A DNA stretch of 43,296 nucleotides from Chryseobacterium gleum. Lineage in GTDB: Bacteria; Bacteroidota; Bacteroidia; Flavobacteriales_D; Sanyastnellaceae. A program made the translations under genes and the position numbers. This document shows positions 1-43,296 of the stretch, piece by piece (the first letter of the stretch is position 1; every line of letters begins with the position of its first letter). The notes beneath the pieces were generated by a model that did no database searches, was not told the DNA's origin, and was given only the letters and a program-made list of their open reading frames with translations. The DNA is taken from assembly GCA_945878635.1 (NCBI GenBank), contig CAMCTV010000005.1, positions 1-43,296 on the forward strand. Direction: 5' to 3'.

Positions 1-909
1 GAGGATGATTGCGTTCCCGTTCTTGAAGAAATTAGTGGACTAAAAATGGGTGTTGATTTTAAAGTAGGTTATTCCCCTGAACGCATCAATCCCGGTGATA
101 AAGTCAATACCCTTAGAAGCATCATTAAGATAGTTGCAGGTTGTGATGAAGAAAGTTTAAATGAAATCGACAAAGTTTATTCCGTGGTTATTGATGCAGG
201 TTTGCACAGAGCGGCAAGCATCAAGGTAGCTGAAGCAGCTAAAATCATAGAGAATACCCAACGCGATGTAAACATTGCTTTGATCAATGAATTGTCTCTG
301 ATATTTAATAAAATGGGACTGAATACCTATGATGTTCTGGAGGCAGCAGGAACAAAATGGAATTTCTTAAAATTCCAACCTGGTTTGGTAGGCGGACATT
401 GTATTGGTGTTGATCCATATTATCTAGTATACAAAGCCAAGAAAATGGGTTATTTTTCCAAAGTAATTTCTTCTGCGCGTTATGTGAATGATTCGATGGG
501 TGCCTATGTTGGAAAACAAACGGTAAAGAAAATCATGGAAATGGGAAAAAACGCCCTAGAATCTAAGGTACTTGTCATGGGAGCCACATTCAAAGAAAAT
601 GTAAGTGACATCCGCAATTCCAAGGTGATTGATATTATTCGTGAGTTGGAAAGCTTCTCTGTTCAAGTGGACATCGTGGATCCTCACGCTGACAGTGCTG
701 AATTGCAACATGAGTATGGTTGCACTTTGGTGCCGCAGCCTTCACCCAATACTTATGAAGCCATCATCATTGCCGTTGCACACAATGAATACTTGAATAT
801 GGATGAACAATACTTGACATCTCTGCTTAAAGATGGTCAAGGAGTATTGGTGGATATCAAAGGGACTTACCGTTCTAAAATCAAACAGTTAAATTACTGG
901 AGTTTATAA
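1..909 (+). CDS. Nucleotide-sugar 6-dehydrogenase (UDP-GlcNAc/UDP-sugar dehydrogenase family), 5' truncated
   Basis: The reading frame is open from base 1, so the gene enters from outside the window; the first internal ATG (46) is not the true start. The product belongs to the UDP-glucose/GDP-mannose dehydrogenase family, which oxidises C6 of a nucleotide sugar to a uronic acid with NAD+. Visible landmarks are the VPVLEE...SGLK stretch, GYSPERINPGD, the helical central domain (KVAEAAKIIENTQRDVNIAL) and the catalytic cysteine in GGHCIGVDPYYL (codon 400-402). The C-terminal nucleotide-binding domain carries KVLVMGATFKENVSDIRNS. The SPERINPGD form and the wording around it resemble the WbpA/TviB group (UDP-HexNAc 6-dehydrogenases) more than UDP-glucose dehydrogenase, but the Rossmann N-terminus is missing here, so the substrate is inferred. 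It is followed after 32 bases by a TonB receptor gene. Confidence 0.9.
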   Translation, partial: EDDCVPVLEEISGLKMGVDFKVGYSPERINPGDKVNTLRSIIKIVAGCDEESLNEIDKVYSVVIDAGLHRAASIKVAEAAKIIENTQRDVNIALINELSLIFNKMGLNTYDVLEAAGTKWNFLKFQPGLVGGHCIGVDPYYLVYKAKKMGYFSKVISSARYVNDSMGAYVGKQTVKKIMEMGKNALESKVLVMGATFKENVSDIRNSKVIDIIRELESFSVQVDIVDPHADSAELQHEYGCTLVPQPSPNTYEAIIIAVAHNEYLNMDEQYLTSLLKDGQGVLVDIKGTYRSKIKQLNYWSL

Positions 910-941
910 AATGTAAGTTACATCTTGCTTAAACGATTAAT

Positions 942-2843
942 ATGAAAAACAACATCATTGCCCTGATTATCCTCTGCATGCAGGGCTTTGTTGTCTTAGC
1001 GCAACCCGTAAATCCATTTTATTCGATTGAGCAAGACTTGAATACATTGGACATCATTGAGGACAAGCGCACACCGCAATTGCCTCTGACCAACCAAGGT
1101 GTTCAAATCATATCTGCCAAGGACATCCAAAAACTGCCTGTCAGAAATGTTTCCGAAGCACTGCTTTTTGTCAGTGGCGTGGACGTCAGAAGCCGGAATA
1201 CTTTCGCACAGAGTGACATCAGTTTGATGGGTTCTTCTTATGATCAAATACTCATATTGATTGATGGAATCCCCATGCGCGACCCTCAAACGGGGCACCA
1301 CCAGATGAATCTTCCCATTGATTTGAATCAAGTAGAGCGTATCGAGGTTTTCAAAGGATCAGCAGCAAGAATGTTCGGCGCAGGGGCATTAGCCGGAGCC
1401 ATCAATGTTGTGACCAAAGCACCCGGCAGTCAAAAGCTAAATGTACTCTCCTACTGGGGAACCAATGGTGAGAAAGACACCGCAACCGGTGAAACTTATA
1501 CCCAAAATGTCCAACAAATTGCGCTGGGAATCAGGAAAGAAAAATCAGGTCACACCATCCAATTGAGACGTTTGTTCACTAATGGATACCAAAACAACTC
1601 AAGTGTTGAACAGCAGAACGTTTTCACCAATAGTCAATTTGTATTTAAAAACAACCGAAAAATTCAATGGATCAATGGTCTATTCAACAACAGTTTTGGT
1701 GCCAAGGACTTTTATGCATCTCCCTACGACACCGATGCTTTTGAACAAGTGAAAACCATGTTTACCGGAATCAACGGAGACCTGACATGGAAGAAATGGC
1801 GTGTTGTCCCAAGACTTTATCACCGTTACAATGAAGACCATTATGTCTTCATCAAATCCAAGCCAGAAGTTTACCAAAATTATCATTTCGGATCAACCTC
1901 AGGAGCTGAGTTGCATTTGTCTAAGGCAAACAAATGGGGATTGGTAGCACTTGGTGGTGAGACCCGAATGGATTGGTTGAGCAGCAATAATCTGGGGAAA
2001 CACCAACGCCAATTTTACAGTGGTTATATAGAACAACGTTTCAATCCTTGGAGCAACCTCAATGTAATTGTCGGAAGCAATTTCCAATACACTTTACTGA
2101 GCGATGAAATGCAACAAAACAACCAAGGTTGGAAGGCTTATCCCGCGGTGGATATTGCCTACAAAACAGATTATGGGCAAGTGTATGTGCACACAGGCAA
2201 AGGATCGCGCCTACCCACTTATACCGATTGGTATTACAAGGATTCACGCAATCAAGGAAACCCTTTATTGGTAGCAGAAGATGGATTTATAGCAGAAACA
2301 GGTTTTTTGTATAAGAGTGATGAATGGAACATTCAAGGTTGCTATTATTACAGAAAAGTCAACAATCAAATTGATTACATCCTAACAACAATGCCGGATC
2401 TCCTTCAAAAATGGACGCCATTGAACGTGGGGATTTCTACATTTACAGGATTTGACTTTGTTGCTCAATGGAACAACAAACCAACAACCGATCAATGGTT
2501 TTATTTTCTAAACGCCGGCGTCAAGGCAACACTTTTGAGTTCCATGATGGATACACAGGATCTTCCATCTCGATATGCTGCTGAGCATTTGACGCAGCAA
2601 TTCATAGGTCAGTTGGCGGTAGGGCAAAAAGGTAAAATTCAACATCAATTGATGGCGCGTCACTTCCAGCGCATGGGACAATCGACATACACGACCATTC
2701 TTGATTGGAGGTCTCAATTGAATTTGGATAAGGTCAATGTGTTTTTTGATATCAATAACCTCAATAATCAACAATACATCCTCTCCGGCTTTGTTCAAAT
2801 GCCAAGAAGATGGTTCAATGTGGGTGTTCAATTTCAAATGTAA
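942..2843 (+). CDS. TonB-dependent outer-membrane receptor (BtuB-like size)
   Basis: A 633-residue outer-membrane receptor that would import a ligand using TonB/ExbBD energy. The N-terminus is a signal peptide (hydrophobic residues 5-20, cut near VLAQ). The plug domain covers about residues 45-160, with VQIISAKDIQKLPVRNVSEAL, then ILIDGIPMRDPQTG and VERIEVFKGSAARMFGAGALAGAINVVTK in separate segments, all typical of TonB plugs. The rest is a 22-strand-type barrel rich in aromatic and polar residues, ending in a short strand (FNVGVQFQM). There is no N-terminal carboxypeptidase-like domain and no SusD partner, so it is closer to BtuB/siderophore receptors than to SusC. The ligand cannot be told. 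It sits between two nucleotide-sugar genes, 32 bases after the first and 3 bases before rfbB, so co-transcription is likely although the functional link is unclear. Confidence 0.9.
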   Translation: MKNNIIALIILCMQGFVVLAQPVNPFYSIEQDLNTLDIIEDKRTPQLPLTNQGVQIISAKDIQKLPVRNVSEALLFVSGVDVRSRNTFAQSDISLMGSSYDQILILIDGIPMRDPQTGHHQMNLPIDLNQVERIEVFKGSAARMFGAGALAGAINVVTKAPGSQKLNVLSYWGTNGEKDTATGETYTQNVQQIALGIRKEKSGHTIQLRRLFTNGYQNNSSVEQQNVFTNSQFVFKNNRKIQWINGLFNNSFGAKDFYASPYDTDAFEQVKTMFTGINGDLTWKKWRVVPRLYHRYNEDHYVFIKSKPEVYQNYHFGSTSGAELHLSKANKWGLVALGGETRMDWLSSNNLGKHQRQFYSGYIEQRFNPWSNLNVIVGSNFQYTLLSDEMQQNNQGWKAYPAVDIAYKTDYGQVYVHTGKGSRLPTYTDWYYKDSRNQGNPLLVAEDGFIAETGFLYKSDEWNIQGCYYYRKVNNQIDYILTTMPDLLQKWTPLNVGISTFTGFDFVAQWNNKPTTDQWFYFLNAGVKATLLSSMMDTQDLPSRYAAEHLTQQFIGQLAVGQKGKIQHQLMARHFQRMGQSTYTTILDWRSQLNLDKVNVFFDINNLNNQQYILSGFVQMPRRWFNVGVQFQM

Positions 2844-2846
2844 AAG

Positions 2847-3908
2847 ATGGCAAGAAGAATTTTAATCACTGGTGGTGCTGGTTTCATTGGATCGCATGTC
2901 GTTAGAAGAATGGTGAACAATCATCCCAATGACACCATTTTTAATATGGATGCATTGACCTATGCTGGAAATTTGATGTCACTTCAAGATATTCAAAACG
3001 CTCCCAATTACACCTTCATCAAAGGAGACATTTGCGACGAGGCATTTGTGCTGAAGACCGTTGTCGATCTAAATATTACCCACATCATACACTTGGCTGC
3101 AGAGAGCCATGTAGACCGATCTATTCATGATCCGTTGGCATTTGTCAAAACCAATGTTGTAGGCACAGCCAATATGCTCAATGCAGCGCGCGTTGCATGG
3201 AAAGACAACATGGAAGGAAAATTGTTTTACCACGTTTCAACAGATGAAGTTTTTGGCGCTCTGGGTGAAGAAGGTAAATTTTCAGAAACAACACCTTACG
3301 ACCCGCACAGTCCCTACTCTGCTTCCAAAGCTTCCAGTGACCATTTGGTCAGAGCCTATCACGACACTTACGGCATGCCGATTGTCATCAGCAATTGCTC
3401 CAACAACTATGGGACACATCAATTTCCTGAGAAATTGATCCCCCTGATTATCAATAATATTCTTCACAAAAAACCCCTACCCATTTACGGAAAGGGAGAC
3501 AACATCCGCGATTGGTTGTGGGTAGAAGATCATGCCCGTGCCATTGAAATCATTTTAGAAAAAGGCAAACACGGTCACACCTATTGCGTGGGAGGAAACA
3601 ATGAATGGAAGAACATTGATTTGGTAAAATTGATTTGTAAGACAACTGATGGATTATTGGAACGACCCGAGGGAGACGCGGAGCAACTAATCACCCATGT
3701 CACCGATCGTCTAGGACACGACCACCGCTACGCAATAGACGCTACCAAATTGGAAAACGAATTGGATTGGCATCCTACTCAGGATTTTAACAAAGCCCTC
3801 AAAGAAACCATTCAATGGTACCTGTCCCAAAGAGAATGGGTGGAAGCCGTCACCAGTGGAGAGTATCAACGGTTTTATGCTCAGAATTATCTGAATAGTT
3901 CTGAGTAG
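2847..3908 (+). CDS. rfbB: dTDP-glucose 4,6-dehydratase
   Basis: A 353-residue short-chain dehydrogenase/reductase of the extended type. It converts dTDP-glucose to dTDP-4-keto-6-deoxyglucose, the second step towards dTDP-rhamnose and other deoxysugars. The NAD-binding motif GGAGFIGSHVVR is at residues 8-19. The HLAAESHVDRSI segment, the catalytic STDEVFG (Thr-Asp-Glu triad) and YSASKASSDH (catalytic Tyr and Lys) follow in family order, then NCSNNYG and PLPIYGKGDNIRDWLWVEDH. The length matches RmlB/RfbB. The ATG is 3 bases after the stop of the TonB receptor, indicating translation from the same message. rfbA, rfbC and rfbD are not in the window. It converges with the deacetylase gene on the other strand. 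Confidence 0.96.
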   Translation: MARRILITGGAGFIGSHVVRRMVNNHPNDTIFNMDALTYAGNLMSLQDIQNAPNYTFIKGDICDEAFVLKTVVDLNITHIIHLAAESHVDRSIHDPLAFVKTNVVGTANMLNAARVAWKDNMEGKLFYHVSTDEVFGALGEEGKFSETTPYDPHSPYSASKASSDHLVRAYHDTYGMPIVISNCSNNYGTHQFPEKLIPLIINNILHKKPLPIYGKGDNIRDWLWVEDHARAIEIILEKGKHGHTYCVGGNNEWKNIDLVKLICKTTDGLLERPEGDAEQLITHVTDRLGHDHRYAIDATKLENELDWHPTQDFNKALKETIQWYLSQREWVEAVTSGEYQRFYAQNYLNSSE

Positions 3909-3920
3909 TGAGTATACAGT

Positions 3921-3998
3921 ACTAAAATTTCTCTTTGCGCAATCTTTGCGTACCGATGCTTCGCTACTTGCGTTTTTGTATTTTAGTTTAACGCAAAG
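3921..3998. repeat. Nested inverted repeats between convergent genes
   Basis: In the 129-base gap between rfbB and the convergent deacetylase gene, ACTAAAAT (3921-3928) pairs with ATTTTAGT (3980-3987), and CTTTGCGT (3944-3951) pairs with ACGCAAAG (3991-3998). CTTTGCG also occurs twice in tandem near 3933-3950. The arms interleave, so the two stems are alternatives. The CTTTGCG/CGCAAAG words resemble extragenic palindromes common in Bacteroidota. A role in termination for either gene is possible, but there is no clean stem plus T-run. Confidence 0.4.
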
Positions 3999-4037
3999 GG
4001 CTCAAGGCTATCGCAATGGAAGCAAAGAATTAACCAC

Positions 4038-7000
4038 TTATCTTACCACCTGCAACCTGCTCTTTTCGCCACCAAAATCAACCAAATACAACCCCGATTC
4101 CAAATCTCCAAAATTGATTTCAGCGACATTTCCATTCAACACCACATTGGTTTTAAACACAACCTTACCGGTGACGTCTCTCATGACCACTACCCTCCTA
4201 TCTTCATCTCTTGTCTCCTCATCACCCGTCTCCTCAACATTGTATTGCAACACAAAACTTCCTTTTGCTGTTGGGTTGGGGTAAATGGAAAAACTCGAAA
4301 CCCGAGACTCAATAATTGAATCGCTCTCACTCTCGCTCTGCATAACCATTCCCGCATTGCCTAAGCGCATGCATTGCAATGCCCCCCAATTCCCTTTTTG
4401 ACCGCTCAAATGCAAAGCCCTAACCCTAACCCCATAGGTTTTGCCAACACCAACACCTGGTATATTGTTCACCATGAAAATGGAGGAATAAGCCCCTCCT
4501 TGAACAACCATGGGCGCACCCTCGATAGGCAGAAATTGCGTAAACTCCCATTCATAACCTATGGCTCCACAAATCGTTCTATCTGGTGCAATATTTCCAC
4601 TCAAAGATTTCACAGCTGGACAGCGATCACTTAACCTCATGGATATTGTATTCTCAGACAACAACGTTACAGCGCTTATCAAAGTTGGTTGTGCAACAAT
4701 GGTTTCAAGATTATTGGCAGCGTCGGCTATTTGATAAATTACAGGGACCCTCATGCCATAAACCACTGGCAAACCCGTTTGATTCACCGGTAAAATACTA
4801 CCCAATCTTCCCACAACGGAACTTGCTCCCGTTGTGGTATAGCTCCATGGTTGCGACAACAAATCATTCCCATTCTGGGCTGCGGTAATTACCTCAAACT
4901 GGTACTGAGATGCATTGGCTTTGAAGGCCGCCTTAAAACTATTGCAGACATTGGAGTACACACCTGTATTATTGCTGTAATAATGATCGACAACAGTCCC
5001 GACAAAATGATTAAAACAAACTTTGGCAATGGGATTTATGGGGCCTGAGATATTTTGAATTGCCAACCAATATTCAACACCAACTTGCAAATCATCACTC
5101 AACAATGTTTGATTACCCGCTGTGTTCTCATGTTCTATTGAAATTAATTGCATGCACTCACCCTCTAACCGCTCAAACAACAACAAGCGATTGTTTCCAG
5201 TCGCTGCCGACAGGCCAACACGAACATTGTTGTAATTGGAGACAAACGAAAACCAAACGGTTCTTCCCTGTATTCCTTCTAAATCGATTGTCGCTCCGGT
5301 ATTCATATTGGCACTCTTTACGGCATTTCCTATGCATGAAGGATACAAAGATGTTGATACAGACACAGGAGTTACTCCTTCAAAAAAACTTCCTTCAATG
5401 GCAAAACCATCACAATCCTCATCAACTTGGTTGCCACACAACTCCGCCATGTTTGGATTTACACTGCTGTTATCATCGTCACAATCACTATTGTCCAAAA
5501 CAAAACCATCCATCATCAAACAAGTAACATAACCAACACTATTGGTTCCGAAACCATCACCATCAAAATCTGCGTAGTAATTAAAAGTAGTAATCCCCTC
5601 GTCAATGTTTCCATTGCAATTGTCATCCGATTCGTTGCATAATTCAATGGCATCTGGATAAATCAGTGGATTGTCATCATCGCAATCCACCAAATTGGTA
5701 TAGCCATCATCGTCCAAATCCACCTCACATCCTTCATCTATGGATCCATTGCAATTGTCGTCAATGCCATTGCCGCATTGTTCGTTGGCATTGGGATTGA
5801 CATTGGGGTTGCTGTCCTGACAATCTCCATGCTGCGCGACATAGCCAAATGGCAAAATACACTTGACCACTGCAATCTCTCCATTGCCCACACCATCGCT
5901 GTCCGCATCTTCATAATACGTTTCGAAGATCAATCCCTCATCAATCACGGCATTGCAATTGTCGTCCATGTCATTGCAAATCTCTACTGCTGATGGATTA
6001 ATGATGGATACCCAATCATTGCAATCTCCCTCCTGGGGAACAAAACCAAATGGTTGGTTGCATGCATTCAAAACGTTTTCACTTTGACCAAACCCATCTT
6101 CATCAATGTCTAGATAGAAATTATCGTAAGTCAATCCGTCATCAATCAAAGCGTTGCAGTCATTGTCAAGACTATCGCAAAATTCAATATTGTTGGGATG
6201 AATCACGGTATTGTTGTCATCGCAATCTTGATCATTGCTAACATAACCAACCAATGCCTCACACGCCAGCGCCAAGATCATTCCATTGCCATATCCATCT
6301 TGGTCTTGGTCTTCATATTGCGCATAAATAAGACCTTCATCCACCGATCCATTGTTGTTGTCATCCAACCCATTGCATATCTCCACACCTTGAATGTATT
6401 GGAAATGACAAAAACGGGATTCTCCAAAATTCACCGCTACCGATTCTGCAATCATCTCCTGCCCTGTTCCGTCAAAAAATCGAACAGCATCTAAATCTTC
6501 TACATCATCGATAACCAAGCTTAAAGACGATGTAGCATTAAAATTATCCCAATGCACGTACAATGTATCATTGGAAATCTTTGTGGTTACATGCGCCGCC
6601 AAACGATCTTTCCAATAAGCTCCAAAATCATCCAAAAACATGTATTTCAAATCACTTCCCAACCCATTGACATACTGCTGTTCTGCCAACAACTTATAAC
6701 CCCTATTGGGATGAATGAGCAAAACGGTTGGTGCATTATTGGCCAAATTCTTCTGGGTGATATTGATCCAATTGTTGGCATAAGTGCTGTAATTCTCTTC
6801 ATTAAAAGGAATAGATGCTGATGCATCGGAAATCGTAATCGGAATCTCCAAAACATTGGTTTGTGTTCCTGAAAATTTCAGTCCGTCAATATCAAAGAAC
6901 GGGAAATTGGTCAAAACATCATTGGCAGAAAAAGTTGAGTTGTACAAATATCCCAAATCTTGCAAAGCCTTGGGTAAACGGGGATTAAAAGCCAAATGAC

Positions 7001-8198
7001 CTGCTCTAAAGGATCTGACTTGTACGCTGTGATTGGATTCCAATAGATACTTAGAAACCTCTACCTCACCATATACATTCCCACCAGTGGTGATTCCATT
7101 GTAGTACCTCGGCTGATAATCTAGTGAGGTATTTCCCAAGGCCGACAGAGGAAAGAGGGTTGAATTGAAGTAATCAGGAAAATGGCCAACAGAGTGCGAG
7201 GCAATCTTTTGACCTTTGCTTTTGACATACTCCACTTTATCCAATGAAATGGTATAAAAAGCTGTCATCCAAGAATCTGCAAAATAACGCGTGGTAATAT
7301 TGTACATACTATTCACGCCATTCATTTGCTCATAATCTGCAAAAATGGCCATGGTATCCATAGCGGTTCGGCTATCAATGTCATGGGTAACCATCACAAC
7401 CCCAGACTCACAATCCGGACAAGTGTGTAATCTTACCGCATGTTCTGTATGTTTTCGTATAACATTGGTAATAAAAAAAATGAAGGTATCCGTTGTTGGT
7501 TCAAATCCATTGGAGTAGGTTCTATGCGCATTCAAATCACTGTTGATTAAATTCCGCATCACCACATCGCGCAAATCCAACCCAAATAAAAAAGTATGCC
7601 CTTCGCCAAATTCATGATGCACAACAGCCGATAAATTGTTCTCGTAATGTGCCAGCGTTTCTGCATTGCCTGTTGGTGTATAAGATCGTATATTAAAGGT
7701 TGAAGTGAAAGAATCCGAACTATCTGCCAAGGAAATCATTTTCTCCATAGGATCATCGATACGGTCAAAATAATCTTGCTCATCTTCCGTGTGCCAATAC
7801 ATCCGTTTCAAATCCGTATGTGTTGCGTATGCTGAAACACCAAACAAACCATACAAATCCGGATCGCGCATGGATGAGGCTATCAGTACTCCACCGTTCT
7901 CGACAAATTGAATCAATTTATTTTTCTCTGCAGATGTGAAAGTTCCCGGTACAACAACAGGGGCCAACATTACAATGCGATACTGCAAAACGGAATCCAA
8001 CACATTGCTCTCATGATAAGAAATCCCACCCGCTTGTAGTAAATGTCTGCATGATCGTATTCTAGAAAAATTGGTCTCATTGTTCTTGACTGTCAAATCC
8101 AATAATCCTACTTGCACTTGTTGTGCATGCAAAATATGGGTAAATCCCAAAAAGACAAGGACCATGAAAATTATATAAGGGCGGCGAATCATTTCCAT
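4038..8198 (-). CDS. Large secreted polysaccharide deacetylase-like protein with MopE-type repeats and T9SS sorting domain
   Basis: A 1386-residue multidomain exported protein. A signal peptide (residues 1-25, cut near ILHAQ) is followed by a glutamine-amidotransferase-like alpha/beta domain (about 28-250). Next is a polysaccharide deacetylase fold (about 265-545). Its motifs are THDIDSR (271-277; the Asp pair as in motif 1), HSVGH (335-339; the two metal-binding His of motif 2), RAGH (398-401; motif 3) and LLIHPNR (H496; motif 5). Residues about 605-936 hold five to six repeats of the form ExCNxxDDNCNGxxDEG...DxDGxG...DCDDxNxxxxPxA, the putative metal-binding MopE motif. A beta-rich region follows, then a C-terminal T9SS type A sorting domain (YPNPTAKG, VRDVTGKVV-like, ESGLYLVDF). 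It would act at the cell surface. It is the last gene of the 14173-4038 operon, 51 bases after the glycosyltransferase, which suggests deacetylation of the exported polymer. The substrate is inferred. Confidence 0.82.
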   Translation of the reverse strand: MEMIRRPYIIFMVLVFLGFTHILHAQQVQVGLLDLTVKNNETNFSRIRSCRHLLQAGGISYHESNVLDSVLQYRIVMLAPVVVPGTFTSAEKNKLIQFVENGGVLIASSMRDPDLYGLFGVSAYATHTDLKRMYWHTEDEQDYFDRIDDPMEKMISLADSSDSFTSTFNIRSYTPTGNAETLAHYENNLSAVVHHEFGEGHTFLFGLDLRDVVMRNLINSDLNAHRTYSNGFEPTTDTFIFFITNVIRKHTEHAVRLHTCPDCESGVVMVTHDIDSRTAMDTMAIFADYEQMNGVNSMYNITTRYFADSWMTAFYTISLDKVEYVKSKGQKIASHSVGHFPDYFNSTLFPLSALGNTSLDYQPRYYNGITTGGNVYGEVEVSKYLLESNHSVQVRSFRAGHLAFNPRLPKALQDLGYLYNSTFSANDVLTNFPFFDIDGLKFSGTQTNVLEIPITISDASASIPFNEENYSTYANNWINITQKNLANNAPTVLLIHPNRGYKLLAEQQYVNGLGSDLKYMFLDDFGAYWKDRLAAHVTTKISNDTLYVHWDNFNATSSLSLVIDDVEDLDAVRFFDGTGQEMIAESVAVNFGESRFCHFQYIQGVEICNGLDDNNNGSVDEGLIYAQYEDQDQDGYGNGMILALACEALVGYVSNDQDCDDNNTVIHPNNIEFCDSLDNDCNALIDDGLTYDNFYLDIDEDGFGQSENVLNACNQPFGFVPQEGDCNDWVSIINPSAVEICNDMDDNCNAVIDEGLIFETYYEDADSDGVGNGEIAVVKCILPFGYVAQHGDCQDSNPNVNPNANEQCGNGIDDNCNGSIDEGCEVDLDDDGYTNLVDCDDDNPLIYPDAIELCNESDDNCNGNIDEGITTFNYYADFDGDGFGTNSVGYVTCLMMDGFVLDNSDCDDDNSSVNPNMAELCGNQVDEDCDGFAIEGSFFEGVTPVSVSTSLYPSCIGNAVKSANMNTGATIDLEGIQGRTVWFSFVSNYNNVRVGLSAATGNNRLLLFERLEGECMQLISIEHENTAGNQTLLSDDLQVGVEYWLAIQNISGPINPIAKVCFNHFVGTVVDHYYSNNTGVYSNVCNSFKAAFKANASQYQFEVITAAQNGNDLLSQPWSYTTTGASSVVGRLGSILPVNQTGLPVVYGMRVPVIYQIADAANNLETIVAQPTLISAVTLLSENTISMRLSDRCPAVKSLSGNIAPDRTICGAIGYEWEFTQFLPIEGAPMVVQGGAYSSIFMVNNIPGVGVGKTYGVRVRALHLSGQKGNWGALQCMRLGNAGMVMQSESESDSIIESRVSSFSIYPNPTAKGSFVLQYNVEETGDEETRDEDRRVVVMRDVTGKVVFKTNVVLNGNVAEINFGDLESGLYLVDFGGEKSRLQVVR
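5390..6392 (-). repeat. MopE-type repeat block inside the deacetylase gene
   Basis: This part of the gene encodes about five and a half units of roughly 65 codons, one of them shortened to about 45. Each unit carries an acidic DxDxDG-like loop, a DCDD loop and a CNxxDDNCNG loop. The paired cysteines and the Asp/Asn-rich loops are expected to bind calcium and stiffen a spacer between the deacetylase domain and the C-terminal part. The units are clearly diverged at the DNA level, so this is an old amplification rather than a recent slippage product. Confidence 0.7.
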
Positions 8199-8249
8199 TC
8201 TTTTATTTTATATCGTCAATCCGACGCGCAACTTCATTCAATGGTTTCA

Positions 8250-9557
8250 TTACAACCGCATTTTCTTGGCAAAGGCCGATGACTTGGGCGGATTCCAGGG
8301 GTCATTGTACGACTCCTTGAATATCAACTCTTGCAAATAAGCCTTGGTGCGCACAAAACGAAGAAAGTACCCAAAGTACAAGACCATACCCGGCAAATAA
8401 GGCAAGAAATAAGCAATGGGTTCTTTTTGCGACAATCGAAAAGCGGAGAATATGATAAATTTCAGAAAGTAATTGGCTGTATAAAGACACAAATTCGTCA
8501 ATAAAATAATAGGCAAAAGAGAGGTGAAATTCAAAAGAATGTCTGCTATATAAAAATACCATTTGAAGTTCAAAACCAAGTTGTAAAAAATATTCTCAAC
8601 GAATGAGATGAAATTCAACCAAGAAAAATTCTTGGATGGAAGCAATACATCAATGTGTTTGCGCAAACGAAAACGCACCAAGCTCTTGTCCCAACGCAGT
8701 CGTTGCTTGGCTAATTTTCTAAAGGTATCAGGCGCAGCCGTTTTGCATACGGCGGTGGGTTCATACTTGACCTTATAACCCATTTTTCGCAACTTTACCG
8801 TGATATCTCCATCCAATCCAGGACCGACATCCCAGCCGCCAATCTTATCCAAAGCATCCCTTCTAAATGCACCAAATGCACCACTGATAACCCGATATAT
8901 GCCCAGCTCACTGCTCGATATTCGGCCAATGGAAATGCTGTCAAAATACTCGATGGCTTGAAAAGTAGCCACCAACGAATCTCTATAATTTCTTACTTGA
9001 ACATTGCCACCTACCCCGCCAATCAGTGGATCCGTGTAAAACAACTTCACTATATTCTCCATGGCATCTGGATCATAGGAGCAATCAGCATCCAAATGCA
9101 CCACAAACTCGCCCTTGGACAGGCGCAATGCCAAATTAGCCGCTGAAGCTTTTCCGCCTCTCACCTCATTGCGCACAAACAAATCAATCAGGCCATTCTT
9201 CTCCAAACTCCTGCATATGCGCTCTGTCTCATCATCACTTCCATCATCAATGATGATCAACTCAAAGTTCTGATAGGTCTGCTGCTTGAGCGACTGAACC
9301 AACTTATAAATGTGCTTTCCCTCGTTTTTACCAGGAACGATTATGGACACCAATGGCATGCGCGTCCAAAACTCATAATGGGCTTTGGTAATCTTATCCT
9401 TTCTGAACCTGTTCGTAAAACGCCACAATATCAGGACAACCAACTCAAAGAGAAAAAACCGGAGAAACTCAAATATGACGAAAAAATAGAAATACCGAAA
9501 GAACTTACCAAAGCTGATAAACTGAACAAAATTGATAAAGTCATCAATGTAGTTCAT
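8250..9557 (-). CDS. Processive family 2 glycosyltransferase (polysaccharide synthase), membrane bound
   Basis: A 435-residue inner-membrane glycosyltransferase of the GT2 group that includes hyaluronan, PNAG and alginate synthases. A membrane segment lies at about residues 15-47. The catalytic domain follows: SIIVPGKNEG (71-80), IIIDDGSDDE (101-110), the DXD-type HLDAD (154-158), GLDGDIT as the acceptor-side acid, and QRLRW (285-289), the Q(Q/R)xRW signature of processive synthases. Two or more membrane segments occupy about 315-400. No PilZ domain is attached. Its ATG overlaps the stop of the zinc-ribbon gene upstream as ATGA (9554-9557), so the two are translationally coupled. The sugar substrate cannot be read from the sequence. 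Confidence 0.9.
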   Translation of the reverse strand: MNYIDDFINFVQFISFGKFFRYFYFFVIFEFLRFFLFELVVLILWRFTNRFRKDKITKAHYEFWTRMPLVSIIVPGKNEGKHIYKLVQSLKQQTYQNFELIIIDDGSDDETERICRSLEKNGLIDLFVRNEVRGGKASAANLALRLSKGEFVVHLDADCSYDPDAMENIVKLFYTDPLIGGVGGNVQVRNYRDSLVATFQAIEYFDSISIGRISSSELGIYRVISGAFGAFRRDALDKIGGWDVGPGLDGDITVKLRKMGYKVKYEPTAVCKTAAPDTFRKLAKQRLRWDKSLVRFRLRKHIDVLLPSKNFSWLNFISFVENIFYNLVLNFKWYFYIADILLNFTSLLPIILLTNLCLYTANYFLKFIIFSAFRLSQKEPIAYFLPYLPGMVLYFGYFLRFVRTKAYLQELIFKESYNDPWNPPKSSAFAKKMRL

Positions 9558-10963
9558 TCACGATTCAATTTTTGAAGCATCATTTTCATCAATTCCTCGC
9601 CGTTCTTAGCGTCATCGTAATTTAAAACAACATGCTTTAATTCAATCTTGAAAGCATTGTAATTTTCCGAAATGAGTTGTTGAATCAGGTCCGCTACCTC
9701 TCTTAATTTTTCGCCATTGACGACATCTGTTAGCGCTCTTCTGGTGGTCCAAATAAAATGACCTTGATTGTTAAGGGTGATAAAATCCTTCAAAGTCATT
9801 TCACCTTTAATAATATCAGCCAGCTCTCTAATAAGACTTTGCTTTTTAAATCCTCCGAAATGATGACTAAACTCATTGACATTGACCAAAACCAAACCGT
9901 TGAGCTGATGTTGCCATTCCGGAAGACCGCTGGCATGTATGTAATCAAAATGCAGCAGCGTTTCAAAGGTTCTTTCCTCTTGTATCTCGTCCAAGGTTAG
10001 ATGAGGTTTCTCATCTTGCTCAGACAGTCCCTCTGTAATGGCCAACCTTCCTTTCTTGGTCAGCTTATAAGCATTGATGTTCCGCGCTTGCAAGTATTGA
10101 ACATCCGTATCGTGTGAACAATGCATACACTTGGCCTTGACAAAAATATCTTGAAAACGGCTGTCGCATTCATTGCAATGGTTCAAAACAGCTGGTTTGT
10201 CATAATCAACCCCAACATGATGCAAATTCTTGTTGCACTTGGGACAACTCAAATTATCCGTATCCACCTTCTCAAAATCAGAAATAGGACCGATATAGGC
10301 ACAGGGGAAATGATGAATCAAATCCTCTCCATAGGTATTGGAAGAACTGCAATGCGGACAAACTTCTCTGAAAAGCAATAACCCCGCACTGCACTGATTG
10401 CACAAATAAATTTTCTCTACAAAGTCCGGCCAAATGTATCCATTTTCCTCTGCCCAATCCAATGCTGCCAAAACTTCTGTCTCTTCATGGGGCTCAAATG
10501 ACATGGAGACCGTCGGATAAGCATACCCAATGATTGAGTAGGGATCCAAAACGGGGTCAATAACCTTCGTTTGTCTGGTATACATCAAATCCAAAGCCTT
10601 TTTCATTACCTTTCCATACTGACCCGCAGGGGCCTTGGCTGACAAATCCAAAGAGCGAACAAAAATATCATTGGTCTTGCGCTGCAATTGTTCTTCATCC
10701 ATTGACCCATCAACAAATCCATCAACCAACATTCCCAACACCGCCGGTGATTTTGATGAATAGCGCTGAACAAAAATGGGTTTTAAATACACCTCGGGTT
10801 GATGGTGGCGGCGTATGGCATATACCGTACTCCGCACAAAATCAACGTTGGGTGAATCAACAATGACAGCATCATGCCCCATCAAAAAAGGAAGGGAATA
10901 ACCACTGTCTGAGGTTATTTTCAGAACCAATGTTTGTCCTATCTTAAAACTCTGGTAACTCAT
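9554..10963 (-). CDS. TackOD1-like zinc-ribbon protein with REC-like N-terminus and degenerate GGDEF-like C-terminus
   Basis: A 469-residue soluble protein with no signal peptide or membrane segment. Residues about 28-90 (DAVIVDSP...PIFV...LVDGFVDG) have the spacing of a receiver-like domain. Residues about 145-310 hold a zinc-ribbon region with cysteine pairs at 188/191, 202/205, 240/243, 263/266 and 279/282, plus LIHHFPC and HHVGVDYDKP; this resembles the TackOD1 output domain as I recall it. The C-terminal 330-469 reads like a GGDEF fold in which the signature is replaced by NNQGHF (398-403), preceded by D393 at the usual spacing, so cyclase activity is not expected. It lies between the adaptor gene (3 bases) and the synthase gene (4-base overlap). 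This suggests a cytoplasmic regulator of the synthase. The zinc ribbons are seen directly; the other domain calls are inference. Confidence 0.75.
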   Translation of the reverse strand: MSYQSFKIGQTLVLKITSDSGYSLPFLMGHDAVIVDSPNVDFVRSTVYAIRRHHQPEVYLKPIFVQRYSSKSPAVLGMLVDGFVDGSMDEEQLQRKTNDIFVRSLDLSAKAPAGQYGKVMKKALDLMYTRQTKVIDPVLDPYSIIGYAYPTVSMSFEPHEETEVLAALDWAEENGYIWPDFVEKIYLCNQCSAGLLLFREVCPHCSSSNTYGEDLIHHFPCAYIGPISDFEKVDTDNLSCPKCNKNLHHVGVDYDKPAVLNHCNECDSRFQDIFVKAKCMHCSHDTDVQYLQARNINAYKLTKKGRLAITEGLSEQDEKPHLTLDEIQEERTFETLLHFDYIHASGLPEWQHQLNGLVLVNVNEFSHHFGGFKKQSLIRELADIIKGEMTLKDFITLNNQGHFIWTTRRALTDVVNGEKLREVADLIQQLISENYNAFKIELKHVVLNYDDAKNGEELMKMMLQKLNRE

Positions 10964-10966
10964 TTT

Positions 10967-12052
10967 TCAGTACTTGAATTTTTTGACTTGAACACCCATC
11001 TTATAATAGTTCTTCCACTTTACTCCCTCCAATGAATCACTGGGATAAATGTCTCCCGCAATGGTTCTGGTTGTTGGCTCAAATCGCTTTTGGTACTCCT
11101 CAGGCAATGGAATGGTGGAGTAATAAAAACGCTGAACAATTCCATGAGAAGTCTCCCCATTGGGAAAAATCACTTCAAAACGATCACCCACCTGAAAATG
11201 ATCAATATCGGACTGATCAAAATAAGCGCGAACAAATACCGGTGATGTTCTGTGGATAGACATGGAAATTTCTGATTTCAAACATGTCTCGTAAGGACGT
11301 GTATAGATGCGGTTCACGCTACCCTCAAATGGCGAGATGTAAAACTTCAGTTTATTGTCATCCCCGCTGCTTCGTCCCTCCGCTTCAGCCAGCATCGGAC
11401 GTTCTAAAGGAATCTCCACCCGCTTGTCATTCAACTTCGCAATGGTTGATTGGTACTCCAAAATTTCGGCTTCCATACGACTTTGTTCAGCATCCAATCT
11501 TGTAATATCATTCAATTTATTTTGCAAATGTGACTGCGGAATCACACCCAATTGTACCTGAGATTTGATGGTGCTCAACTCTTTTTGGTAGGTCGACATC
11601 AACTTTTGGCTCTCTGCAATCTTAATTTGATTCAGACTGATTTTTTGCTCCAATGAAATAATCTCTCGGTCAATCCAATCATTGTTGTTCTGAACCCTTC
11701 CCGTGGTGCTAACACCTGACATCCGCAATTTCACATCACTGTCGCTCTCATCTGACGACTCGACATAACTGAACAATGTGTCTCCAATTCGAATGGTATC
11801 ATCAACGTTTACAAAATATTCGATGATTCGGCTATCCTCCAACAACCGAACATTGACATTCTCGTAAAGGATGTGGCCATCTGCCTTCACATAAAATAAT
11901 CTAGAAAAAATAAAATACCCGATGCCGCCCAAGAGCAAAAAGAAAACGATGAAATAGATGATTCTATCCCACTGTCGCTTCCTCTTGACCAATACTTTTT
12001 CATTGATCACTCGGATATCAGAGCCTTGTCGTTTAAAATTTACACTTTTCAA
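10967..12052 (-). CDS. HlyD-family membrane fusion protein (Alg44-like adaptor without PilZ)
   Basis: A 361-residue inner-membrane adaptor. A basic cytoplasmic tail (1-30) precedes one membrane segment (31-50). A split biotinyl-lipoyl-like domain follows (about 54-95 and 234-262, with FEGSVNRIYTRPYETC), around a coiled coil (about 125-212, LEQKISLNQIKIAESQKL and similar). The end is a beta-barrel region (VFVRAYFDQSDIDHFQVGDRF). This is the layout of HlyD/EmrA proteins and of the periplasmic half of Alg44. It would bridge the GT2 synthase to the outer-membrane channel. The short N-terminal tail leaves no room for a PilZ domain. The gene starts 3 bases after the channel gene and ends 3 bases before the zinc-ribbon gene. 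Confidence 0.88.
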   Translation of the reverse strand: MKSVNFKRQGSDIRVINEKVLVKRKRQWDRIIYFIVFFLLLGGIGYFIFSRLFYVKADGHILYENVNVRLLEDSRIIEYFVNVDDTIRIGDTLFSYVESSDESDSDVKLRMSGVSTTGRVQNNNDWIDREIISLEQKISLNQIKIAESQKLMSTYQKELSTIKSQVQLGVIPQSHLQNKLNDITRLDAEQSRMEAEILEYQSTIAKLNDKRVEIPLERPMLAEAEGRSSGDDNKLKFYISPFEGSVNRIYTRPYETCLKSEISMSIHRTSPVFVRAYFDQSDIDHFQVGDRFEVIFPNGETSHGIVQRFYYSTIPLPEEYQKRFEPTTRTIAGDIYPSDSLEGVKWKNYYKMGVQVKKFKY

Positions 12053-12055
12053 AGC

Positions 12056-14173
12056 TTATGGATTTAATAATAAATAGGACTCAAAATCATGGATAGCGTA
12101 GCGTTTGCTCTTTAGCCAAGGGTCAATGGCCTGGATATCTTTTTCAATATCTTGACGCAAAGTATAATCCTTGGCACTCAAGGCAATGGTTGCTTTACCA
12201 CCAAGTATAGTAAGTTCTTCTTCCGCCCTTCTGCGAATAGCCTCTACACCGGATGTTTCGTATGCCATGACCACCACTTCATCGCTATTGTCATTCAATA
12301 CTTTTAAAACCTTTGCATCATAATACAACGGCACTGCAAAACCCAAGTAAACACCTTTCGATTCTGCCCATTGATGCAATCGCACCACCATTTCAGAATA
12401 TTGCAACATCAAACTGTCCTTGTTTTGCTTGTATTCATCCATGGCATGTGGCTCGATATCAAAATGTACACCAGCCAATACAACACCACTCATCTTTTTC
12501 CAAACGCTGTCCATCTTGGCCACAGCATCCCCTTTCAGCCATTGATTGCGTCCAATCAAAAGTTGAACGGATATGTCTTTCTGCTGCAATTGATTGGCCA
12601 ATGTTTTAAATCGTTGCACTTGTTCCGCTCCACTGCCCACCGAGAGATAAACCTCCTGAATACCCCATTGAATCAACTTTTGCGTAATTTCCTCTGGCTC
12701 ACGCTGGGCAATGGACTTGGACCACATGTAAATGCTCCTGCTCCCTGCTTGCACCCGCTCTTCTGATTGAAACGATATGGGCTCCTCATAAGGTGACCAT
12801 GGCCTGATGTATTGCAACACATTTTCCTCTGGCAACAATCCATGGATATCACCCAACTTCAAATACAATTGCTGCTGCGCATCCAATTTCTCAATCTCCA
12901 AATTCCAAAAGTTCAACAATCCATTCAAGGCTTCCAAAGGTTGAAAATATTCGGTGTTCACTTTGGCCTGCTGACCATACGTCGCCAATTGCTGACGCAA
13001 CAAGTCCTGCCTTCCCACTGCCACTGCATACTGCTTTAATTTGTACCGGTATTCATACACCAAGGTTGAAACTTGTGTCCACTTCAACTCTGACTGAACC
13101 TGAACCTGAGATCTGGCCTTCTGCAATTTCAATGTGCTCAGTGTTTGATAATCTTTATTAAAGACTCGAAGAGGAACGTTGGCATTGAGTCCCATCGAAA
13201 TAAATGACCGGTCTCTCATATTATCTTGCAAATCAAAATAATTGTATTTAAAACTATAAGACAAACCCACTTCATTGATCCAATGCTTCCTCCACGCATC
13301 ATTCTCCTCTTGCATCATCAATTGACGATCTTGAATGGGATGATTACTTGAAAGCAATCTCAAAGCTTTGGCATTAACATCAAACAATGGCCACAATTTG
13401 GAGGGATCAGCAGAAGAAGCTGGAAGCAAACCTTCCATTCCGTCATTGAAACCGCGATAGGTTTGGATTTGACCATTGGTCTCCATCAACTGCTCATAAG
13501 CTTTATACAATTCATCATTCAACACTGGATACATGGATACCGCTTGTTTAAGAATGACAATTTCGTCTTGAAGCACTTTCTTTTTCTTTTCCAGCACTTG
13601 TACTTTTTGAGCATTGAACAAAAAGAGTATATTATTCTTACTCCAATAGGAAATGCTTTGGTTGCGATTTTCCATGGCAGAGAGCAATTCAATATTCTTC
13701 TCATTGACCAGGGCTTTGGATTCAAAACCATTGGCAACAAGACCTCCAGCTAGAATATCCCAATTGAAACCAGTTGTGGTTTTTGCCTTGTAAAAAAGAT
13801 TTTCTTCTGTTGGTTGAGGATCAAAGTTCTGAACAATATTGGTATTCCATGACAAACCGTAATCAGCTCGGGTTGCCTTGGCTTTTTGGTTGTAATATTG
13901 TTCAATTTGCTGCAGCAACTGTGGAGATTGAGCGGATTGAACATCGGGCCAAAGTGAGGGGACAACATCAATACTGAGAGCGGTTGACGAGGCGACAGTC
14001 AAGTTGGAATTTTTCAACCACAATTGACTCAATGCATCAACAGATTGTCCGCTGGAATCCAATTGAGCAAAAAGGCCAGGGATTTGAAACATCCATACCA
14101 GCATTATAAAAATTACAATTCTACCAAAAGCAACCATTCCAACCCATTTTCTTTTGGGTGTGCAAAGAAACAT
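12056..14173 (-). CDS. TolC-like outer-membrane channel fused to a C-terminal glycosidase-like domain
   Basis: A roughly 705-residue exported protein. The open frame begins at a TTG (14185), but I place the start at the ATG at 14173; an ATG at 14137 (MVAFGR) would also give a good signal peptide ending near GLFAQ. Residues about 80-455 look like an outer-membrane efflux (TolC) domain: two beta stretches (around TGFNWDILAGG and SFISMGLNANVPLRVF) each followed by long amphipathic helices. Residues about 485-705 form a different alpha/beta domain with SIYMWSK, EVYLSVGSGA, GVHFDIEPHAMDEY and VVVMAYE at successive strand ends. This resembles a GH18-like or related (beta/alpha)8 barrel with a DxE pair (DIE). 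It is the first gene of the polysaccharide operon. The fusion suggests that polymer is trimmed or bound at the exit. The fold and activity of the second half are inferred. Confidence 0.75.
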   Translation of the reverse strand: MFLCTPKRKWVGMVAFGRIVIFIMLVWMFQIPGLFAQLDSSGQSVDALSQLWLKNSNLTVASSTALSIDVVPSLWPDVQSAQSPQLLQQIEQYYNQKAKATRADYGLSWNTNIVQNFDPQPTEENLFYKAKTTTGFNWDILAGGLVANGFESKALVNEKNIELLSAMENRNQSISYWSKNNILFLFNAQKVQVLEKKKKVLQDEIVILKQAVSMYPVLNDELYKAYEQLMETNGQIQTYRGFNDGMEGLLPASSADPSKLWPLFDVNAKALRLLSSNHPIQDRQLMMQEENDAWRKHWINEVGLSYSFKYNYFDLQDNMRDRSFISMGLNANVPLRVFNKDYQTLSTLKLQKARSQVQVQSELKWTQVSTLVYEYRYKLKQYAVAVGRQDLLRQQLATYGQQAKVNTEYFQPLEALNGLLNFWNLEIEKLDAQQQLYLKLGDIHGLLPEENVLQYIRPWSPYEEPISFQSEERVQAGSRSIYMWSKSIAQREPEEITQKLIQWGIQEVYLSVGSGAEQVQRFKTLANQLQQKDISVQLLIGRNQWLKGDAVAKMDSVWKKMSGVVLAGVHFDIEPHAMDEYKQNKDSLMLQYSEMVVRLHQWAESKGVYLGFAVPLYYDAKVLKVLNDNSDEVVVMAYETSGVEAIRRRAEEELTILGGKATIALSAKDYTLRQDIEKDIQAIDPWLKSKRYAIHDFESYLLLNP

Positions 14174-14332
14174 GACAAATATCAATTACAGCAATAAACT
14201 TTAATATTTTTTCATTAATACTGCGTTAAAATTTGGTGTGGAATGATTTTATCATTTTGGATGATGCAAAAAAACATGTCAACCCATTGGGATGGATGGC
14301 CTATACCGGCGTCGGTGCGACTTGATTTCTTG

Positions 14333-14360
14333 GCTATTTTTTGATCAAGCAAAAAGTAGC
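14333..14360. repeat. Extragenic hairpin, Bacteroidota-type
   Basis: GCTATTTTTTG (14333-14343) pairs with CAAAAAGTAGC (14350-14360) around the loop ATCAAG, 11 base pairs with one G-T. The upstream words CTTGATTTCTTGG with TGATCAAGCAAAAAG recall an interspersed palindromic element I know from many Bacteroidota intergenic regions. It may also act as a terminator or mRNA end protector for the sensor gene lying to its right. Confidence 0.5.
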
Positions 14361-14404
14361 ATAAAAAGATAGCGAACTCAAAAAATCACCCCGTCACTTC
14401 GTGC

Positions 14405-14436
14405 CTCTCCTCCTCTCCCTTCGGTCAGGAGGGGAG
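14405..14436. repeat. Hairpin, CT/GA-rich arms
   Basis: CTCTCCTCCT (14405-14414) pairs with AGGAGGGGAG (14427-14436), ten base pairs with one wobble, around a 12-base loop (CTCCCTTCGGTC). It lies 45 bases from the hairpin at 14333-14360 and may belong to the same repeat unit. No T-run follows it on either strand. Confidence 0.45.
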
Positions 14437-14518
14437 ATAACGCTACCGAAGCTGGCATTCAATCAAAGCCAAAATGAGAAAAAGAAAGAAAATAAATATC
14501 CTTGTCTTTTCATCCCTT

Positions 14519-14542
14519 CATCACCTCATCACCTCATCACCT
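14519..14542. repeat. Three perfect tandem copies of CATCACCT
   Basis: Three uninterrupted copies of the 8-mer CATCACCT. The 10-mer CCTCATCACC within it also occurs at 4217-4226 inside the sorting-domain end of the deacetylase gene. Slippage is possible. No function can be assigned. Confidence 0.7.
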
Positions 14543-14696
14543 TTCCACCACAGAATGGCGACCAACAAGCAATACCTTTTGAGCCGAAAACTAAAAACGA
14601 CATTGAACTTGCTGATGCGCCAAGAGCCGTGGTGTCTTTTGGAAGATGCCCAAGTTTAAAGGCTTATTGTGTAAAATTTTTACGATTTAGCAAGAA

Positions 14697-15905
14697 TCAG
14701 AGAGAAACTCCCTCATTTTCCCGCTTTATATCAGGATTCAAATAGAGCATTTTAATCCTTCTGTCAGATTCCAACCGTTTTTCAAGAAAAACATCCTCGG
14801 CTGATATCCCCGTAATCGAGGACAATTTCCTCTTCAATTCTCGCATCTTGATGTCCTTCCTCTTCTTCAATGTGTCAAAATTGGGATCCCCGTGATCAAA
14901 GAACCGATTCAAGTCAGACGACTCAAAGCCCATTTCTCCCAATTCAAAAAAGTAAACCATCATCTGCTTCTCCAATTCAGTCAGTGTCTCCACTTCTTTC
15001 ACTTGGATTGACTCCGGCATGCCTCTCTTTTCTCTGCCTTTGTACTTCCATAAAAACCAAGCTAGTAATACAAGAGTCATCATTATCAAAACAACCATTA
15101 TCAAAATCCAATTGGGTGTTGGAACAGGAACAAACTGCTCCCGCACCAATGGCGCTCCCAAATAATCTTTCTTGTTAACCAATTCCACCAGAAAACTACC
15201 TTCGTCATGTTTGCCTCTCGACAGCAACAAATGCTCACCATGCTCTACCAACTCAAACAAACTTGTAAACTTGTCAGAGGAAAAAACAGTGACCTGGTTC
15301 AAATCCCCACCCACTTCCAAAATCTTGTTTCCCAAACGCGCCAATCGCCCATCATTCTTCCAAAACTTCAACACATGCTCATTCAAAGGATTCCAAGTGA
15401 CAGATACCAATCCAAGGTTTCTCCACTCCCATGTCTTGGTGTTCAGCACTCGAACATCATTCAGGTCATAATCGCCATTGCTCCCTTCAGACTTTCCTTT
15501 GAAAAAGTATTTGTCATCTTTGACCTTAAAAGAAAAACCTCCCGAAAAATCAGGCGGAATAATCCCTCTGCATCTGCGCAGGTACCAACCATGTGTATCC
15601 CAATCAAAATACGTAGTGATGTTGGTGGATTCAAAAAAACCATATCCACCTGTCATGAAAATGGTGTCGTTCTGGGTCCAAATCATACCAGAATGCTGAT
15701 TCTTGTGACGAAAAGAATGATCGATGCGAACAATGGAATCTCCCTTTAATTCATACACCATTCCACATCCCGAAACCACAAAAAAATCACCTTTCGACGA
15801 AGAGATGGGAATAAAATCAGCGCGCAATGTATTGAAGTCCATCGCTTGCTGGTAATGAATAATGCTCATTTTCCAAGCGTCACCTAACCCCTTGGAAGAA
15901 AACAA
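14697..15905 (-). CDS. Kelch-like membrane sensor, main body (frameshifted from its signal peptide)
   Basis: This open frame encodes about 402 residues. The N-terminal two thirds is a beta-rich, Kelch/propeller-like extracytoplasmic domain (GDFFVVSGCGMVYEL, NDTIFMTGGYGFFES, NTKTWEWRNLG). One membrane segment follows (WILIMVVLIMMTLVLLAWFLW, about 265-285). The cytoplasmic tail of about 110 residues (LTELEKQMMVYFFELG...KKRKDIKMRELKRKL...LESDRRIKMLYLNPDI) has the look of a winged-helix-type domain found at the end of some Bacteroidota membrane proteins; this is inference. The listed ATG start is not credible, because coding potential continues upstream in the same frame (residues ..SPSKNKFQVINDTLFSSK) up to a T7 run, where the frame must change to join a signal peptide encoded by 16048-15948. 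The family is otherwise not recognised. Confidence 0.6.
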   Translation of the reverse strand: MFSSKGLGDAWKMSIIHYQQAMDFNTLRADFIPISSSKGDFFVVSGCGMVYELKGDSIVRIDHSFRHKNQHSGMIWTQNDTIFMTGGYGFFESTNITTYFDWDTHGWYLRRCRGIIPPDFSGGFSFKVKDDKYFFKGKSEGSNGDYDLNDVRVLNTKTWEWRNLGLVSVTWNPLNEHVLKFWKNDGRLARLGNKILEVGGDLNQVTVFSSDKFTSLFELVEHGEHLLLSRGKHDEGSFLVELVNKKDYLGAPLVREQFVPVPTPNWILIMVVLIMMTLVLLAWFLWKYKGREKRGMPESIQVKEVETLTELEKQMMVYFFELGEMGFESSDLNRFFDHGDPNFDTLKKRKDIKMRELKRKLSSITGISAEDVFLEKRLESDRRIKMLYLNPDIKRENEGVSL

Positions 15906-16048
15906 GGTGTCATTATTGATGACTTGAAACTTATTCTTGGACGGACTAAAAAAACAATGGGCGTTTTTTTAAAGGTCAGGGTTTGCGCCTCACTTTTTAA
16001 GATCACTCCAAAGAAAAACAGTATAAAACTAATCCAAAAAACGCGCAT
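15884..16048 (-). CDS. Signal-peptide fragment of the Kelch-like sensor gene
   Basis: Starting from the ATG at 16048, this frame gives a good signal peptide (MRVFWISFILFFFGV..., cut after SEA before QTLTF), then KTPIVFL, and continues as nonsense to a stop at 15884. Shifting back one base at the T7 run joins it to the sensor body (KTPIVFL-SPSKNKFQVIN). The ATG at 16048 is preferred over one at 16069 because the latter lies within the -7 promoter region (16067-16074). Confidence 0.6.
   Translation of the reverse strand: MRVFWISFILFFFGVILKSEAQTLTFKKTPIVFLVRPRISFKSSIMTPCFLPRG
15948..15954 (-). other. Frameshift point: T7 run forming slippery heptamer T_TTT_TTA
   Basis: On the coding strand the frame reads ATT GTT TTT TTA GTC. 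The bases T TTT TTA in phase are the classic -1 slippery heptamer X_XXY_YYZ. A -1 slip gives ...TTT TTA AGT CCG, which restores the sensor frame. One missing T (T7 for T8) through sequencing error, mutation or phase variation would look the same. No strong stem-loop was evident just downstream. Confidence 0.65.
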
Positions 16049-16066
16049 CCCGATAATTTTGGAATG

Positions 16067-16096
16067 CAAAGGTAAGCACTTGGTATTATTTTACAA
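16067..16096 (-). promoter_or_regulatory. Bacteroidota promoter for the Kelch-like sensor gene
   Basis: Reading the minus strand, TTG (16096-16094) is followed by exactly 19 bases and then TACCTTTG (16074-16067), a perfect match to TTG-N19-TAnnTTTG. Transcription would start near 16060, about 12 bases before the ATG at 16048. The -33 element lies inside the last codons of the peptidase gene. Confidence 0.75.
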
Positions 16097-19025
16097 CAAA
16101 CGGAATGACTAAATTATCTTCTTTGATAAAATAATAACCCGGTGTCAGGGTTTCACAATGAAGCAACACCCTATCAAAACCTTTATCAATCAACGGTTTC
16201 AGAACCTCCCTGCCACACACGTCCACCACTATCAAATTGTTAAAATTAATATTCTGTTTTTTCATAATTACCGTCAAAACTCCATTGTCAACAGGATTGG
16301 GATATAATGTCCAATTCATCTCCGACTCAGATACACTGTTCACTTCTTGATACTCATCGTAGACAATAAAATCATCCATGGCAGCCTCTACCAAAGACCC
16401 ACCGCTCAAATTGACCGTTGGGCGCAAGCTATCTGATGCAATAAAACGAATCTTCATTTGCGCTGTTGGCGTCAAGATGTCCTCCACTCGATAGGCTGCC
16501 ATGCGCCATCGGGCGTCTGAAGTCATGGTGTTCTCCAAATAGGTCCACGTCGCTCCATTATCATTGGACAATTGTACTTGGAACCAATCTGCTCCTGGAT
16601 TGGCACCGCCAGGAGGACTATTGGTGTACCAACGATTATAAGCAATAATAGGATGCACATAAGGCGTAAAGTCCATGGTGGGTGATTGCAATGTGGTGTG
16701 ACCAGCATCTACGTCATTTGCACCAATGCCATCATTGGGCAAAGCATTTCCGGTAACAAAACAGTACTCCCCTCCTTCCGTAGTTTGCGTACCTGTTTGC
16801 ACAATGGTTCCCGGTGCAGCGTCCACGGTCAAACTGCTAATGGGCTGGGCCAATTCCCAAATCCCTGTTGTGGCATTGTCTCCCGAGACACCAGTTGACC
16901 AAGCGCCCCAAGGCTCATTGTTGTCGCAGTCTTGAACAGCAACAGGACTAACACCAATCAAGCTTAAATAGGGCAAGTTGGGATAGACGCTCAAATGCGC
17001 ACCCGCTGGATCTGCCGCTCCAATGTTGTTGTTGATGTCCGTTACAGTCATGTAATATTTCACCACAGTGGCCAATGGGTGCGGTCCAATATTGCCGGTG
17101 TATTGTCCACCACCCTGATCAGCCATGGGCATCTCTTGCCAATTGGCATTGTTGACCTGATAATGCAAGGCCACATCACTCACATAATTGGTGTAGGGAA
17201 AATCCAAATTCAATCCTGACTCCAAAATAATTGTTGTATTCTCTGTCAAGAAAGGCTCGTTCAAGTGAACCAACTCTGCACTAGAAATCAAAGAGATTCC
17301 GTGCATGTAAAACCCTTGAACAATGGCATTGCCATTCGGCGTCCCATTGGTGATGTCGCCGTCCTCGTCGTCGGTCAATAGCAAATCGATCAAAACATCC
17401 GTATAGGCTTGCCCTTCGTTTCCATCGGCTGCCATGGCTTGAAGGCCGGCGTAGGTCTCGACGAATAGCGGAATGGTAGTATTCCAATCGGCGCCCATCA
17501 ACAAATGGGTGTCCCACCATGCTCCCATCAGAATTTCCCCATCTTGATGCACTTCGCCCACCAAGTCCATGGGATATACTTTGGGGTTAATGTCGTAGCG
17601 GCGAATGGGATCTAGATTGTCCACGTAGAATCCACTGCCCAAAATGGGATTATTGCTCAACGAAATGGCCCAAAAATCAGCGTAAGCCTCGCCAATGGCG
17701 CCATTCATAAAGAATCCGCCCATGGATTGATAATAATTGTCATTGATGCCATGGCCATACTCATGGTAGGCAACATCAGGAATATTGGAGGTCGCATTGC
17801 ATCCATTGGCCAAATCATAGAAGTTGATAGATGTACCATCATAAAACGCGTTGCAGTCTCCCCCTGTCACATCAATGTTGGTGGGCAATTGAAAATCCAT
17901 GCCTGTAAAATCAGGCATCCACAACTTCATGTGATCATGAATGTCTTGCACACTGCGGTAGGCGGTTCGTTCTTTGATATTGGAATCGCTGTCAAAAGAG
18001 ACAACGTTACTTCCCTCTTGCAAAGTAGCGCTAAATGATGGTGTTGTGGTTCCAGAATAAACACGGGCCCAAGGACCCTCTAAAGAAAAAGTCGCATTGA
18101 AAGGACCCACTTGCGGGATATTGACGTTGCCATTGCCATCGGTATAATAGGTTGAACCATTGGCCACGATTTTCAAATTGGGCAAAACACCTTGCACGGG
18201 TGCATCCCAAGGAGATGTCAGATAATAAGATGAACCAACATTCACATCCACGGCCAAAACGTCGCTGCAAGACTTGGTGCAAGGCTTTCCTGGAGTGTGT
18301 GAGTGGGCTACTTGGTTTTTCCGCATCCACACTTGGCCCGTGAGCGCGTCTACATAAGTCAAATAATGTTGAGGAATTCCTGTGGCATTGTGCGCATGGA
18401 TCATGACCTCATAAACCAATCGCAAGGTTTGCTCTTGTTGGGTATATACTGGCAATAATTTCATCAACTCCGAAGTCCAAGCGGTGTCCAACAATGTCGG
18501 TAATCCTTCCAAAGCCTTATCCAACGCTGCTTGACCATTAATGGCAGGAATTGTCACTACATCTTTTGTAGAGAACAAATCTGCTCCAAAAGAAACAATA
18601 CCTTGTGTTACGCGCTCTGTCTTGAATTGAGAAAAGAGCACTTCCAATCCGTTGTATTCTTGTACAAAACGATGAATGGTCTTTTTACCTGTTCTGATCA
18701 AAGGCATTTCATTCAGTTGGTATCCATTCCACCCAAATGTCTCCATCACTTCCTGCTGAAACTGCTCATCGGAAACGGAAATGGCTTTACCCCACGCTTT
18801 GTGAAGGTTTTGATTTTGCTCGTTAAAAATCACCGACCAACCCTCATGCGTTGCGGAAAATTGCTTCCAACTTTCTTGGTTGCGCAGGGCTTGTTGATTT
18901 TGGTGCTGAAGAGGAGCAACTTTGGTTAATCGAACCTCGAAAGGGTCATGACTCATTTCCAGGTTGCTCTGCCCAAAGGCTGCAGTACCTATGAAAAATA
19001 AAAAGAGGGATAAAATTTTTTTCAT
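16086..19025 (-). CDS. Secreted zinc metallopeptidase, fungalysin (M36)-like, with T9SS sorting domain
   Basis: A 979-residue exported protease. It has a signal peptide (1-19, cut near AAFGQ) and a pro-region (about 30-225) resembling the fungalysin/thermolysin propeptide, with LIRTGKKTIHRFVQEYNGLEVLFSQF in pieces. The catalytic domain (about 250-575) has the zinc motif HEYGH (421-425) and the third ligand in GAIGEAYADFW (E446). EVHQDGEILMGAWWD follows, as in M36 enzymes. Later come a beta-sandwich region, a region similar to immunoglobulin or jelly-roll accessory domains, and a terminal sorting domain (LYPNPVDNG, VVDVCGREVL, LTPGYYFIK). It is predicted to be released or attached at the surface after T9SS export. 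An inverted repeat covers its start codon. Confidence 0.9.
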   Translation of the reverse strand: MKKILSLFLFFIGTAAFGQSNLEMSHDPFEVRLTKVAPLQHQNQQALRNQESWKQFSATHEGWSVIFNEQNQNLHKAWGKAISVSDEQFQQEVMETFGWNGYQLNEMPLIRTGKKTIHRFVQEYNGLEVLFSQFKTERVTQGIVSFGADLFSTKDVVTIPAINGQAALDKALEGLPTLLDTAWTSELMKLLPVYTQQEQTLRLVYEVMIHAHNATGIPQHYLTYVDALTGQVWMRKNQVAHSHTPGKPCTKSCSDVLAVDVNVGSSYYLTSPWDAPVQGVLPNLKIVANGSTYYTDGNGNVNIPQVGPFNATFSLEGPWARVYSGTTTPSFSATLQEGSNVVSFDSDSNIKERTAYRSVQDIHDHMKLWMPDFTGMDFQLPTNIDVTGGDCNAFYDGTSINFYDLANGCNATSNIPDVAYHEYGHGINDNYYQSMGGFFMNGAIGEAYADFWAISLSNNPILGSGFYVDNLDPIRRYDINPKVYPMDLVGEVHQDGEILMGAWWDTHLLMGADWNTTIPLFVETYAGLQAMAADGNEGQAYTDVLIDLLLTDDEDGDITNGTPNGNAIVQGFYMHGISLISSAELVHLNEPFLTENTTIILESGLNLDFPYTNYVSDVALHYQVNNANWQEMPMADQGGGQYTGNIGPHPLATVVKYYMTVTDINNNIGAADPAGAHLSVYPNLPYLSLIGVSPVAVQDCDNNEPWGAWSTGVSGDNATTGIWELAQPISSLTVDAAPGTIVQTGTQTTEGGEYCFVTGNALPNDGIGANDVDAGHTTLQSPTMDFTPYVHPIIAYNRWYTNSPPGGANPGADWFQVQLSNDNGATWTYLENTMTSDARWRMAAYRVEDILTPTAQMKIRFIASDSLRPTVNLSGGSLVEAAMDDFIVYDEYQEVNSVSESEMNWTLYPNPVDNGVLTVIMKKQNINFNNLIVVDVCGREVLKPLIDKGFDRVLLHCETLTPGYYFIKEDNLVIPFVVK

Positions 19026-19031
19026 CCCTCT
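19004..19031 (-). promoter_or_regulatory. Hairpin over the start codon of the metallopeptidase gene
   Basis: In the mRNA, AGAGGGAT (19031-19024) includes the first two bases of the ATG, and ATCCCTCT (19011-19004) lies 12 bases downstream, giving a perfect 8-bp stem. It would hide both the purine-rich AGAGGG stretch and the start codon. This may lower or condition translation. It could also be chance. Confidence 0.45.
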
Positions 19032-19064
19032 AACATACCGTTTATTTTGGAAAACGTCAAAAAT

Positions 19065-19253
19065 TTAACGATTTTCTTTCTCGGACTTTTCCCTCTTTTC
19101 TTCTTTGCTCGTTGTAAAATAAGAAAACAAACTCTGCATCACCTCTTCGCGGGCTTCCAATTCTCGTTGCAATTTGGCATTTTGTTCTGCCAATGCTTCA
19201 TTGTCTCTTTTCAAAGCTTGCAACTCTTCTGGGGTTTGCTTTTTATTCTCCAT
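19065..19253 (-). CDS. Small coiled-coil protein
   Basis: A 62-residue highly charged protein, almost wholly predicted coiled coil (LQALKRDNEALAEQNAKLQ), with a Lys/Glu-rich tail. The open frame extends to a TTG at 19271, but the ATG at 19253 is the sensible start. It follows the bifunctional nuclease gene by 18 bases and is probably the last gene of the etfB-etfA operon. The heptad-type leucine and alanine spacing is directly visible. The function is unknown. Confidence 0.6.
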   Translation of the reverse strand: MENKKQTPEELQALKRDNEALAEQNAKLQRELEAREEVMQSLFSYFTTSKEEKREKSEKENR

Positions 19254-19271
19254 GTGGGTAAAGTTAATCAA

Positions 19272-19853
19272 TTAATCTGTTTTTCGCTTCGCGATTTCAT
19301 CCCGAATTTGACTAGCACGTTCATAGTCTTCTTCTTCCAAAGCTTCTTTTAACGTATCCTCCAATTCAGCAAGACTCAACTCTTGAGCATCCTCAGTGTC
19401 TAGATCTGGCAAATTGCCATAATGACCCAAGGCTTTTTCGTCTTGGTGAGTGATGGCATTCTCTTTCAAAATAAATTCTTGACAGAAAATAGGACAATCA
19501 AATCGCAGGGCAATGGCTACTGCATCGCTGGTGCGCGAATCAATCTCCACTTGTCTGCTGTCCATGATGGCAATCAATTTGGCGTGAAAAACGCCTTCCT
19601 TGAAATTGTAAATTTCCACTTCCAATACTTCAATGCCAAAAGATGTAGCCAATGTTTTGATCAGGTCATGGGTAAGTGGACGCAGCGGTTCAATTCGTTC
19701 CATGGCAATGGCGATGGCCTGTGCTTCACCACCACCGATAATGATGGGCAAGCGCCAGATGCTTTCCATATCCATCAGCACCATTTGGTACGCACCTGAT
19801 GTGGTCCCGCTGGGGCTGATGTCAGCAACGTGCAATTGAATTCTTTTGGCCAC
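19272..19853 (-). CDS. Bifunctional nuclease (DUF151) family protein with C-terminal UVR motif
   Basis: A 193-residue protein. Residues 1-135 form the BFN/DUF151 domain, a compact alpha/beta fold with LPIIIGGGEAQAIAIAMERI, PLTHDLIKTLATSFG and IDSRTSDAVAIALRFDCPIF. Family members have been reported as RNase/DNase in plants and mycobacteria, but the catalytic role in bacteria is poorly defined. Residues about 163-190 (LEDTLKEALEEEDYERASQIRDEI) match the UvrB/UvrC interaction motif, a helical hairpin. The gene begins 3 bases after etfA ends, so it shares that operon. Confidence 0.88.
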   Translation of the reverse strand: MAKRIQLHVADISPSGTTSGAYQMVLMDMESIWRLPIIIGGGEAQAIAIAMERIEPLRPLTHDLIKTLATSFGIEVLEVEIYNFKEGVFHAKLIAIMDSRQVEIDSRTSDAVAIALRFDCPIFCQEFILKENAITHQDEKALGHYGNLPDLDTEDAQELSLAELEDTLKEALEEEDYERASQIRDEIAKRKTD

Positions 19854-19856
19854 CGT

Positions 19857-20813
19857 TTATTTGTTAGCGTTAAACGTTTTTGCCGCTGCAATGATTTGGG
19901 GCAACACTTCAAAGGCATCCCCTACAATTCCATAATCTGCGGCTTTGAAGAAAGGTGCTTCTGCATCTTTGTTAATGACCACAATCACCTTGCTACCGTT
20001 GACGCCTGCCAAATGTTGGATGGCACCACTGATACCAACTGCAATATATAAGTTGGGACGAATAGCAATTCCTGTCTGTCCCACGTGCTCATGATGAGGT
20101 CTCCAACCGATATCTGAAACAGGACGAGAACAAGCGGTTGCGGCTCCCAATTCCTTGGCCAACTCCTCAATGGGGCTCCAATGCTCTGGACCTTTCATGC
20201 CACGACCACCACTTACCACTATGTCCGCCTCTGGCAATGGAATACCTGCATCATCGTGGTTTCCTTTAACCTCGACCAACTTCACTTGATCATTTCCTCC
20301 AGCACTCTCTGCGCTCATTGTACAAGCGCCTCCTATCTTCTTCACGCCAAAAGAATTGGGCAAAACAGTCAAAACCACTTTGTTGTTTTTTGAAGCAACT
20401 TCAGCTATTGCTTTACCGGAAAATACGTTGCGCTTTACAACAACACCATTTCCACTAGCAGAAGCCATTTGTGTGGCTCCTGATATCAATGAAGCTCCGC
20501 TTCTGATGGCAATGCGAGGAGCGATTTCTTTACCTGCATTGTCATGGCTGCACACCAATAATTGAATGTTGTGTTGATCAACCAATGACTGAATTTTATC
20601 TGTAATGGATTGGCTGTTGTGCTGCCCTGTAATGTTTATTGCGTTGCTTACGCCCACTTCACCCAATCCGGCATCACCTTGAATCTCCCCGAAAATAACA
20701 GCTGTAATATCAGCTGAATTTCCTGCATGCATTGCAATGGCATAAGATGCCGCTTCCAATCCAGCCTTGGTGGCCTTACCATTGTGGTTTTCTACAAATA
20801 CTAATGTTTTCAT
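19857..20813 (-). CDS. etfA: Electron transfer flavoprotein, alpha subunit
   Basis: A 318-residue ETF alpha subunit. With EtfB it forms a soluble heterodimer holding FAD (and usually AMP) that takes electrons from acyl-CoA and other dehydrogenases and passes them to ETF-quinone oxidoreductase. The N-terminal alpha/beta domain carries [13 protein letters not shown]. The C-terminal FAD-binding domain carries [38 protein letters not shown] and [16 protein letters not shown], which are family signatures. It starts 12 bases after etfB. Confidence 0.96.
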
Positions 20814-20825
20814 GTCTTTCCTGGA

Positions 20826-21563
20826 TTAGATGACTTTGGCTTCTTCGTGTAACAATTGAATCAAGCTGCCCGCTTGATCTGCAGGAATCATTTTGCATCC
20901 GCTCTTAGCTGGAGGCATTTCAAACTGCTGCACTGCTGTGGCAGCAGCTGCACCGCAAGATGGAACTACAGCCAAAGGTTTGGTTCTTGCCGCCATAATA
21001 CCGCGCATATTGGGAATGCGTTGTTCTGCCATTCCTTTGGCAGCGGACACAACCATGGGCAAAGAAGATTCGAACACTTCAATCCCTGTTGCTATTTCTC
21101 TTTCTAAAACAACCTTGTTGTCTTTTAATTCCAATTTCGAAGCGCCAAAAACATAGGGCAATCCCAACATTTCAGCCATCATTCCGGGAACAACACCACC
21201 ATTGTATTGGATGGTCTCTTTTCCGCACAAAATCAAATCAAAATCGTTAACCTTGGCGTATTGAGCCAATTCTGTCGCAACAGCAAAGGCATCACTTTCA
21301 GGGGCATCAATTCTAACACCTTCATCGGCACCGATAGCCAGTGCCTTTCGGATAATGGGCTCATAATCTGCACCGCCCACAGACGCTGCAACAACGGTCC
21401 CACCAAGTGTTTCTTTTAATTCTAAGGCTCTTACCAACGCATACCATTCATCATACGGATTGATGATAAACGTGACGCCATTTTCGTCATAGGTGGTTGG
21501 ATTTGAAAATGCGATTTTCGCAGTGGTATCAGGAACTTTGCTGATACAAACGAGGATCTTCAT
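20826..21563 (-). CDS. etfB: Electron transfer flavoprotein, beta subunit
   Basis: A 245-residue ETF beta subunit, the adenine-nucleotide-binding partner of EtfA. The start MKILVCISKVPDTTAKI, the internal INPYDEWYALVRALELKE, the long mid-section LILCGKETIQYNGGVVPGMMAEMLGLPYV and VVSAAKGMAEQRIPNMRGIMAARTK follow the family closely. It is the first gene of the etfB-etfA-nuclease-coiled coil operon. A TACCTTTG box lies 21 bases upstream of the ATG, and the ribosomal terminator lies just beyond it. Confidence 0.96.
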   Translation of the reverse strand: MKILVCISKVPDTTAKIAFSNPTTYDENGVTFIINPYDEWYALVRALELKETLGGTVVAASVGGADYEPIIRKALAIGADEGVRIDAPESDAFAVATELAQYAKVNDFDLILCGKETIQYNGGVVPGMMAEMLGLPYVFGASKLELKDNKVVLEREIATGIEVFESSLPMVVSAAKGMAEQRIPNMRGIMAARTKPLAVVPSCGAAAATAVQQFEMPPAKSGCKMIPADQAGSLIQLLHEEAKVI

Positions 21564-21583
21564 CAGTCTTTATTTTGTGGAGG

Positions 21584-21591
21584 CAAAGGTA
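21584..21591 (-). promoter_or_regulatory. -7 promoter element upstream of etfB
   Basis: TACCTTTG on the minus strand fits the Bacteroidota -7 consensus TAnnTTTG. No TTG is found at the ideal 19-base spacing, because that interval falls in the terminator hairpin of the ribosomal operon. A start near 21577 would give a leader of about 14 bases. Confidence 0.5.
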
Positions 21592-21603
21592 GTCATGGAA
21601 AAC

Positions 21604-21632
21604 AAAAAAGCCATCGAATCGATGGCTTTTTT
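21604..21632 (-). terminator. Intrinsic terminator of the ribosomal protein operon
   Basis: AAAAAAGCCATC (21604-21615) and GATGGCTTTTTT (21621-21632) form a perfect 12-bp stem around a five-base loop. The T-run closes the stem on either strand. It lies 20 bases after the rplQ stop codon and could work in both directions, but its natural use is to end the rpsL-rplQ transcript. Confidence 0.9.
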
Positions 21633-21651
21633 CAATGATATTTTTTCAAGA

Positions 21652-22197
21652 TTATTCAGCAGCTGAATCGTCCTTCTTTTTGCGAGGAGCGCGTTTTGCT
21701 TTTGGTTTCTCTTCAGCTGATCCCTCTGCACCTTCTGTTGCAGTAACTTCCACTGATCCCTCATCTTCCTTCTTCTTAGCACCACCACGACGTGTGCGCT
21801 TTTTAGCAGCAGACATATCCGCTTCTTTGCCATAGATTTCGTTGAAATCAACCAACTCGATCATAGCCATTTCAGCGTTGTCTCCTTGACGGAATCCCAA
21901 ACGGATGATGCGTGTATAACCTCCTGGACGATCTGCGATCTTTGGAGATACCTCACGGAACAATTCCGTTACAGCCTCTTTGTTTTTCAAATAACTGAAA
22001 ACAATACGGCGAGAGTGGGTGCTGTCCGTTTTTGATTTGGTCAACAAAGGCTCAACATACTTTTTCAAAGCTTTAGCCTTGGCTACAGTGGTATTGATAC
22101 GCTTGTGCTCGATCAAGGAGTTAGCCATGTTCATTAACAAAGCTTCGCGGTGCTCTGCCTTTCTTCCTAAATGATTTACTGTTTTTCCGTGTCTCAT
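21652..22197 (-). CDS. rplQ: 50S ribosomal protein L17 with C-terminal extension
   Basis: The first 120 residues are a standard L17: [45 protein letters not shown] and [24 protein letters not shown]. Residues about 125-181 form an extension rich in Lys, Ala and Glu ([18 protein letters not shown]...), likely disordered. It is the last gene of the ribosomal cluster, 22 bases after rpoA and just before the terminator, its conserved place in the alpha operon. Confidence 0.97.
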
Positions 22198-22219
22198 TTC
22201 TTTACGCTATTTTGATCGA

Positions 22220-23212
22220 TTAATCGCGATCCAATTTGTATTTTGTTACGTTCATTCCGAACTGTAATCCTTTGTTCTCTACCAACTCTTCCAACTCGGT
22301 CAAGGACTTCTTACCGAAGTTTCTAAACTTCAACAAGTCGTTTTTATTGAATGAAACCAAGTCTCCCAAAGTATCGATATCAGCTGCTTTCAAGCAATTC
22401 AAAGCACGAACACTCAAATCCATGTCAACCAATTTGGTCTTCAACAATTGACGCATGTGCAAGCTGCTCTCATCAAACTCCTCAGACTCACGCTTGATTT
22501 CTGTTTCCAAAGTAATGCGCTCGTCACTGAACAACATAAAGTGGTGAATCAAAATCTTAGCGGCTTCTTGTAAAGCGTTCTTTGGAGTGATTGAACCATC
22601 ACCTTGGATTTCAAGAATCAACTTCTCATAGTCAGTCTTTTGCTCCACGCGGAAATTCTCAATACTGAATTTCACATTACGCATTGGGGTAAAGATGCTG
22701 TCGATGAAAATGGTTCCAACAGGAGCACTGCTGGTTTTGTTCTCTTCAGCTGGACGGTATCCACGACCCTTTTGAATAACCAAATCCATTTTGATTTTCA
22801 CCTTTGGGTCCATGTTGCAAACCACTAAATCTGGGTTCAAAACTTGGAATGCAGTGGTAAAGTTACCAATTTCACCGGCTTTGAATTGATCTTGGCCACC
22901 AATAGTGATGGAGAACTTTTCGTAGTCAGTACCATCAATTTGACATTTAAAACGAACTTGCTTTAAATTCAAAATGATTTCAGTGATATCTTCAACAACG
23001 CCTTTGATGGTTGAGAATTCGTGGTCAACACCTTCAATTTTGATTGAAGTGATGGCAAAGCCTTCCAAAGAGGAAAGCAAAATGCGGCGCAACGCGTTTC
23101 CGATGGTAATTCCGAATCCGGGTTCCAACGGACGAAATTCGAATGAACCAGTGAAATCATTGCTTTCAAGCATGATTACTTTGTCTGGTTTTACGAAATC
23201 AATAATGGCCAT
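22220..23212 (-). CDS. rpoA: RNA polymerase alpha subunit
   Basis: A 330-residue alpha subunit. The N-terminal dimerisation/assembly domain has [34 protein letters not shown] in family order. After a linker, the C-terminal domain (about 255-320) has [23 protein letters not shown] and [19 protein letters not shown], the helix-hairpin-helix type fold that contacts UP elements and activators. It lies between rpsD and rplQ, the usual alpha-operon order. Confidence 0.98.
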
Positions 23213-23235
23213 TCTTAAATGTTTTAGTTTATAGA

Positions 23236-23838
23236 TTACTTAGAATACAATTCGACGATCAACTGTTCTCTGATGTTCTCAGGGATTTGAACGCGCTCTG
23301 GATGTTTGATATACACTCCTGCTTTCTCAGCATCGTTCCAATCCAACCAATCAAATTTTTGACGGTTAGACAAAGACATTACGATAGACTGCAAAGACTT
23401 TGATTTCTCACGCACAGCGATACGATCACCAGCACGCAACAAATAAGAAGCGATATTCACAACATGACCATTAACGGTGATGTGACTGTGACCCACCAAC
23501 TGACGAGCGCCAGAGCGAGTAGGTGCAATTCCCAAACGATAAACAACGTTATCCAAACGAGACTCACACAAAGTCAACAAAATCTCACCGGTAACACCTG
23601 GACGAGCTGAAGCCTTCTTGTAAAGGTTTTCAAATTGCTTCTCCAAAATACCATAAGTATACTTTGCTTTTTGCTTTTCAGCCAACTGAATTGCGTACTC
23701 AGACTGCTTTGCACGGCGCTTGTTAGGACCGTGTTGTCCGGGTGGGTAATTACGCTTTTCTAAACCTTTATCAGGGCCATAGATTGCCTCACGAAACTTA
23801 CGTGCAATCTTTGTTTTGGGTCCAATATATCTTGCCAT
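23236..23838 (-). CDS. rpsD: 30S ribosomal protein S4
   Basis: A 200-residue primary 16S rRNA-binding protein. The start [15 protein letters not shown] lacks the N-terminal zinc cysteines, so this is the zinc-free form. NYPPGQHG, the S4 domain ([33 protein letters not shown]) and the C-terminal [20 protein letters not shown] are typical. It lies between rpsK and rpoA. Confidence 0.98.
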
Positions 23839-23855
23839 TTTCTTAGTTCAATTAA

Positions 23856-24242
23856 TTAGATACGACGTGCTTTAGGAGGACGACATCCGTTGTGAGGAAG
23901 TGGTGTTGTATCCACGATTTCTGTCACCTCGATACCAACTGTGTGGATGGTTCGGATGGCTGACTCACGTCCAGCTCCAGGTCCTTTTACAAATACTTTC
24001 ACTTTGCGAAGACCCAAATCAAATGCTTCTTTACCGCATTGCTCAGCTGCCATTTGAGCAGCATAAGGTGTGTTCTTCTTTGATCCTCTGAAACCCATCT
24101 TACCAGCAGATGACCATGAAATCACCTGACCACTGTTGTTGGTCAAGCTGATAATGATGTTGTTAAAAGTAGATTGCACGTGGCATTGTCCCACTGCTTC
24201 TACAACAACGTTTTTCTTTTTCTTTTTTTCTACTTTAGCCAT
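23856..24242 (-). CDS. rpsK: 30S ribosomal protein S11
   Basis: A 128-residue platform protein of the small subunit. The basic start ([13 protein letters not shown]) is followed by [41 protein letters not shown] and the C-terminal [15 protein letters not shown], matching S11 along its whole length. It lies 24 bases after rpsM and 17 before rpsD. Confidence 0.98.
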
Positions 24243-24266
24243 GATTTGTATCTATGGTGCTATTGA

Positions 24267-24644
24267 TTATTTAACCGCTTTTTTCTTGTTCGCAACTGTC
24301 TTACGCTTACCCTTACGAGTACGAGAGTTGTTCTTGGTAGACTGTCCACGCAATGGAAGACCCAAACGGTGACGGATACCACGGTAGCAACCGATGTCCA
24401 TTAAACGCTTGATGTTCATTTGAACCTCTGAACGCAATGCGCCTTCAACTTTAATCTCCTCGGTGATGAAACCACGGATTTTTGACAAATCGTCGTCATT
24501 CCATTCTGATACTTTCTTGTTGAAGTCGATTTCGCTTGCACTTAAAATGCGACGCGCTGTGCTACGACCAACACCGTAGATATAGGTCAAACCTATTTCT
24601 CCTCTTTTGTTACGTGGTAAATCGATACCTGCAATCCTTGCCAT
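24267..24644 (-). CDS. rpsM: 30S ribosomal protein S13
   Basis: A 125-residue head protein that contacts the large subunit and P-site tRNA. The helix-two-turns-helix region [29 protein letters not shown], the conserved [20 protein letters not shown] and a basic tail ([15 protein letters not shown]) are all present. It follows rpmJ, as in most alpha operons. Confidence 0.98.
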
Positions 24645-24675
24645 TTTCTGATATTAGTTATATCCCAATTGGGGT

Positions 24676-24792
24676 TTATCCTTGTCTTTGTTTATACTTG
24701 GGGTTCTTCTTGTTGATTACATACAACTTCCCTTTCCGGCGAACAATCTTACATTCTGCCGAACGCTTCTTGATAGAGGCTCTTACTTTCAT
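24676..24792 (-). CDS. rpmJ: 50S ribosomal protein L36 (zinc-free form)
   Basis: A 38-residue gene found by direct translation. It starts [15 protein letters not shown] and ends NPKYKQRQG. The zinc ligands of the usual form (three Cys and one His) are reduced to a single Cys (C14); Ser, Asn and Tyr hold the other positions, so it should not bind zinc. It lies between infA (14 bases) and rpsM (31 bases). Confidence 0.96.
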
Positions 24793-24806
24793 ACTTTCTA
24801 AGTTAC

Positions 24807-25025
24807 TTATTTGTATCTAAAACTAATTCTTCCTTTTGTCAAATCGTAAGGGGACATCTCCACCTTTACTTTATCTCCTGGTAATATTCGGATGTAGTGC
24901 ATCCGCATCTTACCTGATATGTGTGCAATAATAACATGCCCATTCTCCAACTCTACACGAAACATTGCATTGGACAAAGCCTCTACAATTACGCCATCTA
25001 GTTCGATCGATGATTGTTTCGCCAT
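24807..25025 (-). CDS. infA: Translation initiation factor IF-1
   Basis: A 72-residue single OB-fold protein that occupies the ribosomal A site during initiation. [58 protein letters not shown] and the end GRISFRYK are the family pattern over the full length. It lies between map and rpmJ. Confidence 0.98.
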
Positions 25026-25052
25026 TTTTCTTTTCCTCTTCGGGTCTAGCCC

Positions 25053-25847
25053 TTATTTATTGTTATTTAATACCAAATCTACTTCTTTGAAACTGGATAA
25101 CACTTCTGCGTTGTTTTTTCTTACTACCATGGTGTGCTCAAAATGCGCACTGGGTTTGCCGTCTGTTGTTTGGATGGTCCATCCGTCTTTCAACTGCCTA
25201 ACGTTTCTCGTTCCCAAATTAATCATGGGTTCTATAGCCAATACCCAACCTTCTTGCAATACTGGTCCACTTCCCTTTCTGCCGTAGTTGGGAACCTCTG
25301 GTGCTTCATGCAAATTGATTCCAACTCCATGACCAACCAGTTCTCTCACTACTCCAAAACCATTATCTTCCGCGTGGGTTTGGACTGCATTTCCAATGTC
25401 CCCGATCCTATTTCCTGCCACCGCCTTGGCAATGGCCAAGTCCAAACATTCCCGGGTTACTCGAAGCAATTTGCTCACTTCTGGTGCAATCTCACCTACT
25501 CCAAATGTAAAAGCTGAATCTCCCCAATAACCATCTTTTATCACCCCGATATCCACCGAAACAATATCCCCCTCTTGCAAAGGATCACTGTTGGGAATAC
25601 CATGAACAACAGCTGCATTGACACTGGCGCATATACTGTTGGGAAAGTCATTGTATCCTAGGAAGCCGGGGTAAGCACCATGATCCTTGATAAAATCATG
25701 TACCAATTTATCCAACTCCGTAGTAGACACTCCCGGACGTATGTGCGATGCCAACATCGCTTGTGTTTTTCCAATAAGCAAAGAACTAATGCGGATGAGC
25801 TCAATCTCATCCTCGGTTTTTACAACCGGTTTCGCCCCCCTCGTCAC
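25053..25847 (-). CDS. map: Methionine aminopeptidase, type I
   Basis: A 264-residue enzyme that removes the initiator methionine. The metal ligands are visible in order: VSVDIGVIKDGYWGDSAFTF (two Asp), ELVGHGVGINLHEAPEVPNYG (His), LAIEPMIN (Glu) and AHFEHTMVV (Glu). No zinc-finger N-terminal extension is present. The start is GTG, 2 bases after the secY stop; there is no ATG before residue 30, so GTG is required to keep the conserved KTEDEIELIRISS helix. The position after secY is the usual spc-operon place, here without adk. Confidence 0.95.
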   Translation of the reverse strand: MTRGAKPVVKTEDEIELIRISSLLIGKTQAMLASHIRPGVSTTELDKLVHDFIKDHGAYPGFLGYNDFPNSICASVNAAVVHGIPNSDPLQEGDIVSVDIGVIKDGYWGDSAFTFGVGEIAPEVSKLLRVTRECLDLAIAKAVAGNRIGDIGNAVQTHAEDNGFGVVRELVGHGVGINLHEAPEVPNYGRKGSGPVLQEGWVLAIEPMINLGTRNVRQLKDGWTIQTTDGKPSAHFEHTMVVRKNNAEVLSSFKEVDLVLNNNK

Positions 25848-25849
25848 TG

Positions 25850-27184
25850 TTAGACAGTATAACCTGTGCTGACAGCTGCACCACCTGTATTGCGTCCTCT
25901 CACACGACCAGATTTCATCAATCCATCATAGTGACGAGACAATAGGTGACTCTCAATCTGTTGTAACAAATCCAACATTACTCCCACTGTGATCAACAGA
26001 GATGTTCCTCCGAAGAATTGTGCAAATTGTTGAGCCTTTGCTAATCCCAACATCATCAAAATAGATGGTAAGATTGCAATAAGGCCGACAAATATACCAC
26101 CAGGAAGTGTAATATTGGACAAAACTCTATCAATAAATTCTGCTGTATCTTTTCCAGGCTTAACACCTGGTACAAAATTACCGTTTCTTTTCAAGTCATC
26201 TGCAATCTGTGTCGGATTGGTAACGATGGCTGTATAGAAGAAAGTGAACAGAATAATTGTAACAAACAACAACACATTATATCCCACACCATCAATCCTA
26301 GTTAAACTAGCCAATACAGCGTTGTCGCGAAATGACTCAGTGTTTTGAAGATACAATGGAATAAACATAATGGCTTGTGCAAAAATGATCGGCATAACAC
26401 CCGCTGAATTGACACGCAACGGAATGAAAGAACGAGCAGCTTCACCCTGTGGCATACCAGCCGCCGAACCAGCGCTCAAACGAGCCATTTGAACCGGAAT
26501 TCTACGCACTGCTTGTATGATACCAATCGTTGCCCCAATGATTACTACCAAAGTAGCCATTTCTATCAAGAAGAAGAAAGGTGTTTGTGCAGCAAACTCA
26601 GCTAAAAAACCACGGGGAATATCAGAAATGATACCCGTCATGATAATCAAAGATGTACCGTTTCCGATGCCTTTGTCAGTGATTCTTTCACCCAACCACA
26701 TTACAAAAAGTGTACTACATGTCAAGATAATGACGGCAGACACCAACCATAACGAACCTGCTGGATGAGCATTTGATGGAACATATTGGGCAACATATCC
26801 TGGAGCTTGAACCAATCCAATAGCAATGGTCAAAGTTCTGGTCCATTGATTCAACTTTTTGCGACCAGATTCACCTTCTTTCTGCATTTTCTGGATAGAA
26901 GGTACTGCCAATCCCAACAATTGAATGATAATGGAGGCTGAAATGTAAGGCATTACTCCTAGGGCAAAGATAGAAACACGAGAGAAAGCTCCTCCAGTGA
27001 ATAAACCCAAGAATCCCAACAAACCACCTTGTGCACCTGCGTCTAATTTGGCAGAGTCAACACCGGGAAGAACGATAAAGGAACCCACACGATAAATCAA
27101 GAGCAACAACAGGGTATACCCTATTTTGTGTCTCAACTCATCGTGATTCCAAATATCCTTGATTTTTTGAATAAAGCCTTTCAT
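25850..27184 (-). CDS. secY: Protein translocase subunit SecY
   Basis: A 444-residue inner-membrane channel of the Sec translocon with ten predicted membrane segments. Visible signatures are ELRHKIGYTLLLLLIYRVGSFI, PGVDSAKLD near the plug, GVMPYISASIIIQLL, WLGERITDKGIGNGTSLIIM, PLRVNSAGVMPIIFA and the C-terminal SHLLSRHYDGLMKSGRVRGR. It follows rplO by 8 bases. Confidence 0.98.
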   Translation of the reverse strand: MKGFIQKIKDIWNHDELRHKIGYTLLLLLIYRVGSFIVLPGVDSAKLDAGAQGGLLGFLGLFTGGAFSRVSIFALGVMPYISASIIIQLLGLAVPSIQKMQKEGESGRKKLNQWTRTLTIAIGLVQAPGYVAQYVPSNAHPAGSLWLVSAVIILTCSTLFVMWLGERITDKGIGNGTSLIIMTGIISDIPRGFLAEFAAQTPFFFLIEMATLVVIIGATIGIIQAVRRIPVQMARLSAGSAAGMPQGEAARSFIPLRVNSAGVMPIIFAQAIMFIPLYLQNTESFRDNAVLASLTRIDGVGYNVLLFVTIILFTFFYTAIVTNPTQIADDLKRNGNFVPGVKPGKDTAEFIDRVLSNITLPGGIFVGLIAILPSILMMLGLAKAQQFAQFFGGTSLLITVGVMLDLLQQIESHLLSRHYDGLMKSGRVRGRNTGGAAVSTGYTV

Positions 27185-27192
27185 AATTCTGA

Positions 27193-27639
27193 TTAAAGAA
27201 CAGTTACTACCCCTCCGTTGCTTTCAATGGCTGCTTTTGCAGTTGCAGAGAAACCATGAGCGGAAACATTCATTTTACCTTTCAACTCTCCACGACCTAA
27301 GATCTTCACCAACTCATTCTTGGAGCAAATACCATTTTGAACCAAGATATCATGAGTAACTTCAGTAAGGTTGAATTTCTCAGCCAACATAGACAAAGTA
27401 TCCAAATTGATTCCTTTGTATTCTACGCGGTTAAAATTGCGGAAACCATACTTTGGTAAGCGACGTTGCAAAGGCATCTGACCACCTTCGAAACCAATCT
27501 TGCGCTTGTTACCTGAACGAGATCCGGCACCTTTGTGACCACGTGTAGATGTTCCACCATGACCAGAACCTTCACCACGACCGATGCGCTTTCTATTTTT
27601 TACAGAACCTTCAGCAGGTTTAAGTGTATTTAATTTCAT
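27193..27639 (-). CDS. rplO: 50S ribosomal protein L15
   Basis: A 148-residue large-subunit protein. The glycine- and arginine-rich N-terminus (RIGRGEGSGHGGTSTRGHKG), FEGGQMPLQRRLPKYGF and the C-terminal VSAHGFSATAKAAIESNGG are typical. It lies between rpmD and secY. Confidence 0.98.
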   Translation of the reverse strand: MKLNTLKPAEGSVKNRKRIGRGEGSGHGGTSTRGHKGAGSRSGNKRKIGFEGGQMPLQRRLPKYGFRNFNRVEYKGINLDTLSMLAEKFNLTEVTHDILVQNGICSKNELVKILGRGELKGKMNVSAHGFSATAKAAIESNGGVVTVL

Positions 27640-27656
27640 TGTAATGCGAATAAATA

Positions 27657-27836
27657 TTATTTGTATTCAACTTTCAAAAGGTGAGTCACCGCACGGATCA
27701 TACCCTCGATGTTGGGAGACAAATCCTTTTCTACAGAAACGTGCAATTTTTTAATGCCCAACGCTTTGATGGTTTCTTTTTGACGCTTTGGATAATCAAT
27801 AGCGCTTCTTATCTGTGTAATAACAACTTTAGCCAT
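27657..27836 (-). CDS. rpmD: 50S ribosomal protein L30
   Basis: A 59-residue gene found by direct translation. It starts MAKVVITQIRSAIDYPKRQ, continues ETIKALGIKKLHVSVEK and ends THLLKVEYK, matching bacterial L30 in length and motif order. It lies between rpsE (11 bases) and rplO (17 bases), the normal spc order. Confidence 0.96.
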   Translation of the reverse strand: MAKVVITQIRSAIDYPKRQKETIKALGIKKLHVSVEKDLSPNIEGMIRAVTHLLKVEYK

Positions 27837-27847
27837 TTCTTTATATA

Positions 27848-28360
27848 TTAACCGTTGAACACTTTATCCAATGTAATACCACGCATGCGAGCAATTTCCT
27901 TTGGATCACGAAGACCTGCAAGGGCATTCAAAGTAGCTTTCACTACGTTGTGTGGGTTTGAGGAACCTTTTGATTTCGCCAATACGTCGGTTACACCAGC
28001 TGATTCCAACACTGCGCGCATCGCACCACCGGCGATTACACCAGTACCATGAGAAGCAGGCTTGATGAAAACGCGAGCGCCACCAAACTTACCAGAGTGC
28101 TCATGAGGAATGGTTCCGTGATGAATAGGCACTTTAATCAAATTCTTCTTAGCATCTTCGATGGCTTTGGTCACCGCCTCCGCAACTTCTTTTGACTTAC
28201 CCAAGCCATGTCCTACAACACCATTCTCATTTCCAACCACAACAATGGCTGCAAATCCGAAGGTACGACCTCCCTTGGTTACCTTGGTCACGCGATTTAC
28301 CGCAACCAATTTGTCTTTCAATTCTGTTTCGCTAGAGCGAACATTTTTTACCTCTGCCAT
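27848..28360 (-). CDS. rpsE: 30S ribosomal protein S5
   Basis: A 170-residue protein involved in decoding accuracy. The double-stranded-RNA-binding-like domain [23 protein letters not shown] is followed by [42 protein letters not shown] and [21 protein letters not shown]. It lies between rplR and rpmD. Confidence 0.98.
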
Positions 28361-28365
28361 TTTTA

Positions 28366-28719
28366 TCAGAATTTAAGCCCTGCTTCACGAGCAGCCTCGG
28401 CCAATGATTTAACTCTTCCGTGATACAAATATCCTCCACGATCAAACACCACTGATTGGATTCCAGCTGCCATAGCACGCTCGGCAATTGCCTTACCTAC
28501 TACTTTGGCTTGATCAATCTTAGGCATGCTCTGAGAATCCTTGATGTAGGCAGAACCTGCGGACACCAATGTCTTTCCCTGATTGTCGTCAATGATTTGC
28601 GCATAAATCTGCTTGTTGCTGCGGAATACAGACAAGCGTGGTCTCTCTGCTGTACCTTGAACGGTAGAGCGGACACGTGCGCGAATTTTAGCTCTTCTTG
28701 CTTCTTTTGTGAATGCCAT
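28366..28719 (-). CDS. rplR: 50S ribosomal protein L18
   Basis: A 117-residue 5S-rRNA-binding protein with a basic N-terminus ([18 protein letters not shown]), [20 protein letters not shown] and [21 protein letters not shown]. It lies between rplF and rpsE. Confidence 0.98.
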
Positions 28720-28728
28720 AATCTTTTA

Positions 28729-29280
28729 TTATTTAGCTGCTGATTTACCCGCTTTCTTGCGTACAAATTCACCAACGTAACGAACACCTTTTCCTTTGTA
28801 TGGTTCTGGGGCGCGCAATGAACGAATCTTTGCAGCTACTTGACCAATCAATTGTTTGTCGTACGACTCCAAAGTGATGGATGGGTTTTCCCCTTTTTCT
28901 GCTTTTGCAGAAACTGTTATTTCTGATGGTAATTCAAAAACAATGGGATGGCTGAAGCCTAGTGTCATCTCCAACTGTTGACCAGTTGTTTTGGCACGGT
29001 AACCAACACCAATCATCTCCAAACTTTTCTTCCATCCTGTATTGACACCAACAATCATATTGTTGATTAAAGCGCGATACAATCCGTGCTTAGAGCGTGA
29101 ATCTTTGTGGTCATTGGCACGGGTCAACACGATTTGTCCTTCTGCAATATCCACACTCACCGCTCCGGTGATTTCCTGAGAAAGCTCTCCTTTTGGACCT
29201 TTCACGGTAACAACGCCATTGTTCATGGTCACGTTAACGCCGGCAGGAATGGTGATGGGTAATTTTCCTATTCTTGACAT
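28729..29280 (-). CDS. rplF: 50S ribosomal protein L6
   Basis: A 183-residue two-domain protein near the factor-binding site. MSRIGKLPITIPAGVNV opens it. The second domain carries GVGYRAKTTGQQLEMTLGFSHP and the signature PEPYKGKGVRYVGEFVRKKAGKS. It lies between rpsH and rplR. Confidence 0.98.
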   Translation of the reverse strand: MSRIGKLPITIPAGVNVTMNNGVVTVKGPKGELSQEITGAVSVDIAEGQIVLTRANDHKDSRSKHGLYRALINNMIVGVNTGWKKSLEMIGVGYRAKTTGQQLEMTLGFSHPIVFELPSEITVSAKAEKGENPSITLESYDKQLIGQVAAKIRSLRAPEPYKGKGVRYVGEFVRKKAGKSAAK

Positions 29281-29292
29281 GATCTTTTGATA

Positions 29293-29688
29293 TTAATAAA
29301 CGTAACACAATACTTCTCCGCCAACATTTTCTTTGCGGGCCAACTTGTCGGTCATTACACCTTTAGGGGTTGACATCACGGCGATTCCCAAACCGTTCAA
29401 CACACGGGGCATTTCATCTACACCAACGTATTTACGCAATCCTGGAGAGGAAATACGGTCAATCTTGGAGATAGCGGGCTGCTTAGTCTTAGCGTTGTAT
29501 TTCAAGGCAATTTTAATCACCCCGGGTACACCCTCTTCAAATTTGTAATTCAAAATATACCCTGCCTCATGAAGAATGCGGGTTATTTCCTTCTTCAAGT
29601 TTGAAGCTGGAATCTCCACAACTTTATGACGTGCCATCTGCGCATTGCGGATGCGGGTCAAGTAATCTGCTATTGGATCAGTATTCAT
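29293..29688 (-). CDS. rpsH: 30S ribosomal protein S8
   Basis: A 131-residue 16S rRNA-binding protein: [21 protein letters not shown], the central KISR-like [15 protein letters not shown] and the C-terminal [31 protein letters not shown] are family hallmarks. It lies between rpsN and rplF. Confidence 0.98.
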
Positions 29689-29711
29689 TTTCTTAGTCCT
29701 TCTTATTTATA

Positions 29712-29981
29712 TTACCAACTTGCTTTCTTCACTCCGGGAATTCTTCCTTCCAAGGCTAACTCACGGAATTGGTTACGACAGAGACCGAATTGGCGCATGT
29801 ATCCACGAGGGCGTCCAGTCAATTGACAACGATTGTGTACGCGAACCTTGCTGCTGTTCTTGGGCAACTTTTGCAAAGCATCCCAATCTCCTGCTTCTTT
29901 CAAAGCTTCACGCTTTGCAGCGTATTTTTCAACAAGTGCAATTCTCTTGCGCTCGCGGGCTTTCATTGATTCTTTAGCCAT
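29712..29981 (-). CDS. rpsN: 30S ribosomal protein S14 (zinc-free, long form)
   Basis: An 89-residue S14 of the long type. The zinc-binding CxxC pairs of the short type are absent; only two single cysteines remain ([23 protein letters not shown], in pieces). The end ([11 protein letters not shown]) is typical. It lies between rplE and rpsH. Confidence 0.97.
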
Positions 29982-30007
29982 TGTAATTCTTTATATCTCG
30001 TTTATTT

Positions 30008-30556
30008 TTATTTCTGTAATGGGAAACCGAATCCTTCTAACAATGCTTTGGCTTCCTCGTTGGTCTTGGCTGTTGTGACCAAGGTAATATCCATACCATT
30101 GATCATTTTTATCTTATCCAAATCAATTTCTGGGAAGATGATTTGCTCTTTCACTCCAAAAGTGAAGTTACCATGACCATCAAAACCAGAATTCTTAACT
30201 CCACGGAAATCGCGTGTACGGGGCAAAGAAACTGCGATCAAACGATCTAAGAATTCATACATCTTATCACCTCTCAAAGTTACCTTGGCACCGATCGGAA
30301 CACCTTTTCTCAATTTGAAGTTAGATATATCCTTGGTTGACATGGTTGGAACAGCTTTCTGTCCAGCAATCATTGTCATCTCCTCTACGGCTGAATCAAC
30401 CAATTTCTTATCTGCTGTTGCCTTTCCGATACCTTGATTCAAACAAATCTTGGTGATTTTCGGAACCTGCATAGCTGACTTGTACTCGAAACGCGTTTTT
30501 AACGCTGGGATGATTTCGTCGTTGTACTTATTTCGTAATCTTGGTGTGTAGCTCAT
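30008..30556 (-). CDS. rplE: 50S ribosomal protein L5
   Basis: A 182-residue 5S-rRNA-binding protein: [70 protein letters not shown] and the end [13 protein letters not shown]. Its ATG overlaps the rplX stop as ATGA (30553-30556), so translation is coupled. Confidence 0.98.
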
Positions 30557-30873
30557 TTGATTGCCTCCCCTGACTTTTTAGAATAACGTTCTAATTTTCC
30601 GTTTTCATTTCTGCGACGCCCCACTCTAGTGGCATTGCCCTTTGCATCCAATAACATAACATTACTGATATTGATACCGGCTTCCTTCTTTTCAATTCCA
30701 CCTTGTGGATTTTGAGCAGATGGCTTCTTGTGACGGGTAACCAAATTTACACCTTCAACAATCACCGTGTCCTTTTCGCGATTTACTTCGATAACACGAC
30801 CTTGCTTGCCTTTGTTATCACCGGCAGTCACAACTACCATATCGCCTTTCTTTATTTTCAAACGTTTAAACAT
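30553..30873 (-). CDS. rplX: 50S ribosomal protein L24
   Basis: A 106-residue assembly-initiating protein with the KOW motif ([23 protein letters not shown]) and the conserved [25 protein letters not shown]. It overlaps rplE by four bases. Confidence 0.98.
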
Positions 30874-30885
30874 CGTACTTAAGTT

Positions 30886-31254
30886 TTAGAGCACCTCTGG
30901 CGCCAATGAAACGATTTTCATGTAATCCTTTTCGCGAAGCTCACGGGCAACCGGACCAAAGATACGGGTACCACGCATTTCACCATTGTTGTTCAACAAT
31001 ACAACTGCATTGTCATCAAAACGGATGTAACTTCCGTCTGGTCTTCTTACTTCTTTTTTGGTTCTTACTATTACCGCTTTGGTAACAGCACCCTTCTTGA
31101 CGTTTCCAGAAGGAAGAGCATCTTTAACCGTTACAACGATCTGATCTCCCAATGACGCGTATCTGCGGCGCGTACCGCCCAAAACACGGATGACCAATAC
31201 TTCGCGTGCTCCACTGTTGTCTGCCACTCTTAGGCGTGATTCATTTTGTACCAT
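30886..31254 (-). CDS. rplN: 50S ribosomal protein L14
   Basis: A 122-residue interface protein: [62 protein letters not shown] and [28 protein letters not shown], read in separate blocks. It lies between rpsQ and rplX. Confidence 0.98.
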
Positions 31255-31274
31255 GACTCAATCTCCTTATTTCG

Positions 31275-31529
31275 TTATTTCGCCTTTTCAATGATTTCCA
31301 CCATTCTCCAGCGCTTCAATTTGCTTAATGGGCGTGTTTCCATGATCTTTACAGTATCACCGATACCACACTCTTGCTTCTCATCATGCGCCATGAATCG
31401 TTTTGTGTGTTTCACAAACTTTCCATATTTCGGGTGACGAATTTTTGTCTCTACCGACACAACAATGCTTTTTTCCATTTTGTTGCTGGTGACGATCCCG
31501 ACACGTTCTTTACGAAGATTTCTTTCCAT
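31275..31529 (-). CDS. rpsQ: 30S ribosomal protein S17
   Basis: An 84-residue OB-fold 16S rRNA-binding protein: [45 protein letters not shown] and [23 protein letters not shown]. The frame could open one codon earlier at a GTG (31532), but the ATG at 31529 is the natural start. It lies between rpmC and rplN. Confidence 0.97.
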
Positions 31530-31538
31530 CACGGCTTA

Positions 31539-31730
31539 TTATTTATTCTTCAATTCGGTTAATACTGTTTTCATACGAGCAATCTCACGACGCTTATTGC
31601 GGATGGTCATTGGATTCTCTGTCCCCGCAATTTGGTGTCCAAATTTCATTTTGGCCAAGGCGGTTTCGCTTTCACTGATTTGAACCAACAAATCAGTTTC
31701 AGACATGTTTCTATAGTCGGCGGCTTTCAT
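31539..31730 (-). CDS. rpmC: 50S ribosomal protein L29
   Basis: A 63-residue helical-hairpin protein at the polypeptide exit. YRNMSETDLLVQISESETALAKMKFGHQIAG and NKRREIARMKTVLTELKNK are the family pattern. It lies between rplP (8 bases) and rpsQ. Confidence 0.97.
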   Translation of the reverse strand: MKAADYRNMSETDLLVQISESETALAKMKFGHQIAGTENPMTIRNKRREIARMKTVLTELKNK

Positions 31731-31738
31731 AACTTCTA

Positions 31739-32158
31739 TTATTCAGTATAATCGGGTCTTACGATGAACTTTGTTTTGCATGGCAACTTTTGAGCTGCCA
31801 AACGCAACGCTTCTTGTGCAGTAGCCAAAGGAACTCCTTCTGCTTCAAACAAAATTCTTCCTGGCTTAATAACTGCTACCCAATGGTCGGGCGCTCCTTT
31901 ACCTTTACCCATACGAACCTCAGCAGGTTTAGCAGTGATAGGCTTGTCTGGAAAAATTCTAATCCACACTTTACCTTCACGCTTCATGAAACGGGTCAAC
32001 GCCACACGAGCCGCTTCCAATTGTCTGGAAGTGATAAAGCCTTCATCCAAGGTCTTAATCGCAAAGCTTCCGAAAGCCAGCTGAGACCCTCTGTAAGCAA
32101 TCCCTTTGATCTTACCTTTCTGCTGTTTTCTGTATTTGGTTCTTTTTGGTTGTAACAT
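31739..32158 (-). CDS. rplP: 50S ribosomal protein L16
   Basis: A 139-residue protein near the peptidyl transferase centre: [22 protein letters not shown]-like basic surface, [24 protein letters not shown] and the C-terminal [18 protein letters not shown]. It lies between rpsC and rpmC. Confidence 0.98.
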
Positions 32159-32189
32159 CTCTCAATTCTTTTAGCGAGTTCTTAATTAA

Positions 32190-32957
32190 TTAACGGCTCT
32201 TGCGATCTCCTCTTCTATCACGGTTTTCACGGCTATCACGACGATCGTTTCCGCCTTGCTGTGAACCTCCACGCTTATTGTTGCTATTTCCTCCTTGTTG
32301 AGGGGCGCCAAAATTAGGTGATAAATCGCGTTTTCCGTATACTTCACCACGACAAATCCAAACTTTAACACCAATTCGTCCGTAACTGGTATGAGCCTCA
32401 GCATGATGGTAGTCGATGTCTGCGCGCAAAGTATGCAATGGTGTACGACCCTCCTTGTATGACTCAGAACGTGCAATCTCCGCTCCATTCACACGACCAG
32501 CGATGGTTACTTTGATTCCCTCAGCACCCATTCTCATGGCAGATGCAATTGACATCTTTGTTGCGCGACGGTATGAAATACGACCTTCGATTTGACGACA
32601 GATTCCATCTGCAACCAAACGCGCATCTAACTCAGGACGCTTGATCTCAAAGATGTTGATTTGAACATCCTTACCTGTCAACTTCTTCAACTCTTCTTTC
32701 AACTTATCTACTTCTGTACCGGCCTTTCCAATGATTACTCCTGGACGGGCTGTGTTGATGGTTACCGTAACCAACTTTAACGTTCTCTCGATAACGATTT
32801 TAGATACTGAAGCCTTTTTAAGACGAGCCATCAAATATTTACGAATCTTATCGTCTTCTACGATACGGTCCGCATAGTTATTACCACCAAACCAATTGCT
32901 GTCCCATCCTTTGATGAAACCTAAACGATTACCTATTGGGTTACACTTTTGTCCCAT
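32190..32957 (-). CDS. rpsC: 30S ribosomal protein S3 with C-terminal RG/QG-rich tail
   Basis: A 255-residue mRNA-entry protein. Residues 1-210 are a standard S3: [20 protein letters not shown], the KH domain ([20 protein letters not shown]) and [20 protein letters not shown]. The last 40 or so residues form a low-complexity tail ([20 protein letters not shown]...), probably disordered and RNA-contacting. It lies between rplV and rplP. Confidence 0.97.
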
Positions 32958-32966
32958 GCTTACTGC

Positions 32967-33359
32967 TTATTTTTTATCTAAAATGATCGTAACGTGATTA
33001 CTGCGCTTGCGGATTTTGTGAGCACGACCTTGAGGCGCAGCGCTGATGCGCTTCAATGTGTGAGATACATCTACTTTGATTTCTTTTACAACAACCTCAG
33101 AAGTAGTGATATCTTGTCCTTCATTCTTGGCTTGCCAGTTGGCAATTGCTGATCTCAACAATTTTTCCAACGGTGTAGCCGTATTACGACGTGTGAACTT
33201 CAAAATGTTCAACGCTGCAATCACTTCTTTACCGCGGATGGTATCCGCCACCAATCGCATTTTACGAGGTGAAGTTGGAAAACTATTCAACTTGGCGAAC
33301 GCTATACTTTTACGTTCTTCCTTGAGCCTATCGGCCATTTCTCTTTTACGAGCTCCCAT
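32967..33359 (-). CDS. rplV: 50S ribosomal protein L22
   Basis: A 130-residue exit-tunnel protein: MGARKREMADRLKEERKS, KLNSFPTSPRKMRLVADTIRGK, EKLLRSAIANWQAKN and the beta-hairpin end RAHKIRKRSNHVTIIL. The MGARKR start is the usual one in Bacteroidota. It lies between rpsS and rpsC. Confidence 0.97.
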   Translation of the reverse strand: MGARKREMADRLKEERKSIAFAKLNSFPTSPRKMRLVADTIRGKEVIAALNILKFTRRNTATPLEKLLRSAIANWQAKNEGQDITTSEVVVKEIKVDVSHTLKRISAAPQGRAHKIRKRSNHVTIILDKK

Positions 33360-33388
33360 GACTTATAATTTATCGTTGGTGCGTATTA

Positions 33389-33655
33389 TTATTTCTTGTT
33401 ACCGGCGTGACCGCGGAAGTTACGTGTGGGAGAAAATTCACCCAATTTATGTCCTACCATGTTTTCAGTAACATAAACAGGAATAAATGTTTTTCCGTTG
33501 TGCACACCAATCGTCAATCCTACCATGTCAGGAGAGATCGTGCTGGCACGGCTCCATGTCTTGATGACATTCTTCTTGCCGTTTGCTTGTGCATCCTCTA
33601 CTCTCTTGTTGAGCTTGTAGTGGATAAAAGGTGGTTTCTTTAATGACCTAGCCAT
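33389..33655 (-). CDS. rpsS: 30S ribosomal protein S19
   Basis: An 88-residue head protein: [44 protein letters not shown] and [20 protein letters not shown]. It lies between rplB and rplV. Confidence 0.98.
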
Positions 33656-33663
33656 TTCTTATA

Positions 33664-34488
33664 TTACTTCTTTCTACGTTCGATAATCAATTTGTTTGAT
33701 GCCTTCTTAGGCTTGCGGGTTTTGTAACCCTTAGATGGTGTACCCTTACGAGAGCGTGGCAAACCTCCAGACTGACGTCCTTCACCACCACCCATCGGGT
33801 GATCCACTGGATTCATCGCAACACCACGTACACGTGGACGGCGACCCAACCAACGGCTGCGACCAGCTTTACCTGAGCGAACCAAATTGTGTTCTGAATT
33901 AGACACTGCGCCCACTGTTGCCAAACACTTGGCCAACACTTTTCTGGTCTCACCAGAAGGCAATGTGATTACAGCATACTCTCCATCTCTTGCTGACAAC
34001 TGAGCGTAGCTTCCTGCGCTGCGTGCCATTGATCCACCTTTACCAGGCTTCAATTCGATGTTGTGAACTACTGTTCCCAATGGAAGATCACGCAAAGGTG
34101 ATGTGTTCCCTACTTCTGGAGCCACCTTGTCACCAGATACAATAACTGTACCTACTGTCAATCCTTGTGGAGCCAAAATATAACGCTTCTCTCCATCTGC
34201 ATATTCTACCAATGCGATACGTGCAGAACGATTTGGATCATACTCAATCGTCATTACCGTTGCGTTCATATCGTGCTTATCACGCTTGAAATCAATTAAA
34301 CGGTAATTTCTCTTGTGACCACCACCAATCATTCTCATGGTGCGCTTTCCTTGGTTGTTACGGCCACCCGATTTCTTCATCGGTACCACCAAAGGCTTGT
34401 ATGGTTTATCTGCGGTGATGTCTTCAAAAGTAGCGGCTACTTTGAAACGCGTTCCTGCAGTGATTGGATTTAATTTTTTAATTCCCAT
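33664..34488 (-). CDS. rplB: 50S ribosomal protein L2
   Basis: A 274-residue 23S rRNA-binding protein required for subunit joining and peptidyl transfer. [58 protein letters not shown] and the signature [25 protein letters not shown] with its conserved His are all present. It lies between rplW and rpsS. Confidence 0.98.
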
Positions 34489-34500
34489 TTCTCTTCAATA

Positions 34501-34794
34501 TTAGATGTTGGAATAAAAGTCTATTGTTTCACCTGGAGCCAATTTGATCAAGGCCTTCTTGTATGAAGCTGATCTTCCAGTTAAAATACCGGCCTTGGTA
34601 TATCTGCTCTTTGCTTTACCATCGTAACGCAAAGTGTTCACTTTTACAACGTTCACACCATATGCAGCTTCTACAGCCTTTTTAATTTCAATCTTGTTGG
34701 CATTGACATCTACGATGAAGCCAAACTTACCTTGCTTCTCTTGAATGGAGGTCATTTTCTCCGTGATCAATGGGCGAATTAGAATTGGATTCAT
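34501..34794 (-). CDS. rplW: 50S ribosomal protein L23
   Basis: A 97-residue exit-site protein where signal recognition particle and trigger factor dock: ILIRPLITEKMTSIQEKQGKFGFIVD, NKIEIKKAVEAAYGVNVVKVNTLRYDGK. It lies between rplD (4 bases) and rplB. Confidence 0.97.
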   Translation of the reverse strand: MNPILIRPLITEKMTSIQEKQGKFGFIVDVNANKIEIKKAVEAAYGVNVVKVNTLRYDGKAKSRYTKAGILTGRSASYKKALIKLAPGETIDFYSNI

Positions 34795-34798
34795 CTGT

Positions 34799-35428
34799 TT
34801 ACTTTTTTAAGATTTCTGTCAATACTTCGTGCGCACTTCCGATGAAGATTACTTGATGGCAATTCATGATGTCATAGGTGTTAACCATATTGGCCATTTG
34901 CACCTGTGTACCTTGAACGTTGCGTGAGCTCAAATACAAGTTATTGTCCTTCTCACCCATCAAAATCAAAGTCTTCTTATCAGCGACATTCATGTTCTTC
35001 AACACTTGAATGAAAGACTGTGTTTTTGGCTGGGCCATTGTCAATGCATCCACTACAACGATACCGTTCTCTTTTGCTTTGTACGACAAAGCTGAAGCGC
35101 GAGCCAAACGTTGCGTACTCTTGTTTACTTTGATGTCGTATTTGCGTGGTTGAGGGCCAAAAATACTTCCTCCTTGACGGAACAAAGGATTCTTGATACT
35201 ACCCTTACGAGCCCCACCAGTTCCTTTTTGTTTGTGCAACTTGCGAGTAGATCCGTGAATCTCACCTCTGTGCTTGGTTTTGTGTGTACCTGAACGCTGA
35301 GCAGCCAAGTAACGCTTCACATCCAAATAAATCGCATGATCGTTGGGCTCGATTGCAAAGATTGCATCATCGAGGTTCACTTTCTTGCCGGTCTTTTGAC
35401 CTTCTGTATTTAATACTTCGATCTGCAT
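34799..35428 (-). CDS. rplD: 50S ribosomal protein L4
   Basis: A 209-residue protein whose loop lines the exit tunnel: RSGTHKTKHRGEIHGSTRKLHKQKGTGGARKGS, PLFRQGGSIFGPQPRKYDIKVNK and ALSYKAKENGIVVVDALTM. The gene starts one base after rplC ends. Confidence 0.98.
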   Translation of the reverse strand: MQIEVLNTEGQKTGKKVNLDDAIFAIEPNDHAIYLDVKRYLAAQRSGTHKTKHRGEIHGSTRKLHKQKGTGGARKGSIKNPLFRQGGSIFGPQPRKYDIKVNKSTQRLARASALSYKAKENGIVVVDALTMAQPKTQSFIQVLKNMNVADKKTLILMGEKDNNLYLSSRNVQGTQVQMANMVNTYDIMNCHQVIFIGSAHEVLTEILKK

Positions 35429-35429
35429 A

Positions 35430-36050
35430 TTACTTCACGATATAAACGGTTGAACCATTGAAGCCAGGTATAGCTCCTTTCACTAAAATCAAGTTTTGAT
35501 CAGCCAAAACTTTAACAACTTCCAAGTTCTGGATGGTACAACGAGCACCACCATCGCGACCCGCCATGCGCATTCCTTTGAATACACGGCTTGGGTCAGA
35601 GGAAGCTCCCAAAGAACCTGGTGCACGTAAACGGTTGTGCTGACCATGCGTTGCTTCACCTACCCCAGAGAAACCATGTCTTTTTACAACACCTTGGAAA
35701 CCCTTACCTTTGGTGGTACCTACTACGTCGACATTTTCACCTTCTGCAAAAAAACCTTCCAAAGTGATGGTATCACCCATCTTCACTTCCTCATTGAACC
35801 CATCAAACTCGGCCAAAAAACGCTTTGGCGTTGTTCCTGCCTTTTTGAAGTGTCCTTGCATGGGCTTACTCGTGTTCTTTTCCTTCTTATCACCGAAGGC
35901 AATTTGAACAGCAGTGTAGCCATCCTTTTCTTGTGTCTTGATCTGAGTCACTACACATGGACCAGCCTCTATCACCGTGCATGGAATATTTTTTCCAGCG
36001 GCACTGTAGATGCTAGTCATCCCTACTTTTTTACCAATTATACCTGGCAT
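35430..36050 (-). CDS. rplC: 50S ribosomal protein L3
   Basis: A 206-residue protein: [20 protein letters not shown], the conserved [24 protein letters not shown] and [24 protein letters not shown], ending [15 protein letters not shown]. It lies between rpsJ and rplD. Confidence 0.98.
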
Positions 36051-36072
36051 GTGCTTATTGTTTTATAATTTG

Positions 36073-36378
36073 TTACACTTTGATTTCTACCTCTACTCCA
36101 CTTGGCAACTCTAACTTCATCAAGGCATCCACTGTCTTGGAAGATGAGCTGTAAATATCCAAAAGACGCTTGTAGCTATCCAATTGGAACTGCTCACGAG
36201 CCTTCTTGTTCACGTGTGGTGAACGCAACACGGTGTAGATTCTTTTGTGGGTTGGCAACGGAATTGGTCCATTAACCACCGCACCGGTACTCTTTACCGT
36301 CTTTACGATTTTCTCAGCTGACTTGTCAACCAAGTTGTGATCGTAAGACTTCAATTTAATGCGAATTTTTTGCGCCAT
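36073..36378 (-). CDS. rpsJ: 30S ribosomal protein S10
   Basis: A 101-residue head protein, also the antitermination partner Nus[49 protein letters not shown] and [14 protein letters not shown]. It directly follows fusA, with no tuf gene in between. Confidence 0.98.
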
Positions 36379-36402
36379 TTGATTCTTTATATCGATATAT
36401 TA

Positions 36403-38502
36403 TCAGTTCTTTCCTTTAACTTTTGCAATCACTGCCTCTGCAACGTTGTTGGGTGCTGGGGCGAAGTTGCTGAACTCCATGGTTGAGGATGCACGACCTG
36501 AAGTAATGGTGCGCAAGTCAGTAACGTAACCAAACATTTCACTCAAAGGAACTTTGGCATTGATTACTGTTGCTCCGTTACGCTCATTGGTACCTTCAAT
36601 CAAACCACGACGCTTATTCAAATCACCAATTACATCACCCATATTCTCAGCTGGGGTAACCACTTCATGCTTCATGATAGGCTCCATGATGATTGGACGA
36701 CATTTTGGTGCTGCTTCACGGAAGGCCATCTTCGCACACAACTCAAAAGACAATGCATCAGAGTCAACTGCGTGGAAAGATCCATCGTTCAATTCAACTT
36801 TCAATGTGTCGATTGGAAATCCAGCCAAGATACCGTTGTTCATGGCTTCTTTGAAACCCTTCTCGATGGATGGGATAAATTCACGAGGAATGTTACCACC
36901 TTTGATGTTGTTTACAAAAACCAATCCTGTCTTCTCGGGATCATCGTTTGGTCCCAAAGTGAATACGATATCAGCGAATTTACCGCGACCACCGGTTTGT
37001 TTCTTGTAAATCTCACGGTGATCTGTAGAAGTGGTCAATGCCTCTTTGTAAGATACTTGAGGAGCACCTTGGTTACACTCAACTTTGAACTCACGCTTCA
37101 AACGGTCAACGATAATTTCCAAGTGCAACTCACCCATTCCGGAAATGATAGTTTGTCCTGAATCTTCGTCTGTTTTAACACGGAAGGTTGGATCTTCTTC
37201 AGCCAATTTTGACAAGGCCATACCCAATTTATCGCTATCCGCTTGTGTCTTAGGCTCAACCGCCAATCCAATAACTGGATCAGGGAAAACCATTGACTCA
37301 AGGATGATTGGATTCTTTTCATCGCACAAAGTATCTCCTGTTTTGATATCTTTAAAACCAACCACAGCGCCAATATCACCAGCTCCCAAGTATTCAATTG
37401 GATTCTGTTTGTTGGCGTGCATTTGGAAGATACGAGAGATACGCTCTTTGTTTCCACTGCGTGTGTTCAATACATATGAACCTGCATCCAATTTACCTGA
37501 ATAAGCACGTGTGAAAGCCAAACGACCTACGAATGGATCTGTAGCAATCTTAAATGCCAAACCTGCAAATGGCTCACTGAAACTAGGCTTACGAGAGATC
37601 TCTTCGCCAGTATCAGGATGTGTTCCTTTGATGCTTTCTTTATCCATTGGTGATGGCATCAATTCCATTACCAAATCCAACATGGTTTGAACTCCTTTGT
37701 TTTTGAAAGAAGAACCGCAAACCATTGGAACAATCGTCTGATTTAAACAAGCTTGACGCAATGCATCCAAAATCTCACGTTCCGTGATTGAATTGGGATC
37801 ATCAAAAAACTTCATCATCAAGTTGTCATCGAACTCAGAAACTGCTTCTAACAACTTCTCACGATACATCATGGCTTCATCCATCATATCTGCTGGAATA
37901 TCCACGACTTCATAAGTCATACCTTTATCATGCTCATTCCATATCATTCCACGGAAGTTGATCAAATCAACAACGCCTGTGAAATCATCTTCTGCACCAA
38001 TGGGCAATTGCAATGGCACAGCATTGCTACCCAACATATCTTTAACTTGCTTAACAACCTTCAAGAAATCAGCGCCTTGGCGGTCCATTTTGTTCACAAA
38101 ACCAATACGTGCAACATTATAGTTGTTGGCCAAACGCCAGTTGGTTTCTGATTGTGGCTCAACACCATCAACAGCAGAAAACAAGAAAACCAAACCATCC
38201 AATACACGCAATGAACGGTTTACCTCAACGGTAAAGTCAACGTGACCTGGAGTATCAATGATGTTGATGTGGTATTTTTCTCCACGGTAGTTCCAGAAAA
38301 CAGTCGTAGCAGCAGAGGTAATTGTGATTCCTCTTTCTTGCTCCTGAACCATCCAGTCCATTGTGGCAGCACCATCATGTACCTCACCAATCTTGTGGTT
38401 AACCCCTGAGTAGTAAAGAATACGCTCTGTGGTTGTGGTTTTTCCCGCATCGATGTGAGCGGCAATACCAATATTTCTTGTGAATTTAAGGTCGCGTGAC
38501 AT
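36403..38502 (-). CDS. fusA: Elongation factor G
   Basis: A 699-residue translocation GTPase. The G motifs are [20 protein letters not shown] (P-loop), [19 protein letters not shown] and [10 protein letters not shown]. Domains II-V follow, with [18 protein letters not shown] and the C-terminal [22 protein letters not shown]. The full length and all motifs indicate the housekeeping enzyme. It lies between rpsG and rpsJ, typical of the str operon. Confidence 0.98.
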
Positions 38503-38520
38503 TTTCTTTATCTCTAAATA

Positions 38521-38988
38521 TTAAAAACGGAAATGTGAGAATGCCTTGTTGGCTTCTGCCATACGGTGGACATCTTCTCTCTTTTTGTAAGCAGCACCTT
38601 CATTTTTGGCAGCAGCGATAATTTCACCCGCCAACTTTTCAGACATGCTCTTTTCATTGCGCTTACGAGCGTAACCAATCAACCATTTCATGGCCATTGA
38701 ACTTTTACGCTCTTCACGAATGGGAGATGGAATTTGGAAAGTGGCTCCACCAACACGACGGCTACGAACCTCCACAGCGGGAGTTACGTTTTCCAAGGCG
38801 CGACGCCATACTTCCAATCCTTCTTCTTGCGTCTTTGCAGCCACCTTCTCGATTGCATCGTAGAAAATGGTGAAAGCAACGCTTTTCTTACCTTGCAACA
38901 TAATGTTGTTTACGAACTTGGTTACAACGGTATCGTTAAACCTTGGATCGGGTAATACTACAATTTTTTTCGCTTTTCTTCTTCTCAT
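38521..38988 (-). CDS. rpsG: 30S ribosomal protein S7
   Basis: A 155-residue 16S rRNA-binding protein of the head: [63 protein letters not shown] and [19 protein letters not shown], ending AFSHFRF. It lies between rpsL (9 bases) and fusA. Confidence 0.98.
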
Positions 38989-38997
38989 GACTTAAGC

Positions 38998-39405
38998 TTA
39001 TTTCTTTTTACCTGCGGCAGCTGGTGCTTGACCTGGCTTGGGGCGTTTTGTACCATATTTTGAACGACGCTGACCACGACCGTTCACGCCGGCTGTATCC
39101 AACGCACCGCGAACGATGTGATAACGTACACCTGGAAGATCCTTCACACGACCTCCACGAACCAACACGATGCTGTGTTCCTGCAAGTTGTGCCCTTCTC
39201 CTCCGATGTAGGCGATAATTTCAAATCCATTGGTCAAACGCACCTTAGCCACCTTTCTCAAAGCTGAGTTCGGCTTCTTAGGAGTTGTTGTATAAACCTT
39301 GGTGCATACTCCACGACGCTGTGGGCATGACGTTAACGCAGCACTCTTGCTGCGATACGTTTTGGGCTCTCGGCCCTTTCTAATCAATTGTTGAACTGTT
39401 GGCAT
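38998..39405 (-). CDS. rpsL: 30S ribosomal protein S12
   Basis: A 135-residue decoding-centre protein. The open frame extends 15 codons upstream, but [14 protein letters not shown] is the universal start, so the ATG at 39405 is used. [17 protein letters not shown] carries the wild-type Lys at the streptomycin-resistance site. The [19 protein letters not shown] loop is intact. It is the first gene of the ribosomal cluster, about 60 bases after the predicted transcription start. Confidence 0.97.
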
Positions 39406-39732
39406 GTTCGTTCTAAGTTCCTTTGTTTCACTGATTTCTGTCGTAGTCACTCTACGCGAAATTCGGGTTGCAAATGTACATCTTTATTTCATTCTCGCAA
39501 GACCTGTTGTTGATTATTTTTTGAAAATAGCGAAATTACTTTGTAAGTAACTGGTTTTGAGCCGAATAAAAACGAGTCAAAATTCCACTTTTTTCAACAT
39601 TTTGACCTTTTTTTGGTGTTGATTGATTTTTAATTCTGAAAATTATTCACCATCGTTTTTTGAAAACACCGCTTCCCTTTTTTTTGTGGCTATGTGCTTT
39701 TTGCTTTCACATTTTGTTCATTTTTGCATAAG
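39406..39732. other. Divergent intergenic region between rpsL and gldG
   Basis: An A+T-rich region of 327 bases with long T and A runs. It contains the ribosomal promoter (39471-39500). No clean plus-strand promoter for gldG was found; the nearest candidate, CATTTTTG at 39719-39726, is too close to the ATG and its upstream TTG is at the wrong distance. Confidence 0.6.
39471..39500 (-). promoter_or_regulatory. Bacteroidota promoter of the rpsL-rplQ ribosomal cluster
   Basis: On the minus strand, TTG (39500-39498) is followed by 19 bases and then TACATTTG (39478-39471), a perfect TTG-N19-TAnnTTTG match. The transcription start would be near 39464, leaving a leader of about 60 bases before rpsL. 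No other promoter this good was seen in the cluster. Confidence 0.8.
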
Positions 39733-41466
39733 ATGAATGCAAGAAGAACGGATATAACCCAATTTCTCATTGGGACATTAATCATATTGGTGACTGGTTA
39801 CATTTTACAATTCTCTTTTTTCAAATGGGATCTGACAGAGGAAAAGCGCCATACGTTAACACCAGCAACCAAGGACATGCTCTCCAATTTAGAAGACAAG
39901 GTCTTTGTTCGTTGCTATTTACATGGTGAGTTTCCAGCTAACTTCAAACGCTTAGAGAACAGCATACGCGAGAAACTGGAAGAGTTTAAGGATTACAGCG
40001 ACGGAAAGGTGCAATTTGAATTTATTGATCCTTATGCAAATCCTGATAAAAAGCGTATTGCCGATCAAGAGAAAGCACTTGACGAAAAAGGAATCAAATT
40101 CACCCGTCTATCCTTGAAACAAGGGGGTGCGCAGCAGTTTAAGTTGATTTGGCCTGGCTGCATCATTGAATACCGCGGTAAGGAAACCCCTGTGCAATTG
40201 TTTAAGAGTGAATCGCCCACGTTTACAGATGAAATGATCAATGCCTCTGTCAACAATTTGGAGTATGAATTGGCCAGTCGTTTGCGCATGGCCATTCGCA
40301 CAGAGAAACCTGCCGTTGCCATCCTAGAAGGGCATCGGGAATTGGCCCCTATACAGATGGCTGATTTTCTTACTGCCGTTGAAGAAAATTACAACTTGGC
40401 ATTTGTGAAAATTGATGAAAAAATCAACGCTTTCTCGGATAAAATTGAAGGATTTGATGGGCGAAAAAATCGATTTCAAACTTTGGTCATTGCCAAACCC
40501 GACAGTGTTATTAGTGAGAAAGACCGTGTGATTATTGATCAATTTATCATGAATGGTGGCAAGGTGCTTTGGCTGGTAGATCCTGTAAAAACAGACTTGG
40601 ACAGTTTGCGTGTTAGACAAGAAACCATGGCCATATCCAATGAGAATGGTGTGTACGAGCAGCTTTTTGAATACGGCGTTCGCTTGAACCGGAACATTGT
40701 CATTGATTATCAATGTGCGCCCATTGCCTTTGATGCGGGCCCTAATGGCAATCAACGCGATATCCAAATGTTCAATTGGTATTATGCGCCATTGATGTTT
40801 ACGCAAGGACAAACGCATCCCATCGTTTCACATTTGGACCCAATCAAATTGGAATTTGCTTCGAGCGTGGACTCCGTGAATGCTGGCAAGGGAATCAAGA
40901 AAACAGTGCTGCTCAAGAGTTCTCCATTGAGCAAGGCATGGAACACTCCTGTTCGCATCAACACATCCATAGTGAGCTTGGAACAAAATTACTTTGAGGC
41001 CAACAAAAACAATGGAATGCCCATGGCCATGCTGTTAGAAGGAAGTTTTCATTCCGCCTATTACGATCAGCTCCCCAATAACATTAGACAAGACAAAAGC
41101 ATTGGTTTTAAAGACAACAGTACAAAAACAGCCATCATTGTTGTGGGAGATGGAGATATTATAAGAAACGGTTTAATGCCTGCCCAGAGTGGATATACAC
41201 CGCTACCCTTGGGTTATGACCGCTACGCAAAGGCTGTATTATATGACAACAAGGAATTCCTGCTTAATTGCGTCAATTACTTGATGGACGATCAAGCATT
41301 AATCAGTGTCAGATCTAGAACTATAAAGCTGCGCAAGTTGGACTCTAAGAAAATTGCACACCAAAAAACGAGCATCCAAATGGCCAATACTGCCATTCCC
41401 TTATTGCTAGCAATGGTGATGGGAATAGGTCAATATCTATGGAGAAAAAGAAAGTGGGGAAAATGA
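39733..41466 (+). CDS. gldG: Gliding-motility-associated ABC transporter component GldG
   Basis: A 577-residue membrane-anchored protein. The ATG at 39733 (MNARRTDITQFL) is chosen over a GTG at 39694. One membrane segment lies at residues 9-28 and another near the C-terminus (IPLLLAMVMGIGQYLW), with a large extracytoplasmic body between. WDLTEEKRHTLTPATKDML, VRCYLHGEFPANFKRL, FEFIDPYANPD and GGKVLWLVDPV are hallmarks of GldG and its Gldg_ABC relatives. GldG is thought to work with the permease GldF and ATPase GldA and is needed for gliding in flavobacteria. gldF, normally next door, is not in the window. The stop overlaps the next start as ATGA. Confidence 0.9.
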   Translation: MNARRTDITQFLIGTLIILVTGYILQFSFFKWDLTEEKRHTLTPATKDMLSNLEDKVFVRCYLHGEFPANFKRLENSIREKLEEFKDYSDGKVQFEFIDPYANPDKKRIADQEKALDEKGIKFTRLSLKQGGAQQFKLIWPGCIIEYRGKETPVQLFKSESPTFTDEMINASVNNLEYELASRLRMAIRTEKPAVAILEGHRELAPIQMADFLTAVEENYNLAFVKIDEKINAFSDKIEGFDGRKNRFQTLVIAKPDSVISEKDRVIIDQFIMNGGKVLWLVDPVKTDLDSLRVRQETMAISNENGVYEQLFEYGVRLNRNIVIDYQCAPIAFDAGPNGNQRDIQMFNWYYAPLMFTQGQTHPIVSHLDPIKLEFASSVDSVNAGKGIKKTVLLKSSPLSKAWNTPVRINTSIVSLEQNYFEANKNNGMPMAMLLEGSFHSAYYDQLPNNIRQDKSIGFKDNSTKTAIIVVGDGDIIRNGLMPAQSGYTPLPLGYDRYAKAVLYDNKEFLLNCVNYLMDDQALISVRSRTIKLRKLDSKKIAHQKTSIQMANTAIPLLLAMVMGIGQYLWRKRKWGK

Positions 41467-42491
41467 AAAACAAAAAAAACATTGTATCCGTCATCATTTT
41501 GATTGGACTAATCGGCATTGCTATTTATTACTACAATAAAAATCAGCACAGTAGCATTGCGGAAAATCCTTTCACGCAATTTGCCATTACCGACACCAGT
41601 TCTGTAACCAAAATCTTCATTGCTGACAACCAAGGCAACACTGCCCTATTGGAGCGTCCACTACAAGGACGTTTGTGGATGTTAAACAAACAATACAAAG
41701 CCCGTGAGGATGCCGTTAAAAACCTTTTACAGGTAGTGAACAGAATCAAAGTAAGGGGAAATGTATCTTCTAAGTCCAGAGACAACATGATGAAGGTACT
41801 GGCTTCATCAGCCAAAAAAGTTGAACTATATGTCAACGGTGAAACTGAGCCATCCAAGATTTACTACATTGGTCCCAACACTCAAGATCACACGGGGACA
41901 ATCATGCTATTGGAAATACCGGGGGAAGGAAAATCTCCGGAGCCTTACATATGCCACATGGAGGGTTTCACCGGGTTTTTAAATCCTCGCTTTTTTGCTG
42001 AAGAGATGGAATGGCGTTATACTGGGATATTTGACCATCCCAAATTGGATATCTCCAGAATTGAGGTGCAGCATAGCATTCCAGATTACTCCTTTGAGGT
42101 CTCCTACAATGGTGGGAATCAAATTGCATTGTTGCACAACAAAAAGAACATTGAAAAATTTGACTCTATCAAAGTGAAAGATTTTTTAATGAGTTTTAGA
42201 AAAGTTCATTTGGAATCCTACAGAACATTCTTGAAGCCCTCCGTAGAAGACTCTATCCGAAAAATGGCTCCAGTGGTTCGTTTGAATGTGGTGAGTACTT
42301 CAGGTAAAAAAGAAACAGTATCTCTGTATTTAAAAAGAGGAAAAGAAGGCGGCGTAGATGCCAATGGGAATCCTTCACATTGGGACGCGGAATATTTTTG
42401 GGCCATGAATGAAAGAGGTGAAATTGGTCTCGCGCAACGTTACGTTTTTGACCCCATCACCATCCCTTTTCAATCATTTCTCAAGTATTGA
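41463..42491 (+). CDS. DUF4340-like membrane-anchored protein, partner of GldG
   Basis: A 342-residue protein with an N-terminal membrane segment (residues 5-24, IVSVIILIGLIGIAIYYY) and a long extracytoplasmic domain. That domain has SVTKIFIADNQGNTALLER, LWMLNKQYKAREDAVKNLL and YYIGPNTQDHTGTIMLLE, resembling DUF4340 proteins encoded after Gldg-type ABC components in many phyla. The start at 41463 overlaps the gldG stop by four bases (ATGA), which argues for a stoichiometric partner. An in-frame ATG at 41439 would lie inside gldG. The exact role is unknown. Confidence 0.75.
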   Translation: MKNKKNIVSVIILIGLIGIAIYYYNKNQHSSIAENPFTQFAITDTSSVTKIFIADNQGNTALLERPLQGRLWMLNKQYKAREDAVKNLLQVVNRIKVRGNVSSKSRDNMMKVLASSAKKVELYVNGETEPSKIYYIGPNTQDHTGTIMLLEIPGEGKSPEPYICHMEGFTGFLNPRFFAEEMEWRYTGIFDHPKLDISRIEVQHSIPDYSFEVSYNGGNQIALLHNKKNIEKFDSIKVKDFLMSFRKVHLESYRTFLKPSVEDSIRKMAPVVRLNVVSTSGKKETVSLYLKRGKEGGVDANGNPSHWDAEYFWAMNERGEIGLAQRYVFDPITIPFQSFLKY

Positions 42492-42497
42492 AAATCA

Positions 42498-43220
42498 TTA
42501 GCGACTCCAATGGTGCATCAGAATGGCACCAGCGATGGCTGCATTGAGTGACTCGGCACTGCCTGCTTGCTCAATGACAACGCAATGAGAAAGAAGAGCT
42601 CTGGCTGAATCATTGATACCATGTGACTCACTGCCGATAACCAAAATCGCATTGGGACTGGGTTTGGGCATATCCATTAATTTCTCACCCCTAAGATCTG
42701 CGCCGATAATTGGCCTGCCTGCAGCTTTTGCATCTTGAAGGAAAACACCTTCCACATCCGTATATACATTGACATGGAAAATACTTCCCATGGTGGCCTG
42801 AACAACTTTGGGATTATACAATTCAACGCATTGTGGCGCTAAAACAATTTGCGACCAACCAAATGCATCTGCGCTTCTTATCAAGGTGCCTAGGTTACCA
42901 GGATCCTTAATACCATCCAGAAACAAAACCTTGGATTCCTCTGACATTGGCTTAAAAGTCAACCGATGAATCACTGCTAAACAGGGAGACGGATTATTTA
43001 AGCATGAAATCTGCTGCATCTCATGCTCTTCAATACACGCAGCATTGAATTTGGAAGCAACTTCTTGATCGGTAGAATAAATAGCGTCAAAAATGGCACC
43101 GGCAGCTTTGGCTTCCTGGATCAATTTTTCCCCCTCAATAATAAACAATCCCTTTTCCTTGCGAAATTTGGATTGATGCAAGGAACGGATATTTTTTATT
43201 TGCGCTTTTGAAATTGACAT
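42498..43220 (-). CDS. TrmH/SpoU-family RNA 2'-O-methyltransferase
   Basis: A 240-residue SPOUT-class enzyme that methylates a ribose 2'-OH in rRNA or tRNA with S-adenosylmethionine. The N-terminal substrate-binding domain has KEKGLFIIEGEKLIQEA. The knotted catalytic domain carries motif 1 (DGIKDPGNLGTLIRSADAFG), motif 2 (LVIGSESHGI) and motif 3 (GSAESLNAAIAGAILM). The arrangement is that of RlmB/TrmH-like enzymes, but the target nucleotide cannot be assigned. The gene converges with the DUF4340 gene, with 6 bases between the stop codons. Confidence 0.93.
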   Translation of the reverse strand: MSISKAQIKNIRSLHQSKFRKEKGLFIIEGEKLIQEAKAAGAIFDAIYSTDQEVASKFNAACIEEHEMQQISCLNNPSPCLAVIHRLTFKPMSEESKVLFLDGIKDPGNLGTLIRSADAFGWSQIVLAPQCVELYNPKVVQATMGSIFHVNVYTDVEGVFLQDAKAAGRPIIGADLRGEKLMDMPKPSPNAILVIGSESHGINDSARALLSHCVVIEQAGSAESLNAAIAGAILMHHWSR

Positions 43221-43248
43221 GATGAAAGAAAAGACTTTGTACCTTCGG

Positions 43249-43256
43249 CAAAGGTA
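43249..43256 (-). promoter_or_regulatory. -7 promoter element of the RNA methyltransferase gene
   Basis: TACCTTTG on the minus strand, 28 bases before the ATG, matches the Bacteroidota -7 box. The nearest TTG upstream is 23 bases away rather than 19, so the -33 part is weak. A start near 43242 gives a leader of about 22 bases. Confidence 0.5.
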
Positions 43257-43296
43257 AATTTAGTGGTGTTGAATCTGCACAAAAAAAACATTTTTC

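Follow-up and report, generated by a model that had tools for sequence, protein, structure and literature searches.

The window, the whole stretch of 43,296 nucleotides that was analysed, contained a minus-strand operon of five ORFs with gaps of 3, 3, -4 and 51 bp. An ORF check of the window located all five packed genes as described in an earlier note on this DNA, which had read them as one unit for exopolysaccharide (EPS) export. That unit held only in part: the fixed core is four genes, encoding a TolC-GH18-like channel, an HlyD/EmrA-like adaptor, a TackOD1 regulator and a processive GT2, while the T9SS deacetylase proved to be an accessory that adjoined them in only 11 of 80 loci. The order TolC-HlyD-TackOD1-GT2 was intact in 70 out of 80 relatives, the remaining ten being interrupted by contig ends, and the median core gaps across relatives were 2, 2 and -1 bp. 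The regulator, synthase and channel families occupied exactly the same 12 genomes, at 13 places, among 392 sampled Bacteroidota genomes (TackOD1 family matches were counted over the cut-off), and all four genes were present in the 11 loci of ten carrier genomes read, excluding the genome of the window. The note would have been refuted by families that do not co-occur beyond this genome; across the 80 relatives and 392 genomes the core families co-occurred without exception. Distance matrices of the four core families were correlated (r 0.82-0.92, whereas none of 500 permutations exceeded 0.39), and this correlation of trees is one of common descent of a single operon as well as of interaction. 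The promoter and terminator scan found no promoter consensus match above shuffles. Upstream, a kelch-like gene (14697-15905) and an M36-like protease (16086-19025) were kept in the closest relative only and were excluded as parts of the system.

The channel gene (12056..14173, minus strand, with an alternative TTG start at 14185) encodes 705 residues with an N-terminal signal peptide, and was a core member in 72 of the 80 relatives, all others being cut off by contig ends. Searching the channel sequence against the PDB returned nothing, and Pfam gave no match on the window protein alone. Its TolC identity was visible only through the family profile (Pfam OEP matched 31 of 59 channel relatives) and the predicted model (pLDDT 85.4), in which residues from about 69 to 454 (12812..13969) took the TolC fold (Foldseek to 7ng9, E 2.8e-11; VIA Z 18.6 with 374 residues aligned). 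Residues 476-705 (12059..12748) formed a GH18-like beta/alpha barrel, recognised by VIA comparison and conservation, with Z 19.6 to the chitinase 4wiw and 17.9 to the PgaB C-terminal domain 4p7o. The models thus upheld the idea of a TolC-like channel fused to a glycosidase-like domain. Pfam GH18 did not match the barrel. Invariant barrel residues were D572, E574, M636, Y638, E639, D669, H695 and D696; compared with the GH18 consensus DxxDxDxE and its assisting Tyr, the last D, the E and MxY[E] were invariant, whereas the first D was replaced by H. Four channels were without the GH domain, and in three of these four cases the operon also included a gene for a TviB-like UDP-GlcNAc dehydrogenase.

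The adaptor (10967..12052, minus strand) was HlyD/EmrA-like (NCBIfam EmrA, 3.5e-6), with one N-terminal TM helix and a TTG start whose residue aligned with the first position of the family, which is invariant. The HlyD-like assignment was borne out by HlyD_3 matches in 38 of 48 relatives and by a match to the EmrA structure 4tko (1.3e-5). Adaptors of this kind normally dock on a transporter. With an EmrA-like adaptor beside a TolC-like channel, the two could serve ordinary efflux or type-I-like export, the GT2 and regulator being neighbours with a separate job. We consider this very improbable: the four-gene core contained no MFS, ABC or RND gene (an unlinked transporter is not excluded), a glycosidase was fused to the channel, and the four genes showed strict adjacency and identical genome distribution. 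An ordinary drug-efflux pair, the other outcome that would have refuted the note, was not what was found, nor was the locus that of an ordinary TolC efflux pump, the GT2 being the only other membrane protein and the only polytopic protein of the core.

The GT2 gene (8250..9557, minus strand) matched PF00535 (9.1e-30). Its DD, DAD, GD and QRLRW motifs were all invariant in 46 relatives, as expected of the processive GT2 that had been claimed from its DXD and QRLRW; the DAD (DxD) motif lies at 9084..9092 and QRLRW at 8691..8705, with Q285, R286, R288 and W289 invariant. These motifs, with hydrophobic segments at the N- and C-terminus, satisfy the inner-membrane synthase criterion for synthase-dependent EPS systems (PMC7112194), although activity is inferred. 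The best family was TIGR03937 (PgaC/IcaA, 9.1e-53), but the 180 bits obtained lay far under the equivalog cut-off of 422, and the sugar is therefore not identified.

The earlier note had drawn parallels to the alginate, PNAG and cellulose machines. They stood, but an equally near precedent is the cyanobacterial route in which cellulose secretion by XcsA-XcsB-TolC has been proposed for Thermosynechococcus vulcanus (Maeda 2018, described in PMC12430437). A GT2, an HlyD-like adaptor and a TolC-like channel were proposed there as one tripartite polymer conduit, with scattered genes, PilZ on the synthase and cellulose as the product (PMC12430437). The three-part logic is identical, and the Bacteroidota genes could be relatives of this route that make a glucan. 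We regard that as extremely improbable, since the GT2 gave a weak match to CelA/BcsA (1.5e-13, where PgaC gave 9e-53), no PilZ domain was present, the hydrolase was GH18-like and not an endoglucanase, and the published cyanobacterial set lacks a TackOD1 protein. Unlike XcsA-XcsB-TolC, the Bacteroidota system forms one conserved operon, its channel is fused to a GH18-like domain, and it includes a TackOD1 regulator.

The accessory gene (4038..8198, minus strand) encodes a putatively secreted protein with GATase-like and NodB-like deacetylase parts, MopE repeats and a T9SS sorting domain. Motif alignment placed THDID at 271, SHSVGH at 334 and HPNR at 496 within the enzymatic region (6399..8117). 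The deacetylase scored under the Pfam threshold; THDID, SHSVGH, RxG and LLIHPxR were conserved in its relatives. A run of six Cys-rich MopE-type (PF11617) matches spanned 5382..6386, and the C-terminal sorting domain 4062..4286 (PF18962, 9.6e-8); the T9SS translocon gene sprA was found in the same genome (TIGR04189, E 0). The claim of a T9SS-exported deacetylase was thus sound in its sorting domain and conserved motifs, not in making the protein a constant operon member. Genome-wide, the deacetylase was almost restricted to core carriers, occurring in 4 of 392 genomes, 3 of them carriers (P 0.002 excluding the genome of the window). Where present, it is predicted to be secreted by T9SS and not periplasmic; the criterion of a periplasmic modification enzyme (PMC7112194) was met by the GH18-like domain of the channel.

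The deacetylase, the PgaC/IcaA affinity of the GT2 and the alignment of the barrel to the PgaB C-terminal fold together recall PNAG (pgaABCD), and the locus might be a divergent Pga system, its GT2 making poly-beta-1,6-GlcNAc and the TolC-GH fusion with a separate deacetylase replacing PgaA and PgaB. This seems unlikely to us. In the loci examined, the conserved core encoded no PgaA TPR-porin, PgaB lipoprotein or PgaD, most cores had no deacetylase nearby, and the deacetylase, found in some lineages, was T9SS-exported. The GT2 fell well short of the PgaC cut-off, and the barrel kept the DxE and MxYE pattern, unlike PgaB GH153, which is without the GH18 catalytic consensus (PMC5933820).

The regulator (9554..10963, minus strand) was a predicted cytoplasmic protein of 469 aa without a TM helix. 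The note had called it a zinc-ribbon regulator; the TackOD1 domain (10061..10609; PF18551, 3.4e-49) was confirmed, its 11 invariant Cys, arranged as five CxxC plus one HFPC, fitting the PF18551 definition (five CxxC and one HxxC; PMC5847659), but the protein is not a zinc ribbon only, having a pseudo-receiver and a degenerate GGDEF as well. The pseudo-receiver-like N-terminal domain (10649..10963, borders approximate) was homologous to a separate protein of 106-119 aa in another class, and relatives from another class had a true receiver domain in its place. REC-GGDEF chains aligned over residues 5-469, though weakly for the pseudo-receiver alone. Residues 322-469 (9557..10000) had a GGDEF fold (VIA Z 15.1 to 4yme; profile to 3ign, 4.4e-6); the VIA comparison bears mainly on this part and not on TackOD1 or the pseudo-receiver alone. 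PF00990 matched 25 of 69 regulator relatives (best 9.4e-7). The GGDEF motif was lost, as was the RxxD inhibitory site in the window protein (TLKD), the Arg being kept in 26 of the 69 relatives.

The regulator appears to have descended from c-di-GMP regulators. No GGDEF, EAL or PilZ protein was matched in the draft genome of the window, where controls were detected, so control is probably independent of c-di-GMP; since the draft is 93% complete, an undetected c-di-GMP gene remains possible. Control by c-di-GMP through the GGDEF domain was accordingly disfavoured for this genome, the motif being lost as well. As for the c-di-GMP-binding subunit criterion (PMC7112194), a GGDEF-fold subunit is present, but it has lost its catalytic motif, and the window protein has lost the Arg of RxxD as well. 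In the absence of binding data, this points to a c-di-GMP-independent variant of an EPS regulatory subunit. Pel (pelABCDEFG) likewise encodes a degenerate GGDEF protein, PelD, with its synthase, and shares the logic of hydrolase and deacetylase; in contrast to Pel, the synthase here is a GT2 and not PelF (GT4), PelF and PelG genes are absent from the core, and the genome of the window had no detected c-di-GMP enzymes. In contrast to PelD, the regulator is soluble, has TackOD1 instead of GAF and TM helices, and does not conserve the I-site. Archaeal REC-TackOD1 response regulators share the pattern of 11 Cys (five CxxC, one HxxC), and the receiver attached in the other-class relatives, but occur in two-component or pilus contexts (PMC5847659), whereas here the neighbour is a polysaccharide synthase and a degenerate GGDEF is present.

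Alginate (alg8/alg44/algK/algE) also pairs a GT2 synthase with a membrane-fusion-protein-like partner, but here the adaptor is without PilZ and a TolC-type channel stands instead of AlgE/AlgK. Zymomonas BcsZ-BcsC fusions join a hydrolase to an outer-membrane pore, in their case a cellulase on a TPR/beta-barrel pore (PMC7112194) and not a GH18-like domain on TolC. With a TolC-type pore, an HlyD-like adaptor and a core in which TPR domains were not found, the system would therefore work like, but not be a canonical member of, the synthase-dependent EPS class (PMC7112194).

A TviB/WbpA-like UDP-N-acetylglucosamine 6-dehydrogenase (1..909, plus strand; 3′ part, cut by the contig end) lies outside the operon and is a possible precursor supply. 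TviB-like homologues lie inside the operon in loci L114, L116 and L117. The window gene was not accepted as proof of a uronic-acid polymer, because it belongs to a separate convergent group and the sequence of the likely adjoining contig, C27 (L133), carries on with genes that look like a UDP-glucose dehydrogenase, a nucleotide-sugar SDR and a WbpD-like acetyltransferase.

The genes, their order, conservation and co-occurrence, the predicted folds, the intact catalytic motifs and the lack of recognisable c-di-GMP genes in the genome of the window are what the analysis shows. That they constitute a synthase-dependent EPS secretion system of undescribed type, exporting a polymer based on N-acetylhexosamine by way of a tripartite TolC conduit, we consider likely; the joint EPS function proposed in the note is thus supported, though still inferred. 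Searching the literature (open-licence papers), we found no earlier description of the system. BcsZ, PelA and PgaB trim or clear polymer in other systems. Here, three GH18-like domains on the periplasmic C-termini of the channel may do so at the conduit. The GT2 would polymerise a UDP-activated sugar, most likely derived from N-acetylhexosamine, and thread the chain through the inner membrane, and the adaptor would join the synthase, instead of a transporter, to the trimeric TolC-type channel as a closed periplasmic conduit. The TackOD1 protein probably acts by docking on the GT2, so that synthesis is licensed through protein-protein signalling and not by c-di-GMP, and the secreted tailoring proteins (T9SS deacetylase or a CotH protein) would be lineage-specific additions. 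Polymer chemistry, export route and regulator docking are all inferences. Polymer production from the locus has not been shown experimentally in any carrier.

A 2020 survey recognised five synthase-dependent EPS systems and did not mention Bacteroidetes in its text (PMC7112194). We lean slightly towards a further class of EPS machine, so far restricted to Bacteroidota, with a TolC/HlyD exit and built-in GH18-type hydrolase, gated by a c-di-GMP-independent pseudo-response-regulator with a fossil GGDEF. Since cultured carriers such as Crocinitomix catalasitica ATCC 23190 and Brumimicrobium glaciale IC156 exist, the system is testable now. If the proposal is true, the four genes, conserved in hundreds of Bacteroidota species, would represent a further EPS type. 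Their compact genetics would also make it possible to test whether a TolC/HlyD conduit can carry nascent polysaccharide, which the scattered cyanobacterial XcsAB-TolC genes left open (PMC12430437). TackOD1, whose function was called obscure in 2018 (PMC5847659), would then gain a role.

Five minus-strand genes at 4038-14173 encode a TolC-like channel (12056-14173), an HlyD-type adaptor (10967-12052), a TackOD1 regulator (9554-10963), a GT2 synthase (8250-9557) and a deacetylase (4038-8198), and the ORF positions bore out the coordinates and gaps (3, 3, -4 and 51 bp) in the earlier note. The adaptor gene starts with TTG, matching the invariant first Met of its relatives in the alignment. A search of 84,980 species genomes with a TackOD1 protein alignment detected 342 relatives. 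The best 80 of these 342 loci were kept, and their titles were all of Bacteroidota lineages. The channel-adaptor-TackOD1-GT2 order was complete and co-directional in 70 of the 80, with median intergenic distances of 2, 2 and -1 bp among the best 80; in the 10 incomplete loci a contig end adjoined the missing gene. The earlier note's suggested check, a search for all five families as neighbours in other Bacteroidota, was borne out for these four core genes; the deacetylase adjoined the core in 11 of the 80 loci.

TackOD1 (counted over its cut-off), the GT2 subfamily and the channel family were searched independently in 392 evenly sampled Bacteroidota genomes, and all three fell in the identical 12 genomes and 13 places. 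The four genes were present in all 11 loci read, from ten carrier genomes besides the window's own, several of them from another class. Co-occurrence of the core families is far beyond chance, shared ancestry allowed for. Pairwise distances of the four families correlated at 0.82 to 0.92 (22 loci). Outside the core, the upstream genes at 14697-19025 (a kelch-like membrane protein and an M36-like-looking metalloprotease) were conserved only in the closest relative. Crocinitomix and relatives had a glycosyltransferase family 9-related gene (cluster c6) immediately upstream of the channel gene, within a long conserved gene order (loci L074-L076, L079-L084, L086, L087 and L100).

The window's channel protein had no Pfam match, and 31 of its 59 relatives matched the outer membrane efflux family. 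In its structure model (pLDDT 85), residues 69-454 form a TolC fold and residues 476-705 a beta/alpha barrel. The best structural matches of the barrel were GH18 chitinases (Z up to 19.6), and it resembled the C-terminal domain of PgaB as well (Z 17.9, 228 residues). D572, E574, M636, Y638 and E639 were invariant across the 59 relatives; we read D572 as the middle Asp of GH18, E574 as its catalytic Glu and M636, Y638 and E639 as its MxY(D/E) motif; a His takes the place of the first Asp. On this reading, GH18 enzymology as generally understood would allow a retaining, N-acetyl-assisted mechanism. Because TolC has its C-terminus in the periplasm, the GH18-like domain should lie there too. A hydrolase-pore fusion has a precedent in BcsZ-BcsC of Zymomonas (PMC7112194).

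Across 91 loci, the GH domain was matched in 76 of 82 TolC-family ORFs. Intact channels without it occurred at L114, L116, L117 and L121, and the other two ORFs (L078 and L102) were fragments of broken genes. A TviB-like UDP-GlcNAc 6-dehydrogenase lay within the operon at L114, L116 and L117, three of the four loci with GH-less channels, and none was found inside the L121 operon. From the GH18-like domain and this dehydrogenase in GH-less operons we infer a HexNAc-derived polymer, HexNAc with the former and HexNAc-uronic with the latter. The window itself opens within a TviB/WbpA-like UDP-GlcNAc 6-dehydrogenase gene (1-909, plus strand). Its missing N-terminus is probably at the end of contig C27 of the same genome (G000:C27, L133, 1-3232), which would make these contigs likely neighbours; C27 carries further genes resembling nucleotide-sugar enzymes.

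The adaptor has one transmembrane helix and resembles EmrA. At L115:10293-11834 a SPOR (peptidoglycan-binding) domain is fused at the adaptor C-terminus. The family nearest to the GT2 was PgaC/IcaA, with a score far below equivalog level, and the motifs DD, DAD, GD and QRLRW were invariant in the relatives' alignment. As the core has no MFS, ABC or RND gene, we infer that the GT2 is the adaptor's only candidate inner-membrane partner.

The regulator's TackOD1 domain has 11 cysteines arranged as in the published pattern (PMC5847659). The last 148 residues of the regulator fold like a GGDEF domain (4yme, Z 15.1; profile match to 3ign, 4.4e-6). Pfam GGDEF was matched in 25 of 69 relatives, and the signature was lost in every alignment row inspected. 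A published parallel is PelD, which regulates a polysaccharide synthase, has a degenerate GGDEF domain and binds c-di-GMP via RxxD (PMC8461298). At this inhibitory site the Asp was kept in 67 of 69 relatives and the Arg in 26, the window not among them. No GGDEF, EAL or PilZ proteins were detected in the window's genome (a 2.35 Mb draft, 93% complete), while control genomes were positive. A repurposed, c-di-GMP-independent regulator is therefore likelier here. In another class, the TackOD1 regulator begins with a receiver domain (Response_reg 5.8e-24), whose phospho-acceptor Asp is retained in most copies. There the pseudo-receiver forms a protein of its own, 106-119 aa long. This arrangement supports a receiver-type input. 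The stand-alone pseudo-receiver lies beside the receiver-TackOD1-GGDEF protein at L115:9947-10276, L118, L119, L120, L122 and L124; compared with the regulator in the window, a domain has been either split off or fused.

Where the deacetylase gene adjoined the core, its position varied: it could precede or follow the core, and in L090 it separated the adaptor gene from TackOD1. The family occurred in 4 of the 392 Bacteroidota genomes, three of them carriers (P = 0.002, own genome left out); in the two carriers besides the window's genome the gene was away from the core. Its NodB-like motifs THDxD and HSxxH are conserved, and a T9SS is present in the window's genome. Six MopE-type Cys-rich repeats lie inside the deacetylase of this genus (about residues 605-939 of the protein at 4038-8198), and such repeats were also seen in other core-neighbouring proteins (L025 and L028). 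In several other lineages the downstream slot held a T9SS-tagged CotH kinase/lamin-tail protein, some with a chitobiase-type domain at the C-terminus. Counting positions immediately or almost immediately downstream of the GT2 gene, such T9SS-tagged proteins occurred in many lineages (L032:13339-15981; L097:12689-15700; L061, L103 and others).

No earlier description of the system was found in the open-licence literature (closed-access work was not covered). Among published arrangements, the proposed XcsAB-TolC route comes closest; the review describing it treats it as experimentally unconfirmed (PMC12430437). Under the published definition of synthase-dependent exopolysaccharide systems (PMC7112194), the core meets the criteria of a synthase and a modification enzyme; it does not meet that of a TPR-coupled pore, and c-di-GMP control has yet to be proven. 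It is therefore not a canonical member of the class for which the earlier note had put the operon forward as a new candidate, but by inference it works like a synthase-dependent system.
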